From positions 1-64,000 of the forward strand of contig SVCU01000001.1 of NCBI GenBank assembly GCA_015058215.1: DNA of 64,000 nt, written 5' to 3'. The notes under the pieces were generated by a model. The model did no database searches, was not told the DNA's origin, and saw only the letters and a program-made list of their open reading frames with translations. The position numbers and the translations under genes are program-made. Positions 1 through 64,000 of the stretch are shown in pieces (position 1 is the first letter of the stretch; each line of letters opens with the position of its first letter). The DNA is from Clostridiales bacterium. Lineage in GTDB: Bacteria > Bacillota > Clostridia > Peptostreptococcales > Anaerovoracaceae.

Positions 1-85
1 TTTCCCACAATGCTTATCTTTTGGTCTTTGGTTCGGAATAGTGTAGTGCTGGCGGTCTATCTCTTGTTTTCGGTTGCTTGCTTCC

Positions 86-1180
86 TTACCGTACATGAGC
101 ATTCGACCAAGGTTTCAAATACTGGATGCCCATGTCCATATGCCAAAGTGTTGTCAGGGTTGAATAAATCATCTTTACCTTAGCCGTCGTCTTTCCGGTT
201 TCCAAATACCCTTCCTGGTACAAATATGCTTCTGCTTCTGCGATGGTTACGGTCGGATAATTTTTGTAAAGCTCATATTCTTTTTTGTTGCCGAAGGAAA
301 GCGTAAGTTCTTTCTCAAAACTGAGTAACCCGATTGAGCGTTTGGAATTTCCAATCCGTTTTTCTAACTCTTCTTCCACTTGCAGGATCGTCCAGTTTTT
401 ACGAAGCTCACCTGTGAATGTGATGGATCCGCTATATACGATTTCAGGAGCATTGATTTCGGAGTACTCCAGGACTCTTTGCAGATAGGGATTTGTCTCC
501 ATCAAAGAATGGATCGATGCTTCATTCAATTCCACATCGAGCGGAAGATGCAGAGCATATGCTGTTGGATGTGCGTTAAATACCAGGATCGGTTCCGCTG
601 AGCCCTTGGAATACACGGTGTATTCATAACACCCGATGAGCCATTTCGATTCTTCGCCCTCGTCTTTTTTATCAAAGGTGAATTCCAGATCCCCCATTAG
701 GAAACGTAACACCTCTTCCGCATTTACTTGAATTTCTGCCTTTTCATCTTCCGTAAGCGTATACCACGGACCAATCATGTACTGCGACGGATAGGGATCC
801 TTTAAAACCGGTAAATGTTCCGGTAACGGTTCTTCCGGATCCAGAAAATTACCGTTTCCAACATATACGTAGGGTGAACCGTAAGTTGCGGCTTCTGCAA
901 CGCGAGTCTTCCATCCCTCAGTCTCCCATTCAGGAATCTGCTGCTGGCCTTGCTGATCTTGTGTCCCTTGCTGACCGCTCTGGTTTTGTTGAGACTGCTG
1001 CGTTTGCTGATTCTGCTGAGATTGCTGCGTTTCCTGTTCTGTAGTTTCCTTATCGACGGTTCCTTCGTTCACCTGATTGCTCTCGTTCTGTTCTTCATCC
1101 GTCACATCTTGCGGAATCGTACAGGAAGTCGCCGTAGCCAATAGGAAAACCATTAGTAAGCATAGGAATACTTTTTTCAT
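86..1180 (-). CDS. Secreted lipoprotein of unknown function, Gln-rich linker
   Basis: 364 aa. The N-terminus has a basic start, a hydrophobic stretch and a lipobox ending ATSC, so it should be a lipid-anchored protein outside the membrane. Residues ~30-85 are a low-complexity Gln/Ser/Thr linker (runs such as QQSQQNQQTQQ). The rest is a soluble domain I do not recognise. An in-frame GTG lies two codons upstream, but the ATG at 1180 sits 8 nt after AGGAGG and is the better start. The gene is clearly more AT-rich than the core genes here, suggesting transfer or fast evolution. No partner gene is visible; the window edge is 85 bp downstream. Confidence 0.75.
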   Translation of the reverse strand: MKKVFLCLLMVFLLATATSCTIPQDVTDEEQNESNQVNEGTVDKETTEQETQQSQQNQQTQQSQQNQSGQQGTQDQQGQQQIPEWETEGWKTRVAEAATYGSPYVYVGNGNFLDPEEPLPEHLPVLKDPYPSQYMIGPWYTLTEDEKAEIQVNAEEVLRFLMGDLEFTFDKKDEGEESKWLIGCYEYTVYSKGSAEPILVFNAHPTAYALHLPLDVELNEASIHSLMETNPYLQRVLEYSEINAPEIVYSGSITFTGELRKNWTILQVEEELEKRIGNSKRSIGLLSFEKELTLSFGNKKEYELYKNYPTVTIAEAEAYLYQEGYLETGKTTAKVKMIYSTLTTLWHMDMGIQYLKPWSNAHVR

Positions 1181-1207
1181 TGTCACGACCTCCTTTCATC
1201 CACTTTT

Positions 1208-1237
1208 AGTATTGCATACATGTCAAAGTTTTGTCAA
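1208..1237 (-). promoter_or_regulatory. Promoter of the Gln-rich lipoprotein gene
   Basis: On the minus strand, -35 TTGACA (1232-1237), an 18-nt spacer and -10 AATACT (1208-1213). A second TTGACA lies at 1221-1226. Confidence 0.5.
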
Positions 1238-1278
1238 TTTCAAGTCTGTGTCGATACGATTTCATTACTATAACAAAA

Positions 1279-1298
1279 GGGTCGGCAAATGCCGGCCC
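1279..1298 (-). terminator. Terminator after the amidohydrolase remnant
   Basis: GGGTCGGC / GCCGGCCC hairpin with a 4-nt loop. On the minus strand it is followed by TTTT, directly downstream of the remnant ending at 1309. Confidence 0.55.
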
Positions 1299-1308
1299 CT
1301 TGCTCACT

Positions 1309-1757
1309 TTATTTGTATTCATACACTTTGTGGCCGGCCAGGTAGGTGGCCAGCACGGGGATATCTTTGAGTTTGGAAGACTCTGTCTCGAAGGGGTTCT
1401 GGCCCAGAACCACGAAGTCTGCCAGCATGCCGGGCAGGATCTGCCCTTTGGTCTGTTCCTCGAAGCTGGCCCGGGCGCTGTCCTTGGTGAAACTATCCAG
1501 GGCTTCCTGCAGGGTGAAGGTTTCCCGGGGCAGGTATTCCCGGCGGCCCTGCAGGTCGCAGCGGGTGACGGCGCACTGGATGCCTGCCAGCACGTCGGGA
1601 AGTTCCACAGGGCAGTCGCTGCCGTTGCTGATGGTCATTTCCCTTTTTCGCAAGGTTTCCAGTTTTAACTGGGCGCAGTCGCATCTTCCCCTACCCGCTG
1701 ATGCATAATGTGTACATCGTAATCCAAAAAGATGCTCGGGGCATAAATTCCGCAGAC
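1309..1757 (-). pseudogene. Remnant of a YtcJ-like metal-dependent amidohydrolase
   Basis: Only the C-terminal third of an amidohydrolase is left, in two frames. The first piece (about 1757-1690) reads IFLDYDVHIMHQRVGED, typical of YtcJ-type amidohydrolases. It then runs out of frame. From about 1680 the next frame carries TISNGSDCPVELPDVLAGI and continues to a normal-looking C-terminus (GMLADFVVLGQNPFE). The metal-binding N-terminal half is absent; a terminator-like hairpin sits where it should join. This is a truncated, frameshifted gene with no expected activity. It lies on the opposite strand from the LysR gene, so it may once have been that regulator's target. Confidence 0.8.
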
Positions 1758-1760
1758 AAT

Positions 1761-1785
1761 AAAAAAGGACCGGCCAGGCCGATCC
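1761..1785 (-). terminator. Terminator of the putative 2082-1761 transcript
   Basis: Minus-strand hairpin GGATCGGC-CTG-GCCGGTCC with a triloop and one U-G pair, followed by six T. It interrupts the former amidohydrolase reading frame. Confidence 0.6.
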
Positions 1786-2082
1786 GTTGTTTTCAGATGT
1801 GGGGCTCCCCCTTCCCTAAAGGGGCGTCCCGTATGGAAAGGTAGGTGCGCGGCAGGGCCCGGAGGCTCCCAGGTGTTCCGCTGCGGCGGACCTATCGTGG
1901 TTGTCTTGGAGTGGATCCGCAAAAGAACGTTTCGCAGCCGGCGGCTGCCAAGTGGCCTCAGAAGGCTCTCAGCGGCGATTTCAGCCACTTTTTCAGCTTT
2001 CTCAGTTCCTTGTTCGTCCGCGGCCTTTTTCTCCCCAGAGAGGAGTTTCACGCCCGGCGAACTTACTGTTCTCTTGCTTTCC
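1761..2082 (-). ncRNA. Candidate ~320-nt structured RNA, divergent from lysR
   Basis: The stretch has its own minus-strand promoter (2089-2117) and terminator (1761-1785) but no convincing gene. An ATG at 2084 opens a frame, but it lacks a Shine-Dalgarno, would start at or before the predicted transcription start, and encodes a Pro/Arg-rich product I cannot relate to any family. Several short perfect stems can be drawn, for example CCCCTT/AAGGGG, GCAGCC/GGCTGC and AAGTGGC/GCCACTT. I do not recognise 6S, SRP, tmRNA or RNase P motifs. It may be a regulatory RNA or plain remnant DNA. Confidence 0.25.
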
Positions 2083-2088
2083 ATGGGT

Positions 2089-2117
2089 AGTATAGCCCAT
2101 CTCTTGACATAAGTAAA
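2089..2117 (-). promoter_or_regulatory. Minus-strand promoter divergent from lysR
   Basis: -35 TTTACT (2112-2117), 17-nt spacer, -10 TATACT (2089-2094). It overlaps the lysR promoter, the usual geometry for a LysR-controlled divergent pair. Confidence 0.45.
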
Positions 2118-2159
2118 ATAAATAGTTATGATATTGACATAAGTTTTGCTTATAGGAGG
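2104..2159 (+). promoter_or_regulatory. lysR promoter, repeated site and RBS
   Basis: TTGACA (2104-2109), 17-nt spacer, TATGAT (2127-2132). GACATAAGT occurs at 2106-2114 and again at 2136-2144, 30 bp apart, one copy over the -35 and one at the start of transcription; these may be autoregulatory operator half-sites. AGGAGG (2154-2159) lies 8 nt before the ATG. Confidence 0.65.
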
Positions 2160-2167
2160 CACAATTT

Positions 2168-3049
2168 ATGTTTTCACGTTACGGCATCTTCTGCAAAGTG
2201 GTGGAAACCGGCAGCTTCACCCGGGCCGGCGAAGTTCTGGGCTATTCTCAGAGCGCCATCAGCCAGACCGTCAGTGCCTTAGAACAGGAGCTGGGCACCA
2301 CCCTTCTGACACGCCGCCGGGGCAATGTATCCCTGACCCGGGACGGCAAGGAATTCTACCCGTTCATTCAATCCATCCATAACAGTGAGCTTGCCCTGGA
2401 GCGGAAAGCTCTGGAACTGCAGGGGCTGGAGAACAGCACCGTCCGCATCGGCACCTTTACCAGCGTCAGCCGCCACCTGCTGCCGCGCCTCATCAAGGAA
2501 TTCCGCTCCCAGTACCCCAATGTCCACTTCCTGCTGGAGCAGGGGGATTACACCCGCATCGAAAACCACATCCTGGCAGGTACCGTGGATTTCGGCTTCA
2601 CCAGCGCCGAAGCCAGCCACAAGCTGAACGGCCAGGTGCTCTACCGGGACGAAATGATGGCCGTCCTTCCCAAGGACCACCCTCTGGCTGCCAAGGAGTC
2701 CGTTTCGTTGGAGGAACTTTCCAAAGAGCCCTTCATTCTGGTGGACGAGGGGCATTTCAGTGTGGCGGTCAACGCTTTCCACGCCCACGGTCTGGAACCG
2801 GATATCGAATACCGGGTCTTCGACGACTATACCGTCATGGCCATGATCCAGCAGGGCCTCGGGGTCTCCATGATCTACGCTCCCGTGCTGAAAGGCTTCA
2901 ATAAAACAGAACTGGCCATCCGGCCCATCGAAGATAAGGTCTACCGTGCCCTGACTTTGGTGTGGGACCAGTGGGATACCATGCCTCTGGCGGCCCGCCT
3001 GTTCGCGGAATACATTTTGAAGCGGGCCTCCGGCTCCTTCCCGTTCTAA
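2168..3049 (+). CDS. LysR-family transcriptional regulator
   Basis: 293 aa, the usual LTTR length. Residues 1-60 form the winged helix-turn-helix (GSFTRAGEVLGYSQSAISQTV), followed by a linker helix and a periplasmic-binding-protein-like effector domain from ~90. Such proteins act as tetramers and usually control a divergent gene. Here the divergent side holds only an unproven ~320-nt transcript and a broken amidohydrolase, so the original target may be lost. The start is fixed by AGGAGG 8 nt upstream. The effector cannot be told from sequence. Confidence 0.88.
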   Translation: MFSRYGIFCKVVETGSFTRAGEVLGYSQSAISQTVSALEQELGTTLLTRRRGNVSLTRDGKEFYPFIQSIHNSELALERKALELQGLENSTVRIGTFTSVSRHLLPRLIKEFRSQYPNVHFLLEQGDYTRIENHILAGTVDFGFTSAEASHKLNGQVLYRDEMMAVLPKDHPLAAKESVSLEELSKEPFILVDEGHFSVAVNAFHAHGLEPDIEYRVFDDYTVMAMIQQGLGVSMIYAPVLKGFNKTELAIRPIEDKVYRALTLVWDQWDTMPLAARLFAEYILKRASGSFPF

Positions 3050-3050
3050 A

Positions 3051-3080
3051 AAAGCCCTTGACAAAAGGGCTTTTCCCTTT
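3051..3080 (+). terminator. lysR terminator
   Basis: AAAGCCCTT-GACA-AAGGGCTTT hairpin followed by a T/C-rich run. The next unit's -35 box lies inside this hairpin. Confidence 0.7.
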
Positions 3081-3086
3081 TATCAT
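3058..3086 (+). promoter_or_regulatory. Promoter of the T-box/trpB unit inside the lysR terminator
   Basis: TTGACA (3058-3063), 17-nt spacer, TATCAT (3081-3086). The -35 box uses the loop and arm of the lysR terminator hairpin. Predicted transcription start ~3093. Confidence 0.65.
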
Positions 3087-3092
3087 AAGGGC

Positions 3093-3370
3093 AATTAAAG
3101 AACGCCAAACCATAGACCGAGAAGAGTACCTTCTTTTACGAAACGCCCAGAGAGCTGCGGACGGTGCGATCGCAGCGGTTTCTGTTGAAGGGAATGGCCT
3201 CGTGAGGGCAGCAGGAACGTTCCTACGGGAATCAGTAATGGCTGACGGGAGCTTCACCCGTTATCCGCGAAGCGTATATGCACGTATGCGAAAGGAGTGG
3301 CCGATCATCGGCAATTTGGGTGGTACCGCAGAGCACAGGCTTTGTCCCATGTGGGGCAAAGTTTTTTTAT
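3093..3370 (+). ncRNA. T-box riboswitch leader, probably tRNA-Trp responsive
   Basis: The leader ends with the T-box core GGTGGTACCGC (3319-3329), which pairs with the uncharged tRNA acceptor end. An intrinsic terminator follows: CTTTG..CCC / GGG..CAAAG with seven T (3340-3368). Stem I spans ~3107-3210 with an AGTA bulge near 3126. A TGG at 3195-3197 in the 3' side of stem I, within GAATGGCC, is the likely specifier and matches Trp. The downstream gene is tryptophan synthase beta, which agrees. Uncharged tRNA-Trp should favour antitermination. The exact stem I fold was not computed. Confidence 0.85.
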
Positions 3371-3443
3371 TTCCCCCAGAGACCTCCCAATGTCCGCCAC
3401 GCGTTCAGCGGACCCGCCTCCCCACTCCGGAAAGGAACACAAA

Positions 3444-4829
3444 ATGGAAGTTACAAAGAACACCGCCGTCCCCTATAAGATCTATCTGGAAGAACATGAA
3501 ATGCCCAAGGCCTGGATGAACCTCCGCGCCTTTATGAAGAATAAGCCCGCTCCCTTCCTGAACCCCGCCACCAAGAAACCCTGCACCTTCGAAGACCTGC
3601 AGGCCGTTTTCTGCGACGAGCTGATCCGTCAGGAACTGGACGACACCACCCCCTACTTCGAAATCCCCGAGGAAGTACAGGCCTTCTATAAGATGTACCG
3701 CCCCGCTCCGCTGGTACGGGCCTACCATCTGGAACGGTACCTGGATACTCCCGCCGAGATCTACTACAAGTTCGAAGGCAACAACACCTCCGGTTCCCAC
3801 AAGCTGAACTCCGCTGTGGCCCAGGTCTATTATGCCAAGCAGCAGGGTCTCACCAACCTGACCACCGAAACCGGTGCCGGTCAGTGGGGTACCGCCCTCT
3901 CCATGGCCTGCGGTTTCTACGGCCTGGATCTCACCGTCTACATGGTGAAGGTCTCCGCCGAGCAGAAGCCTCACCGCAGAGCCGTCATTGAGACTTACGG
4001 CGGCAAGGTAGTCCCCTCCCCCTCCACCACCACGGAAGTGGGCCGCAAGATCCTGGAAGAAAACCCCGGCACCGGCGGCTCCCTGGGCTGCGCCATCTCC
4101 GAAGCCATCGAAACCGCACGAAACACCCCGAACTGCCGCTACGTTCTGGGCAGTGTGCTGAACCACGTGCTGCTGCACCAGTCCGTCATCGGTCTGGAAG
4201 CCAAGGCCGCTCTGGATAAATACGGCATCACCCCCGATATCGTCATCGGCTGCGCCGGCGGCGGCTCCAACCTGGGCGGCCTCATCACCCCCTTCATGGC
4301 AGAGAAACTGCAGGGCAAGAACAACATCGAATTCATCGCCGTGGAACCCGCCTCCTGCCCCTCCCTCACCAAGGGCAAGTTCGCCTACGATTACGGCGAC
4401 ACCGGCCGTACCACTCCCCTCATGAAGATGTACACCCTGGGCAGCGGCTTCATGCCCGCTCCCAACCATGCCGGCGGCCTCCGCTACCACGGCATGACCT
4501 CCACCCTGTCTCAGCTGTACCACGACGGTTACATGACCGCCCGCAGCGTGAAGCAGACCGAGGTCTTTGAAGCCGCCACCCTCTTCGCCAAGGTGGAAGG
4601 CACCCTGCCCGCCCCCGAATCCTCCCACGCCATCCGGGCCGCCATCGATGAAGCCCTGAAGTGCAAGGAGACCGGCGAAAAGAAGAAGATCCTATTCGGT
4701 CTCACCGGCACCGGCTACTTCGACATGACCGCCTATACCGCATTCAACAACGGCACCATGACGGATTACGTCCCCACCGACGAAGACCTGAAAAAGGGCT
4801 TCGCCACCTTACCCCAGATCGACCTCTAA
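3444..4829 (+). CDS. trpB: Tryptophan synthase beta chain, TrpB2 type
   Basis: 461 aa PLP enzyme joining indole and serine to make tryptophan. The family signature GSHKLNSA carries the PLP lysine, followed by TETGAGQWGTALS and the phosphate-binding loop GCAGGGSNLGG. The forms YYKFEGNN and GQWG mark the long TrpB2 class, which often works without TrpA, rather than TrpB1. No trpA or other trp gene is adjacent, so it may salvage free indole. The frame is open upstream, but ATG 3444 follows GGAAAGGAA and matches the family N-terminus. Expression should be controlled by the T-box leader just upstream. Confidence 0.9.
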   Translation: MEVTKNTAVPYKIYLEEHEMPKAWMNLRAFMKNKPAPFLNPATKKPCTFEDLQAVFCDELIRQELDDTTPYFEIPEEVQAFYKMYRPAPLVRAYHLERYLDTPAEIYYKFEGNNTSGSHKLNSAVAQVYYAKQQGLTNLTTETGAGQWGTALSMACGFYGLDLTVYMVKVSAEQKPHRRAVIETYGGKVVPSPSTTTEVGRKILEENPGTGGSLGCAISEAIETARNTPNCRYVLGSVLNHVLLHQSVIGLEAKAALDKYGITPDIVIGCAGGGSNLGGLITPFMAEKLQGKNNIEFIAVEPASCPSLTKGKFAYDYGDTGRTTPLMKMYTLGSGFMPAPNHAGGLRYHGMTSTLSQLYHDGYMTARSVKQTEVFEAATLFAKVEGTLPAPESSHAIRAAIDEALKCKETGEKKKILFGLTGTGYFDMTAYTAFNNGTMTDYVPTDEDLKKGFATLPQIDL

Positions 4830-4831
4830 CG

Positions 4832-4864
4832 AAAAAAGACCCGAGCACAGCTCGGGTCTTTTTT
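4832..4864. terminator. Bidirectional terminator between trpB and thiN
   Basis: Perfect GACCCGAGC-ACA-GCTCGGGTC stem (4838-4858) flanked by A6 on the left and T6 on the right, so it can end trpB on plus and the thiN operon on minus. Confidence 0.9.
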
Positions 4865-4888
4865 ATTTGCTCAATTTTTTATTTCAGC

Positions 4889-5581
4889 TTAATCTTCCCA
4901 GTAAACGATGACGGAGCCTTCTTCTACCTTGACGGAAGCGGGGCATTCCACGATGCGGTTGCTGACGCCCTTGGGATAGATGCTGGTCAGGATCTCGCCT
5001 TCAGAGGGGAACTTCAGGCCCTTGTAGGTGACCTTGGCATCGTTCAGTGCGAAAACGGAAACGATGTAATCTTCTTTGGGGGGATGGGCCACGTGTTCAT
5101 CCAGTACCAGTTCGTCGGGGCCGTTGATGACGGTGATGACGCCTTCTTCATCGTAGAGATAACCGATGGCATCCCGTTCGGACAGCCAGGAGAGTGCCTG
5201 GATGTTGGCCAGAGTGTGGTCCACACGGCCACCGGTGCAGCCGAAGAGATGGAACACACGGTACCCCTTTTCGTAAGCAATGCGCATGCCGGCCAGAGTG
5301 TCGGTATCGTCCTTTGCTACGGGCAGCTTCATGAACTGGGGGCCGTCGGGATTGTTCAGGTCTACGCCCTGTTCCACCAGAGAAGCGCTTTCGTCATCCA
5401 GAGAGTCGAAGTCGCCGATGATCAGGTCCGGTTCCAGGTAGAGGGTCAGCAGGCGGGTCAGACCACCGTCAGCCGCAATGAGGAAGTCACCCTTCTCTCT
5501 GGAAAAATCTGCGCTGACCTGTTCTTCGCTGCCGTAGTATTCGCCGGCGCCGAAAATGTAGCAAACACCTGTTTTGTTCAT
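4889..5581 (-). CDS. thiN: Thiamine pyrophosphokinase
   Basis: 230 aa. Transfers pyrophosphate from ATP to thiamine to give thiamine diphosphate. The N-terminal catalytic domain shows IAADGG, the metal-binding GDFDS, KDDTDT and GGRVDH, all in the family order; the C-terminal part is the beta-rich thiamine-binding domain. Its start overlaps the yitT stop by 4 nt, so it is the last, translationally coupled gene of the operon starting at 10830. No TPP riboswitch is visible upstream. Confidence 0.92.
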   Translation of the reverse strand: MNKTGVCYIFGAGEYYGSEEQVSADFSREKGDFLIAADGGLTRLLTLYLEPDLIIGDFDSLDDESASLVEQGVDLNNPDGPQFMKLPVAKDDTDTLAGMRIAYEKGYRVFHLFGCTGGRVDHTLANIQALSWLSERDAIGYLYDEEGVITVINGPDELVLDEHVAHPPKEDYIVSVFALNDAKVTYKGLKFPSEGEILTSIYPKGVSNRIVECPASVKVEEGSVIVYWED

Positions 5582-6480
5582 TCGTCTACCTCCTTATTTA
5601 AATCACGGAAACCATTGCCTTTGCCCCAGACGCCTTCGACCTTTTCTACAGACAGGAAAGCTTTCGGATCGATCTGGGAAAGATATTTTCTTATGAGTAC
5701 GCTCTCACGGGGAGAACAGTAGGTCATCAAATTTTCGTGGGAACGCATGGTGTATGCACCTACCACTGTAGAAATAGTAACACCTCGGTTCAAATCGTGC
5801 AAGATGTAATCTGACACTTTTGCAGCTTCTGTCGTGGTAATTTCCACCCGGACCACCTTGGCCTGCATACCGAAGAGGATGATTTCAACGGCCTTGGAGA
5901 AGATGAACTGGGAAATCAGCGCGTACAGCGCAATGTTTCTGCCGTAGAAAATCCCGGAGACCAGGATGATGCCGCCGTCCAGATAGAGCAGGATGGTGGA
6001 CAGGTTCATGCCGGGGGCCAGCTTCTTCTTGATGATCTTGGCGATGGCATCGGTACCGCAGATGGAATAGCCGCGGCTGAAGATCAGACCGCTGCAGGCA
6101 CCGCTGAGTGCGCCGAAGTAAATGGCGGCCAGCACCAGGTCTTCTTCTTCCAGAAGCATGAAGTTGACCTTTTCAAAGACCACCATGACGGTGGGGTACA
6201 GGAATGCCATAAATACCAGCTTCTTGGCTTCCCGCATGCCCAGGATCAGGGCGGCCAGCACCAGGATCACAAGGGAGATGCCGTAGAAGGTGAAGCCGTA
6301 ATCCAGACCGGGGATCAGTGCCTGCAGGATTCGGGTGAGACCGGCGAGACCGCCGGCGGACAGACCGTTGGGCACCAGGATGCTGACGGAAGCAAAGGAA
6401 CCGATGCTGCAGGCCAGCACCAGCACCAGGATGTCCAAAAAGGAACCACGCAGTTTTTGATTGGATACTTTCATTTTCAT
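5578..6480 (-). CDS. YitT-family membrane protein with DUF2179 domain
   Basis: 300 aa. Residues ~15-200 hold five or six hydrophobic segments with the family's conserved NGLSAGG after the first helix. The C-terminal ~85 residues form the soluble cytosolic DUF2179 domain (VEITTTEAAKVSDYILH...RGVTISTVVGAYT). The family has no settled function. ATG 6480 follows AGGAGG. It lies between the methyltransferase and thiN in one operon; shared function with either is not evident. Confidence 0.85.
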   Translation of the reverse strand: MKMKVSNQKLRGSFLDILVLVLACSIGSFASVSILVPNGLSAGGLAGLTRILQALIPGLDYGFTFYGISLVILVLAALILGMREAKKLVFMAFLYPTVMVVFEKVNFMLLEEEDLVLAAIYFGALSGACSGLIFSRGYSICGTDAIAKIIKKKLAPGMNLSTILLYLDGGIILVSGIFYGRNIALYALISQFIFSKAVEIILFGMQAKVVRVEITTTEAAKVSDYILHDLNRGVTISTVVGAYTMRSHENLMTYCSPRESVLIRKYLSQIDPKAFLSVEKVEGVWGKGNGFRDLNKEVDE

Positions 6481-6510
6481 TTAGGGGACCCTCCTCCCCA
6501 TACAGTGCAA

Positions 6511-7947
6511 TTATTCAGGTTGATCGATAACGGTAATACCGCTGTTGCCGAAGATGTCCACGGCTTTGACGGTGATGGGGAAGAATTCCTCGCCCAGAGT
6601 TTCGTAGACCAGGGTCAGGCCCTTCCCATCCCTGCAGAAGCAGGCCTGCGGCCTGCTGGCGGGGGCGGCCGCCGCAGAGTTTGGCGCGGCCGCCTCCGGG
6701 CCGCCGGGTGCGGATTCGGCGGCCCCGCTGCGAAGCTCCACGCTCCAGAAATCCACAAGAGCGGTGGAGTCCTCTTTCAGCACCGTCCGGATCACCGGCA
6801 GATACTTTTCTTCCACAGGTATGTTTTCCAAAGTGGCGGGCGTATACCCCAGAAGTTCCACTTTCAGTGCTTTTTTATCGGACAGGGGCAGAGCCTCCAG
6901 AGAGGCTTTCACCTGAACGGTGCCCTGTTCACGGGTATCCTCGGCCTCCGTCTTGGATTCGTAGAAATCGTAGGACGCGCCGGCGTTCACCATGCGCTTA
7001 TGGGTATTCACCGCAGCCAGACGGCCGATATCGCAGGCGATCCAGCGGCGGCCCATGGATTCCGCGGCCGCCGCCATGGTGCCGGAGCCGCAGAAGAAGT
7101 CTGCGCACAGGTCACCGGGGCGGGTGCAGCTTTCCAGGATGCGGTTCACCAGAGATTCCGGCTTCTGGGTCACATAACCGGTCCGCTCCGAAGAGGTGCG
7201 GCCCACCATATCCAGACTCCACACATCCTTGCGGTTGACCATGGTATACCAACCCATTTCGTCCCGGTATTCCTTAACGCCCTTGAACCGATAGGGCTTG
7301 AAACCCCGGTTATAGGATTTCTCCTGCTGGGCCTTGAAGTAATACTTGGGGCCTTTCGCATAGAACAGCAGGGTATCGTGTTTCCGGGCGAAGCTGCGCT
7401 TGGAAACGCCGCCGGATTTATAGTTCCAGACCACTTCGTTGATGAAGTTCTTTTCGCCGAAGATCTCGTCCAGCAGGATCTTTACGTAATGGACGGCATG
7501 GTGGTCCAGATGGACCCAGAGGCAGCCGTCTGCCGCCAGAAGGTCCTTGATGAACAGGAACCGTACGGCCAGCATGGTCAGGTAATCTTCCATGCCGTTC
7601 TCCCAGGTATCCTTGTACGCCTTCTGCTTCATGGCGGGGATCTTGACACCGGCCTTGGCGTTCAGTTTGATCTCGGCACCATAATTCGCTTTGGTAAAGA
7701 AGGGAGGATCGATGTAGACCATCTGCACCTTGCCCGCAAGGCTGCGGTCTTTGATCAGGTGGTCCATGAAATCCAGGTTATCGCCCAGAGCCAGGATGTT
7801 TTCTTCCCCGGCCTTGGGGAGCGGTTTCCCGGCGGCACGGATCTCCTGACGGCAAAGGAAGGGAACGGCTTCTGCCGCCGCCTTTTTCGCCTCGTACAGG
7901 GCGTAGCTGTTCTCCATGATCTGGGGGAATTTCAAGATCAGACTCAT
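6511..7947 (-). CDS. Orphan site-specific DNA methyltransferase (beta class)
   Basis: 478 aa. Catalytic motif IV is DPPF (residues 80-83) and the SAM-binding motif I, FCGSGT, comes later at 285-290: the beta-class order typical of N6-adenine or N4-cytosine methylases of the Mod type. VHLDHH at 145-150 is also characteristic. No endonuclease or specificity gene is near, so it is an orphan. Residues ~408-434 are an Ala/Pro-rich insert that coincides with two GC-rich hairpins (6664-6725). ATG 7947 follows AAGGAGG and lies 15 nt after the ygiQ stop. Target sequence unknown. Confidence 0.85.
   Translation of the reverse strand: MSLILKFPQIMENSYALYEAKKAAAEAVPFLCRQEIRAAGKPLPKAGEENILALGDNLDFMDHLIKDRSLAGKVQMVYIDPPFFTKANYGAEIKLNAKAGVKIPAMKQKAYKDTWENGMEDYLTMLAVRFLFIKDLLAADGCLWVHLDHHAVHYVKILLDEIFGEKNFINEVVWNYKSGGVSKRSFARKHDTLLFYAKGPKYYFKAQQEKSYNRGFKPYRFKGVKEYRDEMGWYTMVNRKDVWSLDMVGRTSSERTGYVTQKPESLVNRILESCTRPGDLCADFFCGSGTMAAAAESMGRRWIACDIGRLAAVNTHKRMVNAGASYDFYESKTEAEDTREQGTVQVKASLEALPLSDKKALKVELLGYTPATLENIPVEEKYLPVIRTVLKEDSTALVDFWSVELRSGAAESAPGGPEAAAPNSAAAAPASRPQACFCRDGKGLTLVYETLGEEFFPITVKAVDIFGNSGITVIDQPE
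6664..6725. repeat. Tandem GC-rich hairpins inserted in the methyltransferase gene
   Basis: Two perfect hairpins. 6664-6694 has a 9-bp stem GGCGGCCGC/GCGGCCGCC and a 13-nt loop with AGTTT. 6698-6725 has an 8-bp stem GGGCCGCC/GGCGGCCC and a 12-nt loop with GGATTC. They encode residues ~408-428, a low-complexity AAESAPGGPEAAAPN-type insert. Confidence 0.7.
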
Positions 7948-7962
7948 TGCTTCCTCCTTTCA

Positions 7963-9900
7963 TCAGCGGGGAGTGCGGGGCCCGCGGCCGCGGCCTGCGG
8001 GCCGGGACGGCGCGCCGCCCTTCTTGCCTGCGGGGGCGGCGCCTCTCTGCCCTGCGGACGGGCCGCTTTTTTTAGGAGCGTCGCCCCGTCCTGCGGCCGG
8101 GCCGCCCAGCAGCACCGGAATGAGATCCTGGCGGCCGGCCGTTTCCAGGGCCTCCCGTACCAGGTTCCGGTTTTCTTTCTTATTGAAGTGGAGCAGGGCC
8201 CGCTGCATATGCTTGCGGCGCAGGTCCTTTTCCACGTAAACGTCTTTGCCCGTCAGCGGATCCAGGCCGGTGTAGTACATACAGGTGGCCAAAGTACCCG
8301 GTGTGGGGTAAAAATCCTGCACCTGATCCGGCACGAAACCGGTACGCTGCAGGTACAATGCCACTTCGATGGCATCCTCCAGAGTGGCACCGGGGTGCGA
8401 AGAGATCAGATAGGGGATCAGATACTGCTTCTTCCCCAGCTCCTGGTTGATGGCCCGGTACTTCTTGCTGAAGGCATCGAAGACCTTGGCGCTGGGCTTC
8501 CGCATGGCCCCCAGTACCCGGGGGCTGATGTGCTCGGGAGCCACTTTCAGGGTACCGCTGATATGATGCTCGCAGAGTTCCCGGAAGAAGGTATCGTCCT
8601 TATCGGCCATCAGATAGTCGAAACGGATGCCGGAGCGGATGAAGACCTTCTTCACCTTGGGCAGGCCGCGTACGGCGCGCAGCACGTCCAGATAGTCGCT
8701 GTGGTCGATGGTCATATTCTTGCAGGGCTCCGGATAGAGGCAATCCCGGGTGCGGCACACGCCCGCCTTTTTCTGCTTTTCGCAGGCGGGCTTATAGAAG
8801 TTGGCCGAAGGCCCGCCCACATCGTGGATGTAGCCTTTGAAATCGGGTTTCCGGATCAGGGCTTCCGCTTCTCTCACGATGGATTCTTTGCTGCGGCCCC
8901 GGACCTCCCGGCCCTGGTGATAGGTCAGCGCGCAGAAGGCACAGCCGCCGAAGCAGCCGCGGTTTGCGGTGATGCTGAACTTCACTTCCCGGATGGCGGG
9001 GACACCGCCCTGTTCCTCGTAGGACGGATGGTAGTCACCCTCGTAGGGCAGCTCGTAGACTTCGTCCAGTTCTTCGGTGGACAGGGGTTCCGCCGGCGGG
9101 TTCTGGATCACGGCCTGACTGCCGTAGAGTTCCGCCATGGGAACGCCGCTGATGTAATCGTTGTTGCGGTACTGCAAACGGAAGCTTTCCGCGTAAGCCG
9201 CCTTGGAGGAAGACACTTCTTCCCAGGGAGGAAGCACCACACCCTTGGGCCCCAGAGGGCCACCGGGAGAAGCCAGTTCTTCTGCGGTGATGCCGCGCGC
9301 ACGCCAGACGGTACCGGGGATCCAGCTGATGTCCTGGGCGGCGATGCCGCTGTCCAGGGCTTCCGCGATCTCCACCACAGCCCGTTCGCCCATGCCGTAG
9401 ATCAGAAGGTCGGCGCGGGAGTCCACGAGAATGGAGCGGCGCACCTTATCTTCCCAATAATCATAGTGCGCCATGCGCCGCAGGCTGGCTTCCAGACCGC
9501 CGATGACGATGGGCACATCCTTATAGGCTTCCCGGGCGCGGTTGCAGTAGACCATGACCGCACGGTCGGGGCGTTTTCCGGCAATGCCGCCGGGAGAATA
9601 GCTGTCTTCCTTGCGGCGATGCTTCATGACGGAGAAATGGTTCACCATGGAATCCACATTTCCGGAATTGATCAGAAAGGCCAGGCGGGGGCGGCCAAAC
9701 CGTTTGAAATCCTCTGCGCTGTGCCAGTCCGGCTGGGGCAGGATGGCAACCTTATAGCCGCGGCTTTCCAGCACGCGGCTGATGATGGCGGTGCCGAAGG
9801 AAGGGTGATCCACATAGGCATCACCGGTGACCAACACGAAGTCGGGCCGGTCCCAGCCCCGCTGCAGCATTTCTTCTCTTGTGATAGGAAGGAAGGCCAT
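7963..9900 (-). CDS. YgiQ-family radical SAM protein
   Basis: 645 aa. The radical SAM cluster motif CFGGCAFC (CxxxCxxC) sits about residue 318 after an N-terminal YgiQ domain (PDFVLVTGDAYVDHPSFG). The C-terminal region with PDQVQDFYPTPGT is also family-typical. Substrate unknown. The last ~45 residues are a Gly/Ala/Arg/Lys tail encoded by GC-rich hairpin DNA (7979-8043 and beyond), unlike the conserved body. Its ATG directly abuts the stop of the BMP-like gene (TAAATG), with AAAGGAG inside that gene's end, so the two are coupled. Confidence 0.9.
   Translation of the reverse strand: MAFLPITREEMLQRGWDRPDFVLVTGDAYVDHPSFGTAIISRVLESRGYKVAILPQPDWHSAEDFKRFGRPRLAFLINSGNVDSMVNHFSVMKHRRKEDSYSPGGIAGKRPDRAVMVYCNRAREAYKDVPIVIGGLEASLRRMAHYDYWEDKVRRSILVDSRADLLIYGMGERAVVEIAEALDSGIAAQDISWIPGTVWRARGITAEELASPGGPLGPKGVVLPPWEEVSSSKAAYAESFRLQYRNNDYISGVPMAELYGSQAVIQNPPAEPLSTEELDEVYELPYEGDYHPSYEEQGGVPAIREVKFSITANRGCFGGCAFCALTYHQGREVRGRSKESIVREAEALIRKPDFKGYIHDVGGPSANFYKPACEKQKKAGVCRTRDCLYPEPCKNMTIDHSDYLDVLRAVRGLPKVKKVFIRSGIRFDYLMADKDDTFFRELCEHHISGTLKVAPEHISPRVLGAMRKPSAKVFDAFSKKYRAINQELGKKQYLIPYLISSHPGATLEDAIEVALYLQRTGFVPDQVQDFYPTPGTLATCMYYTGLDPLTGKDVYVEKDLRRKHMQRALLHFNKKENRNLVREALETAGRQDLIPVLLGGPAAGRGDAPKKSGPSAGQRGAAPAGKKGGAPSRPAGRGRGPRTPR
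7979..8043. repeat. GC-rich hairpin pair in the ygiQ 3' end
   Basis: 7979-8003: GGCCCGC/GCGGGCC stem with an 11-nt loop. 8009-8043: GGCG(CG)CCGCCC/GGGCGGCGCC stem with a 2-nt bulge and a 13-nt loop. They encode the end of the basic Gly/Ala-rich tail. Confidence 0.6.
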
Positions 9901-10830
9901 TTAGTTTACTCCTTTGGGAACGACGAGGGTACCTGCTTTGATCTGTTCCGTGCACTGCGAAACCCGTTCCAGTGCAGCCGCATCGGCCTTACCGGCGAAA
10001 TCGGCATAGGTGACGCAGTCTTCTTTCACGCCGTAGGAAACCGTGCCGCCGGCAAATTCGCCCCGCAGGGCACTTTCGATCACCAATTGAACGGCAGCCC
10101 CATAGTTCTTCTGCACGCCGAAATCGCAGATGCTGCCGTCCGCGTAAGGAGATGCGGCGAAAAATACCTCTGCGCCGAACTTCTTCTGGGCAGCGATCAG
10201 GGCTGCGGCTTCATTTGCATCTGCGGAAAAACCGGCGTAGGACACCAGAACAGTGCCGTCGCTTTTCACAGACTGCAGACCGGCTTTGAATGCAGCTTCC
10301 TGGGCTTTCCCGAAAGCATCTTCTTCCGCCCCCACGAAGCCCGTAACAGCCTGTCCCCGGAACCCGGCCAGAACGCCGGCGAGGTAGGCACCTTCAAATT
10401 CGGCAAAGGTGACCCCCAGCAGATTGCTGCGGTTGCCAGAAGAACCGCCGGACTGTTCCAAAAGAAAAGCATCCAGCACGGCGAAGGAAACTTCGGGATA
10501 CTGCTTTGCTGCGGAAACGGCGGCCTCCGCAAGAACGGAACAGCCTGCCAGAACCAGATCCGGGCTTTCTGCGGCGGCAGCCAGAAGCTGCCCCTCCCGG
10601 TCTTCTTCGGATGCGGGCCGCAGCACCTGCACCGCCATGCCGAACTCTTCTTCGGCTGCGGTCAGCCCGGCCAGGGCTTCTTTACAGACCGGACAGGAGG
10701 CCTGTCCCTCTTCGCAGGTGACCAGGATCACCGTTTTATTTCTGCCCAGACGCTTCCCGGTCGGTTCGCCGCAGGCGGCGAGACTCAGCACCAGGGTCAG
10801 AGCCAACAGAATGGTCAGGAATTTTTTCAT
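9901..10830 (-). CDS. BMP-family substrate-binding lipoprotein
   Basis: 309 aa. Signal peptide with lipobox LAAC (Cys ~20). The rest resembles the basic membrane protein / Med family of periplasmic-binding-like proteins, including a pattern like LLGVTFAEFEGAYLAGVLAG. Family members bind nucleosides or act as receptors, usually beside ABC transporter genes; none is present, so the role is open. It is the first gene of the five-gene operon ending at thiN. GGAGG precedes the ATG at 10830. Confidence 0.8.
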   Translation of the reverse strand: MKKFLTILLALTLVLSLAACGEPTGKRLGRNKTVILVTCEEGQASCPVCKEALAGLTAAEEEFGMAVQVLRPASEEDREGQLLAAAAESPDLVLAGCSVLAEAAVSAAKQYPEVSFAVLDAFLLEQSGGSSGNRSNLLGVTFAEFEGAYLAGVLAGFRGQAVTGFVGAEEDAFGKAQEAAFKAGLQSVKSDGTVLVSYAGFSADANEAAALIAAQKKFGAEVFFAASPYADGSICDFGVQKNYGAAVQLVIESALRGEFAGGTVSYGVKEDCVTYADFAGKADAAALERVSQCTEQIKAGTLVVPKGVN

Positions 10831-10888
10831 GTACGTCCTCCGAAAGTCTATTGGGAACCGGCAGCAGGCCGGAAATTCTCTACCCTAT

Positions 10889-10917
10889 ATTATACCATTG
10901 CCAGACTATTTTGTGAA
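10889..10917 (-). promoter_or_regulatory. Promoter of the BMP-ygiQ-mod-yitT-thiN operon
   Basis: -35 TTCACA (10912-10917), 17-nt spacer, -10 TATAAT (10889-10894), preceded by ATGG. Confidence 0.7.
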
Positions 10918-10936
10918 GTGAAAAAGTGGGAAGATT

Positions 10937-10969
10937 GGGCGCCGCCAGGCCATAAATTCGGCGGCACCC
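10937..10969. repeat. Intergenic GC-rich hairpin with 13-nt loop
   Basis: GGGCGCCGCC / GGCGGCACCC stem with one mismatch and a 13-nt loop AGGCCATAAATTC. Same style as the hairpins inside maf and the methyltransferase gene. Confidence 0.6.
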
Positions 10970-10976
10970 CTCCACG

Positions 10977-11010
10977 CAAAAGGGACCCCGGCATGGCTCA
11001 CCGGGGTCCC
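10977..11010 (-). terminator. Terminator of the CAP-domain gene
   Basis: GGGACCCCGG/CCGGGGTCCC stem (10982-11010) followed on the minus strand by TTTT. Confidence 0.8.
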
Positions 11011-11063
11011 TTCTTCGGACCTGGAACTGTTCTTCAGGGGTTCCGGGCTTCTGCGCCCGGAAC

Positions 11064-11825
11064 TTACGGTTTCAGAAACATCTGTACCCAGTAAGCGGTG
11101 CCGTGTTCATCCACGGCATAGCCCACGCCAAGATGGGTAAAGCTGCTGTTTAAAATGTTGGCCCGGTGACCTTCGGAATTCATCCAGCCGGTCATCACGG
11201 AATCCGCATCGGGGTAGCCCTTGGCGATGTTTTCGGCGGCAGCACTGAACGTGATGCCGAAGGAATGCATCTGGTCAAAGGGCGAGCCGTAGGTCGGCGA
11301 TGTATGGGAAAAATACCCGTTCTTCGCCATGTCTTCGGCCTTCGCCCGGGCTGCACGGGAAAGCTCGTCAGAAAGGGTCAGGGAAGCCAGGCCGGCTTCG
11401 GCTCGCTCCTCATTGACAAGCCGGAGGATCTGACCCGGGACAGCCTCACCTGCGGCTCCGTTGTCGGAATCGGTATTGGGATCGTTGTTGGATGGTGTGT
11501 CGGAATCGGTGTTGGAATCGTTATCGGATGGTGTGTCGGAATCGGTGTTGGAATCGTTATCGGATGGTGTGTCGGAATCGGTGCTGGGATCGTTATCGGG
11601 GAGGGTGCTGCCGGTGCCGTCTCCGGTACACAGTGCCCGGAGCTGGGCGATCAGTTCGGAGAGAGAACGGATTCCGGGGCGAACATGATGCGCGAGGGTT
11701 TGCTGGAAACAAGCTGCGGCCTCCCGGCGGTCCGGCCCCTGCGAAGCGGCATACGCCGTTCCGGCGGGCAGAATCATGGCCAGGATCAGGCACAGCGAAA
11801 GGATGGTTCGGATTGCTTTCTTCAT
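11064..11825 (-). CDS. Secreted CAP/SCP-domain protein with repeat linker
   Basis: 253 aa. A signal peptide (MKKAIRTILSL...AYA) is followed by a short helical region, an acidic linker at ~65-120 built from SDTPSDNDSNTD-type repeats, and a C-terminal CAP domain (LRLVNEERAEAGL, GYFSHTSP, AENIAKGY, GWMNSEGHRANIL). The conserved His and Glu of bacterial CAP proteins are present. Such proteins are common around clostridial cell walls and spores; biochemical role unclear. ATG 11825 follows AAGGAG; an upstream in-frame ATG lacks an RBS. Confidence 0.85.
   Translation of the reverse strand: MKKAIRTILSLCLILAMILPAGTAYAASQGPDRREAAACFQQTLAHHVRPGIRSLSELIAQLRALCTGDGTGSTLPDNDPSTDSDTPSDNDSNTDSDTPSDNDSNTDSDTPSNNDPNTDSDNGAAGEAVPGQILRLVNEERAEAGLASLTLSDELSRAARAKAEDMAKNGYFSHTSPTYGSPFDQMHSFGITFSAAAENIAKGYPDADSVMTGWMNSEGHRANILNSSFTHLGVGYAVDEHGTAYWVQMFLKP
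11462..11600. repeat. 36-bp tandem repeats, ~3-4 copies, in the CAP gene
   Basis: A 36-bp unit (GGTGTGTCGGAATCGGTGTT...) repeats with near identity in the middle copies and divergence at the edges. It encodes the 12-residue linker unit. Copy number may vary by slippage. Confidence 0.85.
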
Positions 11826-11902
11826 TGGTTCGTTCTCCTTGGGATCTCGCAGTTCCAAGTTCGCACAGAGACCTTCGGCCCCTCGGGGGCACTCTCGGTC
11901 AC

Positions 11903-11942
11903 AAAAAAATTATAGCGGCTTTCTTTCAAAAAGAAAACCGCT
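11903..11942 (-). terminator. Terminator of the small P-loop gene
   Basis: AGCGG..TTTCTTT / AAGAAAA.CCGCT hairpin (11914-11942) followed on the minus strand by an AT-rich run with T7. Confidence 0.7.
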
Positions 11943-11976
11943 AAAATATTTCCAATTTGGAATTGGCCCCTGCCGA

Positions 11977-12396
11977 TTAGTTCAGCACTTCGAAGCCCTG
12001 GATGCTGTCGCCCAGTTCTTCCTTGTCTGCGCTCAGGCTGACTACGAAATCCACATCGTGAACTTCGGAGATCTTTGCCAGCTTCTGCAGGAATTCTTTG
12101 ATATCGCTGATTTCAACGTTCTCGTACTTCAGGATGCTGTCCATGAAAATAACATCCAGATCGTGGTCGGAACTGATGATACCGTAAATGAAACCGATGA
12201 ATTCATTTACGCTGGTGACATATTCGTAGTCTTCCATGCTGACGACACGAATGCGATATTTGAGATCATACATCAGACGATGATCTTTATTGATGTATAC
12301 GGTGCTGCCCTCGCTGACCTGAACGTGATCGTTGGCCATCTGGATCATTGCTTTCGTCTTACCGGCGCCTTTACGCCCTACCATTAACTTTACCAA
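11977..12396 (-). CDS. Small P-loop NTPase, function unknown
   Basis: 139 aa. The Walker A motif GRKGAGKT is at residues 7-14; a plausible Walker B is VIFMDS around 88-93. It is too short for a complete PilT or AAA protein. Similar clostridial proteins are sometimes labelled PilT-like, but nothing here supports a pilus role. Translation likely starts at TTG 12396, 8 nt after AGGAGG. The gene stands alone between its own promoter and terminator. ATP or GTP binding is likely; function not assigned. Confidence 0.7.
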   Translation of the reverse strand: MVKLMVGRKGAGKTKAMIQMANDHVQVSEGSTVYINKDHRLMYDLKYRIRVVSMEDYEYVTSVNEFIGFIYGIISSDHDLDVIFMDSILKYENVEISDIKEFLQKLAKISEVHDVDFVVSLSADKEELGDSIQGFEVLN

Positions 12397-12456
12397 AGGA
12401 ATCGCCTCCTCTTAATTCTGTCGGGTGTGTTACGGAATCCTCCGTCCCGCAGGTCT

Positions 12457-12486
12457 ATTATACACTATTTGATACCCGTTCAGCAA
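12457..12486 (-). promoter_or_regulatory. Promoter of the small P-loop gene
   Basis: -35 TTGCTG (12481-12486), 18-nt spacer, -10 TATAAT (12457-12462). Confidence 0.65.
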
Positions 12487-12566
12487 GGAGAAAAACACAG
12501 GTTTCCCTCCAACCACAGGAATTTTTCACATAAATGGAGATTTTTCCGCCTTTTTGGACGGCCCAC

Positions 12567-13568
12567 CTACTTTCGGAGCAATTTCTGATAGGCATACCGC
12601 AGGGTGCCGTCATCCACGGTAACGATGCCGCAGTAGGTATATCCCATCTTTTCGATCAGCTTCTGCATAGGGATGTTATCCGCATGGGTATCGATGCGCA
12701 GATTGTCGATCTGGGTCTCGCACCATTCCATGGCGAATTTGGCAGCACCGTTCCGTCTGCCGCCGGTGGCCACCTTGTGGATCACGCCGTAGGGGCCGGG
12801 AGCCAGCCAGGCACCGTCGATCCGGGCATAATTGGGGTCGGGGTCTTCGCCGGTCCACAGAGAGAATTCCGCCTCAATGGTTTCCCGGCCTTCGCTGTCC
12901 ACGGACACCACCGAATAACTGGTACCGGTCTCGATATCTTTGATAATGGCAGCGTCCGAAGGACGGCCGTCGCCCCACTGGCTGGGGTTGCCGTTGGCTT
13001 TCATGAATTCACGGGCCGTCCGGTACATCTCCAGCACCACGGGCAGGTCTTCTTTTGTGGTTTTTCGAACAGTAAACATGGTTTCCTCCTTGAGCCAGCT
13101 GTTTCCTTCTTCACGGCTGCGGAAAATGTGGATTTCCCGGCCCTCGCTGTAGTTCTGCAGAAGCCGCAGGATCTCCGGCTTCTGCTCCCGTTCAAAGTTC
13201 AGGATCCAGTCCCGAAATTCGGGATCCATTTCCGTTTCTACCCAGGGCAGATCCGGCCGTGCAGTGCCGATGCGCGCCTCCGCGCTGTTCAGGCAAAGCT
13301 CCTGCGGGTAATCCAGAAAGATCACCGTATCGCAGGCCCGGATGCGTGGCTCCATGGTGCGCAGGAAATTGCCGTCGATGATCCACCGGCCCTCTTCCAG
13401 AAGAAGTGCCAGTGCTTCATCAAATTCCTCACGGCTGACGACAGTGCGGTCCGGCTTCCACCACAGCCGATCCAGGTAATGCAGCGGCAGCCCCGTCCTT
13501 TTCTGCAGCTTCCGGGCAAAGGTGCTTTTGCCCGCCCCGGGGCATCCAACGATCAAAACCCGCTTCAT
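12567..13568 (-). CDS. P-loop kinase fused in frame to a GNAT acetyltransferase
   Basis: 333 aa with no stop between two domains. Residues 1-163 are a P-loop nucleotide/adenylate-kinase-like domain: Walker A GCPGAGKS (8-15), YLDRLWWKPDRT, and an arginine-containing lid region. Residues 164-333 are a GNAT domain with the GxxNGAAKFAMEW acetyl-CoA region and DTHADNIPMQKLIEKMGY. At the junction sits AAGGAGG followed by ATG 13079, a complete internal start for the GNAT alone. So the locus may make a fusion, a free acetyltransferase, or both. Start ATG 13568 follows AGGAGGT. Substrates unknown. Confidence 0.75.
   Translation of the reverse strand: MKRVLIVGCPGAGKSTFARKLQKRTGLPLHYLDRLWWKPDRTVVSREEFDEALALLLEEGRWIIDGNFLRTMEPRIRACDTVIFLDYPQELCLNSAEARIGTARPDLPWVETEMDPEFRDWILNFEREQKPEILRLLQNYSEGREIHIFRSREEGNSWLKEETMFTVRKTTKEDLPVVLEMYRTAREFMKANGNPSQWGDGRPSDAAIIKDIETGTSYSVVSVDSEGRETIEAEFSLWTGEDPDPNYARIDGAWLAPGPYGVIHKVATGGRRNGAAKFAMEWCETQIDNLRIDTHADNIPMQKLIEKMGYTYCGIVTVDDGTLRYAYQKLLRK
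13077..13092 (-). promoter_or_regulatory. Internal ribosome binding site and start for the GNAT domain
   Basis: AAGGAGGAAACC then ATG (13079), in frame within the kinase-GNAT reading frame. A 170-aa acetyltransferase could start here. Confidence 0.6.
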
Positions 13569-13599
13569 CTGCTGCACCTCCTGTACTTTCTTGAGCCCC

Positions 13600-13628
13600 A
13601 TTATACCGGAATCTGCCATTTTTTGCAA
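13600..13628 (-). promoter_or_regulatory. Promoter of the kinase-GNAT gene
   Basis: -35 TTGCAA (13623-13628), 17-nt spacer, perfect -10 TATAAT (13600-13605). Confidence 0.75.
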
Positions 13629-13646
13629 GCCCCGCAGTGTCGTCCC

Positions 13647-13676
13647 TTGCACAACACCACCCTTCCGTGCTATACT
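13647..13676 (+). promoter_or_regulatory. Promoter of the HAD phosphatase gene
   Basis: TTGCAC (13647-13652), 18-nt spacer, extended -10 TGCTATACT with TATACT at 13671-13676. Confidence 0.65.
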
Positions 13677-13745
13677 GAAACCACTGAACTGCGGGCACAA
13701 TACGCACCGCACCCATCGCCAATTTGCAATACACAGGAGAACAGT

Positions 13746-14456
13746 ATGTACGATATCGTTTTGTTTGACCTGGACGGCACCCTCACCGATTCCGCTCCCG
13801 GCATCACCAATTCCGTAGCCTACGCCCTGCAGCACTGGGGCATCGAAGTGGAAGATAAAAGCCAGCTGCGTCCCTTCATCGGCCCTCCCCTGCGGGAATC
13901 CTTCCAGAAATTCTACGGCTTCAGCGAAGAAGACGCAGAGCTGGCGGTAAAGTATTACCGGGAAGTCTTCAGCGTAAAGGGGCTCTTTGAAAACAGCGTC
14001 TACGAGGGCATCCCTGAACTTCTGGAAAAAATCAAAGCCAGCGGCCGCAAGATCGTGCTGGCCACCTCCAAGCCGGAAGTCTTCGCCGTCCGCATTCTGG
14101 AGCACTTCGGTCTGGCCCCCTATTTCGACCTGACCGCCGGAGCCGTCATGGATGGCACCCGGGACAGCAAGGCCTCCGTCATCACCTATGCACTGCAGCA
14201 GTTCGGCCTCACCGCAGAAGCCCTGGCCGCAGAAGCCGGTATTCCCGCCGACTCTCCGGAAGCCGCCGCCCTGCTGGATGCGGCCAAAGAAAAGGTCATC
14301 ATGGTGGGCGACCGGGAACACGACGTTCTGGGCGCTGCCGAAAACGACCTCGCCTGCATCGGTGTCCTCTACGGCTTCGGCGACCGCGCCGAGCTGGAAG
14401 CCGCCGGCGCCAAATACATCGCGGAAACCCCTGCAGACATTCTGCAGTATCTGTAA
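13746..14456 (+). CDS. HAD-superfamily phosphatase, phosphoglycolate phosphatase-like
   Basis: 236 aa. HAD motif I FDLDGTLTDS (nucleophile and acid/base Asp), motif II ATSKPE, motif III Lys in the DSKASV region and motif IV MVGDREHD are all present. A small helical cap (GVE...SFQKFYGF) marks the Gph/PGMB-like group. A ~20-residue Ala-rich stretch (AEAGIPADSPEAAALLDAAK) before motif IV is longer than usual. ATG 13746 follows CAGGAGAA. The gene is divergent from the kinase-GNAT gene. Substrate could be phosphoglycolate or another small phosphate ester. Confidence 0.85.
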   Translation: MYDIVLFDLDGTLTDSAPGITNSVAYALQHWGIEVEDKSQLRPFIGPPLRESFQKFYGFSEEDAELAVKYYREVFSVKGLFENSVYEGIPELLEKIKASGRKIVLATSKPEVFAVRILEHFGLAPYFDLTAGAVMDGTRDSKASVITYALQQFGLTAEALAAEAGIPADSPEAAALLDAAKEKVIMVGDREHDVLGAAENDLACIGVLYGFGDRAELEAAGAKYIAETPADILQYL

Positions 14457-14474
14457 ACACAACCCTACTCGTTC

Positions 14475-14505
14475 CAACAAAAAAGCGCCCCGCAGGGGCG
14501 CTTTT
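14475..14505. terminator. Bidirectional terminator
   Basis: AAAAGCGCCCC-GCA-GGGGCGCTTTT stem with A-rich and T-rich flanks; serves the HAD gene (plus) and the membrane-anchored protein gene (minus). Confidence 0.85.
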
Positions 14506-14516
14506 CGATTGGTCTT

Positions 14517-14975
14517 TTATAATTCCAAGCAATACTGAAGCAGGTTCATTGTGACTTCCGGGACCTGATGATAGATCCGCACCCACTGCACAAATGGAGG
14601 CTCCGGTATTTTTATCGTTGATGTCAGGTTGCTTTCTACCATACCATGATACCGGTTTCGATACGAACGGAAGGAATCTTTTCCCGCAGGCTTCACTCTA
14701 AGGTATGTATAGATTTCTCCGCCTATGATCCCGCCTTCAAACAGATTTCGTTCAACGATTTCTACAGGACATGTCTCAATTTCCGCAACACAGGCCATCA
14801 CCAAATATTTATTCAGCGGGTTCTTTATTTCCACTGTTTCATCCTGATGACCGGAAACGTGAATGATTTGCACTTCGTCACCCCACGTTGCAATTGCACA
14901 GTATGTAAAGGCAAAAAGAAACAGGAACACCAAAATTCCGGCCGGGATCAAGATCCATTTCAACTTTTTCTGCAT
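14517..14975 (-). CDS. Membrane-anchored protein of unknown function
   Basis: 152 aa. A basic N-terminus is followed by one transmembrane segment (WILIPAGILVFLFLFAFTYC) and a ~120-residue domain that should lie outside. No family recognised. ATG 14975 follows AAAGGACGG; the frame extends upstream without a better RBS. Base composition is more AT-rich than the neighbours, like the lipoprotein genes at 86-1180 and 18080-18847. It stands alone. Confidence 0.6.
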   Translation of the reverse strand: MQKKLKWILIPAGILVFLFLFAFTYCAIATWGDEVQIIHVSGHQDETVEIKNPLNKYLVMACVAEIETCPVEIVERNLFEGGIIGGEIYTYLRVKPAGKDSFRSYRNRYHGMVESNLTSTIKIPEPPFVQWVRIYHQVPEVTMNLLQYCLEL

Positions 14976-15090
14976 ACGGTTCACCGTCCTTTCTTGCCTA
15001 TAGTTTACCATATCCCCCCCTGTTTTCCATTTCATTCCGGTTACAGAGTGAATACGGTTTCATTATAAACGAGACGGAGTCAAGGCGGCT

Positions 15091-15205
15091 CTTTGTTTTC
15101 CTTTTCGGGTGGCAGGAGGGCGGCAGACAGGGGGCGGCAAATTTTTGAGGAAAACGGTTGCGGCCATCCGGTTTGCCGCCCTCCTGCCACCGCAACCGCA
15201 AAACA
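15091..15205. repeat. Long intergenic foldback (18-bp perfect arms)
   Basis: GGTGGCAGGAGGGCGGCA (15108-15125) is matched by its exact inverse at 15174-15191, separated by 48 bp. Pairing extends imperfectly outwards (CTTTGTTTT against AAAACAAAAG), to about 115 bp in total. Inside, GGCGGCAAA (15133-15141) also pairs with TTTGCCGCC (15172-15180), so two folds compete. No ORF; it looks like a non-coding palindromic repeat element. Confidence 0.75.
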
Positions 15206-15229
15206 AAAGGCACCCTTGCGGGTGCCTTT
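15200..15229 (-). terminator. rny terminator
   Basis: AAAGGCACCC/GGGTGCCTTT stem with a short loop; on the minus strand it is followed by TTGTTTTG. Confidence 0.75.
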
Positions 15230-15262
15230 GCTGTATCGATTCAATATTGTAATTGATCCAAA

Positions 15263-16804
15263 CTATTTGGCGTATTCCACGGCGCGGGTCTCGCGGATCA
15301 CGTTGACCTTGATCTGGCCGGGATATTCCAGTTCGCTTTCGATCTTCTTGCTGATTTCTCTTGCCAGCAGGGCGATGCCTTCGTCGTTCAGCTGATCGGG
15401 CTTGGCCATGATGCGAATTTCACGGCCGGCCTGGATGGCGAAAGACTTTTCAACGCCGGGAGTGCTGTTTGCGATCTCTTCCAGAGCCTGCAGACGCTTG
15501 ATGTAGGTTTCAAGGGTTTCTCTGCGGGCACCGGGGCGAGCGGCGGAGAGAGCGTCAGCGGCAGCAACCAGAACGGCTTCGTAGCTCTTGGGCTCGTAGT
15601 CGCCGTGGTGTGCGGCCATGCCGTTGATGACGGCTTCGGATTCCTTGTACTTACGCAGCACATCGATGCCGATGTCTACGTGAGTACCTTCCACTTCGTG
15701 GTCCAGAGCCTTGCCGATGTCGTGCAGCAGACCGGCTCTCTTGGCCAGCTTCACATCCATGCCCAGTTCGCCTGCCATGAGGCCTGCCAGATGGGCAACT
15801 TCCACGGAGTGCTTCAGCACATTCTGACCGTAGCTGGTACGATACTTCAGACGGCCCAGCAGCTTCACCAGTTCGGGATGGAGACCGTGAACACCCACTT
15901 CGAAGGTGGCCTGCTCACCGGCGTCCTTGATGATGGCGTTGACTTCCTTGGTTGCCTTTTCCACCATTTCTTCGATGCGGGTGGGATGGATTCTGCCGTC
16001 TACGATCAGCTTTTCCAGAGCCACGCGGGCGATTTCTCTTCTGACGGGGTCGAAGCCGGACAGGATGACGGCTTCGGGGGTGTCATCGATGATGAGGTCC
16101 ACACCGGTCATAGTTTCGATGGTGCGGATGTTGCGGCCTTCACGGCCGATGATGCGGCCCTTCATTTCGTCGTTGGGCAGGGGCACAACGGAAACGGTGC
16201 TTTCGGCAACGGTATCGGCAGCACAGCGCTGGATGGCGCCGGTGATGATCTCGCGGGCTTTCTTATTGGCTTCTTCCTTGGCTTCGGCTTCGATCTCTTT
16301 GATCATCAGGGAAGCTTCGTAACGGATCTCCTTCTCCACATTGGAGAGCAGCAGTGCCTTGGCTTCTTCTACGGAGTAGCCGGAGATTCGTTCCAGCTCG
16401 GCCAGCTGTCTGGCGTTGATGGTCTCCAGTTCCTTTTCCTTTTCTTCCAGCTTCTTTTCCTTGCGGACGATGCCTTCTTCACGGCGTTCCAGGGCTTCCG
16501 TTTTCTTATCGATATTTTCTTCTTTCTGGAGCATTCTGCGCTCGGTCTTGGCGACTTCTGCTCTGCGCTCACGGGCATCCCGTTCCGCTTCGCTGCGGAT
16601 GCGGTGTGCTTCTTCTTTGGCCTCCATTCTCAGTTCTTTCTGCAGGGTCGTGGCTTTGGTCTCTGCATCGAGGATGAGGTTCTTAGCTTTGAGTTCGGCG
16701 CTGCCGATGGCTTTTTCACCGACTGTCTTTCTGATAATATATCCGATCAACAGCCCAAGGGCTAGAGCAAAAATTCCAATGATAACAACATATATGGGTT
16801 TAAT
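15263..16804 (-). CDS. rny: Ribonuclease Y (membrane-anchored endoribonuclease)
   Basis: 513 aa from an ATT codon at 16804. RNase Y starts bulk mRNA decay at the membrane. Order: N-terminal transmembrane helix ([20 protein letters not shown]), a long charged coiled coil (~25-190), a KH domain ([15 protein letters not shown]) and an HD domain with [12 protein letters not shown]. The first ordinary start codon, TTG 16750, would delete the membrane helix and has no RBS. ATT 16804 lies 10 nt after AGGAGG, directly behind an in-frame TAA, and gives the family's usual length. It is divergent from rodA. Confidence 0.88.
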
Positions 16805-16820
16805 AGGAAATGCACCTCCT
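16802..16820 (-). promoter_or_regulatory. rny: rny RBS and predicted ATT start codon
   Basis: AGGAGG, 10 nt, ATT (16802-16804). infC in this window shows the same layout (AGGAGG, 10 nt, ATT at 34959-34961). No ATG, GTG or TTG exists in frame between the upstream TAA and the membrane helix. Confidence 0.6.
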
Positions 16821-16854
16821 TTTTACGCATTTTGATCCTATGGTCAATTAAATA

Positions 16855-16906
16855 TTGATATAATCATACAAACTATATTATAATAGGAACTGTAAACTAA
16901 TGTCAA
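16855..16906. promoter_or_regulatory. Overlapping divergent promoters of rny and rodA
   Basis: Minus (rny): TTGACA 16901-16906, 18-nt spacer, TATAAT 16877-16882. Plus (rodA): TTGATA 16855-16860, 18-nt spacer, TATAAT 16879-16884. The two -10 boxes share four base pairs, so RNA polymerase can hardly occupy both at once. Confidence 0.75.
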
Positions 16907-16925
16907 GAAAATCAAGGAGACACCC

Positions 16926-18038
16926 GTGAAGTATTTTCGCGAACTTCTAAAAAATATGGACCTTATCCTGCTGACCCTTCCCGTGATCTTCGCAGTCATC
17001 AGCATCATCATGATCGGCAGCACCGCCTACGACGGCGAATTCGTGTTCAGCCGCAGCATCAAGGTACAGATCGCCGCCTTCGTCATCGGCGCAGGCGTTC
17101 TTTTCGTGACCATGCTGCTGGATTATAACAAATTCGAACGCGTCCACTGGTATTTGTACGCCTTCTCCATTCTATTCCTGCTGACCGTATTCATTCCCGG
17201 TCTGGGCAGCGAACAGTACGGTTCCCGGGCCTGGCTGGATCTGAAAGTGATCTACCTGCAGCCCGCCGAGATCGTAAAGATCACCTTCACCCTCTGCTAC
17301 GCCGCCTTCCTGACGAAATACCAGGAGAGCCTGCAGACCTGGAAAGGCTTTTTCGTGGCCGTGGGCTATGTGATCCCCTTCCTGTTCATCATCGTGGTAC
17401 TGCAGAACGACCTGGGCAACGCCCTGGTTCTGCTGGTGGGGGCCGTATTCATGCTCTTTGCCGCCGGTCTCCGGACCCGCATTTTCCTCACCGCAGCCGC
17501 CGCGGTCTGCGCCGCCGTACCCGCCGCTTATTTTGTTCTGGCTCCCCACCAGAGGGAGCGTATCGATGCCTTCCTCCATCCGGAAGACCTTTCCCTTGAG
17601 GGGAACTACCAGGTCTGGAATTCCAAGGTAGCCATCGGCAGCGGCGGCATCACCGGCAAGGGCCTCTTCCAGGGCACCCAGAAGGAGCTGAAGTTCCTGC
17701 CCGTACAGGATTCCGACTTCATCTTCTCCGTCATCTGCGAAGAGTTCGGATTCCTGGGAGGCTTTGTGGTGATCGCCCTCTACGGCCTGTACCTGTTCCG
17801 CATTTTCCGCATCGGTACCAACGCCAAGGATCTCTACGGCAATCTGATCGTCATGGGCATCTTCGGCATGTTCCTGTTCCAGATCTTCGAGAACATCGGC
17901 ATGACCATGGGCATCATGCCTGTCACCGGCGTTACCCTGCCCTTTATCAGCGCCGGCGGCACCAGCGTCATCACCAATATGTTCGCCCTGGGCCTGATCC
18001 TGAATGTCTGCATCCGCAGCAAGGTGATCAATTTTTAG
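16926..18038 (+). CDS. rodA: Rod-shape peptidoglycan glycosyltransferase RodA (SEDS)
   Basis: 370 aa with about ten transmembrane helices. SEDS-family signatures present: the GSRAWLDL loop with QPAEIVKI, a large extracellular loop containing WNSKVAIGSGGITGKGLFQGTQ, and a C-terminal LPFISAGGTS. It polymerises lipid II for the lateral wall with a class B PBP; the mrdA at 20019-22790 is the likely partner though not in the same operon. Starts at GTG 16926 after AAGGAG. Confidence 0.92.
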   Translation: MKYFRELLKNMDLILLTLPVIFAVISIIMIGSTAYDGEFVFSRSIKVQIAAFVIGAGVLFVTMLLDYNKFERVHWYLYAFSILFLLTVFIPGLGSEQYGSRAWLDLKVIYLQPAEIVKITFTLCYAAFLTKYQESLQTWKGFFVAVGYVIPFLFIIVVLQNDLGNALVLLVGAVFMLFAAGLRTRIFLTAAAAVCAAVPAAYFVLAPHQRERIDAFLHPEDLSLEGNYQVWNSKVAIGSGGITGKGLFQGTQKELKFLPVQDSDFIFSVICEEFGFLGGFVVIALYGLYLFRIFRIGTNAKDLYGNLIVMGIFGMFLFQIFENIGMTMGIMPVTGVTLPFISAGGTSVITNMFALGLILNVCIRSKVINF

Positions 18039-18050
18039 TAACCCAAAGTA

Positions 18051-18082
18051 AAAGCGCGTGCTCAGAAAGCACGCGCTTTTTA
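18051..18082. terminator. Terminator shared by rodA and the convergent lipoprotein gene
   Basis: AAAGCGCGTGCT-CAGAA-AGCACGCGCTTTTT. Its T-run overlaps the stop codon of the minus-strand gene. Confidence 0.85.
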
Positions 18083-18847
18083 ATCGCCTTTCGGTACGGC
18101 ATCATCAAAATAGCCGCCCTTGAGCCCCTCGTATATGAACCATTGTTCTCCATAATTGGCAATATAAAAGTCGAATTCCCCAAATCCTTTTTCCGGTCTT
18201 TTCTGTCCGTCAAAGGTTAAAGTGACACGCAGAACACCATTGATTTTCAAGGTAGTTTTCACAGCGGGCATCTCCGCAACCCACGATTCCGCTTTGTCTG
18301 GATACTTCTTGTAAAGTTCTTCCTCACTGATAAATTCATCGCCCGTCTTCTTTTTTAAGAACGCAGCATTCATTCTTCTATATTGCTGATAGGTGAGAAT
18401 CTCTCCTCTTTCACGATCTTTATACCCCTGTATTTCACTTGAGTTGTAAACCAAAGAAACATCATAGGATACATTTTCCCAGGCGTCATCACCAAAGGAT
18501 TCTTCCACTACAAGATTTTGCCACTCCAGATACTCTGAAAACGTTCGCCTTTCGTGGTCCTTTTTTAATTGCTCCAATTCCGCATCTGTTTGTACTTCAA
18601 AAAGACCTTTTGCATACTTAAAATCCATTCCCCAAAAAGCAGGACTATCCGTCCATGCTACATTTTCGCTGAAAGTCTTTTCACGGAACATAGTAAGAAA
18701 CTTTTGAATGACCTCTTCTTGGCTTTGTGCAAAACCATATTCCTGATAATTTTGCTTTTCCTCAAAAATGCAAGCATTCAAAAGGAGAACCATTATGATC
18801 CAAAGAATGCTCAAACGTAATCCGTTTTGCTGTTTATCTTTTTTCAT
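18080..18847 (-). CDS. Lipoprotein of unknown function
   Basis: 255 aa with a signal peptide and lipobox LLNAC (Cys 26). The mature part is charged and Tyr/Trp-rich, ending in YGEQWFIYEGLKGGYF. No family recognised. It is AT-rich for this genome. The upstream remnant at 18850-18976 carries a related C-terminus (GEWSIYQGIVGGYH), so this looks like the surviving copy of a tandem pair. Its own RBS is weak (start AAATG right behind the remnant's TAA), suggesting translational coupling to the remnant. Confidence 0.7.
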   Translation of the reverse strand: MKKDKQQNGLRLSILWIIMVLLLNACIFEEKQNYQEYGFAQSQEEVIQKFLTMFREKTFSENVAWTDSPAFWGMDFKYAKGLFEVQTDAELEQLKKDHERRTFSEYLEWQNLVVEESFGDDAWENVSYDVSLVYNSSEIQGYKDRERGEILTYQQYRRMNAAFLKKKTGDEFISEEELYKKYPDKAESWVAEMPAVKTTLKINGVLRVTLTFDGQKRPEKGFGEFDFYIANYGEQWFIYEGLKGGYFDDAVPKGD

Positions 18848-18849
18848 TT

Positions 18850-18976
18850 TTAAACATCGCCATTGTATTCAGAATTATGGTATCCGCCCACAATCCCTTG
18901 GTAGATACTCCACTCCCCATCTTTATTGGATAACTATCAATAACAAACACAAGAGTACATGCAATACTTTTTTCAT
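18850..18976 (-). pseudogene. Collapsed paralogue of the adjacent lipoprotein
   Basis: An intact RBS (AAAGGAGG) and ATG 18976 lead a 17-residue hydrophobic signal peptide (MKKVLHVLLCLLLIVIQ), then a stop at 18923. In another frame the next ~23 codons read KDGEWSIYQGIVGGYH and end at 18850. This mirrors the C-terminal end of the neighbouring lipoprotein (YGEQWFIYEGLKGGYF). A large internal deletion has joined the two ends of a duplicate gene out of frame. Confidence 0.7.
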
Positions 18977-19100
18977 ATGTGCCTCCTTTCTAAAACCCAG
19001 CGTTTTATTGATATAATTTTATCATTCTCCGGTACACCTTTCAACCTCTAATAACATTATATTTTCACTATTCTCTTTCTTTTTTCGCTTATTGGTATCA

Positions 19101-19131
19101 CAAAAAAGAGAGAGCTGCAAAACCGCAGCTC
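19101..19131 (-). terminator. Terminator of the maf-mre-minD operon
   Basis: GAGCTGC/GCAGCTC stem (19112-19131) followed on the minus strand by TCTCTTTTTT. Confidence 0.8.
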
Positions 19132-19197
19132 CCATTTCGTTTTTCCATAGTCTTCTCTTCTAACTGCTTCTTCCCTCACGGACACTTTGTGGTGCCT

Positions 19198-19923
19198 TTA
19201 CAGAGGCTGTACCAGCCCCATGGCCATGCGGCGGAAATTGTCGGCGATGTAGGTGCCCGGTTCCATGACGATGGGCAGGCCGATGTTGGAGGAAAGCTGG
19301 ATGTTGGCATCGTACTGAATGATGCCCGCCAGGGGAAGCCGCAGGCTTTCCACGATGGCTTCCGGCTGGGGGATGGCGGGTTCGTCGAAGAATTCGGGCC
19401 GCACCTTGTTCACCACCAGACGGCGGTCAGCAATGCCTTTGCTGCGCAGCAGCACGTTCACCGTCTCCGCATTCCGCAGGGCTTCCTGATCCGGGGTCAC
19501 CAGCAGGATGGCCCGGTCTGCACCGGAAGCGGCCAGAGAGAGCGTCCCCGCAGGGCCGCCGGCCGTATCGATGATCACGTAATCGTAATGGCGCTTCAGT
19601 TCTTCGAAGAGGCCGCGGATCTGGCCGGGGGTGAAATCCGCCTTTCGCAGATCCTGAGGGCCGGAGAACAGATCCAGCTTTTCGAAACGGCGGTCCGCCA
19701 CGCAGGCCTGCCGCAGGCTGCAGACACCCAGGAAAACGTCTCCCAAATCGTAGATCACGCTGCTTTCCAGCCCCAGGGCCAGGTCAAGGCCCCGCATGCC
19801 CAAGTTCAGATCCACCAGCGCCACAGCGGCGCGCCGCTGGGCCAGGGTGACGGCCAGGTTGACCGCGAAAACAGTTTTTCCGGTGCCGTCCTTACCGGAG
19901 GCGATGATGATGCTTTCTCCCAT
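19198..19923 (-). CDS. minD: MinD/ParA-family ATPase
   Basis: 241 aa. The deviant Walker A GKDGTGKT keeps the signature lysine; VDLNLGMRGLDLALG and VIIDTAGG follow the MinD pattern. MinD positions the division septum with MinC. Neither MinC nor MinE is nearby, although maf-radC-mreBCD-minCD is the usual order. The C-terminus (FRRMAMGLVQPL) lacks an obvious long amphipathic membrane helix, so it may be MinD or a related ParA-like protein. ATG 19923 follows AAGGAG; last gene of its operon. Confidence 0.78.
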   Translation of the reverse strand: MGESIIIASGKDGTGKTVFAVNLAVTLAQRRAAVALVDLNLGMRGLDLALGLESSVIYDLGDVFLGVCSLRQACVADRRFEKLDLFSGPQDLRKADFTPGQIRGLFEELKRHYDYVIIDTAGGPAGTLSLAASGADRAILLVTPDQEALRNAETVNVLLRSKGIADRRLVVNKVRPEFFDEPAIPQPEAIVESLRLPLAGIIQYDANIQLSSNIGLPIVMEPGTYIADNFRRMAMGLVQPL

Positions 19924-19935
19924 GATTGCTCCTTG

Positions 19936-20013
19936 GGGCCCGCAGGGCCCTTTTTCTTTTGCCGGCGGCCGCAGGCCGCCCTGTGCTTTTTCCTTTGGCG
20001 GCCGCAGGCCGTC
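19936..20013. repeat. Three GC hairpins with GCA triloops between mrdA and minD
   Basis: GGGCCC-GCA-GGGCCC (19936-19950), GGCGGCC-GCA-GGCCGCC (19964-19980) and GGCGGCC-GCA-GGCCGTC (19997-20013), each followed on plus by a pyrimidine-rich stretch. The unit recurs roughly every 30 bp. It fills the 95-bp gap within an operon whose other gaps are under 35 bp. Confidence 0.75.
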
Positions 20014-20018
20014 TTCTG

Positions 20019-22790
20019 TTAATTGGGTACAGTGGTGAGGGTGAAGTCCTCGTATTCCGTGTTCAGTTCCAGATATTTGCCGATCACTTCTCTTGCCACG
20101 GGGCCGGCATAGCCGCCGGTACCGCCGTTAAAGATCAGCACCGCCACGGCGATCTGCGGATCTTCCGCCGGGGCCATGGCCACGAACCAGGCGAAGTTAT
20201 CGTAGTCTTTCTTATAGTAGTCCAGAGTTGCAGCATTGACGGTGCCATTGGACAGGTTGATCACCGCCTGACGGACCGCGCTGGTGGTGGAGGTATAGGT
20301 ATCGGATTCCTCCCGCAGCAGCCGCTGCATTTCCGTTTCCACCTGCTGCCAGGTGAGGCGGCCGTTGATGCGGTACAGGTTGCTCTTGATGTATTCCACT
20401 TCGTCGGCAGGCTGGATCTTACCGGACCGTTCTGCGGTACCGGTCTTGGCTCCCACGGTGACGGGGAAGTTCCAGAACATCCCATAGCCGGAGCCGCCGG
20501 GATTGTGAGCCACCTGGGTCATGCCCTTGATCAGATCGTCGAAGTATTTATCGTCGCTGACTTCCACCTGCACCGGTTCTTCCTTTTCGGTGCGTTCGTC
20601 GCCCACGGCGTACACCACACTGACCTCGTTGCGCTTCCCTTCGTTGCCGATGGTGGCCACCATGTTGGCCACCTGCAGCGGCGTGTAGGCGTTTTCGCCC
20701 TGGCCGATGGAGATATTGAAGTAGTCGCCCAGAGTCCAGTTGGCCATGTTGAAGTAGGAGTATTTGCAGAGGTCTGCCACCGTTTCCACCTGGTCCTCCT
20801 TCACGGGCATTTCCTGCAGCCGCTTGATGATGGTGCCTCTTGTTGGGTTCTCTCTGGCCCAGTTTGCGATGGTGGAAATGGTTTCCGCCAGCACCTGGTC
20901 ATCCCCCAGGGCCCGCTCGGTGAAGTAGGTGTTTGCCCGGGCCTTCAGCACGCTCTTCAGAGAAGCGATGGTGGAAGACATTTTCCGTTCGGCGCTGGGC
21001 AGAGGCTGCACCGTTTCGGGGATCTCGATGCCGGTGGGCTGGCCGAAGCCGAACTGCTCCGCGTACTCCATCACCAGCTCGATGCCCATGGAATCATCCA
21101 GACCCAGGCCGGCACCGGTGTACCAGTCCTTGTTGGAGATCAGGTTGTAGAAATAGTAGTTGCAGGAAACCTCGATGGCATCAAACAGGTTCAGAGCCCC
21201 GTGTCTTCCGCCGTACAGGTTCCAGAGAACGCAGCCGTAAGTACGGTTCCCCACAGCGATGTAGGCACCGTCCTGGTAGCGGGCGTTGGGGTTCAAACCG
21301 GCTTCCAGAGCCGCAAGGCCGGTGACCAGTTTGAAGGAGGAACCGGGCTGTACCGCCGTTCTCGCCGCCACGTTATAAAGCGGTCTGGGAGACAGAGGAT
21401 CCCGGGTATTCTGGGCCTGAAGGCTGTTCCAGTCCGCGGAATTGATGCCCTCCGCGAAGAGGTTGGGGTCGAAATCGGGAGCACTGGCCATGGCCAGCAC
21501 GTCGCCGGTCTCCACTTCAATGGCCACGGCGGCACCCACCGTAGCATTGGGGTAGGCTCTGCCGTAATCGTAGTTGCCGTATTCACTTTCGAAGAGGCCG
21601 CCGGTCTGGATCTCTTCCAGAGCCTGGTCCAGGGCTTCTTCCATGGTTTTCTGCAGTTCCAGATCGATGGTGAGATAGACGGTTTCGCCCTTCTTCTCTT
21701 CCGTTTCGTCCAGCACCTGCACCAGCTGTCCGTAGACGTTGACTTCCACGCTCTTGACACCGTCGGTGCCCTTCAGCACGTCTTCGTAAGCCTTCTCGAT
21801 GCCATCCTTGCCCACCAAGTCGGTGACGCTGTAGCCCTTGGCCAGATACGCCGCCTTTTCACTTTCGGAGATTTTGCCCAGATAGCCCAGAATGTGGCTG
21901 GCGGTGCTGCCGTTGGGATAGTAGCGGACGTATTCGGTGACCACGTCCACAGCGGAAAGCTCCATGCTCCGTTCTTCGATGGTGACGATGCTTTTTTCGC
22001 TGATGTTCTTGGCCACGGTGATGGGCACGTAGCTCAGATAGCCCTGGGCGCTGAGTGCATCCCGCACCAGGATGATCTTGCGCGCATCGGCATTGGTGAG
22101 GCTTTCATCGATTTCGTAGACTTCCCGCAGCATGGCGAAGGCATCCCGGGCAGAGACGGTGTAATCGTAATCCCGCCGTTCCAGGCTGGCCTCGTAGCGG
22201 CCCAGAAAGCTTTCCAGGTTCAGGGTTTCGGTGAACTTCATGACCCGGACACTGATGGGCGGGTAAATGTTATAGGTGTTCTGCAGCTCCAGCTGCGCAT
22301 CGTACACATCCAGTTCCGGATCGATGCCGTAGCGATTCCGCAGCTCCTTGAACGCCTGCTCGGCGGTGTAGGTGACGGGCATTTCCATGGATGCCAGCCA
22401 TTCCTCCACGGAGCGCTGGTAGGTGTAGTAGAAGGTGCCGCCCTCTCCCAGCACGATGGGGAAGGAGTCTTCGATCTCCTCGCCGTTTTCTTCCAGGATA
22501 TCCATCAGCAGCAGCGCCTGGGAGTTCAGTTCTTCGTCGTCGAAGTTGCCTTCGGAGAACTGCACCACGAAGCTGAACTGGTTGCCGGCCAGCAGACGGC
22601 CGTAACGGTCGCGGATCTCGCCCCGGGGCGCGGAAACGGTCAGGTTCTTCACACTGATGGCCTGGGCAGCAGAGGCCCAGCGGTTATTTTCCAACACCGT
22701 GAGGTCGAACAGTCGCAGGCCGAGAGTCACCATCAGCAGGATCAGAAGCAGCAATATTTGGTTGTGCCGGTGTTTCAGCCACTGTTTCAT
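20019..22790 (-). CDS. mrdA: Class B penicillin-binding protein 2 (elongasome transpeptidase)
   Basis: 923 aa, long as in many Clostridia. One N-terminal transmembrane helix, a pedestal domain beginning APRGEIRDRYGRLLA, then the transpeptidase domain with active-site SSFK (~residue 481), SCN (SCNYYFYN) and KTGT (~783). An insert of ~100 residues lies between SCN and KTG regions. It cross-links lateral-wall peptidoglycan with RodA and the Mre proteins. ATG 22790 follows TTAGGAG, 9 bp after mreD. Confidence 0.92.
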   Translation of the reverse strand: MKQWLKHRHNQILLLLILLMVTLGLRLFDLTVLENNRWASAAQAISVKNLTVSAPRGEIRDRYGRLLAGNQFSFVVQFSEGNFDDEELNSQALLLMDILEENGEEIEDSFPIVLGEGGTFYYTYQRSVEEWLASMEMPVTYTAEQAFKELRNRYGIDPELDVYDAQLELQNTYNIYPPISVRVMKFTETLNLESFLGRYEASLERRDYDYTVSARDAFAMLREVYEIDESLTNADARKIILVRDALSAQGYLSYVPITVAKNISEKSIVTIEERSMELSAVDVVTEYVRYYPNGSTASHILGYLGKISESEKAAYLAKGYSVTDLVGKDGIEKAYEDVLKGTDGVKSVEVNVYGQLVQVLDETEEKKGETVYLTIDLELQKTMEEALDQALEEIQTGGLFESEYGNYDYGRAYPNATVGAAVAIEVETGDVLAMASAPDFDPNLFAEGINSADWNSLQAQNTRDPLSPRPLYNVAARTAVQPGSSFKLVTGLAALEAGLNPNARYQDGAYIAVGNRTYGCVLWNLYGGRHGALNLFDAIEVSCNYYFYNLISNKDWYTGAGLGLDDSMGIELVMEYAEQFGFGQPTGIEIPETVQPLPSAERKMSSTIASLKSVLKARANTYFTERALGDDQVLAETISTIANWARENPTRGTIIKRLQEMPVKEDQVETVADLCKYSYFNMANWTLGDYFNISIGQGENAYTPLQVANMVATIGNEGKRNEVSVVYAVGDERTEKEEPVQVEVSDDKYFDDLIKGMTQVAHNPGGSGYGMFWNFPVTVGAKTGTAERSGKIQPADEVEYIKSNLYRINGRLTWQQVETEMQRLLREESDTYTSTTSAVRQAVINLSNGTVNAATLDYYKKDYDNFAWFVAMAPAEDPQIAVAVLIFNGGTGGYAGPVAREVIGKYLELNTEYEDFTLTTVPN

Positions 22791-22799
22791 GAAACTCTC

Positions 22800-23315
22800 C
22801 TAAGACCAATAACTTCTTTCGTGGAACCAGCGATCCTGGGGATAGTGGAAGGCCCTTCTGCCGATCAGCCAGTAGAAGGCTGCCGCCCAGAAGAGTTCCT
22901 GCAGCAGCAGAGGCAAAAAGCCTTTCAGGACCATCAGGATGTGGAACGCCTGGCCGAAGCTCTGCAGGATCAGCCAGTCTGTCAGGCAGAAAAACAGGGT
23001 CCCCAGAACCACGGAGGCGGTGATGGGGATCAGTTTCTCCCCGTAGAAAAACTGCCGGGCCACCAGGACCAGGGCAGAAATGGCAAAGTAGATCAGGGCG
23101 GAGGGGCCGATGATCAGCCCGAAGCAGAGATCGCGCACCAGGCCGAAGAAAATGCCCAGAACCGCGCCCTGCCAGCCGCCGTAGCAGAAGGGAAACAGAA
23201 TGGAAAGCACCAGGATCAGATCTGCGGACACGCCAAAAACAGGCCATGCGGCGCAGAAGGTGCTCTGCACCAGAAATGCCCCGAAATAGATCAGAAAGGC
23301 ATAATGATGCTTCAT
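22800..23315 (-). CDS. mreD: Rod-shape-determining protein MreD
   Basis: 171 aa with five or six transmembrane helices. Family-typical FGLVRDLCFG occurs near residue 58. Integral membrane partner of MreC and the elongasome. The gene sits between mreC (6-bp gap) and mrdA (9-bp gap), as expected. Confidence 0.88.
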   Translation of the reverse strand: MKHHYAFLIYFGAFLVQSTFCAAWPVFGVSADLILVLSILFPFCYGGWQGAVLGIFFGLVRDLCFGLIIGPSALIYFAISALVLVARQFFYGEKLIPITASVVLGTLFFCLTDWLILQSFGQAFHILMVLKGFLPLLLQELFWAAAFYWLIGRRAFHYPQDRWFHERSYWS

Positions 23316-23321
23316 GTTTCC

Positions 23322-24158
23322 TTAGTTCCTTTCCCCGCTTTCCGTCAGGATCACGGTGACGGTCTGAATGTTTTTAAAGGATGCCGCCGGTTCCACCGTC
23401 AGGTTCACCAGCATGGTGTCTTCGTCCACGGTGACGGAGGAGACCCGCCCGATGACGATGCCTTCGGGATAGAGTTCCATACCGGAAGTGACCAGCACAT
23501 CCCCTTCCACAACGGAGGCCTCAGGATCCAGCAGGTAGCCCTGCAGGCTGCCGTCTCCGCTGCCGGAGAGCATGCCCAGCACGTTGAGATCCCGCATGAC
23601 CTTGAAACTGATGTTGTTGTTCTCGTTGATGACGGCGATGACCTTGGACCAGCTTGGACCCACTTCCAGCACGCGGCCCACCAGACCGTCCCGGCTGACG
23701 ACCACAGCGTCCTTGTGGATGCCGTCATTGGTGCCGGCACCGATGGTAAAGGTGCTGAACCAGCGGGCATTGTCCATGGCGGTGACCCGGGAGGTCACGT
23801 AATCGTACTCCGTCAGGGCGTTGCTGTTCAGGAGATCCCGCAGCTGGCGCAGTTCCGTCAGTTCGGAGGCCAGCAGCTTCTGCTCCAGCAGGTCCATTTC
23901 CAGACTCGAGACACGGTCCTTCAGTTCCTCATTCTCCTTCTGCACTTCCCGGAAGCGGAACATGCCGTAGAAGAAATCACCGATGCCGTCAGCGGCCGCC
24001 GTCAGGGGTTTCTGCACCCAGGACACCACGGATTCCACCTGGCGTCCGAACCAGGTGTTGCTGCCCATGCTGACGAAAGAGGCCACCGTCACCACCGTGA
24101 GGAGGACGATGACAAGAGCGACAGTCGCTCCTTTTCTGTGCTCGCGGAAAAAATTCAT
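23322..24158 (-). CDS. mreC: Rod-shape-determining protein MreC
   Basis: 278 aa. Short cytosolic N-terminus, one transmembrane helix (~14-32), a coiled coil (~65-110) and the two beta-barrel MreC domains (ARWFSTFTIGAGTNDGI, GLVGRVLEVGPSWSKV). It scaffolds PBP2 and MreD outside the membrane. ATG follows the mreB stop by one base. Confidence 0.92.
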   Translation of the reverse strand: MNFFREHRKGATVALVIVLLTVVTVASFVSMGSNTWFGRQVESVVSWVQKPLTAAADGIGDFFYGMFRFREVQKENEELKDRVSSLEMDLLEQKLLASELTELRQLRDLLNSNALTEYDYVTSRVTAMDNARWFSTFTIGAGTNDGIHKDAVVVSRDGLVGRVLEVGPSWSKVIAVINENNNISFKVMRDLNVLGMLSGSGDGSLQGYLLDPEASVVEGDVLVTSGMELYPEGIVIGRVSSVTVDEDTMLVNLTVEPAASFKNIQTVTVILTESGERN

Positions 24159-24159
24159 T

Positions 24160-25200
24160 CTAATATCTCCGATCCTTCATGGATACGCGGCGGATCATGC
24201 TGATGTTCTGCAGGCTCTTGCCGGTGCCTTCCGCCACGGCTTCCAGCGCATTTTCGGCTACGGTAACGGTCATGCCGGTGTGGTATTCCAGAAGCTTATC
24301 CAGCCCGCGGAGGAATGCGCCGCCGCCGGCCAGCACCATACCGGTCTCCACAATGTCTGCGGCCAGTTCCGGGGGTGCGTTTTCCAGAGTGTTTTTTACG
24401 CCTTCCACCAGGATCTCCACCGGTTCTTCCAGTGCCTTCACCACATCGGTGGAATGGATGGTCACGGTCTTGGGCAGGCCGGTGAGCAGGTCTCTGCCCT
24501 TGGCTTCCATGGAACGGATGGCATCGGGATCTTCGGGGTCCAGATAGACGCTGCCGATCTCCATTTTGATCTGTTCACCGGTTTCGGTACCGATGAGCAG
24601 GTTATAATTTCTGCGCATATAGGCCACGATGGCTTCGTTCATTTCGTCGCCGGCGTGGCGCAGGGAAGTGGCGGTGACGATGCCGCCCAGAGCGATGATG
24701 GCAATATCGGAGGTGCCGCCGCCGATGTCAGCGATCATGTGGCCGGTGGGTTCCTCTACGGGAATGCCTACGCCGATGGCAGCTGCCATGGGTTCATCCA
24801 GAATGAAGACCTCACGGGCCCCCATCTGACGGACCACTTCTTCCACGGAGCGCTTTTCCACATTGGTGACACCGGAAGGAACCGCTACCACCACGCGCAC
24901 GTTGGTGAACCAGGAGCGCTCGGATACCACCTTGCTGAGGAATTCCCGCAGCATGATCTGGGTCATCTGGAAATCGGAGATGACACCTTCTTCCAGGGGG
25001 CGCACCACCCGGATGTGAGCGGGAGCGCGGCCCAGCATGGCCTTGGCAGCCTTGCCCACAGCCAGGATCTTCTTGCTGCTTTCGTCCACGGCGATGACCG
25101 AGGGCTCGTTGAGGACGATTCCTTTATTCTTTACGTAAATCAATGTATTGGCTGTTCCCAGGTCGATACCGATGTCCTGGCTGAACCAGTTTGCAAACAT
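24160..25200 (-). CDS. mreB: Actin-like cell-shape protein MreB
   Basis: 346 aa actin-fold ATPase. Phosphate-1 motif DIGIDLGTANTLIYV, phosphate-2 IADIGGGTSDIA and the adenosine motif VLAGGGAFLRGLD are all clear. It guides lateral wall synthesis. ATG 25200 follows AAGGAG; the gene starts 12 bp after radC in the maf-radC-mreBCD-mrdA-minD operon. Confidence 0.95.
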   Translation of the reverse strand: MFANWFSQDIGIDLGTANTLIYVKNKGIVLNEPSVIAVDESSKKILAVGKAAKAMLGRAPAHIRVVRPLEEGVISDFQMTQIMLREFLSKVVSERSWFTNVRVVVAVPSGVTNVEKRSVEEVVRQMGAREVFILDEPMAAAIGVGIPVEEPTGHMIADIGGGTSDIAIIALGGIVTATSLRHAGDEMNEAIVAYMRRNYNLLIGTETGEQIKMEIGSVYLDPEDPDAIRSMEAKGRDLLTGLPKTVTIHSTDVVKALEEPVEILVEGVKNTLENAPPELAADIVETGMVLAGGGAFLRGLDKLLEYHTGMTVTVAENALEAVAEGTGKSLQNISMIRRVSMKDRRY

Positions 25201-25212
25201 TTTATGCTCCTT

Positions 25213-25911
25213 TCATTCCGTCTGCAGGTACCCTTGCTCCCGCAGGCTGATGTATTCCCCATCGCCGATGATGATATGATCCAGCAGGGGGATCCCCAGA
25301 ATGGCACCGGTCTCCGCCAGCCGCCGGGTGATCCGAAGATCGTTCCGGCTGGGCTCCGGGCTGCCGCTGGGATGGTTGTGGGCCGCCACGATGCAGGCGG
25401 CACTCCTTCGCACCGCATCCCGGAATACCTCCCGGGGGTGGGCGATGGAACTGCTTAAGTCGCCGACAGAGACCTCCTGAATGGTCAGGATCTCATGGCG
25501 GGTGTTGAGTAGTAAAACCCGAAAAACTTCCTGTTTCCGGTGACGCATCTCCTCCATGAAGAGATTGGCCACCACTGCCGGGTCGTGGATCTGGACCCGC
25601 TTTTCCCGCGGGGCAGTGGCGATGCGCCTCCCCAGCTCTAAGGCTGCCGTGATCTGACAGGCTTTGGCAATGCCCATGCCGGGAAGCTGTGAAAGTTCTT
25701 CCGGCGTGCAGTCCGCCAAGGCCGCAAGACCTTCCGGCCGCAGGGCCAGCACCCGGTCCGCAAGGTCGGTAACGGGCAGTTCTTTGGTGCCCGTACGGAT
25801 CAGGATGGCAAGAAGCTCACGGTTGCTCAGAAAGGATGCACCTTTGCGGAGCATCTTTTCTCTGGGCCGTTCCTCTTCGGGAAGTTCCCGAAGCAGAAGT
25901 TTCTGATTCAA
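25213..25911 (-). CDS. radC: RadC-family JAB domain protein
   Basis: 232 aa. An N-terminal helix-hairpin-helix (LSQLPGMGIAKACQI) is followed by a JAMM/MPN-like domain with HNHPSGSPEPSRND, the zinc-binding motif. Function remains uncertain despite the name; it is conserved beside maf and mreB in Firmicutes. Confidence 0.92.
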   Translation of the reverse strand: MNQKLLLRELPEEERPREKMLRKGASFLSNRELLAILIRTGTKELPVTDLADRVLALRPEGLAALADCTPEELSQLPGMGIAKACQITAALELGRRIATAPREKRVQIHDPAVVANLFMEEMRHRKQEVFRVLLLNTRHEILTIQEVSVGDLSSSIAHPREVFRDAVRRSAACIVAAHNHPSGSPEPSRNDLRITRRLAETGAILGIPLLDHIIIGDGEYISLREQGYLQTE

Positions 25912-25944
25912 TTTTGGTTCCCCCTTTGTTACACCTCCGTCCCT

Positions 25945-26610
25945 TTAGTCTCTAAACCCCATATCTTCAAGCGTCCGCCGGGTGCGTTCCCAGGGAAGCC
26001 CGATCACGTTATCATAGTCTCCGTCAAAATGGGAGACGTGTTTGCCCCAGCCCCCCTGAATGGCATAGGCACCCGCTTTGTCCATGGGTTCCTTCGATGC
26101 CACATAGGCCAGGATCTCTTCGTCTGTGTAGTCGCCGAAAAACACTTTGGTCTCTTCCGCGAAGACCCGCCGGTTGCCGGTGCCGGGCTCCAGAATGGCC
26201 ACGCCGGTCAGTACCCGGTGGCTGCGCCCCCGCAGTTCTTTCAGCATGGCAACGGCATCTGCCGCGTCTTTCGGTTTCCCCAGGATCCGTTCCCCGCCGG
26301 GGAAGGAAGGGTCGGTGCAGACCACGGTATCAGCCCCGACCAGGAAGGTGCGGGCGGCGCCGGGCGCAAATTGGGCGCCGCCGGGTGCGGCCGCCGGATC
26401 CGAAATTTGGCGGCCGCCTTCTTCCCGCAGGATCCTCTCGATATCCAGCGCTTTGGACAGGGCCAGATACTGCACCAGCTCTGCCGGATTCAGACCCTCG
26501 GGTGCCTTTTCTTCCTTCTTGGAAGGGCGCACCAGCGGGTCGTAGCCGTGCTTCTGAAAGTATTCGATCCGCCGGGGCGAACCGGAGGCCAGTACCAGTT
26601 GATCCTTCAT
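25945..26610 (-). CDS. maf: Maf-family nucleotide pyrophosphatase with in-frame insert
   Basis: 221 aa. LASGSPRR at the N-terminus, VGADTVV with the catalytic Asp, and the C-terminal YAIQGGWG / GLPWE pattern define Maf, which hydrolyses non-canonical dTTP/UTP-type nucleotides. Residues ~65-87 (GGRQISDPAAAPGGAQFAPG...) have no place in the Maf fold and coincide with two perfect GC hairpins (26353-26417). ATG 26610 follows AAGGAG; an earlier in-frame start lacks an RBS. First gene of the mre operon. Confidence 0.9.
   Translation of the reverse strand: MKDQLVLASGSPRRIEYFQKHGYDPLVRPSKKEEKAPEGLNPAELVQYLALSKALDIERILREEGGRQISDPAAAPGGAQFAPGAARTFLVGADTVVCTDPSFPGGERILGKPKDAADAVAMLKELRGRSHRVLTGVAILEPGTGNRRVFAEETKVFFGDYTDEEILAYVASKEPMDKAGAYAIQGGWGKHVSHFDGDYDNVIGLPWERTRRTLEDMGFRD
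26353..26417. repeat. Tandem GC-rich hairpins inserted in maf
   Basis: 26353-26382: stem GGCGGCGCC/GGCGCCGCC, 12-nt loop with CAAATT. 26387-26417: stem GCGGCCGCC/GGCGGCCGC, 13-nt loop with GAAATTT. Same two-hairpin layout as 6664-6725. The insert keeps the reading frame. Confidence 0.75.
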
Positions 26611-26741
26611 GAAAAAATGCTCCTTATCGTAAGCCGCAGCCCCTCTTTGCAAGGGCCCGGCCGGTCAGACTTTTACATTTTATTTTACCACATACCCCCC
26701 GGAAATTATAGGTTTTTTTCGTTCTGTGAAAAATTTTTCAC

Positions 26742-26770
26742 TCATAGTATCCCCGCCGGAAGCCATACTA
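26742..26770 (+). promoter_or_regulatory. Possible sigma-G-type promoter of the DUF1540 gene
   Basis: TCATA (26742-26746), 17-nt spacer, CATACTA (26764-26770), close to the forespore sigma-G pattern GHATR / CATNHTA with one mismatch in the -35. No sigma-A promoter is evident. Confidence 0.35.
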
Positions 26771-26820
26771 AAAGCGAAGTCGAAAGACAAAGGTTTTTCC
26801 GAAGGGAAAGGAGAAAAACG

Positions 26821-26988
26821 ATGAGTAAATGCAACATCAACAGCCACATCATCTGCCATGTGGACACCTGCAAATTCCACTGCAACGGCGATGACCACTG
26901 CAGTCTGGAAAGCATCCGTGTGGGCACCCACGAAAAGAATCCCACGGGTGCCCAGTGCACCGACTGCCAGAGCTTCCAGCTGAAGTAA
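26821..26988 (+). CDS. DUF1540 Cys-rich small protein
   Basis: 55 aa, too short to be seen by length filters. Eight residues spaced as Cys/His (CNINSHIICHVDTCKFHC...CSLESI...CTDC) suggest a small metal-binding domain. DUF1540 proteins are common in spore-forming Clostridia, but their role is unknown. Starts at ATG 26821 after AAGGAG. A sigma-G-like promoter and the adjacent sigK fit a sporulation role (inference). Confidence 0.85.
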   Translation: MSKCNINSHIICHVDTCKFHCNGDDHCSLESIRVGTHEKNPTGAQCTDCQSFQLK

Positions 26989-26995
26989 CGGCAGC

Positions 26996-27030
26996 TTCCG
27001 CCGGGAGCCCCTCCGGGGCTCCCGGCGGAA
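26996..27030. repeat. Perfect 16-bp hairpin with TCC triloop
   Basis: TTCCGCCGGGAGCCCC / GGGGCTCCCGGCGGAA around TCC. It lacks a T-run and stands just before the real terminator, so it is not itself a classical terminator. Confidence 0.7.
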
Positions 27031-27041
27031 AAATCGCAGTG

Positions 27042-27073
27042 AAAAAAGGACTTGCCCCGCGCAAGTCCTTTTT
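27042..27073 (+). terminator. Terminator of the DUF1540 gene
   Basis: AAAAAAGGACTTGC / GCAAGTCCTTTTT stem with a short loop and T-run. Confidence 0.8.
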
Positions 27074-27183
27074 CCGCTGCGGACAGACAAATCGATCTTT
27101 TCCCCTTCATAGAGTACAGGGACCCGCCGTTTCCCAGCAAATCAAAAAGGGCCGCTTCGCGGCCCCCTGCCGGAGGTATTCCC

Positions 27184-27909
27184 ATGAGTCTTTCCCTGCT
27201 TCTCGCGTCCCTGTTCATCAGCCATCCGCTTATCCTGCTTTCGGGCTATGTAACGTCCGGCGGCTCTTTCCCCAAGCCTCTTACCGACGAGGAAGAGCAG
27301 GCTTTTCTGGCCCGCTGGGCCAAAGGCGACCGGGAAGCCCGCAGCATCCTCATCGAGCGCAACCTGCGCCTCGCCGCCCACATCGCCAAAAAATACAATG
27401 CCCCGGGCCGTGACCCGGACGACCTTGTTTCCATCGGCACCATCGGCCTCATCAAGGCCATCGACACCTACAACGGCAGGAAATCCGTCCGTCTGGCCAC
27501 CTACGCCGCCCGCTGCATCGAAAATGAGATCCTGATGCACCTGCGGGTCACCAAAAAGAACCGGGGTGAAGTTTCTCTCAGCGAGCCCATCGGCACCGAC
27601 CGGGACGGCAACGAGATCAGCTTCAACGACATCCTCAGCAGCGACGACGAAAGCATCCTGGACGCGCTGGATACCCGTATGCAGATCCAGAAGCTCTACC
27701 GGGCCGTGGAGCAGCTTCTGGACCCCCGGGAAAAGCTGGTGATCTGCAAGCGCTACGGTCTCGGGAACCGGCAGCGGATGCCCCAGCGGGAAGTGGCCCG
27801 GGAACTCGGCATCTCCCGTTCTTACATCAGCCGCATCGAAAAGAAAGCCCTGGAAAAGCTGCGGTCCGCTTTTTCTGACGAAGAAGCGGACCCTGCAAAA
27901 AAGTACTGA
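27184..27909 (+). CDS. sigK: RNA polymerase sporulation sigma factor SigK, uninterrupted
   Basis: 241 aa. Mother-cell late sigma factor. Region 2 reads LRLAAHIAKKY...[16 protein letters not shown]...[18 protein letters not shown] and region 4 REVARELGISRSYISRIEKKAL, the SigK/SigE pattern. The N-terminus (MSLSLLLASLFISHPLILLSGYVTSGGSFP) resembles a pro-sequence before the YVTSGGSFPKPL motif, implying proteolytic activation. The gene is whole: no skin element splits it. ATG 27184 follows GGAGG. Confidence 0.93.
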   Translation: MSLSLLLASLFISHPLILLSGYVTSGGSFPKPLTDEEEQAFLARWAKGDREARSILIERNLRLAAHIAKKYNAPGRDPDDLVSIGTIGLIKAIDTYNGRKSVRLATYAARCIENEILMHLRVTKKNRGEVSLSEPIGTDRDGNEISFNDILSSDDESILDALDTRMQIQKLYRAVEQLLDPREKLVICKRYGLGNRQRMPQREVARELGISRSYISRIEKKALEKLRSAFSDEEADPAKKY

Positions 27910-27918
27910 TGCAATTGT

Positions 27919-28614
27919 TTATTCTGCCACCCGGTCCAGGATAAAATCGATGACCTGGCCGATGTTCATGTGGGTGGAATCGATCTCCACCGCATCCTCC
28001 GCCTTGGTCAGAGGGTTCAATGCCCGGTGGCTGTCGTTATAATCTCTCTGCTTCATGTCAGCCAGGACCTGTTCAAATTCCGGCTTTTCCATGGAAGCGG
28101 CGCCCTTGGCTGCCACTTCGGCCTCGTACTTAGCCTCCAGTTCCAGCAGTCTTCTTCTGGCCCGTTCTTCGGCACTGGCGGTCAGGAAAAACTTATACTT
28201 GGCATCGGGGAACACGTTGGTACCGATGTCGCGGCCATCCATGATGACGCTCTTTTTGCGGCCCATTTCTCTCTGGGCGGCCACCAGCTTGGCGCGCACG
28301 GCAGCCAGAGCGGAGCAGTCGGAGGCCATCTTGGAGATTTCGGGAGTGCGGATCTTGCCGCTGACATCCTCCCCGTTCAGGTGCACCTTGCCCTGGCGGA
28401 AATCGATCTCCGCATCCTGCAGGAAAGCTTCCAGCTTTTCCCGGTCTTCTTCGCCAACGCCGATGCCTCTCTGCACCATGCCGTACCCCACGGCCCGGTA
28501 CATGGCTCCAGTATCGATATATTCTACGCCGAGAGCAGCCCCCACTGCCTTTGCCACAGTGCTCTTGCCTGCGCCGGAGGGACCGTCCACAGCGATGCAA
28601 ATCACATTAGACAT
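27919..28614 (-). CDS. cmk: Cytidylate kinase
   Basis: 231 aa. Phosphorylates CMP and dCMP. P-loop GPSGAGKST (residues 11-19), YIDTGAMYRA and GRDIGT.VFPDA motifs are diagnostic. Its ATG immediately follows the nrdR stop (TAAATG), so the two genes are coupled. Confidence 0.95.
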   Translation of the reverse strand: MSNVICIAVDGPSGAGKSTVAKAVGAALGVEYIDTGAMYRAVGYGMVQRGIGVGEEDREKLEAFLQDAEIDFRQGKVHLNGEDVSGKIRTPEISKMASDCSALAAVRAKLVAAQREMGRKKSVIMDGRDIGTNVFPDAKYKFFLTASAEERARRRLLELEAKYEAEVAAKGAASMEKPEFEQVLADMKQRDYNDSHRALNPLTKAEDAVEIDSTHMNIGQVIDFILDRVAE

Positions 28615-29082
28615 TTATTTTCCTGCCTTTCCGCTGTCCAGCAGCTTCTGAATTTCCTGTACGAAGGTGTTCACATCCTTGAACTGGCGGTACACGGAAG
28701 CAAACCGCACGTAGGCGACTTCGTCCAGTTCCTTCAGATGTTCCATGATGACTTCACCGATGATCTTGCTTTCGATCTCCTTCTGCATCATATTGTTGAG
28801 ACCGCGTTCGATCTCGTCCACGATGTGTTCGATTTCCGCCATGGAAACGGGCCGCTTCTCGCAGGCCTTGATGATGCCGTTGAGCACCTTGTTCCGGTCG
28901 AAGGCTTCCCGGCTGCCATCCTTTTTGATGACCATGAAGAATACATCTTCTACCTTTTCGTAGGTGGTGAATCGTTTTCCGCAGTGATCGCACACTCTGC
29001 GACGGCGGATGGCATGTCCATCTTCTGTGGGTCTGGAGTCAATGACTCTGGTATCTCTGGTTTCGCAAAACGGGCACTTCAT
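28615..29082 (-). CDS. nrdR: Transcriptional repressor NrdR
   Basis: 155 aa. The N-terminal zinc ribbon (MKCPFC...CDHCGKRF) and ATP-cone ([20 protein letters not shown]) are the full NrdR architecture. It senses ATP/dATP and represses ribonucleotide reductase genes through NrdR boxes; no nrd gene is in the window. ATG 29082 follows AAAGGAG; a TTG two codons upstream is less likely. Confidence 0.95.
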
Positions 29083-29177
29083 CCCCAAGTCTCCTTTCGT
29101 TTCTTCGTACGCTCCACTAAAAGCATTGTTTTTTATTGCTTTATTATACTACATCTTGTGGACGATGCAAGCATTTT

Positions 29178-29426
29178 TTACTCAAAGGCGTTTCCGGCAG
29201 TCTCCACCAGGATCACATCCTCGCCCACCTTACGGACATCCCTCCAGGGGATCACCCGTTCCTCCTCCCGGCTTCCAATGGCGAACCCTCTCCGGGGCAG
29301 GGGCACCACGATGCCTTCCACCGTACCCTTATCCCAGTTCACTTCCAGGTCGTAGACGAACCCCATGCTGCGGCCGTCCCGGATGTTGATCACTTCTTTT
29401 TCGCGCAGGTCCTGTGTATTGATCAT
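29178..29426 (-). CDS. YlmC/YmxH-family PRC-barrel protein
   Basis: 82 aa. A single PRC-barrel-like domain: LREKEVINIRDGRSMGFVYDLEV then IPWRDVRKVGEDVILV. Members occur in spore formers and have been linked to sporulation, but function is not fixed. ATG 29426 follows GGAGGG. A 20-bp perfect palindrome lies 81 bp upstream. Confidence 0.85.
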   Translation of the reverse strand: MINTQDLREKEVINIRDGRSMGFVYDLEVNWDKGTVEGIVVPLPRRGFAIGSREEERVIPWRDVRKVGEDVILVETAGNAFE

Positions 29427-29502
29427 AGTCTCACCCTCCTGCTTCATCCTATGCCGGCGGCCACCGGGCTATGCCTTTCCGGGCTCTCTTCGTTTTTGAT
29501 CG

Positions 29503-29532
29503 GCAGTTATACTCCTGCAGGAGTATAGCTGC
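29503..29532. promoter_or_regulatory. Palindromic site upstream of the PRC-barrel gene
   Basis: TATACTCCTGCAGGAGTATA (29508-29527) is a perfect 20-bp palindrome, extended by GCAG/CTGC. It looks like a dimeric operator or the hairpin of a short leader. Confidence 0.5.
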
Positions 29533-29540
29533 TTCCACAC

Positions 29541-29573
29541 AGAAAAAGCGGCTCCCCCACACGGGGAGCCGCT
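29541..29573 (-). terminator. Terminator of the symporter gene
   Basis: AGCGGCTCCCC/GGGGAGCCGCT stem followed on the minus strand by TTTTTCT. Confidence 0.8.
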
Positions 29574-29604
29574 ATGGTTTTCAATTGCTCTAACAAGCCC
29601 GTGA

Positions 29605-30945
29605 TCAGCCGATGCCGCCGGAAACGGCACCCAGGATCAGGACGGCCACGGTCAGCAGGCAGAACAGGTACTTATACACGGGATAGTACCAGCCGCCCAC
29701 GGGCTTCTTGCGGCCGGTGGAAACAGCGTCGTTGACCGCTTTCTTTCCCCAGACCCAGGCGAACATGATGCCGGCCAGTGCGGCACCGATGGGGCAGACA
29801 TAGATGGAGATGAAATCCATCCAGCCGGATACGATGCCCTGAATGCAGATGGCCACCGCGATGCCGACCACGGCGACGATCACCACAGCAGGCAGGCGCT
29901 TCATCTTCATATGGTCCTGCAGGGAGCTGACGGGAGCTTCGAACAGGTTCACCAGAGAGGTGAGGCCGGCAAAGAGCACAGCCACGAAGAAGATCACCAT
30001 CACAATGGAGCCGCCGGGCATGCCCTTGAACAGATAGGGCAGGGAGACGAACATGAGGCCCGGGCCGCTTTCGCTGAGCAGTTCGCCGGTGGTAGCCATG
30101 GCGGGGATGATCACCAGAGAGGACAGCAGGGCAGCACAGGTGTCGAAAACAGCGATGGTAATGCCGGCGCTGACGGTGTCTTCCTTTTCGGACAGGTAGG
30201 AACCGTAAATGATGGTGCCGTTGCCTGCCAGGGACAGGCTGAAGAAGGACTGGCCCAGTGCAAAGACGTACAGCATGGGATCCTTGAAGGCTTCGGGGCG
30301 GATGGTGAACATCCACTTGTAGCCGTCGGCGGCGCCGGGCTGGAAGGCCACGTAAACGGCCAGACCGATGAACAGCACGTAGAACAGGGGGATCATCACC
30401 TTGTTGGCCTTTTCGATGCCGCCGGAGATCCCCAGGATCATGATCACAAAAGTGACCAGAAGGCCGAAGATCAGCCAGCCGTTGTTGCCGAAGGAGGAAG
30501 CCATGGCACCGAAGGCTGCACCGAAACCTGCAGGGTCAGCGGGGGCCAGAACCGCACCGGTGAAGCTGCCGAAGGTGTACTTGAAGATCCAGCCCACCAC
30601 GATGGAATAGCCGATGGCCAGGGTCAGAGAGCCCAGCATGGGAATGGCACCGATAGCCTGTCCCAGAGGACGCAGCTTTTCGCCGCGGGATGCCATGGCG
30701 GTACCGAAGGCACCGATGGGGCCGGAGCGGGCTGCTCTGCCGAAACTCATTTCACCGATGACACCGGAGAAGCCGATGATGGCGGAAAATGCCAGATATA
30801 CGAGGAGAAAGGAACCGCCGTAGGTGGCCATGCGGTAGGGGAAGAGCCAGATATTGCCCATGCCCACTGCGGAGCCGACGCAGGCCAGGACGAAGCCCAG
30901 CTTGCTGCGGAAATTATCGCGGTTCAGAGTCTTTTCATTGCTCAT
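29605..30945 (-). CDS. Sodium-dependent transporter, SNF/NSS family
   Basis: 446 aa with about eleven or twelve helices in the LeuT-like fold. The helix-1 motif GFVLACVGSAVGMGNIWLFPY is diagnostic for Na+-coupled neurotransmitter:sodium symporters, which in bacteria mostly import amino acids. The substrate cannot be read from sequence. ATG 30945 follows AAAGGAG, which lies right behind a perfect inverted repeat (30957-30984). Confidence 0.9.
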   Translation of the reverse strand: MSNEKTLNRDNFRSKLGFVLACVGSAVGMGNIWLFPYRMATYGGSFLLVYLAFSAIIGFSGVIGEMSFGRAARSGPIGAFGTAMASRGEKLRPLGQAIGAIPMLGSLTLAIGYSIVVGWIFKYTFGSFTGAVLAPADPAGFGAAFGAMASSFGNNGWLIFGLLVTFVIMILGISGGIEKANKVMIPLFYVLFIGLAVYVAFQPGAADGYKWMFTIRPEAFKDPMLYVFALGQSFFSLSLAGNGTIIYGSYLSEKEDTVSAGITIAVFDTCAALLSSLVIIPAMATTGELLSESGPGLMFVSLPYLFKGMPGGSIVMVIFFVAVLFAGLTSLVNLFEAPVSSLQDHMKMKRLPAVVIVAVVGIAVAICIQGIVSGWMDFISIYVCPIGAALAGIMFAWVWGKKAVNDAVSTGRKKPVGGWYYPVYKYLFCLLTVAVLILGAVSGGIG

Positions 30946-30956
30946 AGGAAAGCTCC

Positions 30957-30984
30957 TTTATAGAATGATGTAGTATTCTATAAA
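30957..30984. promoter_or_regulatory. 10-bp perfect inverted repeat touching the symporter RBS
   Basis: TTTATAGAAT (30957-30966) and ATTCTATAAA (30975-30984) with an 8-nt loop. On the transcript the second arm runs straight into AAAGGAG, so it could be an operator or an RNA hairpin affecting translation. Confidence 0.55.
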
Positions 30985-31037
30985 GTTACCATTTTGTTGG
31001 GATTCAGTCAACCGGATTCGACAGAAAGACCCTCTCT

Positions 31038-31808
31038 TTACACATATTTCCGTAAAAATTGCAGAGCATTCTTCTCCAAACGGCTGACCTGGGCCTGGCT
31101 GATGCCGATTTCCGAAGCCACCTCCATCTGGGTACGTCCCTGGAAGAAGCGCATGGTGATGATCTTCTTTTCCCGGTCCTCCAGCTGTTTCAGGGCTTCC
31201 TGCAGGGCCAGGTTTTCCGTCCAGTACTCATCGGAATGGGCCGGGTCCTTGATCTGGTCCACCACATAGACCGCGTCGCCATCGTCCCGGTACACAGGTT
31301 CGAAGAGGGAGACCGGGTCCTGGATGGCATCCAGGGCCATGACCACATCCCCTTCTTCCACTCCCAGTTCTTTGGCGATCCGGGCGGCGGCTGGTTCCTT
31401 TCCGTCGGCCGCCGTCAGCTGCTCCCGCACCTGCAGGGCTTTGTAGGCCAGATCCCGCAGGGAGCGGCTCACCCGAATGGGATTGTTATCCCGCAGATAC
31501 CGGCGGATCTCACCGATGATCATAGGCACGGCATAGGTGGAAAACTTCACGTCATGAGACAGGTCGAAGTTATCCAGTGCCTTGATGAGTCCGATGCAGC
31601 CCACCTGAAACAGGTCATCGGCGTTTTCACCGCGGTTCTGGAACCGCTGGATCACCGACAGCACCAGACGCAGATTCCCTTTGATGAATTCCTCCCGGAC
31701 GGCGGTATCCCCCGCCTTGATTTTTTGCAGCATCGCTTTCATCTGCGCGTCCTTGTACACCGGCAGTTTGGCCGTGTCGACACCGCAGAGTTCCACTTTA
31801 TTGATCAC
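31038..31808 (-). CDS. sigG: RNA polymerase sporulation sigma factor SigG
   Basis: 256 aa forespore sigma factor. The N-terminal NKVELCGVDTAKLPVYK is the SigG signature; region 2 has LRLVLSVIQRF...ADDLFQVGCIGLIKAID-like residues and region 4 EVASEIGISQAQVSRLEK. Starts at GTG 31808 after a modest GGGGAAG RBS. It follows sigE by 128 bp, the standard spoIIGA-sigE-sigG order, with two GC hairpins in the gap. Confidence 0.96.
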   Translation of the reverse strand: MINKVELCGVDTAKLPVYKDAQMKAMLQKIKAGDTAVREEFIKGNLRLVLSVIQRFQNRGENADDLFQVGCIGLIKALDNFDLSHDVKFSTYAVPMIIGEIRRYLRDNNPIRVSRSLRDLAYKALQVREQLTAADGKEPAAARIAKELGVEEGDVVMALDAIQDPVSLFEPVYRDDGDAVYVVDQIKDPAHSDEYWTENLALQEALKQLEDREKKIITMRFFQGRTQMEVASEIGISQAQVSRLEKNALQFLRKYV

Positions 31809-31873
31809 GTTTTCTTCCCCGCTTCCTGCTTTGTCTCCCCAGGCATTGCAGTTACAGGGTTAGTATTCACGTT

Positions 31874-31933
31874 CCGGCGGCGGCTTCATACCGGGAGGCC
31901 GCCGGTATCCGCCGCAAAATTCGACAGCGGCGG
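31874..31933. repeat. Tandem GC-rich hairpins between sigE and sigG
   Basis: 31874-31905: CCGGCGG/CCGCCGG with an 18-nt loop. 31909-31933: CCGCCG/CGGCGG with a 13-nt loop CAAAATTCGACAG. The two-hairpin layout and AAATT loop match those in maf and mod. Confidence 0.65.
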
Positions 31934-31936
31934 GTC

Positions 31937-32752
31937 TTACCCCAGCTTTCGGATCTCCTTCTGCAGTCGCAGAATGATCCGCTTTTCCAGCCGCGAGATA
32001 TAGGACTGCGAGATCCCCAGCCGGTCCGCCACCTCCTTCTGGGTCAGTTCATGACCGTTTTTCAGCCCGAACCGCAGCTCCATGATGACCCGTTCCCGCC
32101 GGGACAGCCGGTTCAGGGCGTACTCCAAAAGGTTCCGGTTCACTTCCTCCTCCAGGTGGTCGTGGACCATATCCTCTTCCGTCCCCAAAATATCGGAAAG
32201 AAGCAGTTCGTTGCCGTCCCAGTCCACGTTCAGCGGCTCGTCGATGGAGACTTCCGCCCGGATCTTGCTGCTTCGGCGCAGGTGCATCAAAATCTCGTTT
32301 TCGATGCAGCGGGAGGCATAGGTGGCCAGCTTGATGTTCTTCTCCGGATTGAAGGTGTTCACCGCCTTGATAAGACCGATGGTACCGATGGAGATCAAAT
32401 CCTCCAGACCGGTGCCGCCGCTTTCGAACCGCTTGGCGATGAAGACCACAAGCCGCAGATTCCGTTCAATGAGCGTTTTGCGCAGTTCTTCCCGCTCTTC
32501 TCCGGCAGCCTCCTGCATCCGTTCCGTCAGTTCCCGCTCCTCTTCCGGTGTGAGGGGCTGGGGCAGCACATCGCTGCCGCCGATGTAATAGATCTCGCCG
32601 GCATTCTGCAGCAGGTCCCCGGGCAGCGATTTCCTGAGCCGGTGCAGAAGCCGGGCCAATGCAGCTGCGGGGTACAGCACCACCGGTTTCCGGCTTCTCT
32701 GCCGCCCCGTCTTCGGGCCTTTCACCCGGTTCGCGTTTCTTCTTTTCTCCAT
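31937..32752 (-). CDS. sigE: RNA polymerase sporulation sigma factor SigE (pro-form)
   Basis: 271 aa early mother-cell sigma factor. [15 protein letters not shown] marks the start of the mature protein at ~residue 53, so the pro-sequence is ~50 residues, longer than the 27 of Bacillus, with a very basic N-terminal extension ([19 protein letters not shown]). Region 2 ([17 protein letters not shown]) and region 4 ([16 protein letters not shown]) are intact. SpoIIGA, encoded 32 bp upstream, should cleave it. Confidence 0.96.
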
Positions 32753-32784
32753 GATTTTCCCTCTTTCCCCTTGCGTTCAGCGCT

Positions 32785-33699
32785 TCATCGTCCATTAACG
32801 ATGCACGCTGCATCCATGGCCAGCAGCAGATCGCAGTTCTTCGGCAAACTGCCGGGAGCCTGCGCCAGTACAGCCCTTACCGAAATCCCCTGTCCGCCGG
32901 TTTCCGGTTCCGGATAGATCCGGATCTCCTCCGGCAGAAAGCAGTCCAGACGCCCCGTCCCTCCGGCTGCGGTCCGAAAGGACACCGGAAAACAAACCTC
33001 CGCCGACCGGCCGTCCAGCAATGCCGCGGCGGCCTCCGGTGCAAGAAGGTAGACCGGCCGCCCCGTAAGCGGATCCTTCAGCAGGTTTCCCGTATCGAAA
33101 AACCCGCGCAGGGTCAGCCGTTTTCCGAAGGCGGTCACCTCTGCCCGGCAAAGCCGGCTGCGGAGAAGTTTTTTCTGTTCCAGAAAGACGGCAAACCTCC
33201 ATAACGCACCGCAGGCCAAGGCCATGGCAAATGCCACTCTTCCGTAGGCGCGGGGCCCTATGTAAATGCCGCCGCCATAGGTCAGGCCGGGGGCTTCGCA
33301 GAGAAAGAGCAGCCCTGTTACCAGACCGCCCAGAGCCAGGCTCACCAGCAGAAAAACAGCCGGAAACCGAAGCTCTGTGCCGAAGCAAAAAGCGGTGACC
33401 GCCCAGGCGAAGGTCAGTTTCAGAAGCAGACCGGGCAGGAAGCCCAGGGGTTCCAGAAACAAGGTAAAGCTGTACAGGCCGCAGGCGGCCGCCCCCAGCA
33501 CCAGGCGGCCGCCTCGCCGGCGCATCCTGCGCCGGCCAAGGGCAGACCGCCCTTCTGCGGCCTGCAGCTGCCGCTGCGCGGCCCCCGCGGGCCGGCTTCT
33601 TCGGTTTCCTGCTGGCCCGCAGAGCTTCCCTGTCACCGCCAACAGAAACCAGCCCGCCAGGAAATTTTCCAGGAAAAGATATTCACCGTAGATCACCAT
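32785..33699 (-). CDS. spoIIGA: Sporulation sigma-E processing peptidase SpoIIGA, with insert
   Basis: 304 aa. An N-terminal block of about five membrane helices precedes an aspartic-protease-like domain; GFFDTGNLLKDPLTGRPVYL carries the catalytic Asp in the DTGN motif. It activates pro-SigE at the septum. Residues ~30-64, between helices 1 and 2, form a highly basic insert (AAQRQLQAAEGRSALGRRRMRRRGG) where other SpoIIGA proteins have a short loop. That DNA is a chain of GC hairpins. ATG 33699 follows GGGAGG. Confidence 0.9.
   Translation of the reverse strand: MVIYGEYLFLENFLAGWFLLAVTGKLCGPAGNRRSRPAGAAQRQLQAAEGRSALGRRRMRRRGGRLVLGAAACGLYSFTLFLEPLGFLPGLLLKLTFAWAVTAFCFGTELRFPAVFLLVSLALGGLVTGLLFLCEAPGLTYGGGIYIGPRAYGRVAFAMALACGALWRFAVFLEQKKLLRSRLCRAEVTAFGKRLTLRGFFDTGNLLKDPLTGRPVYLLAPEAAAALLDGRSAEVCFPVSFRTAAGGTGRLDCFLPEEIRIYPEPETGGQGISVRAVLAQAPGSLPKNCDLLLAMDAACIVNGR
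33484..33554. repeat. Chain of GC hairpins inside spoIIGA
   Basis: GGCGGCCGCC repeated at 33484-33493 and 33504-33513 (self-complementary, 10-nt loop); GCCGGCGCA-TCC-TGCGCCGGC (33516-33536); AAGGGC-AGACC-GCCCTT (33538-33554). They overlap the basic insert. Confidence 0.65.
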
Positions 33700-33792
33700 G
33701 TCTCATTCCTCCCTGAAGGGCCTTCCCTGGGTGCTGCGCGAAGCGCATCCCCCGTGCATTGGCGGAGCGCTCTTTCTTTTGATTATAAAACA

Positions 33793-33822
33793 AGCCCGAA
33801 GCGGAACTTGTCGCTTCGGGCT
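33793..33822 (-). terminator. Terminator of the infC-rpmI-rplT operon
   Basis: AGCCCGAAGCG/CGCTTCGGGCT stem followed on the minus strand by TGTTTTATAAT. Confidence 0.75.
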
Positions 33823-33855
33823 GTTTGTTTTTAGATTCTTTTGTCGGAACCGAAC

Positions 33856-34215
33856 TTATTTGTTCAGAGCCTTCTTGGCTGCTTCTACCAGAGCGGTGAA
33901 ACCCTTTGCATCGTAGATAGCCATTTCGGACAGCATCTTACGGTTGATTTCGATGCCTGCCTTCTTCAGACCGTTCATCAGCTGGCTGTAGGAGATGCCA
34001 TTCTGACGAGCTGCTGCATTGATACGAGCGATCCACAGCTTGCGGTAGTCTCTCTTCTTCAGCTTTCTGCCAACGTATGCAGAAGCCAGGGAGCGCAGTA
34101 CTGCGGGCTTAGCAGCGCGGATTACATTGTGCTTGGACAGGTAAAAACCCTTTGCCTGCTTCAGCAGCTTCTTATGTCTCTTATGGGAGCTTACGCCTCT
34201 TTTAACTCTTGCCAT
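33856..34215 (-). CDS. rplT: 50S ribosomal protein L20
   Basis: 119 aa, standard length. [23 protein letters not shown] and [17 protein letters not shown]-type residues are diagnostic. 23S rRNA-binding assembly protein; in Firmicutes L20 also represses this operon through the infC leader. Confidence 0.98.
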
Positions 34216-34233
34216 TGTTTCTTACCTCCAACC

Positions 34234-34434
34234 TTATTTGTCCAGAACGCTCTTGATTCTCTTCTCGTCAGCACTGCTGAGGATAGCGGACTGACGCAGT
34301 CCTCTCTTTCTCTTGGTGCTCTTCTTGGTAAGAATGTGGCTCTTGTATGCCTTATGACGCTTTACCTTACCGGTGCCGGTGATTTTGAATCTCTTGCTGG
34401 CCCCTCTGTGGGACTTCATCTTTGCCTGTGCCAT
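34234..34434 (-). CDS. rpmI: 50S ribosomal protein L35
   Basis: 66 aa. [26 protein letters not shown] is the L35 signature. It lies between infC (11-bp gap) and rplT in the conserved order. Confidence 0.97.
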
Positions 34435-34445
34435 TTTACTCTCCT

Positions 34446-34961
34446 TTATTTATCGTTTTTCGGTGCAAGTACCATGATCAAGCTTCTGCCTTCCAGCAGA
34501 GGCTGCTTTTCTACATTGGAAACATCTGCGGTTGCTTCGATGAAGGTACGCATGACCTTTTCACCGGCTGCAACGTTGCCGCGTTCGCGGCCCTTGAACC
34601 GCAGACTGACCTTGACCTTGTCGCCGTCCTTCAAGAACTTTGCTGCGTTATTAGCTTTGACCTGAAGATCGTGACCTTCAATGAAAGTGCTGAGACGGAT
34701 CTCTTTGATCTGAACGATCTTCTGTTTTTTTCTGGCGTCCTTTTCACGCTTCTGCTGTTCGTAGCGATACTTACCGTAGTCAAGGATCTTGCATACGGGG
34801 GGCTTCGCCTGCGCTGCGATCAGGACCAGATCCTGCTTCTTTTCACCGGCAAGGCGCATGGCCTCTTCGATGGGCAGAATACCGAGCTGAGTGCCGTCTT
34901 CGTCGATGACTCTCACTTCTTTTTCACGAATTTCTTCGTTGATCAGTGCTTCCTTACTAAT
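34446..34961 (-). CDS. infC: Translation initiation factor IF-3 (ATT start)
   Basis: 171 aa from ATT 34961. [33 protein letters not shown] and the C-terminal domain are diagnostic. ATT lies 10 nt after AGGAGG, while the in-frame GTG is only 1 nt from it. Bacillus and E. coli infC also start at AUU, which lets IF-3 limit its own translation. The [11 protein letters not shown]-terminus matches Bacillus IF-3, supporting this start. First gene of infC-rpmI-rplT. Confidence 0.95.
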
Positions 34962-34990
34962 AACTCGCACACCTCCTAAGGGTTTACATA

Positions 34991-35113
34991 AGAAAAGCGG
35001 ATCGCACAAGGATCCGCTATCAGCAAGGCCAGGGGCCTGTGTTTCGATATCAACCGCTGCTGGCGATGCCGCAGGGTGAGAAGCGGATACTTCTGCTTTC
35101 TGTTTGCTCAAAT
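34991..35113 (-). ncRNA. infC leader with attenuator, L20-leader-like
   Basis: A terminator-like hairpin AGCGGATC/GATCCGCT (34996-35018) is followed on minus by TTTCTT, before infC. The upstream leader contains GTATCCGCTT, which can pair with the AGCGGATC arm as an antiterminator. This is the arrangement of Firmicutes L20 autoregulatory leaders. The fold was not computed. Confidence 0.6.
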
Positions 35114-35142
35114 ATGTTACCATGCAAATGTACCGCTGTCAA
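35114..35142 (-). promoter_or_regulatory. Promoter of the infC operon
   Basis: TTGACA (35137-35142), 17-nt spacer, TAACAT (35114-35119). Confidence 0.75.
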
Positions 35143-35201
35143 CTGTTTTTTTGCGGTTTTTTGTGCATTTTTACAGGGTTTCCGGGCTTTTTTCCCCTCT
35201 T

Positions 35202-36107
35202 TTACTCACGTTCCGTTCGCAGTTCTTTCCCTTTGCTTTTGCGGTTGTTGCTCCACACAAAGAGGATCAGCGCCGCCCAGACGCAGGCAAAGAGCACCAT
35301 CCGGGAGGGATCCAGTTCTTCTCCGTACACCAGAATGCCCACCAGCATCTGCAGGGTGGGGTTCACATACATGAGGATCCCCGCAAGAGCCATGGAAATG
35401 TGCTTCACGCCGTAAGCGAAGAACAGGAGCGGAATGGCGGTCACCACGCCGGACAGGGGCAGATACAGAAGCTCTGCGCCTTCCAGAGCCGCCAGCGCTC
35501 CGGTACCGTTCCCTTCCGCCCAGACCATATACGCCAGGGCCAGAGGCGACAGGAACAGGGATTCCACGAAGGTGGACACCAGCCCCTCCGCCTTCACCCG
35601 TTTCTTGATGGTACTGTAGACAGCGAAGGACATGCCGATGATCACCGCCAGCCAGGGAAATTCCCCATGGGCGAAGATCACCGCCAGAATGCCCGCAAGG
35701 GCGATGGCCAGAGACAGAAGCTGCAGGCCGCTGAGCCGTTCTTTGTAGAACAGGAAGGCCAGCCCGATGGTGAACAGCGGGCACATATAATAGGCCAGGC
35801 TGCCGTCCAGCACGTGGTCGTTCACCACGGCATAGATATAGAGCCCCCAGTTGATGCAGACCGCCACACCGGCAAAGAAGAGGCGCAGGGCCTCTCCTTT
35901 GTCTTTCAGTGCTTCTTTTGCTTTCCCGGCCTGCCCCGTGACCAGCAGCAGAATGCCGCAGAAGATCACGGACCAAAAGATCCGGCCGGAAAGGATGTAG
36001 ACGGGATCCAGACTGTCGATCTGCTTCCAGTAGATGGGCAGGAATCCCCAGCAGATATAACACAGCAGCACGCAGAGGCCGCCGTGCTTTTTGATCCAGT
36101 TCATCAT
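35202..36107 (-). CDS. RarD-like EamA-family transporter
   Basis: 301 aa with ten predicted membrane helices in two EamA repeats. The start WIKKHGGLCVLLCYICWGFLPIYWK and RIFWSVIF are typical of RarD. Substrates of this group are poorly known. The ATG (36107 or 36104) lies 8-11 nt after the uxaC stop with a poor RBS, so it is probably coupled to the sugar-acid operon, where it could move a substrate or product (inference). Confidence 0.82.
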   Translation of the reverse strand: MMNWIKKHGGLCVLLCYICWGFLPIYWKQIDSLDPVYILSGRIFWSVIFCGILLLVTGQAGKAKEALKDKGEALRLFFAGVAVCINWGLYIYAVVNDHVLDGSLAYYMCPLFTIGLAFLFYKERLSGLQLLSLAIALAGILAVIFAHGEFPWLAVIIGMSFAVYSTIKKRVKAEGLVSTFVESLFLSPLALAYMVWAEGNGTGALAALEGAELLYLPLSGVVTAIPLLFFAYGVKHISMALAGILMYVNPTLQMLVGILVYGEELDPSRMVLFACVWAALILFVWSNNRKSKGKELRTERE

Positions 36108-36117
36108 GATTTTTTGC

Positions 36118-37506
36118 TTAGATCCGGAAACCGAAATAGGCATCCGCGTTGCGGTAACAGATATCCGTCACCAGTGCGCCCAGGGTTTCTTCGTCCCAGG
36201 GGTACTGGCCGCTTTCCACCAGGTTCCCCAGCTTTTCGCAGAGGATGCGGCGGAAGTATTCGTGGCGGGCGAAGCTGGTGAAGCTTCTGGAGTCGGTGAG
36301 CATGCCCACGGAGCCGGACAGCAGGCCGGTTTCCATCAGCTGATCGATCTGTTCGGAAATGCCGCGGATGTGGTCCAGCAGCCACCAGGCTGCGCCGTAC
36401 TGCACCTTGGCACCGTCCGCCGCAAAGTTGACGGCCATGGTGGAGAGCATGGTGCTGTCCACGGGGTTCAGATTGTACAGGATGGTCTTGGGCAGAGCGT
36501 CCGCTGCTTCCAGGTCGCCCAGGAAGGCGCTCAGCAGGAAGGCATCGGTGGAAGCGCCCACGCTGTCGCCGCCGGCATCTGCGCCGAAGGCCTTCATCAG
36601 CTTGGGGGAATTGTTGCGGATGGGGCCCAGATGCAGCTGCATGGTGAGTCCTCTCTTTTCGTATTCCGCACCCAGGAACCGCAGCAGTGCGCCCTGGTAA
36701 ACGGCGATTTCTTCTTCGGTGAGGGGCAGACCTTCCAGAGCCTTGGCCATCACGTGATCCGGGTCACCGTTGGCATACCGGAACCGCAGGAAGCCGTGGT
36801 CCGTCACCTTGCAGCCGGCTGCCGCGAAGAAGTCCAGAGACTTTACAAGAGCGGCCTTCAGGCTTTCCCAGTCGGTGATGGTGCCGTAGCGGGCACCCAG
36901 CTGTTCCAGGGCCGTTTTCCAGGCGACCTGGTCGATGTGCAGGAACCGGTCGGGGCGGAAGGAGGGCAGGGTCCGGAAGGGGATCTCTTTATCTTCCTTC
37001 AGTTTCAGGTGCCACTGCAGATCGTCGGCGGGGTCGTCGGTGGTGCAGAGGATCTTCACGTTGGCCTTGGCCAGCAGAGAAACGGCATCGAAGCCTTCGC
37101 CCTGCAGCATAGCAGAGGTCTTTTCCCAGATGGCATTGCAGGTATCTTTGTTCAGTGGCTCGTAAATGCCGAAGTAACGCTGCAGCTCCAGATGCGCCCA
37201 GTGATACACGGGAGTACCGATGAGCCGGGGCATGATGGTGGCAAACAGGGTGAACTTTTCGCAGTCGCTGGCGGGGCCGGTGATGTAATGCTCGGCGATG
37301 CCGCAGACACGCATGGCTCTCCACTTGTAGTGGTCCGCTTCCAGCCAGACCTGTGCCAGGTTGTCATAGCGGCGGCGTTCAAAGATTTCCTTGGGGTTCA
37401 GGTGGTTATGGTAATCGATGATGGGGCAGTTCTCTGCGTACTTGTGGAACAGGGTCTTTGCCGTTTCCGTGGACAGCAGGAAATCCGCATCCATAAAGTT
37501 TCTCAT
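36118..37506 (-). CDS. uxaC: Glucuronate/galacturonate isomerase UxaC
   Basis: 462 aa amidohydrolase-fold isomerase converting D-glucuronate to D-fructuronate (and galacturonate to tagaturonate). CPIIDYHNHLNPKEI at the N-terminus holds the HxH motif, and LMLHLGPIRNN-like residues and DSRSFTSFARHEYFRRILC near the C-terminus are family-typical. ATG 37506 overlaps the larA stop region, preceded by AAGGAG. The frame extends upstream over larA but that part is shadow. Confidence 0.93.
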   Translation of the reverse strand: MRNFMDADFLLSTETAKTLFHKYAENCPIIDYHNHLNPKEIFERRRYDNLAQVWLEADHYKWRAMRVCGIAEHYITGPASDCEKFTLFATIMPRLIGTPVYHWAHLELQRYFGIYEPLNKDTCNAIWEKTSAMLQGEGFDAVSLLAKANVKILCTTDDPADDLQWHLKLKEDKEIPFRTLPSFRPDRFLHIDQVAWKTALEQLGARYGTITDWESLKAALVKSLDFFAAAGCKVTDHGFLRFRYANGDPDHVMAKALEGLPLTEEEIAVYQGALLRFLGAEYEKRGLTMQLHLGPIRNNSPKLMKAFGADAGGDSVGASTDAFLLSAFLGDLEAADALPKTILYNLNPVDSTMLSTMAVNFAADGAKVQYGAAWWLLDHIRGISEQIDQLMETGLLSGSVGMLTDSRSFTSFARHEYFRRILCEKLGNLVESGQYPWDEETLGALVTDICYRNADAYFGFRI

Positions 37507-37507
37507 C

Positions 37508-38782
37508 TTAGAATTTCTCCTTATTGATCCAGAGGCCCAGGGCAGGGTTGGGAATGTAGTAAATTTCTTCGCCGTCTTCCAGGGTGTTGTAGCCGTACTG
37601 CAGCTTGGCGGGGTCATACTTCTTGATGACCTCGTCGTAATCGGCAGCCCGGAAGCCCACGCCTTCCACTTCTTCTTTGGTGATGTTCTTCACCGCATAG
37701 GTGATGGTGAAGCGGTCGTCGGAGGAACCGTGGATCAGGTGAGCGGCTGCGCCCATGTTGTCGCGGAGATCCTGATTTTCGGGCTGTTCGAAGGCTTCCA
37801 GGGTCTTCAGACGGCCCCGGTAACCGTACTTGCGGATCAGCTCGTCCACCTTGCCGTCTTCGCCGAACCGCTCCACGCCGGGGGCCAGAACCAGCAGCTC
37901 GCCGCCGTCGGCAATGGCCATGCGGGTGCGGTACACGGACTTATTGCCCAGCCAGGTGCTCTTGAATTCGCCGGGATCCAGGTAGACCACGCACTTCTTG
38001 ATGCCGGTCTCCACGAAATCGATGTTCTTTTCCTGGGAAAGCTCGATGGCCTTTTCCAGGACCTTGCGGGTATCGCCGATGAAGAGGCCGTGCACCAGGC
38101 TTTCCCCTGCGGGTGCGGTGCAGACGGTCAGCACGAACAGGATGGGACGATCCTTCAGGAAATGCTCCAGACCGTAGTCGAATACTTTGCGAACGGGAGT
38201 GTGGTCTTTACCCATCATCCGTTCCATGCCGTACACAGCGCCCACCATGTGGCTCTTGTTGATCATATCGCTGCCGCCCACGCCCACAAACAGGTTCTTG
38301 GAGTGGTTGGCCATACCGATGACCTCGTGAGGAACCACCTGGCCGGGAGAGATGATCAGGTCGTAGCTTTCGTCCATGACCAGCTTGTTGATCTCCACGC
38401 TGACGGGGTCGTGCCACAGGCCTTCGGTGATCTCCTCCAGGTATTCTGCGGGCACTTCACCGATCTTCATCACATCGGTACGCCAGTTGTGGGGAATGAA
38501 ACGGTCGTAGGGGATGTCGCCGAACATGAGGCCTGCCTCCTCTTCGGTGACGGGCACATGGGTGCCCAGGGCGGGCAGGATGTCAACGGTGCAGCCCAGG
38601 TCGGTGAGGGCATGGTAGTATACGTTGGTGATATAGCCCGCATTGGAGTGAAATCGGGTGAAGTCGGGAGGAATGATCAGCACCTTCTTGAGGGCCTTTC
38701 CTTCCAGGCTTTCCAGCAGGGCGGCTTTGATCTCGGCCTTGCTGAGACCGGCTTCGGTTTTGCCGTAATAGAACTTTTCCAT
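37508..38782 (-). CDS. LarA-family nickel-pincer racemase/epimerase
   Basis: 424 aa. Residues matching the Lactobacillus plantarum LarA active site keep their spacing: D40 and R43 (PDFTRFH), H75 (LGTH), then H152, K162 and H178 (PHEVIGMANHSKN...KSH), equal to H174, K184 and H200 of LarA. K162 should bear the nickel-pincer nucleotide. LarA homologues act on lactate and other 2-hydroxy acids, including D-gluconate (2-epimerisation to D-mannonate). Between a mannonate-type SDR and uxaC, mannonate-gluconate epimerisation is the best guess. No larB, larC or larE is in the window. Confidence 0.85.
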   Translation of the reverse strand: MEKFYYGKTEAGLSKAEIKAALLESLEGKALKKVLIIPPDFTRFHSNAGYITNVYYHALTDLGCTVDILPALGTHVPVTEEEAGLMFGDIPYDRFIPHNWRTDVMKIGEVPAEYLEEITEGLWHDPVSVEINKLVMDESYDLIISPGQVVPHEVIGMANHSKNLFVGVGGSDMINKSHMVGAVYGMERMMGKDHTPVRKVFDYGLEHFLKDRPILFVLTVCTAPAGESLVHGLFIGDTRKVLEKAIELSQEKNIDFVETGIKKCVVYLDPGEFKSTWLGNKSVYRTRMAIADGGELLVLAPGVERFGEDGKVDELIRKYGYRGRLKTLEAFEQPENQDLRDNMGAAAHLIHGSSDDRFTITYAVKNITKEEVEGVGFRAADYDEVIKKYDPAKLQYGYNTLEDGEEIYYIPNPALGLWINKEKF

Positions 38783-38790
38783 GTTGCCTC

Positions 38791-39639
38791 CTATACGCCG
38801 CTGTAGGCGCTGAAACCGCCGTCTACGGGGATCACGATGCCGGTGACGAAGCCGGAGGACTTTTCATCCACCAGGAACAGCAGTGCGCCCAGCAGTTCTT
38901 CGGGGCTGCCGAAGCGGCCCATGGGAGTGGCGGCCAGGATCTTGCCGGTACGGGCGGTGGGGCTGCCGTCTTCGTTCCACAGAAGAGCCTTGTTCTGGTC
39001 GGTGGAGAAGAAGCCGGGGGCGATGCCGTTGACGCGGATGCCCACCTTGCTGAAGTGAACGGCCAGCCACTGGGTGAAATTGGAGATGGCCGCCTTGGCG
39101 CCGGAGTAAGCGGGGATCTTGGTCAGGGGGGTGTAAGCGTTCATGGAGCTCACGTTCAGGATGGTGCAGCCTTCCCGGCCCACCATATCCTGTGCGAAGG
39201 CCTGGGTGGGAAGCAGAGTGCCCATGAAGTTCAGGTTCAGAACGGTCTGTACCCCTTCTTCATCCAGATCGAAGAAGCTCTTGGTGTCGGCTTCGATGTC
39301 GCCCAGGTCGAAGTATTCCTTTTCGGTGGTGGCTCTGGGGTTATTGCCGCCGGCACCGTTGATCAGGATGTCGCACTTGCCATAGATGGAAAGAACGGCT
39401 TCGTGAGCGGCTTTGACGCTGGCAGAATCGGTCACGTCCACCTGGACAGCGGCGGCTTCGCCGCCCATGGCCTTGATTTCTTCGGCCACAGTTTCTGCCT
39501 TGGACAGAGTGCGGTTCAGAATGGCCACCTTAGCACCGCAGAGAGCCAGTGCCTTGGCGAATTCCTTACAGAGAACGCCGGCGCCGCCGGTGATGACAGC
39601 AACTTTACCGGTGAGATCCGGCTTGATGGAAAGGTTCAT
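38791..39639 (-). CDS. SDR oxidoreductase, probable D-mannonate/fructuronate reductase
   Basis: 282 aa. Rossmann motif TGGAGVLCKEFAKALA, NGAGGNN, catalytic Ser in NVSSMNAYTPL, YSGAK (Tyr/Lys) and a C-terminal PVDGGFSAYSG. The long loop after NGAGGNNP is typical of SDRs annotated as D-mannonate oxidoreductase (YjmF-like), reducing fructuronate to mannonate with NAD(P)H. Placement beside uxaC supports this. Start ATG 39639 follows GGAGGGAGG; an earlier in-frame start is less likely. Confidence 0.83.
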   Translation of the reverse strand: MNLSIKPDLTGKVAVITGGAGVLCKEFAKALALCGAKVAILNRTLSKAETVAEEIKAMGGEAAAVQVDVTDSASVKAAHEAVLSIYGKCDILINGAGGNNPRATTEKEYFDLGDIEADTKSFFDLDEEGVQTVLNLNFMGTLLPTQAFAQDMVGREGCTILNVSSMNAYTPLTKIPAYSGAKAAISNFTQWLAVHFSKVGIRVNGIAPGFFSTDQNKALLWNEDGSPTARTGKILAATPMGRFGSPEELLGALLFLVDEKSSGFVTGIVIPVDGGFSAYSGV

Positions 39640-39655
39640 GGTTTGCCTCCCTCCT

Positions 39656-39714
39656 ACCCGAAATTTACGGGTATATGGGGAAAGTGCAGCGCTCAAACGA
39701 GCGCGGCACTTTCC
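39656..39714. promoter_or_regulatory. Two hairpins between the HAD and SDR genes
   Basis: 39679-39714: a strong near-perfect stem (GGAAAGTGC.GCGCTC / GAGCGC.GCACTTTCC). 39656-39674: TACCCG/CGGGTA stem directly before the SDR RBS. No T-run on the minus strand, so these look like mRNA processing or stability elements rather than a full terminator. Confidence 0.45.
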
Positions 39715-39723
39715 TTCTTTACT

Positions 39724-40554
39724 CTAAAAACAATATTTTTCGATGCCTTTGGCCACGCCGCTTTCTTCACAGGAAAGGGTGATGTCATCGGCTGCTTCCT
39801 TGGCTTCGGGGCAGGCATTTGCCATAGCAACGCCCACACCGGCCGCTTTCAGCATAGAAAGGTCGTTGAGACCGTCCCCGAAGGACATGGTAGCTTCCCG
39901 GTCCACGCCCAGATAATCGGCAAGAGCCATGAGAGCTTCGCCCTTGTTGGCCTTCAGGGTGTTGATTTCGCAGTTCTGGTCCACAGAGCTGGAAACCGAA
40001 AGGTTTTCGAACCGCTGGGGAAGCTCGTCCATCAGGCGCAAACGAAGATCTTCGTCCTTGGTGAAGAACTGGATCTTCTGGATGTCCTGGCCCAGTTCGG
40101 CGATGAAATCGCGCAGTTCGGGCACAGGCTTGCGCAGGGTATGGAGCATGTGGCGATAATGGGGACTGCGGATGGTATCGTCCACCATATCCTTATGACG
40201 CTGGCTGATCCAGCCGCCGCCACCCAGATAGCAGTCGTACAGCAGAGGATAATCCTCTAAGAAGTTCATGATTTCAATGGCCTGCTGCAGAGGCAGTTCG
40301 GCCTTATAGACCACCGTATCCCGACGAATGTCGTAGACTTCGGCGCCGTTGATGGTAATTGCATAGTGCAGGAAAGGCAGATCCCGGATAAACTGGGGCA
40401 TGCCGTTATAGAAACGACCCGTGGTGGGTACGATTTCAATGCCTGCTTCCGCAGCCTTTTCCAAAGCGGCCCGATTTTCGGGGGTCAGTTCTTTCTTCGA
40501 GTTCAACAATGTGCCGTCCAGATCCAAGGCAATGATGCGGATTTTTTTATGCAT
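39724..40554 (-). CDS. Cof-type HAD hydrolase
   Basis: 276 aa. Motif I IALDLDGTLLNS, motif II PTTGRF, a C2B cap domain, motif III Lys (LKANKGEAL) and motif IV SFGDGLNDLSML define the Cof/sugar-phosphatase class. Substrate unknown; its position inside the sugar-acid operon suggests a sugar phosphate. ATG 40554 lies inside the gnd 3' end (8-nt overlap) after AGGAG. Confidence 0.88.
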   Translation of the reverse strand: MHKKIRIIALDLDGTLLNSKKELTPENRAALEKAAEAGIEIVPTTGRFYNGMPQFIRDLPFLHYAITINGAEVYDIRRDTVVYKAELPLQQAIEIMNFLEDYPLLYDCYLGGGGWISQRHKDMVDDTIRSPHYRHMLHTLRKPVPELRDFIAELGQDIQKIQFFTKDEDLRLRLMDELPQRFENLSVSSSVDQNCEINTLKANKGEALMALADYLGVDREATMSFGDGLNDLSMLKAAGVGVAMANACPEAKEAADDITLSCEESGVAKGIEKYCF

Positions 40555-41998
40555 TATACACTCCTGCTGCGGTGTCGCCGCCGTGCCCCGTCCAGTTGGT
40601 GTGGAAGAACTGGCCGCGGGGCTGGTCGATTCTTTCGTAAGTATGGGCACCAAAGTAGTCGCGCTGTGCCTGCAGCAGATTTGCGGGCAGAGTGTCGGTG
40701 GTGTAGCCGTCGAAGTAATTCAGTGCAGAGGAGAATGCGGGCATGGGAATGCCGGCCTTCACTGCGTAAGCAACCACTTCTCTCCAGGCGGGTACCAGAC
40801 CCTTGATGGTTTCTGCGAAGTAGTCATCCAGCAGCAGGTTTTCCAGTGCGGGGTTCTTGTCGAAGGCTTCCTTGATCTTGCCCAGGAATACGCTGCGGAT
40901 GATGCAGCCGCCTCTCCACATGAGAGCGATGCCGCCGTAGTTCAGGTTCCAGTCGTAGGTCTTGGCTGCGGTGCGCATCAGGGTGTAGCCCTGTGCGTAG
41001 GAGATGATCTTGGAGGCGTACAGTGCCTTGCGGATGCATTCCACGAAAGCGGCCTTGTCGCCTTCGAAAGCGGGAACTTCCTTGGGGAAGACCTTGGCAG
41101 CGTTCACACGCTCTGCCTTCATGGCGGACAGGCAGCGGCTGAATACGGCTTCGCCGATCAGGGTGAGGGGTACACCTTCGTCCAGAGCGGCCACTGCGGT
41201 CCACTTGCCGGTGCCCTTCTGGCCGGCGGTGTCCAGAATATAGTCTACAACGGTTTCGCCCTTTTCATCCTTGTAGCCCAGAATGTCGCGGGTGATCTCG
41301 ATCAGGTAGCTGTCCAGTTCGGTCTTGTTCCATTCGGCGAAAACTTCGTGCATTTCTTCGGCGGACATGCCCAGGCCGTCCTTCATCAGCTGGTAAGCTT
41401 CGCAGATCAGCTGCATATCGCCGTATTCGATGCCGTTATGTACCATCTTTACGAAGTGGCCTGCACCGTTTTCACCGACCCAGTCGCAGCAGGCAGCGCC
41501 GTCTTCTACCTTGGCGCAGATGGCCTGGAAGATGGGCTTTACGGATTCCCAGGCCTGGGGAGAGCCGCCGGGCATCATGGAGGGACCGTTCAGTGCGCCT
41601 TCTTCACCGCCGGAAACGCCGCAGCCCACATAGAGCAGGCCCTTGCTTTCCACGTAAGCGGTACGGCGGATGGTGTCGGGGAAGTGGCTGTTGCCGCCGT
41701 CAATGAGGATGTCGCCTTCTTCCAGGTAGGGCAGCAGCTGATCGATGAGAGCGTCCACTGCCTGACCGGCCTTGACCATCATCATGATCTTTCTGGGCTT
41801 TTCCAGGCTGGCTGTCAGTTCTTCCATGGAGTAGGTGCCGATGATGTTCTTGCCGGCTGCTCTGCCTTCCACGAACTTCTGTACCTTTTCGGTGGTACGG
41901 TTATACACAGCGACGGTGAAACCCTTGGATTCCATATTCATGACCAGGTTTTCACCCATGACGGCCAGTCCGACCAGACCGATATCTGCTTTTTTCAT
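40547..41998 (-). CDS. gnd: 6-phosphogluconate dehydrogenase, decarboxylating
   Basis: 483 aa, long dimeric form. GLAVMGENLVMNM is the Rossmann loop; VYNRTTEKV suggests NADP use. IDGGNSHFPDT, VGCGVSGGEEGA and KMVHNGIEYGDMQ carry substrate-binding and catalytic residues (Lys, Asn). Converts 6-phosphogluconate to ribulose-5-phosphate and CO2. ATG follows AGGAGG, 12 bp after the kinase gene. Confidence 0.96.
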   Translation of the reverse strand: MKKADIGLVGLAVMGENLVMNMESKGFTVAVYNRTTEKVQKFVEGRAAGKNIIGTYSMEELTASLEKPRKIMMMVKAGQAVDALIDQLLPYLEEGDILIDGGNSHFPDTIRRTAYVESKGLLYVGCGVSGGEEGALNGPSMMPGGSPQAWESVKPIFQAICAKVEDGAACCDWVGENGAGHFVKMVHNGIEYGDMQLICEAYQLMKDGLGMSAEEMHEVFAEWNKTELDSYLIEITRDILGYKDEKGETVVDYILDTAGQKGTGKWTAVAALDEGVPLTLIGEAVFSRCLSAMKAERVNAAKVFPKEVPAFEGDKAAFVECIRKALYASKIISYAQGYTLMRTAAKTYDWNLNYGGIALMWRGGCIIRSVFLGKIKEAFDKNPALENLLLDDYFAETIKGLVPAWREVVAYAVKAGIPMPAFSSALNYFDGYTTDTLPANLLQAQRDYFGAHTYERIDQPRGQFFHTNWTGHGGDTAAGVYNA

Positions 41999-42010
41999 TG
42001 TTAGTTCCTC

Positions 42011-43090
42011 CTATCTCTGAACGCGGGCATTGCCGGCGTAAATATCCCAGATCTGCTTTTCGTCTGCAGGCTCTGCATAGTCATTCAGGCTGCTTGCTGC
42101 CAGAACACCGCTGGCCCAGCCGAACTGCAGGCACTTTTCGGGTTCCCAACCGCTGATGAGGCCGTAGAGCAGACCGCCGGTGAAACCGTCGCCGCCGCCG
42201 ATTCTGTCCATGACGGGGATGGGTCTGGGTTCTTCCACGCACCACTTGCCGTCAGCCAGCAGCAGGCCGCCCCACAGATGTTCGTTGGCGCTGATGACCT
42301 GGCGCAGGGTGGTGCCGTACACCTTGGCGTTGGGGTACTTTTCTTTCACCTGGCTGATCATATCCTGGAAGGAGCTGATCTTGGCGGCCAGATCTTTCCC
42401 GCCGGCTTCGGGGCCTTTGAAGCCCAGGCACAGCTGGAAGTCTTCTTCGTTGCCCACCAGAACGTCGGCAACGGATGCGATCTGATGGAAGGCGTCTGCC
42501 AGTTCTTCTTCTCTGCCCTTCCAGAAGGTGGCTCTGTGGTTCAGGTCGAAGCTGATCAGAGTGCCGTACTTCTTGGCGGCCTTGGCGCATTCCAGGCAGA
42601 ACTTGGTGGTGCTTTCGCTCATGGCGGCAATCAGGCCGGACACGTGCAGGATGCCCACGCCTTCTTCACCGAAGATGCGGTCCACATCGAATTCGCTGAT
42701 GTCCAGGGTGCGGCCCACTTCACCGGCGCGGTCGTTCCAGACTCTGGGGGCTCTCAGGCCGAAACCGGAGTCGGCGATGTTGAACTGATGGCGATAGCCC
42801 CAGGGGCCGCCCTGTTCCACTTCGGCGCCTTCGTAGTTGATGTTGCGGCTGCGCAGATCGTTCTTGATGAACTGAGCGATGGGGCTGCCCTTGACGAACT
42901 TGGTCAGGACCAGGCATTCCTTGCCCAGAGAAGATGCCACGTTCAGCACGTTGCTTTCGGCGCTGGTGGCCTGCATATAGAAATGATTGCTGTTGTGAAC
43001 AGCCATACGGTTATCGGGGGTGATACGGATGCCCATGCTGGTGGGGCAGGCGATGGCGTAGCGATAATCGCTGCGAAGATTCAGTTCCAT
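42011..43090 (-). CDS. PfkB-family sugar-acid kinase (gluconate or KDG kinase)
   Basis: 359 aa. PfkB features: the ATP/anion-hole motif DRIGGGDGFTGGLLYG with the catalytic Asp near residue 295, and FDLNHRATFWKG, as in 2-keto-3-deoxygluconate kinases. No KDPG aldolase accompanies it, while gnd follows directly, so phosphorylation of gluconate to 6-phosphogluconate fits the operon better. KDG kinase is the main alternative. First gene of the operon; ATG 43090 follows AAAGGAG. A hairpin with TGAGCC/GGCTCA arms (43115-43147) lies in the leader. Confidence 0.78.
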   Translation of the reverse strand: MELNLRSDYRYAIACPTSMGIRITPDNRMAVHNSNHFYMQATSAESNVLNVASSLGKECLVLTKFVKGSPIAQFIKNDLRSRNINYEGAEVEQGGPWGYRHQFNIADSGFGLRAPRVWNDRAGEVGRTLDISEFDVDRIFGEEGVGILHVSGLIAAMSESTTKFCLECAKAAKKYGTLISFDLNHRATFWKGREEELADAFHQIASVADVLVGNEEDFQLCLGFKGPEAGGKDLAAKISSFQDMISQVKEKYPNAKVYGTTLRQVISANEHLWGGLLLADGKWCVEEPRPIPVMDRIGGGDGFTGGLLYGLISGWEPEKCLQFGWASGVLAASSLNDYAEPADEKQIWDIYAGNARVQR

Positions 43091-43255
43091 TTTTAACGAT
43101 CTCCTTTTTCCTTTTGAGCCAAAAACACATAGAATGAAAACGGCTCATAACTTATCCATTTTATCAAATACTATTTTACAGCAAATCACCCCGTTTGAAT
43201 AGTACAATCCTTGGGAAAATCCGTAATTTTTCAAGGCTTTTTCCCCGCCTTGTGG

Positions 43256-43284
43256 TATGATAAAATCACAGAAAAGAAAGGAGG
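43256..43284 (+). promoter_or_regulatory. Promoter -10 and RBS of the Y-family polymerase gene
   Basis: Extended -10 TGG-TATGAT (43256-43261) followed by AAGGAGG (43278-43284). The only in-frame ATG (43257) lies inside the -10 box, so it should not be in the mRNA. No clear LexA box was seen. Confidence 0.5.
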
Positions 43285-43292
43285 CAAAGAAG

Positions 43293-44801
43293 ACGGAAAA
43301 ACAGCGCACCTATATCGCCATCGACCTGAAATCCTTCTATGCCTCCGTGGAGTGCATGCAGCGGGGGCTGGACCCCATGACCACCAATCTGGTGGTGGCG
43401 GACCGCAGCCGCACCGAAAAGACCATCTGTCTGGCCGTCTCCCCTTCCCTGAAGCAGTACGGCATTTCCGGCAGAGCCCGCCTGTTCGAAGTGGTGCAGC
43501 AGGTGCGGAAAGCCAACGCCCTGCGGCAGCAAAAGGCCCCCGGCCGCCGGTTCGCCGGGTCTTCCTGCGACGATACGCAGCTCCGGGCTCATCCGGAGCT
43601 TTCCATCGACTACGTGACCGCGCCGCCCCAGATGGCCAAGTACATGAAGACCAGCACCGAGATCTACAACGTGTACCTGAAGTATGCGGCCCCGGAGGAT
43701 ATCCACGTGTACTCCATCGACGAGATCTTCCTGGATGCCACCCATTACCTGGGGCCCCAGGGGCTCACCGCTCCGGAATTCGCCCGCAAGATCATTCTGG
43801 ACGTTCTGCGGACCACCGGCATCACCGCCACCGCCGGCATCGGCAGCAACCTCTATCTCTGCAAGGTGGCCATGGACATCGTGGCCAAGCACATCCCCGC
43901 CGACGAAAACGGGGTCCGCATCGCGGAACTGAACGAGCAGACCTACCGGGAACTGCTCTGGTCTCACCGCCCCCTGACGGATTTCTGGCGGGTGGGCCGG
44001 GGCTATGCCCGGAAGCTGGAGGAATTCGGCATTTACACCATGGGAGACATCGCCCGCCAGTCCCTGCAGAACGAAGACCTGCTGTACCAGCTCTTCGGCG
44101 TCAACGCGGAGCTGCTCATCGACCATGCCTGGGGCCATGAGCCCTGCACCATGGCGGATATTAAAGCCTACCGGCCCGAATCCAGCAGCATCGGTTCCGG
44201 ACAGGTGCTGCACTGCGCCTACACCGCAGAGAAAGCCCGTCTGGTGGCCCGGGAAATGACGGATCTGCTGGCCCTGGATCTGGTGGATAAGCGTCTGGTC
44301 ACCGACCAGATGGTGCTCACCGTGGGCTACGATATCGAGAATCTGACGGACCCGGAACGCCGCCGCAAATACAAGGGCGAGGTGACCCGCGACCCCTACG
44401 GACGCACCATTCCCAAACACGCCCACGGCACTGTCAATCTGGGCCGTTACACCTCTTCCTCCCGGGAGATCCTGCAGGCGGTAACGGCGCTTTACGACCG
44501 CATCGTAGACAGTGACCTTCTGGTGCGGCGGCTGAACATCGTCGCCTCTCATGTGATCGAAGAGACCGCCGTGCCCCCACCCCCGCAGACGGAACAGCTG
44601 GATCTCTTCACCGACTACGAAGAGCGGGACCGCCTCCGGGCCGAAGAGGAAGAAGCCCGGCAGAAAGAACGCAGCCGCCAGGAAGCCATCCTGGCCATCA
44701 AGAAAAAGTTTGGAAAGAACGCCATCCTGAAGGGCATGAACCTGGAGGATGGCGCCACCGCCAAGGACCGCAACGCGCAGATCGGCGGCCACAAGGCTTA
44801 A
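43293..44801 (+). CDS. Y-family translesion DNA polymerase (UvrX/UmuC-like)
   Basis: 502 aa counted from ACG 43293. Catalytic carboxylates are in YIAIDLKSFYASVE and YSIDEIFLD; a helix-hairpin-helix-like region and little-finger domain follow; QLDLF near the C-terminus (EQLDLFTD) resembles a beta-clamp binding motif. The start is unusual: ACG lies 8 nt after AAGGAGG and matches the family N-terminus, while the only upstream ATG (43257) overlaps the promoter -10. The next gene is YolD-like, the usual partner of this group. Confidence 0.88.
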   Translation, partial: TEKQRTYIAIDLKSFYASVECMQRGLDPMTTNLVVADRSRTEKTICLAVSPSLKQYGISGRARLFEVVQQVRKANALRQQKAPGRRFAGSSCDDTQLRAHPELSIDYVTAPPQMAKYMKTSTEIYNVYLKYAAPEDIHVYSIDEIFLDATHYLGPQGLTAPEFARKIILDVLRTTGITATAGIGSNLYLCKVAMDIVAKHIPADENGVRIAELNEQTYRELLWSHRPLTDFWRVGRGYARKLEEFGIYTMGDIARQSLQNEDLLYQLFGVNAELLIDHAWGHEPCTMADIKAYRPESSSIGSGQVLHCAYTAEKARLVAREMTDLLALDLVDKRLVTDQMVLTVGYDIENLTDPERRRKYKGEVTRDPYGRTIPKHAHGTVNLGRYTSSSREILQAVTALYDRIVDSDLLVRRLNIVASHVIEETAVPPPPQTEQLDLFTDYEERDRLRAEEEEARQKERSRQEAILAIKKKFGKNAILKGMNLEDGATAKDRNAQIGGHKA

Positions 44802-44809
44802 TAAAAAGC

Positions 44810-44829
44810 AGCGCGATGCTGCGCTGCGA
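44810..44829 (+). repeat. Short hairpin between polymerase and YolD-like genes
   Basis: GCAGCGC/GCGCTGC stem with a 6-nt loop and no T-run; probably an mRNA stem within the operon. Confidence 0.45.
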
Positions 44830-44864
44830 CACAAAACGACAAATCTCGGAAAGGAGGAACCGCC

Positions 44865-45299
44865 ATGGCCGGTACAAAAGAACATCCCTACAGCGATATC
44901 ATCCATCTGTCCCGACCCGTTTCCACCGCCCATCCCCCCATGAGCCGGCAGGACCGGGCGGCGCAGTTCAGTCCCTTCGCCGCCCTCACCGGACACGATG
45001 CCGCCGTGAAGGAGACCGCCCGGCTCACGGACCGCCGCCGGGAGCTTTCCGAGGACGACAAAGCGCTTCTGAACCAAAAGCTGGCCCTGCTGCAGGAGGC
45101 TCTTCCTCAAAAACCGCAGGTATCCGTCACCTATTTTGAGCCGGATCTGCGGAAGGAAGGCGGCTCCTATGTGGAAGCCGCCGGCACCCTGCAGAAGCTG
45201 GATCTTCGCCGCCGCCTTCTGCTCCTGGAGGACGGCAGTTTCATCCCGCTGGATGAGATCCTGCAGCTGGAAAGCGACTGCTTCCGCTGCCTGGAATAA
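44865..45299 (+). CDS. YolD-like protein
   Basis: 144 aa. RQDRAAQFSPFAALTGHDAAVKETARLT is the signature of the YolD-like family, generally found next to Y-family polymerases in Firmicutes and thought to act as an accessory in mutagenic repair. AAGGAGG precedes ATG 44865. The C-terminal half ends in a small beta domain with LDLRRRLLLLEDGSFIPLDEI. Confidence 0.85.
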   Translation: MAGTKEHPYSDIIHLSRPVSTAHPPMSRQDRAAQFSPFAALTGHDAAVKETARLTDRRRELSEDDKALLNQKLALLQEALPQKPQVSVTYFEPDLRKEGGSYVEAAGTLQKLDLRRRLLLLEDGSFIPLDEILQLESDCFRCLE

Positions 45300-45302
45300 C
45301 AA

Positions 45303-45330
45303 AAAACCGGATCCCGAAGGATCCGGTTTT
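45303..45330. terminator. Bidirectional terminator (YolD-like gene / tRNA-Ala)
   Basis: AAAACCGGATCC-CGAA-GGATCCGGTTTT; T-rich on both strands. Confidence 0.85.
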
Positions 45331-45334
45331 CGAT

Positions 45335-45410
45335 TGGTGGAGATTAGCGGGATCGAACCGCTGACCTTTTGACTGCCAGTCAAACGCTCTCCCAGCTGAG
45401 CTAAACCCCC
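45335..45410 (-). tRNA. tRNA-Ala (GGC)
   Basis: 76 nt including an encoded CCA. Acceptor GGGGGTT/AATCTCC with the G3-U70 pair that identifies alanine tRNAs; D arm GCTC..GAGC; anticodon loop CTGGCAG (anticodon GGC, codon GCC); T arm AGCGG-TTCGATC-CCGCT. Confidence 0.95.
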
Positions 45411-45429
45411 AAACTTGTGGCGCTCGTTA

Positions 45430-45458
45430 ATAGTACCACAGGTTTTTCTTTTTTGCAA
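45430..45458 (-). promoter_or_regulatory. tRNA-Ala promoter
   Basis: -35 TTGCAA (45453-45458), 17-nt spacer, -10 TACTAT (45430-45435). Confidence 0.65.
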
Positions 45459-45510
45459 GTCTTTTTTACAACTATTTTTGCAGCACTTTTGCAAAACGGA
45501 TGCTGTTCTT

Positions 45511-46047
45511 TTATTTTGCTTTGCGGATGGCGATGAAATCCTGTTTGACGCGGCTGTGTTCGTAGTTGCCGTCGATCCACATTCCCACGAACTCATCGGC
45601 CCGCATGAGCCGCACTTCGTTGTAATAGGGTTCGAAGAACAGCAGGCGATTTTCTTCCGCATCGCCCAGCGCGTAGAAGCCCAGCAGTACCATCCAGTGG
45701 GCGTAGTTCACCATGCTTTCCAGCATCACGTAGTAGCCTTCCTTCATGCGGTCCAGCACGTCGTCGAAGGTGATGTTTTTATAATCGCAGCCGTAGAGCA
45801 CGTCATAGTCTTTCAGCAGGCCGGTTTCCTTCAGTTCTTTGGAGAAGTGGGGGCCGGGCTGCAGGCTGCAGCTGCTGACGATATCAGCTTCCGCAGGCAC
45901 AGAGCCGCCTACGCCGGAGAGCATGGTGCGGATGCAGGCCAGGGCGCAGGTCCAGTCTCTTTCCTGCCGATAGAATTTGGGCGGCGTCATGGAAACGGAT
46001 TCCGTATGACGGGTCGTACCCTTCTCAAATACCTCGTGTTTTCTCAT
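45511..46047 (-). CDS. C39-like cysteine peptidase domain protein
   Basis: 178 aa, no signal peptide. YRQERDWTCALACIRTML resembles the Gln and catalytic Cys block of C39/papain-like peptidases; YAHWMVLLGFY supplies the likely His, and LFFEPYYN the position of the third residue (usually DP). Enzyme activity is inference. Its ATG overlaps the preceding gene's stop (ATGA), so it is coupled to the large membrane protein. Neither protein points to a known system. Confidence 0.6.
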   Translation of the reverse strand: MRKHEVFEKGTTRHTESVSMTPPKFYRQERDWTCALACIRTMLSGVGGSVPAEADIVSSCSLQPGPHFSKELKETGLLKDYDVLYGCDYKNITFDDVLDRMKEGYYVMLESMVNYAHWMVLLGFYALGDAEENRLLFFEPYYNEVRLMRADEFVGMWIDGNYEHSRVKQDFIAIRKAK

Positions 46048-47693
46048 TTCATTCCCTCTCTTTTTTCTTTGCGCTGCCGGTCCTTTCTGCGATCGTTGAG
46101 CCAGTTCAAGCTCAGCACCACCGCCACGATGGCGATGGAGGCCAGATAGACCAGCAGTTCCGTCATATTGTCGTTGGTCAGCGCTTCGATGATGCCGCTG
46201 ACGGATTTGGCCGTGCTGACAAAGGAGAGCAGCAGCAGGAAGCCGTTCTTGATCTTATTTTCGCGCTTGGAAATGCGGCGCTGGTTGGTTTTGATCATGG
46301 CATCCAGCAGTTCTTTGTTCTGCTCGTATTTTTCGAAGACCTGTTCCATGCCGAACAGGGCGGACACGGTTTTGGCCGACTCCCGGGTGGTGGGGAACCG
46401 GAACTGGGTGTAATCGGAGAAACGAATGGCTCTTGCCATATCGAAGTTGATCTCTTCCACCCGGTCCATGTTGATCTTGGAAATGGAGCTGTCATACTGC
46501 AGTTCCTGCTGAGCCAGCAGGTCCTTGTGGACCTTATCGATGGCCGCATCCTGGAACAGCAGCAGTTCCACGTAGAAGATCTCGATCACCTGATAGTTGA
46601 GGCGGTTCCGCAGCTGGATGGCTACAGGGTCCCAGTTTCTGACGCATTCGATCAGGGTAACGGGAGAAACATAGACCTCCGCGGTGTCGTAGAGCGCGAT
46701 GTTGCACTCTTCCACCCGCTTCCGGAACAGGCCGCCGATCTTTCCCATGGGGTATTCTTCATTGGCCAGAGCGTTGACGATGGCCTGCTTCTCGATATCA
46801 CCGTAGGCGAAGACCAGGCTCCGGTTATCACCGAAGCTGCGGATGGCGAACAGGTCCAGCAGTTCCGCCAGGGAATAGACCTTGCCGCCGTAATGGTAAC
46901 GGAGTTCGTTGCCCCGGTAATAGTTCAGCAGCTTATTGCCGCCGATGAAGCAGTTATTTACCAGGATCTCCAGCACGCAGAGGCCGGTGCTGTGGGTCAC
47001 AACGCAGATGGTGGCGGGCTGGAAGAAGCTGCCGCCTTCCACGTAATCCTGCGGGACCTCGATCACCGCAGACCCCAGACAGCGGCGGTCCAGTTCGTTC
47101 AAAAAGTCGCCTTCGTATTCCATGCGCACATTGTAATCGATGTGATCGCGGAAGAAACGGAAGACATCGTTTCCTTTGTCTTCAAAGGCCGCCCAGGGGT
47201 CGCCGGCCCAGGCCTCTTTCTTCACCTTGCCGGGCACCATCAGATAGAGATCGCTGCGGTTCAGCTGGCGATCCCGCATCAGCAGATCGCCCATGGCTTC
47301 GGCATCGTAAAGCAAGCGTTCTTCTTCCACCGTCTGGCGGCGGAAAAAAGCATAGACCGGATCGAAAGTCTGCCCTTGCTTCGCCTTCTCCCCGATGAGT
47401 TTCTCGATTTCATCTTCCGTAAGGATCTGCAGTTTCCCATCGTTCAGCTTCACCGCATCGCTTTCGAAGGACAGTACGCTCTGGAAGGCCTCAAGGCGCC
47501 AGCCGCTTTCGGCGGTCAGGGTCACCTGCAGGGCTTCCGTCTCTGCTCCGGGTTCCCTCTGCAGCCAGAAATGGCCCTTCAGGTCCTGGCGGAACACATA
47601 GTCCTTCAGCAGGACCGGTTCCTGCGCTTCACTTCGAACTCCCAGGATCGGGAACAGAGTTTCCAGAATGTACGGTGTTACGATGGTGATCAC
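46044..47693 (-). CDS. Large protein with two C-terminal membrane helices, unknown
   Basis: 549 aa. Residues 1-~300 are a soluble region I do not recognise. ~300-480 are mostly helical and charged. Two hydrophobic segments near 490-505 and 515-530 end in a basic tail (NDRRKDRQRKEKREGMK). The soluble-domain, long-helix, two-helix topology recalls CorA- or RMD1-like proteins, but no CorA GMN motif is present. Starts at GTG 47693 after AAAGGAAG. It forms a two-gene unit with the C39-like protein. Confidence 0.65.
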   Translation of the reverse strand: MITIVTPYILETLFPILGVRSEAQEPVLLKDYVFRQDLKGHFWLQREPGAETEALQVTLTAESGWRLEAFQSVLSFESDAVKLNDGKLQILTEDEIEKLIGEKAKQGQTFDPVYAFFRRQTVEEERLLYDAEAMGDLLMRDRQLNRSDLYLMVPGKVKKEAWAGDPWAAFEDKGNDVFRFFRDHIDYNVRMEYEGDFLNELDRRCLGSAVIEVPQDYVEGGSFFQPATICVVTHSTGLCVLEILVNNCFIGGNKLLNYYRGNELRYHYGGKVYSLAELLDLFAIRSFGDNRSLVFAYGDIEKQAIVNALANEEYPMGKIGGLFRKRVEECNIALYDTAEVYVSPVTLIECVRNWDPVAIQLRNRLNYQVIEIFYVELLLFQDAAIDKVHKDLLAQQELQYDSSISKINMDRVEEINFDMARAIRFSDYTQFRFPTTRESAKTVSALFGMEQVFEKYEQNKELLDAMIKTNQRRISKRENKIKNGFLLLLSFVSTAKSVSGIIEALTNDNMTELLVYLASIAIVAVVLSLNWLNDRRKDRQRKEKREGMK

Positions 47694-47714
47694 GATGGTT
47701 TCTTCCTTTCGACC

Positions 47715-47729
47715 CGGCGGCAGCCGCCG
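47715..47729. repeat. GC triloop hairpin upstream of the membrane-protein gene
   Basis: CGGCGG-CAG-CCGCCG followed on plus by TTTTTTG; on minus it lies just ahead of the gene's RBS. Confidence 0.5.
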
Positions 47730-47783
47730 TTTTTTGTTGTCTTACTCTTTATCATACCACAGCTTGCGAAAAAGCAAAAGAAA

Positions 47784-47815
47784 AATCCCCGAAAACCATA
47801 GGTTTCGGGGATTTT
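47784..47815 (-). terminator. rpsI terminator
   Basis: AATCCCCGAAA/TTTCGGGGATT hairpin with flanking A and T runs. Confidence 0.75.
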
Positions 47816-47840
47816 GAGTGCGAATTCCGGTTCGGTTCGA

Positions 47841-48233
47841 TTAACGCTTGGAGAACTGGGAAGCTCTTCTTGCCTTCTTCAGACCGTACTTCTTTCTTTC
47901 CTTCATTCTGGGGTCTCTGGTCAGGAAACCGGCTGCCTTCAGAGCGGGACGGTTTGCGGGATCAGCTACGCACAGAGCTCTGGAGATACCGTGACGCAGT
48001 GCGCCGGACTGGCCGGTGGTGCCGCCGCCGTTAACGATAGCGATAACGTCGAACTTACCTGCAACGCCTGCAACTTCCAGGGGTCTGCGGACTTCTCTCT
48101 TCAGCAGTTCCATGCCGAAGTATTCGTCCAGGGACTTCTTGTTTACGGTGATAACGCCGGTGCCGGGAATCAATCTGACTCTGGCGACGGAAGACTTTCT
48201 TCTGCCGGTACCGCAATACTGCATTTTAGCCAT
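47841..48233 (-). CDS. rpsI: 30S ribosomal protein S9
   Basis: 130 aa, standard length. [19 protein letters not shown] at the N-terminus and the basic C-terminus [12 protein letters not shown], which reaches the P-site tRNA, are diagnostic. Second gene of rplM-rpsI. Confidence 0.98.
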
Positions 48234-48253
48234 TTACGATTTTCCTCCCTTTC

Positions 48254-48682
48254 TTAGAAATTCCAAACTTCGGGCTTCTGAGCACCGTGGTTGTGTTCGG
48301 GACCTGCATAGACCTTCAGCTTCTTGAACATCTGACGGCCCAGGGGACCCTTGGGCAGCATGCCTTTTACAGCATGGGTGATGATGAATTCGGGCTTTCT
48401 GGCCTGCATCTTTTCGAAGGACAGTTCGCGCAGACCGCCGGGGAAACCGGTGTGATGCTTATAGATCTTTGCGGTGCGCTTCTTGCCGGTAACTTCTACC
48501 TTTTCTGCGTTGATGACGATTACGTAGTCGCCGGTGTCAACGTGGGGAGTGTAGATGGGCTTCTTCTTACCTCTCAGGATGGAAGCGGCTTCGCTGGCTA
48601 CCTTACCCAGGGTCTTACCCTCGGCATCCAGCACATACCACTTGCGTTCTACTTCCTGAGGCTTTGCGATAAAGGATTTCAT
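48254..48682 (-). CDS. rplM: 50S ribosomal protein L13
   Basis: 142 aa. [29 protein letters not shown] and MLPKGPLGR are L13 signatures. Promoter-proximal gene of rplM-rpsI. Confidence 0.98.
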
Positions 48683-48849
48683 TCGATTACCTCACATAAT
48701 TTCTTTTGGTCCGGCGTTTCACCCCACCGTACCCTCTTTGCGGATGGAAAGCTTTTTCGATGCCAAACGGTCTGAATTTCAACCGTATCGGGGCTTTCCA
48801 AATTGTTTGTAAATCCGGGGCTAATGGATTTTGCACACAATGCACGGTA
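48683..48849 (-). other. rplM 5' leader (~165 nt)
   Basis: The transcript from the promoter at 48851-48879 carries ~165 nt before rplM, with short stems such as ACGGT/ACCGT. L13 leaders are known autoregulatory elements in Firmicutes, but I could not match the consensus by eye. No ORF seen. Confidence 0.35.
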
Positions 48850-48850
48850 T

Positions 48851-48879
48851 AGTATAAAGACTGCATCCCCCGATGTCAA
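48851..48879 (-). promoter_or_regulatory. rplM-rpsI promoter
   Basis: TTGACA (48874-48879), 17-nt spacer, TATACT (48851-48856). Confidence 0.85.
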
Positions 48880-48922
48880 GAGTTTTTCTTTGGATTTTCA
48901 ATGAATTTCGCGGCTTTTTTTG

Positions 48923-48951
48923 TTGGCGGCACTGCCACTTTGTGCTACAAT
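48923..48951 (+). promoter_or_regulatory. Promoter of the phosphoglucomutase-like gene
   Basis: TTGGCG (48923-48928), 17-nt spacer, extended -10 TGCTACAAT (TACAAT 48946-48951). Confidence 0.55.
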
Positions 48952-49012
48952 AGTAGAGATGTAGTTTGCCCAAAAATGGGCAGCGCTCTTTTACGACCGG
49001 AAGGAAACCACT

Positions 49013-50890
49013 ATGGCTGATTACGTGACTTTTGCAAGAGCCTATGAAGCGCTGGAGCACTGGATGGCACAGCCCGATCTGCTCCCCGTACTTCAGAGGG
49101 AACTGCAGCGTCTCATAGAACAATTAGAAAGAAACTCCGACGCAGAACTGAAAGACGAGATCTGCGATCGGTTCCATAAGCACCTGAAATACGGTACCGG
49201 CGGCCTGCGCAGCCTCATGGGTGCCGGGAACAATCGCTTCAATATTTATACGGTGCGTTGGGCCACCCAGGCCATCTGCAAGTATCTGCAGGCCGAGCCC
49301 AATGCCCCCCTGTGGAACTGCGAAGCCACCCTCACCCGCGATGAAGCCGCCAAAGGCGGTGTCAACGACAACGGCGTGGGTGCCGTCTACTCCGTGGGGA
49401 AGCCTCTGCTTTCCATGGCTGTGGCCTATGACAGCCGCACCCTGTCCGACCGCTTCGCCCTGGAGACCGCCGGCGTGCTGCTGGCCAACGGCTTCCGTGT
49501 CTACCTGTTCCCCACCACCGCGCCGGCTCCTCTGCTTTCCTTTGCCGTCCGGCACTTCGGCTGCCGGGGCGGCATCATGATCACCGCCGGTCACAACCCT
49601 TCCACTTATAACGGGTACCGGCTGTACGACAGCCAGGGCTGCCCCGTCCCCGCCCATGCGGCCGCCGACCTGCAGGCCATCATGAACGACCTGGATGTGT
49701 TCAAAGACATACAGGTCATCGAAGCGGACGCGGAAGCCTTCACCACCCGCAAGGGGCCCGACGGCCGTCCTCTGCTGAACGTGATCGGCAAGGATCTCTG
49801 GGCCGCCTACGAAGCCACCCTGCTGCGCTGCAGCAGCGGTGTCCGCTGCGAAAAGCTGGAAGTGGTCACCACGCCTCTCAACGGCACCGGCAGCGGCCTT
49901 CTGCAGGAAGTGCTGCACAAACTGGATGTGGCCCAGGTCCACGCCGTTCCCGAACAGGAAAAGCCGGACCCCAACTTCACCACCTGCCCCGTTCCCAACC
50001 CGGAGAAGCAGGAAGCCCTGCGGAAGGGGCTCACCCTCTGTGAAACCCTGTCCACCCCCGATCTTCTGCTGGCCTCCGATCCGGACTGCGGCAGACTGGG
50101 CACGGCGGTCCGTCTGAAGGAACCCCGCCCCGGGAAAGGCACCTACCAGCGTCTCACCTCCAACCAGCTGGGGATCCTTCTTCTGGATTTCCTCTGCAGC
50201 GCCCGCAGACTGCCGGATTCCCCCGTGCTGATCAAATCCGTTCTGGCCACCCCTCTGGCAGATGCCATCGCCGCCCGCTACGGTCTTACCACCATCAACG
50301 TGCTGCCCGGCTTCTCCCACATCGGCCGCCAGCTGCATACCCTGGAAAAGGAAGGCCGCCTGGGCTCCTTCGTCTTTGCCTTTGACGGCAGCGGCGGTTT
50401 CCTGTCCAACCCCGCCCTCCGCGATAAGGACGCGCTGAACGCCGCCTTCATCACCGCGGAAATGGCCGCTTATTATAAGAATCAGAACAAAACTCTGACG
50501 GAACGTCTGGAGGAACTCTACCGCAAGTACGGCTACTTCCTGGAAAAGGAACTGGAGATCTCCCTGGAAGGCCATGCCGGCAGCCTGCAGATGGAAAAAA
50601 TCATGAAGGATCTTCGCCGCAACACGCCGGAAACGGTCATGGGCAGCGATGTCATCGCCGTCACCGACTTCCTGAAACGCGAAGACGGCGGCCCCACCGC
50701 CGACATTTTCCGCATGGAGCTGGAGGACGGCGGCCGCATCACCGTGCGCCCCTCCGCCACCGAATCCAAGCTGAAGATCACCCTCTCCACGAAAGAACCC
50801 ACCCCCGAAGCTGCGGCGGCCCTGGTCGACCGCATGGAACTCTCCGTAAAAGGATGGATAAAAGAATGGTCCAAATCAACAAAGCGCTGA
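49013..50890 (+). CDS. Phosphoglucomutase-family protein with altered active site
   Basis: 625 aa, full four-domain length of alpha-D-phosphohexomutases. Fold markers such as KYGTGGLRSLMGAG are present, but four catalytic loops differ from the family: the phosphoserine loop TASHNP is TAGHNP (G193), the metal loop DPDADR is DPDCGR (356-361), the sugar loop EES is DGS (458-460), and the phosphate loop RPSGTEPK is RPSATESK (579-586). Standard mutase chemistry therefore seems unlikely. It may be a pseudoenzyme or have a new role. Overlaps the hslO start. Confidence 0.85.
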   Translation: MADYVTFARAYEALEHWMAQPDLLPVLQRELQRLIEQLERNSDAELKDEICDRFHKHLKYGTGGLRSLMGAGNNRFNIYTVRWATQAICKYLQAEPNAPLWNCEATLTRDEAAKGGVNDNGVGAVYSVGKPLLSMAVAYDSRTLSDRFALETAGVLLANGFRVYLFPTTAPAPLLSFAVRHFGCRGGIMITAGHNPSTYNGYRLYDSQGCPVPAHAAADLQAIMNDLDVFKDIQVIEADAEAFTTRKGPDGRPLLNVIGKDLWAAYEATLLRCSSGVRCEKLEVVTTPLNGTGSGLLQEVLHKLDVAQVHAVPEQEKPDPNFTTCPVPNPEKQEALRKGLTLCETLSTPDLLLASDPDCGRLGTAVRLKEPRPGKGTYQRLTSNQLGILLLDFLCSARRLPDSPVLIKSVLATPLADAIAARYGLTTINVLPGFSHIGRQLHTLEKEGRLGSFVFAFDGSGGFLSNPALRDKDALNAAFITAEMAAYYKNQNKTLTERLEELYRKYGYFLEKELEISLEGHAGSLQMEKIMKDLRRNTPETVMGSDVIAVTDFLKREDGGPTADIFRMELEDGGRITVRPSATESKLKITLSTKEPTPEAAAALVDRMELSVKGWIKEWSKSTKR

Positions 50891-51819
50891 CCGCAATGGA
50901 TAAAAGCGGGTCCTACCGGGTCTACCTGGCAGTGACCACCCCTCTGGCCGAGGAAGGCCGTAAATTCCACGATCCCACCCCCACCGGCACCGCCGCACTG
51001 TCCCGCGTGCTGACGGGTGCCGCTCTCATGGGCATCATGTCCAAGAACGACCGCGATAAGATCACCGTCCAGTTCAAGGGCGACGGCCCCGCCCGGGAGA
51101 TCCTTGCCACCTCCTACGGCACCGGCAAGGTGAAGGGATACATCTCCAACCCGGATATCGATCTGCCTCTGAAGGCAGACGGTACCCTGCCCGTGGGCGA
51201 TGCCCTGGGCATCGGCACCATCACCGTGATCCGCGACTTCGGTCTGAAAGAGCCTTACATGGGCCGCATCGACCTGGTGAGCGGCGAGATCGCCGACGAC
51301 ATGACCGCCTATTTCTTCATCTCCGAGCAGATGCCCTCTTCCGTCATCCTGGGCGAAAAGATCGCCGAAGACGGTTCTGTGGCCGCCGCTGCCGGGATGG
51401 TGATCCAGATGCTGCCCGATGCCAAGCCCGGCTCCATCGATGCGCTGGAAGCCCTGCTGAAGGACTCTCCCAACATCGCTCTACTGCTGGAAGACTGTGA
51501 AAAAGACGTGCTGGAAAACGCCGGCACCCTCTTTACCCCCGAAGCCTATGTACAGCGGGTCCTGCACCTGATGTTCGAACGCTATTTCGAAACCATGGAC
51601 CCGGACTACGCTCCCGAATTCCTGGAATTCCGGGATCTTGGCTGGGAATGCGACTGCAGCCGTCCCCGTCTGGAACAGGTTCTGCTGAGCCTGGGCGAAG
51701 ACGATCTGCGGGAACTTGCCGAGGAAGACGGCGGCGCCGAGCTGGTCTGCCAGTTCTGCCGCTCCAAATATCAATTTTCTAAAGAAGAGTTATTGCAGCT
51801 GCTTCAGGAAGGAAGGTAA
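50866..51819 (+). CDS. hslO: Redox-regulated chaperone Hsp33
   Basis: 317 aa. Holdase switched on by oxidation. The N-terminal domain shows RVYLAVTTPLAEEG and GDGPAREILA; SGEIADDMTAYFFISEQMPSSV is typical. The C-terminal zinc switch CDC...CQFC is intact. ATG 50866 fits the RBS spacing and the family N-terminus (MVQINKAL) better than ATG 50854. It overlaps the 3' end of the phosphoglucomutase-like gene by 25 nt. Confidence 0.93.
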   Translation: MVQINKALTAMDKSGSYRVYLAVTTPLAEEGRKFHDPTPTGTAALSRVLTGAALMGIMSKNDRDKITVQFKGDGPAREILATSYGTGKVKGYISNPDIDLPLKADGTLPVGDALGIGTITVIRDFGLKEPYMGRIDLVSGEIADDMTAYFFISEQMPSSVILGEKIAEDGSVAAAAGMVIQMLPDAKPGSIDALEALLKDSPNIALLLEDCEKDVLENAGTLFTPEAYVQRVLHLMFERYFETMDPDYAPEFLEFRDLGWECDCSRPRLEQVLLSLGEDDLRELAEEDGGAELVCQFCRSKYQFSKEELLQLLQEGR

Positions 51820-51825
51820 ACACAA

Positions 51826-52281
51826 ATGTTCAAGGAATTCAAGAAATTCATCATGCGCGGAAACGTGGTCGACATGGCAGTCGGTGTTGTGGTCGGCGGC
51901 GCTTTCAGCAAAATCGTTACTTCTCTGGTCAATGACATCATCATGCCCCTCATCGGCAAGCTGACCGCCGGCATGGACTTCACCGCCCTCAAGATCGTGC
52001 TCTCCGAAGCCGTTCTCAACGAAGACGGTTCCGTAAAGGTGGCCGAAGCCGCCATCAAGTACGGCAGCTTCATCCAGACCATCGTGGACTTCCTGATCAT
52101 CGCGCTGTCCATTTTCCTGGTGGTCAAGCTGATGAACAAGGCCAACGATATGGCTCACAAGAAGCAGAAGGAAGAAGAAGAAAAGGACAAGGCAGAAGCA
52201 GAAGCCGCCGCAGCCGCTGCTCCCAAGGAACCCACCGAAGCCGAACTTCTGGCCGAGATCCGCGACCTGCTGAAGAAATAA
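51826..52281 (+). CDS. mscL: Large-conductance mechanosensitive channel MscL
   Basis: 151 aa. FKKFIMRGNVVDMAVGVVVGGAFSKIV is TM1 with the MscL signature; TM2 is near 80-100; the C-terminal helix (AELLAEIRDLLKK) is preceded by a Glu/Lys/Ala-rich spacer. Opens under osmotic downshock. Begins 6 bp after hslO with GGAAGG. Confidence 0.95.
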   Translation: MFKEFKKFIMRGNVVDMAVGVVVGGAFSKIVTSLVNDIIMPLIGKLTAGMDFTALKIVLSEAVLNEDGSVKVAEAAIKYGSFIQTIVDFLIIALSIFLVVKLMNKANDMAHKKQKEEEEKDKAEAEAAAAAAPKEPTEAELLAEIRDLLKK

Positions 52282-52366
52282 ACAGCGCCGGGTCCATCCC
52301 CACAGCGTACACCTGAAACGTATTTACAAGGAGCCCGGCCCACCGGCCGGCAGGAGTTGAACCAAC

Positions 52367-53446
52367 ATGATCAAACTGGGAATTTTGTTCGGCGGCAGAT
52401 CCGGAGAACACGAAGTTTCTCTGGTTTCCGCCACCGCCATGATCCATGCCGCCGATAAGACCCGTTACCGGATCGTCCCCATCGGCATCACCAAGAAGGG
52501 CGACTGGCTGCTTTACGACGGCCCTGTCGAAAAGATCGCAGACGGTTCCTGGGAAGCCTATGCCCTGGACTGCCTGCAGAAGGACCCCGCCAGGTATTCC
52601 ATCGCCATCCTGGGCACCGGCGGCCGTTCTCTGAAGGACACGGCGGATTTCATCATCCCCGCCGTTCACGGCCCTTACTGTGAAGACGGCAAGCTGCAGG
52701 GCCTTCTGGATATGGCCGATATCCCCTATGCGGGAAGCGGCGTTACCGGCTCTGCCACCGCCATGGATAAAATCATCGCCAAGGCCATCTTCAAGGATGC
52801 CGGCCTTCCCGTGGGCCCTTATGTGCCCGTGATGGCAGAAGAATTCCGCCGCGACTATCCGGCGGTGAAGGCCCGCATCGAAGCCCAGCTTACCTATCCC
52901 GTGTTCGTGAAGCCCGCCAATATGGGCTCCAGCGTGGGCATTTCCAAGGTCAATGACGGCAGCACTCTGGAGGCCGCTCTGGAAGAAGCCGCCCGTCACG
53001 ACCGCCGCATCATCGTGGAACAGGGCATCGACGGCATCGAGGTGGAGACCTCCGTGCTGGGCAATTACGGAGACCTGCAGGTTTCCTGCGTCGGACAGAT
53101 CAGCTACACCGCCGATTTCTACGACTACGAAGCGAAGTACCAGAACGAAGACGGCCTCACCCTGACCATTCCCGCAGACCTGCCGGAAGAGATCACCGCC
53201 GAAATGAGCCGCATCGCCAAAGAAGCATTCCTCGCCCTGGATTGCTGCGGCTATGCCCGGGCAGACTTCTTCCTGGAAAAGGGCACCAACAAACTGTATC
53301 TCAACGAATTGAACACCCTTCCCGGCTGCACCGGTGTCAGCATGTTCCCTCTTCTTTGGAAGCATTCCGGCCTGGATTTCACGCAGCTGGTCGAACGGAT
53401 CGTAGAACTTGGTTATGAAAGATATTCTATTACGCATCGTGGGTAG
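52367..53446 (+). CDS. ddl: D-alanine--D-alanine ligase
   Basis: 359 aa ATP-grasp enzyme for the peptidoglycan dipeptide. LFGGRSGEHEVSLVSA at the N-terminus, PAVHGPYCEDGKLQGLLD, FVKPANMGSSVGISKV and LNELNTLPGCT at the metal site are diagnostic. The Tyr in IPYAGSG before the Ser suggests D-Ala rather than D-lactate specificity. ATG 52367 lies 7 bp after a GGAG. Confidence 0.96.
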   Translation: MIKLGILFGGRSGEHEVSLVSATAMIHAADKTRYRIVPIGITKKGDWLLYDGPVEKIADGSWEAYALDCLQKDPARYSIAILGTGGRSLKDTADFIIPAVHGPYCEDGKLQGLLDMADIPYAGSGVTGSATAMDKIIAKAIFKDAGLPVGPYVPVMAEEFRRDYPAVKARIEAQLTYPVFVKPANMGSSVGISKVNDGSTLEAALEEAARHDRRIIVEQGIDGIEVETSVLGNYGDLQVSCVGQISYTADFYDYEAKYQNEDGLTLTIPADLPEEITAEMSRIAKEAFLALDCCGYARADFFLEKGTNKLYLNELNTLPGCTGVSMFPLLWKHSGLDFTQLVERIVELGYERYSITHRG

Positions 53447-53948
53447 CCAGGGTGTGGGCGAGAAGGACGGCGATCAGATCGAATTCGTCACCGAAGGCCA
53501 TTACACCCGCAAAGAGGACGGCTCCATCCTGCTTTCCTACGAAGAAACCGAGCTTTCCGGCATGGAAGGCTGCACCACCCACCTGGAGGTGGCCGGAAAC
53601 CGCGTGCGCATGAGCCGCTCCGGCGAGCCCGTCCCCGTGGATACCATCATGGAATTTGAAAAGGGGAAGCGCTACAACGGCCTCTACGAGACCGCCTACG
53701 GCGCCATCGATATGGAGATCCTCACCAACGATGTGCTGAACAAGCTGATCGTCCACACCTCCGGTGAAGCATCCGCTGCACCTCTCGGTGCGGATGCCTC
53801 ACCTTCCGGAACATCCGCTGCACCTCTCGGTGCGGACATCGTCCAGGCCCCCAAGGGCGGCCTGTCCGGTTCTCTCCATATTGACTATCACATCAGTCTG
53901 AAGGGGCTGGGTGAAGTGCACAACCGGCTGGATGTAGAGATCCTGTAG
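53415..53948 (+). CDS. DUF1934 beta-barrel protein with repeat insert
   Basis: 177 aa. KDILLRIVGSQ...EFVTEGHYTRKEDGSILLSYEETELSG and the C-terminal SLHIDYHISLKGLGEVHNRLDV fit the DUF1934 (YwiB-like) lipocalin-like fold, function unknown. Between them, residues ~118-147 (GEASAAPLGADASPSG...) are an extra low-complexity insert made by two 25-bp direct repeats. It overlaps the ddl 3' end by 32 nt, so it is coupled to it. Confidence 0.85.
   Translation: MKDILLRIVGSQGVGEKDGDQIEFVTEGHYTRKEDGSILLSYEETELSGMEGCTTHLEVAGNRVRMSRSGEPVPVDTIMEFEKGKRYNGLYETAYGAIDMEILTNDVLNKLIVHTSGEASAAPLGADASPSGTSAAPLGADIVQAPKGGLSGSLHIDYHISLKGLGEVHNRLDVEIL
53770..53836 (+). repeat. Two 25-bp direct repeats, each a hairpin, in the DUF1934 gene
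   Basis: Identical units at 53770-53794 and 53812-53836 (CATCCGCTGCACCTCTCGGT + GCGGA), 42 bp apart. Each folds with TCCGC/GCGGA arms and a 13-nt loop; the first extends to CATCCGC/GCGGATG. Encodes SAAPLGAD twice. Confidence 0.85.
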
Positions 53949-54014
53949 CCGGTTCAAACGCAAAAGGGATTTATCATGCGGTGCCTTCTCCGCGCCGCAA
54001 AAGGAGAACAAGAG

Positions 54015-54110
54015 ATGAACAACAAAATGATCAAACGAATCGCCAAGGTCATCGCTTACGTGCTGATCGCAGCCATGCTGGTCGGCCCCCTGACCTACTT
54101 CCTGTTCTAA
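54015..54110 (+). CDS. 31-aa single-pass membrane peptide
   Basis: MNNKMIKRIAKVIAYVLIAA... has a basic start and one hydrophobic helix. AAGGAG lies 8 nt before ATG 54015, and the stop is 12 bp before the AI-2E-type transporter ATG with its own GGAGG, so it is a genuine operon member. It resembles DUF4044-type tiny membrane proteins; function unknown. Confidence 0.7.
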   Translation: MNNKMIKRIAKVIAYVLIAAMLVGPLTYFLF

Positions 54111-54122
54111 GGAGGAAGACCG

Positions 54123-55250
54123 ATGAAACTGGATTGGAAAACCTGCTTTAAAATCGGGTGCAGCGTCTTCCTGCTGTATCTCGCCATCCACTACTGGTCC
54201 GCCGTATCCATCCTGCTGGGTACCCTGGTCCATGCCGCCGAGCCTCTGATCATCGGCTGTATCATCGCCTATCTCATCAACATTCTGATGAGCAGCTACG
54301 AAAAGCGGTACTTCCCCGGAAGCAGCAAGCCTTCGGTGCAGAAGAGCCGCCGGCCGGTCTGCATGCTGGCCGCCGTGGTCACCCTTTTGGCCGTTCTGGG
54401 CCTGGTGGTCTGGCTCATCGCCCCCCAGCTGGTGGAATGCTTCAAGATCATCTTCGCCGCCCTGCCCGGTGCCATCGAAACCGCTGTGGACTGGCTGGAT
54501 AAATTCCATCTGCTGCCCGAAAACATCGTGGACACTCTGGAAGCCATCGACTGGAGATCCCGCCTGGACCAGATCCTGGATGTGATCACCAGCAGCATCG
54601 GCAGCGTTGTGGATGTGGTGGTCAGCACCCTGACCGGCCTGTTCTCCGGCATCGTCACCGCCTTCATCAGCGTGATCTTTGCCTTCTATCTTCTGGTTTC
54701 CAAGGACCGCATCGCCGGTCAGCTGGACCGCATCCAGATCCGGTACCTGAAGAAAACGTGGTACGATAAGATCCGCTACGGTCTCTGTGTTTTCAACGAC
54801 TGCTTCCGCCGCTACATCGTGGGGCAGTGCCTGGAAGCTCTGATCCTGGGCACCCTGTGTATGGTGGGCATGATGATCCTGCGCCTCCCCTACGCCGCTA
54901 TGGTCGGCTCTCTGGTGGCGGTCACGGCGCTCATTCCCATCGCCGGTGCTTACATCGGCGCCGCTGTGGGTGCCTTCATGATCCTGACCGTTTCCCCCAT
55001 GAAGGCTCTGATCTTCCTCATTTTCCTGGTGATCCTGCAGCAGATCGAAGGCAACCTGATCTACCCCAAGGTGGTGGGCACCTCTCTGGGGCTCCCCGGC
55101 ATCTGGGTCCTGGCAGCCGTCACCATCGGCGGCGGCATTCTGGGCATCCCCGGCATGCTGCTGGGCGTTCCCATCGCAGCGGCTGTGTACCGCCTGCTGC
55201 GGGCAGATGTGAAGAAGCCGCCCCGGGATCCCGCTTTCCTGGAACACTAA
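54123..55250 (+). CDS. AI-2E (TqsA/YtvI-like) family transporter
   Basis: 375 aa with about eight membrane helices. The family features are the helix pair at the start, the amphipathic middle region (KTWYDKIRYGLCVFNDCFRRYIVGQCLEALILG) and the C-terminal IEGNLIYPKVVGTSLGLPGIWVL. Possible small-molecule or Na+/H+ exporter; substrate unknown. Follows the 31-aa membrane peptide. Confidence 0.87.
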   Translation: MKLDWKTCFKIGCSVFLLYLAIHYWSAVSILLGTLVHAAEPLIIGCIIAYLINILMSSYEKRYFPGSSKPSVQKSRRPVCMLAAVVTLLAVLGLVVWLIAPQLVECFKIIFAALPGAIETAVDWLDKFHLLPENIVDTLEAIDWRSRLDQILDVITSSIGSVVDVVVSTLTGLFSGIVTAFISVIFAFYLLVSKDRIAGQLDRIQIRYLKKTWYDKIRYGLCVFNDCFRRYIVGQCLEALILGTLCMVGMMILRLPYAAMVGSLVAVTALIPIAGAYIGAAVGAFMILTVSPMKALIFLIFLVILQQIEGNLIYPKVVGTSLGLPGIWVLAAVTIGGGILGIPGMLLGVPIAAAVYRLLRADVKKPPRDPAFLEH

Positions 55251-55290
55251 GACGGACGGGCGAACGCCTTGCAACGCAAAACCGCATTAT

Positions 55291-55321
55291 AAAAACCGGC
55301 AGAGTGATCTGCCGGTTTTTT
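55291..55321. terminator. Bidirectional terminator
   Basis: AAAACCGGCAGA-GTGA-TCTGCCGGTTTT (55293-55320) with A5 and T6 flanks, between the AI-2E-type gene and the convergent dehydrogenase gene. Confidence 0.85.
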
Positions 55322-55402
55322 GTTTGCAAATTTGGCTGGCTGCGCCGCGCTTCGGTTCTGATGCGCGGCGCTCTTTCGCCCTTCTTTCGCCCCGCGGGCC
55401 CA

Positions 55403-56359
55403 TTAATTCACCACGTTGACGGGTTTTCCTGCCAGGAAGGCTTCCAGATTGCTGACACTGACCGCCAGAAGCCGCTTCCGGGCCTCTTCCGTGGCCCAGG
55501 CGATGTGGGGAGTGATGATGCAGTTTTTGGCCTGCAGCAGGGGGTTTTCCGCCTTGATGGGTTCTGCGCTGACCACGTCCACGCCGGCGGCATAGAGCTT
55601 TCCGCTGTTCAAGGCATCCGCCACATCCTGTTCGTTGAGCAGGGGACCGCGGCCCGTGTTCAGCAGAATGGCACCGTCCTTCATCTTTGCGATGGTTTCC
55701 TTGCAGATGAGCCCCTGATTGTCCGCGGTCAGGGGGCAATGGAGAGAGACCACGTCGGACTGGGCCAGAAGTTCTTCCAGAGTTACAGCGGTGCAGCAAG
55801 CCTCTGCCTCTACCGCCTTTCCGGGACGGCCGGTGACCAGCACCTTCATGCCGAAGGCGGCTGCCACCCGTGCCACGGCTTTGCCGATGGTACCGTAGCC
55901 AATGATGCCCAGAGTCTTGCCGGAAATCTCGATGAGGGGAGTATCCCAGAAGCAGAAATCGGCGTTGTTCTGCCAGCGGCCCTTATGGACCTCATCGCTG
56001 TGATGACCTACGTGGAGGCAGATCTCCAGCAGCAGAGCCATGGTCATCTGCACCACATCGGGGGTGCTGTAGGCGGGCACATTGCAGACAGCGATGCCCC
56101 GCTTCCGGGCGGCAGCGGTGTCCACCACATTGTAGCCCGTGGCCAGAACGCCGATGAATTTCAGATCGGGACAGGCCGCCATGGCCACATCATCGATCAG
56201 AGACTTATTGGTGAAAACGGCTTCCGCGCCGGCCATCCGTTCCGCCACCAGTTCCCTGGGGGTGCGGTCGTACACGATGAGTTCGCCCAGCGCTTCCAGA
56301 CCTTCCCAGGAAAGATCGCCGGGGTTTGCGCCATAGCCGTCCAAAATAACGATTTTCAT
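55403..56359 (-). CDS. D-2-hydroxyacid dehydrogenase
   Basis: 318 aa NAD(P)-dependent dehydrogenase of the glycerate/hydroxypyruvate reductase group. GYGTIGKAVARVAAAFG is the Rossmann loop; catalytic Arg (NTGRG), Glu (DVVSAEP) and His (TPHIAWAT) are in place. It reduces a 2-keto acid to the D-hydroxy acid or the reverse. ATG 56359 follows AAGGAGG. A CoA-transferase and leuB lie just upstream on the same strand, but a terminator separates them. Confidence 0.9.
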   Translation of the reverse strand: MKIVILDGYGANPGDLSWEGLEALGELIVYDRTPRELVAERMAGAEAVFTNKSLIDDVAMAACPDLKFIGVLATGYNVVDTAAARKRGIAVCNVPAYSTPDVVQMTMALLLEICLHVGHHSDEVHKGRWQNNADFCFWDTPLIEISGKTLGIIGYGTIGKAVARVAAAFGMKVLVTGRPGKAVEAEACCTAVTLEELLAQSDVVSLHCPLTADNQGLICKETIAKMKDGAILLNTGRGPLLNEQDVADALNSGKLYAAGVDVVSAEPIKAENPLLQAKNCIITPHIAWATEEARKRLLAVSVSNLEAFLAGKPVNVVN

Positions 56360-56393
56360 AGTTTCCTCCTTACGCCGCCCAGGCGGCAGGTAC

Positions 56394-56419
56394 AAAAGGG
56401 CCGGCAATCCTGCCGGCCC
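56394..56419 (-). terminator. Terminator of the leuB-CoA-transferase unit
   Basis: GGGCCGGCA-ATCC-TGCCGGCCC followed on minus by TTTT. Confidence 0.75.
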
Positions 56420-56431
56420 CTTCTCATTTCT

Positions 56432-57994
56432 TTAGCAGGTCCCGTCCTTTACGGGGAAGGGCAGCAGATCCAGCACCTGGGTCTGCTTATCGATGCCGGG
56501 AGTGACTTCCACCAGTTCCAGACCTTCAGGGGTCAGGCGGAAGACGCAGCGTTCGGTGATGTAAATGACCTCCTGGCCGTTGCGCACGGCGTTGGTAGCG
56601 GAGAAGCTGATGGATTCAATGGATTCCCGGAACTTGGGCTCTCTGCCTTCCTGCAGGATGGTCAGCTTGCCGGGCCCCTTCTTGCCGTCTTCCCCGATCG
56701 CTCCGTCCGTCCATTCCGTGGACAGACCGCCGGCGGTGAAGTTGAGGCAGAAGCAGATCTTGCGGGTGGACTGGGTGATGTCCGCGAAGCCGCCGATACC
56801 GAAGTACTTGCCGTTGAGTACGTGGGCGTTCACATTGCCGTCCTTATCCACTTCCAGGCCGCCCATGAAGCAGATATCCAGACCGCCGCCATGGTAGAAG
56901 TCGAACTGCTGTACGGTGTCGCAGATGAAGTCTGCGCCGATGACCGCACCGAAGGCCAGGCCGGGTGCGGGCAGGCCGCCTAAGCCGCCGGATTCCACGG
57001 TCATGGTCAGATCGGCCAGCATGCCCCGCTCTGCGGCGCAGCGGCCCACCTGTTCGGGAATCCCGACACCCAGATTGATGATCTGGCCCCGTTCCAGTTC
57101 CTGGGCACCGCGGTCACCGATGACCCAGCGGGAAACGTCAGCCTTGCCCTTCTTCTTGCTGGTGGAAGCTTCCAGACGGCCCATCCAGTAGTCCATGTGA
57201 GAAGGCGGTACGTGAACGGCACCGGACATGGCGATGAAATCGTCCTTGTAAATATCGTCCAGCTCGCCGTCGGCCACCAGAACAGCATCCACCAGAACGC
57301 CGGGAATGACCACGTTTCTGGGACGGCTGAACTTATCGGTGGCGAAATCCACCTGCACGATGACCTTACCGCCGTTGGCCTTGGCTGCCTGGGCGGTGTT
57401 GATGGCGTTGACGGACAGGAATTCGTTGTCGAAAACGATGTTGCCTTCGGGGTCAACGGAGGTGCCTTTGATCAGGGCCACATCGATCTTGGGGATCTCG
57501 TAGCAGAGGAATTCCTGGCCCAGAACGTTGACGTAGTGCACCAGTTCTCTCTTGGAAATCTCGTTCATGGCCGGGCCGCCCTTGCGGGGGTCCACAAAGA
57601 GGTCCAGGCCGATCTTGCTCAGAATGAAGGGACCGCCGCTGCCTGCGGAACGCAGGGTCTGACACAGGATGCCCAGGGGGATGTTATAGGCTTCGATCTC
57701 GCCCTTCTTCACCAGTTCGGAGATCTTGGGCATGGAGCCGTAATGGCCGGCCACCACCCGCTTGATCATGCCCAGACCGGCGCAGCGGTCGATGATGCGG
57801 TCAGGATCCCAGCAGCCGCAGCCGGAGGGGGTAAAGAGTTCCAGATTGTTGGGATGGCCCGTCTTGATAAAGCTTTCCGCCATGGCATCCTGGAGCTTAT
57901 CCGGGTTGGCCAGGGCCAGGAACGCATTGATGGCAACGGTGTCGCCGTCTTTGATGTACTCGGTGATCTGTTCCGGTCGGATGAATTTAAACAT
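56432..57994 (-). CDS. Acyl-CoA:acetate/3-ketoacid CoA-transferase (fused subunits)
   Basis: 520 aa, with alpha- and beta-type CoA-transferase domains on one chain (YdiF-like). The second domain contains VESGGLGG, where the Glu forms the CoA thioester, after INLGVGIPEQVGR. Moves CoA between acetate and another short acid; typical of fermenting Clostridia. Starts 4 nt after leuB, so both are one transcription unit. Exact acid unknown. Confidence 0.9.
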   Translation of the reverse strand: MFKFIRPEQITEYIKDGDTVAINAFLALANPDKLQDAMAESFIKTGHPNNLELFTPSGCGCWDPDRIIDRCAGLGMIKRVVAGHYGSMPKISELVKKGEIEAYNIPLGILCQTLRSAGSGGPFILSKIGLDLFVDPRKGGPAMNEISKRELVHYVNVLGQEFLCYEIPKIDVALIKGTSVDPEGNIVFDNEFLSVNAINTAQAAKANGGKVIVQVDFATDKFSRPRNVVIPGVLVDAVLVADGELDDIYKDDFIAMSGAVHVPPSHMDYWMGRLEASTSKKKGKADVSRWVIGDRGAQELERGQIINLGVGIPEQVGRCAAERGMLADLTMTVESGGLGGLPAPGLAFGAVIGADFICDTVQQFDFYHGGGLDICFMGGLEVDKDGNVNAHVLNGKYFGIGGFADITQSTRKICFCLNFTAGGLSTEWTDGAIGEDGKKGPGKLTILQEGREPKFRESIESISFSATNAVRNGQEVIYITERCVFRLTPEGLELVEVTPGIDKQTQVLDLLPFPVKDGTC

Positions 57995-57997
57995 GAC

Positions 57998-59095
57998 TTA
58001 TTTTTTAACTCCTTCTGTGATGAGATCGCCCATGGTACGGCAGCCCACTTTGGTAAGCCCCGCCGCCATTCCGGCATCCTTGGGGAAGATATCTGCAGTG
58101 CGGTAGCCCGCATCCAAAACGTTGTTGACGGCCCGCCTGACCGCCTCCGCTTCTTCTTTCATATCGCAGGAATATTCCAGCAGCATGGCGGCTGCCAGAA
58201 TGGTGCCGATGGGGTTGGCGATATCCTTCCCTGCGATGTCGGGAGCGGAACCGTGGATGGGCTCGTACAGCCCCACCTTGCCATAGCCCAGGCTGGAGGA
58301 GGGGATCATGCCGATGGAACCGGTGATCATGCTGGCCTCATCGGTGAGGATGTCGCCGAACATATTCTCGGTCACCACCACATCGAACTGAGCGGGGTTG
58401 GCCACCAGCTGCATGGCGGCATTGTCCACCAGCAGATTGCGGAATTCCACATCGGGGTATTCCTCCGCCACCTGTTCCACCACCTGCCGCCAGAGGCGGG
58501 AGGTTTCCAGCACGTTGGCTTTATCCACGGAGCAGACCTTTTTGCGGCGACCGCGGGCGGTTTCGAAGGCCACCCGGGCGATGCGCCGGATCTCTTCTTC
58601 GTTGTACACCAGTTCGTCTGCGGCGGTCATGAGGCCATCCTCTGCGGTGAAGGTCTCCTTGCGGCCGAAATACAGGCCGCCGGTCAGTTCCCGGAAAATG
58701 ATCAGATCGATGCCGTTTTCCGCCAGAGACGGTTTCAAGGGCGAGGCTGCCGCCAGCTGCGGATACAGGTAGGCCGGTCTCGCGTTGGAGAACAGCCCCA
58801 TGGCCTTACGCATCCCCAGCACCGCCCGTTCCGGGCGCAGGTGTCCGGGGCCCACATCCCACTGGGGACCGCCCACGGCCCCCAGCAGAACGCCGTCGCA
58901 GCAGAAGCATTTCTCCAGGGATTCCGGAGGCAGGGGTTCTCCGTACCGGTCGATGGCGCAGCCGCCGGCCAGGATCTCCTGGTATTCGAACTCATGGCCG
59001 AACAGCGCCGCCACGCGGTCAAGCACCTTCAGTGCCTGTTCCACGATCTCGGGACCGATGCCGTCGCCCTTGACCACGGTGATGACTTTTTTCAC
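57998..59095 (-). CDS. leuB: 3-isopropylmalate dehydrogenase
   Basis: 365 aa. GDGIGPEIV, LLGAVGGPQWD, FRELTGGLYFG, VDKANVLETSRLWR and the C-terminal LYEPIHGSAPDIAGK fit LeuB rather than isocitrate dehydrogenase. Oxidises and decarboxylates 3-isopropylmalate in leucine synthesis. No leuA, leuC or leuD is adjacent; pairing with a CoA-transferase gene is unusual. Confidence 0.93.
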   Translation of the reverse strand: MKKVITVVKGDGIGPEIVEQALKVLDRVAALFGHEFEYQEILAGGCAIDRYGEPLPPESLEKCFCCDGVLLGAVGGPQWDVGPGHLRPERAVLGMRKAMGLFSNARPAYLYPQLAAASPLKPSLAENGIDLIIFRELTGGLYFGRKETFTAEDGLMTAADELVYNEEEIRRIARVAFETARGRRKKVCSVDKANVLETSRLWRQVVEQVAEEYPDVEFRNLLVDNAAMQLVANPAQFDVVVTENMFGDILTDEASMITGSIGMIPSSSLGYGKVGLYEPIHGSAPDIAGKDIANPIGTILAAAMLLEYSCDMKEEAEAVRRAVNNVLDAGYRTADIFPKDAGMAAGLTKVGCRTMGDLITEGVKK

Positions 59096-59127
59096 TGGCA
59101 GTCTCCTCTCTTTCGATCTTTCGGTTC

Positions 59128-59163
59128 AAAAAACTTTCGTCCCCGATCTTGCAGGGACGAAAG
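59128..59163 (-). terminator. Terminator of the NDK-like gene
   Basis: CTTTCGTCCC/GGGACGAAAG stem (59134-59163) followed on minus by TTTTTTG. Confidence 0.85.
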
Positions 59164-59184
59164 GACAGTTTTGCGTTCAGGCGG

Positions 59185-60261
59185 TTACACGTAGAAGAAA
59201 CCGTAGGTATAGCCGGTTTCCAGCAGCAGCTTTTCTTTGGGGGTCATGATGACATCGCAGACCAGCAGGCTTTCCCAGATCTTTTCGAAGGGGATCTGGC
59301 CCATGCGTTCGTAATGAGACAGCTCCAGGGAAGCCAGGATCAGCTGCTGGGTCTCCAGAATTTCGCGGGCTTTGGGGAAATCGTTCAGGGGCAGAGGTTC
59401 GCCGTCGAACTTCTGCATCAGTTCTTCCAGAATGGCGATTTCATCCTGCAGATCTACGGCAGGCAGCTCCTGAGAACCGTAAATGCGCAGCTCACCGATG
59501 CGCTGGTACAGGGATTCCATCTGCTGCAGGGTGCGGACCATGTCTTCGTCGTCGCGGATCAGGGTGCTGCGCAGCAGGCGCTGCAGAACGGCGATCTTGA
59601 TCTTGGCGAACACGGGGTAGGGAGACAGTTCCTGGATGGGGATGGCGGCGCAGGTGGCGTCGGTCTTGATCAGGGTATAGATGTATTCCCAGGTGATGTG
59701 CTTCCCTTCCGTGAAATACTTCAGGTGGCGGTTGATCTCTTCCGGCGTGAAGAAGACACGGGCTTCCCGGTAGGAGGCCACGGGGTCGTCGGAGGAGTGG
59801 AAAATGTTCATGGCGGTGTTGACCGCCTTGAAGCGGCCGCGGATGGTTTCGCGGCTGGCCTTTCTGGGGTTGGCATCGCCTTTCAGCTTATGGATCTCTT
59901 CAAACACATTGGCACCGTCTTCGCGGTACACCAGAAGCCCCAGAGAGGGCCCCAACGAGAAGACTTCCTTGTTGAACCACCAGGTGGCATGGCCTTCGTT
60001 CAGGTTGTAGCGATAGACTTCTTCCTTTTCCCATTCCCGGAAGTGCTGCTTGATCTGGCAGCCCAGGAAGCGAAAGCCTTTTTCGTCCAGATACCGCAGG
60101 ATATTGGACCAATCGCCCTGCAGCATGGCATCGGGGGTGATCATGCAGAAGCAAACCTTCTCCAGCACGGGCAGGTATTCTGCGGGGACCGCTTCTTCGA
60201 TGCTCTGCAGCAGCTGATCTTTATCGGGGTAATCTGCGTAATTGGATAAATATCGTTCCAT
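59185..60261 (-). CDS. Nucleoside diphosphate kinase-like protein with long C-terminus
   Basis: 358 aa. Residues ~35-180 follow the NDK fold: CFCMITPDAM (usual MIKPDA), EKGFRFLGCQIKQ, GDANPRKASRETIRGRF and NIFHSSDDPVASYREARVFF, where H155 matches the phosphohistidine. The MIKPDA lysine is Thr here and inserts are present, so activity is uncertain. Residues ~180-358 are a helical extension I do not recognise. NDKs are normally ~140-150 aa. Single gene with its own terminator. Confidence 0.75.
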   Translation of the reverse strand: MERYLSNYADYPDKDQLLQSIEEAVPAEYLPVLEKVCFCMITPDAMLQGDWSNILRYLDEKGFRFLGCQIKQHFREWEKEEVYRYNLNEGHATWWFNKEVFSLGPSLGLLVYREDGANVFEEIHKLKGDANPRKASRETIRGRFKAVNTAMNIFHSSDDPVASYREARVFFTPEEINRHLKYFTEGKHITWEYIYTLIKTDATCAAIPIQELSPYPVFAKIKIAVLQRLLRSTLIRDDEDMVRTLQQMESLYQRIGELRIYGSQELPAVDLQDEIAILEELMQKFDGEPLPLNDFPKAREILETQQLILASLELSHYERMGQIPFEKIWESLLVCDVIMTPKEKLLLETGYTYGFFYV

Positions 60262-60423
60262 AGGGTCGCGCCTCTCTTCCCTGTTTTCTGCAAATATAAC
60301 GTGTTCCTCGATTTTTCAGATATTTAATTCATTATGCCATATCGCTCAAAAAAGGTCAAGACCGCCCGGGCGGAAGGGCTCAATTATTATAGTAGAAAAC
60401 CCTTTTGGAATATCCCTTTCGCG

Positions 60424-60452
60424 TTGACAAAATCAGCCCCTTGTGCTATAGT
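60424..60452 (+). promoter_or_regulatory. pyrC-carB promoter
   Basis: TTGACA (60424-60429), 17-nt spacer, extended -10 TGCTATAGT (TATAGT 60447-60452). No PyrR-type attenuator is obvious in the ~50-nt leader. Confidence 0.8.
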
Positions 60453-60510
60453 AACTTAGATGTTTATGTCGATACGGAGTTTTCGGCAAACTGCCAGAAA
60501 GGAGTTCCCT

Positions 60511-61734
60511 GTGTCTACGGTTAAGGCGCAAATCATCCAGAGCAAAGAATACCCGCAGTTCTGCACCAAAGTGCAGGACTTTCTTCTGTCCCACGAAGAA
60601 CTTGCTCTTTTCAATTCCCCTGAATATTCCATTTTTCCCGGTTTTTGTGATGTGCATGTGCATTTTCGCGAACCGGGCTTTTTTTATAAAGAATCCATCC
60701 TGACGGGCAGTCAGGCGGCGGCTCACGGCGGCTACACCGCGGTGTGCACCATGCCCAACCTGAACCCGGTGCCCGACAGCGCGGAACACCTGAAAGAGCA
60801 GACAGACCTGATCGAAAAAGATGCGGTCATCCGCGTCTACCCCTTCGGTGCCATCACCGTGGGTGAAAAAGGCGAAGTGCTGGCCGATCTGGAGGCCATG
60901 GCCCCCGCTGCCATCGGCTTCTCCGATGACGGCCGCGGCGTGCAGAGCGAAGACATGATGCGGGCCGCCATGGTGAAAACCAAAGCGCTGGGCAAGATCA
61001 TTTCCGCCCACTGCGAAGACAATTCCCTGCTGCACGGTGGCTACATCCACGACGGTGAATACGCCCGTCTCCACGGCCACAAAGGCATCTGCAGCGAAAG
61101 CGAATGGGGCCCCATCGCCCGGGATATCCTGCTGGTAAAAGAAACGGGCTGCCCCTACCACGTGGACCACATTTCCACCAAGGAAAGCGTGGACATCATC
61201 CGCAAAGCCAAGGCCGAAGGCGTGGACATCACCTGTGAAACCGCGCCCCACTACCTGGTGCTGAACGATATGGACCTGCAGGAAAACGGCCGCTTCAAAA
61301 TGAATCCCCCCATCCGTTCCGAAGAAGATCGGCTGGCACTGATCGCCGGCATCCAGGACGGCACCATCGATATGATCGCCACGGACCATGCTCCCCATTC
61401 CGCCGAAGAAAAGGCCAAAGGCCTGGCGGGAAGCGCCTTCGGCGTGGTGGGCATCGAAACCGCGTTCCAGATGCTCTACACCTACCTGGTGGAGCCCGGT
61501 CTCATCACCATGGACCGGCTGATCGAGCTTCTGGTGGACAACCCCAGAAAGCGGTTCGGCATCCCTCTGGAGACCGACTTCAGCATCTGGGATCTCCGGG
61601 AGGAAAGCACCGTGGATCCGGACACCTTCCTTTCCAAGGGCAGAGCCACTCCCCTGGAAGGCATGAAGATCAAAGGCAAATGCCTGCTGACCGTCTGCGA
61701 CGGCAAGGTGGTCTACCGCGACCCCGCGCTGTAA
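60511..61734 (+). CDS. pyrC: Dihydroorotase
   Basis: 407 aa class I dihydroorotase. DVHVHFREPG (metal-binding HxH), the carboxylated-lysine region, SAHCEDN, HVDHISTKES and ATDHAPH are all present. Closes carbamoyl-aspartate in pyrimidine synthesis. GTG 60511 lies 6 nt after AAAGGAG; the ATG at 60460 lacks an RBS and would add residues unlike the family. carB follows after 77 bp. Confidence 0.93.
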   Translation: MSTVKAQIIQSKEYPQFCTKVQDFLLSHEELALFNSPEYSIFPGFCDVHVHFREPGFFYKESILTGSQAAAHGGYTAVCTMPNLNPVPDSAEHLKEQTDLIEKDAVIRVYPFGAITVGEKGEVLADLEAMAPAAIGFSDDGRGVQSEDMMRAAMVKTKALGKIISAHCEDNSLLHGGYIHDGEYARLHGHKGICSESEWGPIARDILLVKETGCPYHVDHISTKESVDIIRKAKAEGVDITCETAPHYLVLNDMDLQENGRFKMNPPIRSEEDRLALIAGIQDGTIDMIATDHAPHSAEEKAKGLAGSAFGVVGIETAFQMLYTYLVEPGLITMDRLIELLVDNPRKRFGIPLETDFSIWDLREESTVDPDTFLSKGRATPLEGMKIKGKCLLTVCDGKVVYRDPAL

Positions 61735-61743
61735 CAGATGCCG

Positions 61744-61760
61744 CCGGCCCCGGGCCGGCC
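61744..61760. repeat. GC triloop hairpin between pyrC and carB
   Basis: GCCGGCC-CCG-GGCCGGC, no T-run. Confidence 0.45.
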
Positions 61761-61811
61761 CTCAACCTCGTTTGATAATGAACTGATATAGATTTTTAGG
61801 AGGCTGCTATC

Positions 61812-64000
61812 ATGGCAAAACGCACAGACATCAAGAAAGTATTGATCATCGGCTCCGGCCCCATCGTCATCGGACAGGCCGCTGAGTTCGACTACGCAGG
61901 CACTCAGGCCTGCCTGGCCCTGAAGGAAGAAGGCTACGAAGTAGTTCTGGTGAACTCCAACCCCGCCACCATCATGACCGACACCGTTATCGCAGACAAA
62001 GTGTACATGGAACCCCTGACCCTGGAATATGTGGCCAAGATCCTGCGCTACGAACGTCCCGACGCCATCGTCCCCGGCATCGGCGGCCAGACCGGTCTGA
62101 ACCTGGCCATGCAGCTGGAAAAGAAAGGCGTTCTGAAGGAATGCGGCACCGAGCTTCTGGGTACCAGCAGCACCTCCATCGAACGGGCCGAAGACCGTGA
62201 ACTGTTCAAGGAACTGTGCCAGTCCATCGGCGAACCCACCATCCCCTCCGAAATCACCTACAACCTGGAAGAAGCCAAGGCTGCCGCAGCCCGCATCGGC
62301 TACCCCGTAGTACTGCGCCCCGCCTTCACCCTGGGCGGCACCGGCGGCGGCTTCGCCTACGACGAAGAAGAACTGATCGAAGTGGGCACCAACGCCTTCA
62401 AGCTCTCCCCCGTACACCAGGTACTGATCGAAAAGAGCGTCAAGGGCTACAAGGAAATCGAATTCGAAGTCATGCGTGACTCCAACGACCACGCCATCAC
62501 CATCTGCGGCATGGAAAACATCGATCCCGTCGGTGTCCACACCGGCGACTCCCTGGTCGTGGCCCCCATCCTGACCCTGAACGACCACGATCTGAAGATG
62601 CTGAACGAAAGCGCTCTGCGCCTGATCCGCGAACTGAAGATCGAAGGCGGCTGCAACGTGCAGTACGCTCTGAACCCCTACACCAGCGAATACTTCGTCA
62701 TCGAAGTGAACCCCCGCGTCTCCCGTTCCTCCGCTCTGGCCTCCAAGGCATCCGGCTACCCCATTGCCCGTGTCACCGCCAAGATCGCCGTGGGCATGGC
62801 ACTGGAAGACATCACCATCGCCAACACCACCGCAGCCTTCGAACCCAGACTGGACTACATCGTAGCCAAGCTGCCCCGCTTCCCCTTCGACAAGTTCACC
62901 TCCGCTCCCAACACTCTGGGCACCCAGATGAAGGCCACCGGCGAAGTCATGGGCATCGGCAGCAACCTGGAAGAATGCCTGCTGAAATCCGTCCGTTCTC
63001 TGGAAACCGGCGTCTGCCACTTCCACATGGCCAAGTTCGACAGCAAGACCGACGAAGAGCTGCTGACCTATCTGGAACAGTTCAAGGATGACAACATCTT
63101 CGCCGTCTGCGAGCTGCTGCGCCGCGGTGCCACCATCGAAATGCTGCACCAGGTCACCAAGATCACTCCCTACTTCCTGGAAGCCTTCCAGCACATCGTG
63201 GAAATGGAAGCCAACCTGAAGGAACACAAGCTGGATGCCGCCGTTCTGGCCGATGCCAAGAAGATGGGCTTCAGCGACGAATTCATCGCCGAGCTCTGGG
63301 AAATGGACGAACTGGATGTCTGGAAGTTCCGCAAGGAACAGGGCATCATCCCCGCCTTCCCCATGGTGGATACCTGCCACACCAACGCCTACATCCCCTA
63401 CTTCTACTCTTCCTACACCGGTGAAAACGCTTCCATCCTCACCGATAAGAAGAAGATCGTGGTTCTGGGCGCAGGTCCCATCCGTATCGGCCAGGGCGTA
63501 GAATTCGACTACTCCACCGTACACGCCGTACAGACCATCAAGAAGGCCGGCTACGAAGCCATCATCATCAATAACAACCCCGAAACCGTATCCACCGACT
63601 ACACCACCGCCGATAAGCTGTACTTCGAACCTCTGACCCCCGAAGATGTGATGAACATCATCGAGTTCGAAAAGCCCGAAGGCGTCATCGCCTCCCTGGG
63701 CGGCCAGACCGCCATCAACCTGGCAGAGCCTCTGATGCAGCGCGGTGTCAAGATCATCGGCACCGACGTGGAAGCCATCGACCGGGCCGAAAACAGAAAG
63801 CGGTTCGAAAAGATCCTCTCCGATCTGCAGATCCCCCAGCCCAAGGGCAAGGCGGTCACCAACATCGAAGACGGCATCGCCGCAGCCGCTGAGATCGGCT
63901 ATCCCGTGCTGGTGCGTCCCTCCTTCGTTCTGGGCGGCCGCGCCATGCAGATCGTAGCCAACGAAGAACAGCTGCGCCACTACCTGAAGACCGCCGTAGA
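61812..64000 (+). CDS. carB: Carbamoyl-phosphate synthase large subunit (partial, runs off the window)
   Basis: The first ~729 residues of about 1070. [26 protein letters not shown] opens the first ATP-grasp half and [26 protein letters not shown] the second; [12 protein letters not shown] and [16 protein letters not shown] are diagnostic. Makes carbamoyl phosphate for pyrimidines and arginine. AGGAGG precedes ATG 61812. The small subunit gene carA, usually just upstream, is not here. Confidence 0.97.

Follow-up and report, generated by a model that had tools for sequence, protein, structure and literature searches.

An altered phosphoglucomutase at the head of an hslO operon in a Clostridiales bacterium, probably non-catalytic beside a second, canonical enzyme

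The window, a 64,000-nucleotide stretch of a Clostridiales bacterium genome, harbors at positions 49013–50890 on the plus strand an open reading frame that runs from ATG to TGA and encodes a 625-amino-acid, PGM2/PgcA-like phosphoglucomutase (hereafter altered Pgm). Its length and frame had been called intact in a preliminary description of this DNA, with which the 625 uninterrupted codons agree: none of the marks of a pseudogene (stops, frameshifts, truncation or lost start signals) is present, and a Shine-Dalgarno-like GGAAGGA, read from the sequence, lies 7 bases upstream of the ATG (48999–49005, plus strand). All four phosphohexomutase domains are represented. Domains I–III exceed the cut-off of the respective Pfam PGM_PMM models, whereas domain IV reaches 18.4 bits against a cut-off of 23.1 that is passed by the domain IV of its relatives. 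By homology, as judged from the Pfam domains and from structural matches of a predicted fold, the protein is a member of the alpha-D-phosphohexomutase superfamily. The leader just upstream of the gene contains a small stem-loop (48966–48983, TTGCCCAAAAATGGGCAG), which is possibly terminator-like or regulatory; such sites occurred near chance level in our scan.

Downstream and on the same strand follow hslO, encoding an Hsp33-like protein (50854–51819), a gene for an MscL-like channel named from its sequence (mscL, 51826–52281), the Pfam-assigned D-Ala-D-Ala ligase gene ddl (52367–53446) and a DUF1934 gene assigned by Pfam and gene order (53409–53948), with which the conserved block ends. The 3′ end of the altered pgm overlaps hslO, the true start of which may be a later ATG at about 50866. 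Short pgm–hslO overlaps were also seen in relatives, in an approximate comparison of loci several of which are mis-framed. On the other side of the altered gene, two overlapping minus-strand genes (45511–46047 and 46044–47693) encode proteins of 178 and 549 amino acids. The smaller has, by eye, the look of a papain-like cysteine peptidase (RQERDWTCALACIRTML ... YAHWMVLLGF), the larger likely possesses C-terminal membrane helices, and neither gave a Pfam match.

The arrangement downstream of the altered gene is that of its relatives. In all 19 examined members of the same GTDB family a pgm gene lies directly before hslO, which is usually followed by mscL, ddl and the DUF1934 gene in the order seen in the window. 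In a phylogenetic tree the altered Pgm falls within the clade formed by these operon-encoded enzymes (SH-aLRT support of 99, nine rows), to which it is 44–51% identical. Since gene order and tree agree, the altered pgm is the positional, vertically inherited orthologue of the family's ordinary operon pgm. Its terminal branch measures 1.3, compared with 0.07–0.5 for its clade mates. As hslO and ddl of this lineage have diverged too, part of this length is lineage-wide; the pgm distance relative to hslO and ddl is 1.44 for pairs involving the window and 1.18 (sd 0.18) for other pairs. When closer orthologues were sought, no genome of the same genus was found, and viral contigs contained none.

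To place the changes in the altered Pgm we used an alignment of 124 homologues, many from Bacillota and a few from other phyla, in which 76 columns reach a conservation of at least 97%. The altered Pgm differs at 16 of these 76 columns (F60Y, G67S, G87A, S193G, K203R, Q211P, D360G, V411L, T432P, K435S, G456A, E458D, E459G, G582A, P585S and Y590T), while the next worst homologue differs at seven and nearly all others at none to two. Its divergence at near-invariant positions thus exceeds ordinary divergence by far, and it carries more changes than the preliminary description had listed. The catalytic phosphoserine, present in all 124 homologues, is replaced by Gly193 in a TAGHNP motif (GGT, 49589–49591), just as the preliminary description had it. 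The metal-binding loop reads DPDCGR (50078–50095): D360, likewise found in all 124 homologues, has become glycine (50090–50092), and Asp356 and Asp358 are kept. While the loss of the last aspartate from this loop had therefore been recognized correctly, the accompanying cysteine is not a change from DPDADR, because DPDCDR is as frequent and is read both in relatives and in the second Pgm of the present genome. In the sugar-binding loop (50384–50392), EES has become DGS by E458D and E459G (50384–50389) with S460 retained, and the phosphate-binding loop (50747–50770) has turned from RPSGTEPK into RPSATESK by G582A (50756–50758) and P585S (50765–50767); both alterations were seen as first described. 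A further domain-3 loop, TGFK in homologues, is PGFS here (T432P and K435S, 50306–50317), with the threonine and lysine found in all 124 of them. Around residues 97–132 of domain I, the altered Pgm carries an insert longer than in any aligned relative, the core of which (residues 105–128, 49325–49396) is predicted to be disordered. When 350 genomes of the GTDB family were searched for the TAGHNP..YNG pattern, only the present one contained it. That such changes come from sequencing or assembly is hardly credible: the source assembly does consist of 34 contigs, but the substitutions are scattered single codons within an intact frame of normal codon usage and inside a syntenic block.

A separate phosphohexomutase reading frame in a Saprospiraceae metagenome-assembled genome (L080:5667–7088) independently carries TAGHNA, again with glycine for the catalytic serine, as well as SSDAS for DGDAD and RPSRTEAIL. 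All 11 of its closest family relatives that were checked (49–52% identical) are canonical. Inactivation by loss of the serine, the frame remaining open, has hence arisen elsewhere as a singleton.

What remains of the active site was mapped onto the altered Pgm by motif, with residue roles taken from the literature (PMC7761743, PMC6443537, PMC5570346). R66 at the general acid position of loop 0, H194, D356, D358, R361, S460 and K472 are kept, the last corresponding to Lys389 at the general base position of human PGM1 (PMC7761743, PMC6443537, PMC5570346). In the phosphate loop, R579, S581, T583, E584, K586 and K588 are retained, so that the phosphate-contacting arginine, serine and threonine of domain IV stand alongside G582A and P585S. 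Absent are the phosphoserine of the T(A/P)SHNP motif, the full aspartate trio of DxDxD and the glutamate pair of the sugar loop (now D458 and G459). In this superfamily the three aspartates bind Mg2+ (PMC5570346, PMC6443537), and glutamate and serine of the sugar loop contact O3/O4 (PMC6443537). As read from these residues, the carrier of the phosphate is lost together with parts of the metal-binding and sugar-binding sites, and the phosphate-binding framework is largely preserved. The loss of the phosphoserine, of the metal region and of both ligand loops had been proposed at the outset. The first holds, as does the loss of one metal ligand, but to count both loops as lost is an overstatement given that S460, most phosphate-loop contacts, H194, R66 and K472 are kept and E458D is conservative.

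Since the phosphoserine and one metal ligand are missing, mutase activity of the altered Pgm is very unlikely. Replacement of the serine by alanine in AGM1 (S69A) renders activity undetectable, in a structure without metal (PMC6096347), and a fungal PGM is inactivated by a Glu-to-Gln exchange in the sugar loop (PMC9168620); in the altered Pgm several residues of this kind have changed together. That the protein still works as a weakly active phosphoglucomutase would draw on the S108A variant of P. aeruginosa PMM/PGM, which reportedly retains some activity (as cited in PMC6096347); against the AGM1 and fungal results we consider it very improbable. Only slightly less improbable is a new or altered catalysis, in which the remodelled site accepts another substrate or another residue stands in for the serine. 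The retained R66, H194 and K472, two metal-binding aspartates and much of the phosphate loop would be compatible with it, as would the residual activity reported for S108A. However, nucleophile and metal ligand were lost together, several positions now hold residues that are small or non-functional (S193G, D360G, E459G and K435S), and the 350 family genomes hold no conserved altered subfamily displaying a selected new motif. The new activity offered as one option by the preliminary description finds nothing that points its way.

A structure of the altered Pgm was predicted with AlphaFold2 from an alignment of 62 sequences. The model has a mean pLDDT of 91.0 and a pTM of 0.90, and only residues 105–128 fall below a pLDDT of 50. 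Its best structural matches are phosphoglucomutases, with E values down to 4e-30, and those in the PDB include the inactive PGM5 (6y8z/6y8y). The prediction is consistent with a conserved fold, although a confident model drawn from a deep alignment is no proof of real folding.

The preliminary description had suggested looking for a canonical pgm elsewhere in the genome, and one is indeed encoded on contig 24. This second Pgm of 561 amino acids carries TASHNP, DPDCDR, GYEES and RPSGTEPK, and its gene sits in a glycogen cluster with glgC, glgP, glgB and a hexokinase gene (names by family search for some, by sequence recognition for the rest). GlmM is encoded in the genome as well (contig 29). 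In the tree the second Pgm, which may stem from an old duplication or from transfer, falls into a clade other than that of the operon enzymes, and its type occurs in part of the family, the nearest cases being 52–67% identical. Eight genomes with this or a related non-operon type, namely those with a readable hslO locus (two of them on short contigs), showed no pgm before hslO. Possession of a second pgm thus goes along with loss of the operon copy, whereas in the present genome this copy has been disarmed rather than deleted. At the loci of family genomes with a non-operon pgm (L177–L184), hslO and mostly the DUF1934 gene are found together with pgm absent; in several, ddl was not found beside hslO either.

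The gene configuration and the lost residues can be explained in two main ways. We favor, with somewhat better than even confidence, that the operon pgm became a pseudoenzyme after its catalysis was made dispensable by the second pgm of the glycogen cluster. A substantial but clearly lesser likelihood falls to the operon copy being a relic without function as a protein, its amino acids drifting since the second pgm arrived. On this view nothing but its place as leading cistron, overlapping hslO and followed by mscL and the essential ddl, would keep the frame open, as expression of the genes behind it would suffer from stops or frameshifts. The overlap of the pgm 3′ end with hslO suits such a relic, as do the faster divergence of pgm than of hslO and ddl on this lineage and the clean disappearance of the operon pgm from relatives that carry the second type. 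This clean loss also speaks against it, because it implies that the operon works without pgm and that the frame need not be kept.

We therefore compared the substitutions with what drift would produce. Under neutral replacement of 20–25% of residues, 4.6–5.8 stops are expected (P of 0.005–0.0025 for none), so that the stop-free frame is at least protected. Neither codon usage nor GC content by codon position departs from the genome's norm, which counts against a relic, and GC at the second codon position showed no drift signal (z 0.56). The rates of change at columns conserved in 100%, 90–100% and 70–90% of homologues are 25, 26 and 28%, while functional relatives changed at 0–5% of the columns in the 100% class. 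Such flat rates have the appearance of relaxed drift, and no function is needed to explain them. Neither are the changes significantly concentrated in catalytic loops as defined in the literature (Fisher p of 0.53–0.66), counts which do not reject drift, nor did a near-versus-far comparison separate them (Fisher test, p = 0.10). An apparent concentration at the active site with a joint P of at most 0.01 was withdrawn, as it hinged on loop boundaries widened after the changes had been seen and vanishes with the literature-defined loops.

A test that needs no such boundaries was made by simulating neutral drift that preserves the frame, starting from ten functional sequences and running up to an equal number of losses. 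The replacements observed at conserved sites have a mean BLOSUM62 score of +0.4 to +0.6, compared with −0.3 to −0.7 in the simulations, and none of the 300 runs from each of the ten starts was as mild as the altered Pgm, which argues against a drifting relic. Part of this mildness may predate the loss of activity, but conserved sites would then have to have changed more before the loss than they did in any functional relative (at most 15). Core-breaking changes (6 of 93) fall only marginally short of the number expected under drift (P of 0.02–0.16, most runs being non-significant). A codon model of 13 taxa returned a free omega of 0.03 that is untrustworthy, with the synonymous branch saturated (t at its upper bound) and the fit at omega = 1 unconverged; GC3 of the altered pgm is 0.77 compared with 0.35–0.60 in its nearest relatives.

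Taken together, the reading as a pseudoenzyme is supported by synteny, clade placement, the canonical second pgm, the 16 of 76 changed columns, the open frame, the mild replacements and the predicted fold, as well as by the precedent of PGM5 and the inactivity of AGM1 upon Ser-to-Ala exchange. What marks a pseudoenzyme, lost catalytic residues beside a canonical homologue, is found in this one genome. Against it stand the missing concentration in loops, the marginal deficit of core-breaking changes, mildness that possibly arose before the loss, the restriction to a single genome and the activity reportedly left in P. aeruginosa PMM/PGM S108A. The earlier proposal that the protein was kept for another role is favored by the mild replacements and the stop-free frame, but not by damage that lacks significant concentration in the active-site loops, by the saturated dN/dS estimate or by the single genome.

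In the scenario of a pseudoenzyme, a gene orthologous to the family's ordinary pgm, as gene order and tree indicate, would have been relieved by the intact second pgm of another clade beside hexokinase, glgB, glgP and glgC. Loss of the serine and of a metal ligand would block ping-pong phosphoryl transfer of the kind seen in known relatives. A folded four-domain protein would still be made from the head of the hslO–mscL–ddl operon and may act through binding, be it of a sugar phosphate or of a partner, rather than through catalysis. Such binding could have been retained since most phosphate-contacting residues remain. Judged by its residues, the altered Pgm is most likely non-catalytic and would act, if at all, by binding; it is probably either a helper without catalytic function or a leftover protein.

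The closest known system is the operon PGM2/PgcA-type Pgm of the same GTDB family, with which the altered Pgm shares operon position and four-domain fold. It differs from it in lacking the catalytic serine, the third metal-binding aspartate, the sugar-loop glutamate pair and other invariant residues, and in its longer disordered domain I insert. Vertebrate PGM5 (aciculin) resembles the altered Pgm in that the fold is kept and an active paralogue is present, and PGM5 is inactive (PMC7761743). PGM5, however, is a paralogue of the PGM1 type in muscle and retains the TAS(H/R) serine, DxDxD and EES (PMC7761743), whereas the altered Pgm is bacterial, of PGM2 type, and has lost serine and metal ligand. 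Inactive PGM5 binds glucose-1-phosphate (PMC7761743); because it keeps residues that the altered Pgm has lost, sugar-phosphate binding by the latter, by analogy, is a guess. We rate as rather unlikely a reading in which the operon Pgm, displaced by the glycogen-cluster enzyme, has turned into a bacterial equivalent of PGM5 that lacks the serine, binds sugar phosphates and serves as a regulator or scaffold, encoded at the head of the operon of Hsp33, MscL and D-Ala-D-Ala ligase. Slr1334-type glucose-1,6-bisphosphate synthases (cd05800) likewise occur as a second phosphohexomutase beside the main bacterial PGM (PMC9426568), but rely on active-site serine chemistry and belong to another subfamily.

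Pseudoenzymes and an inactive phosphoglucomutase, mainly vertebrate PGM5, are already known; a serine-less, inactive bacterial phosphoglucomutase with a history of this kind was not found in the literature searched. Homology-based annotation would label the altered gene an active pgm. Resting so far on one genome, the case has modest weight. Within the family the route can be traced from an operon enzyme, through a second, glycogen-cluster copy belonging to another clade, to clean loss in some relatives and to lost catalysis with an intact frame here. The family thus lends itself to comparing the ways in which an enzyme of central metabolism turns into a pseudoenzyme or dies.
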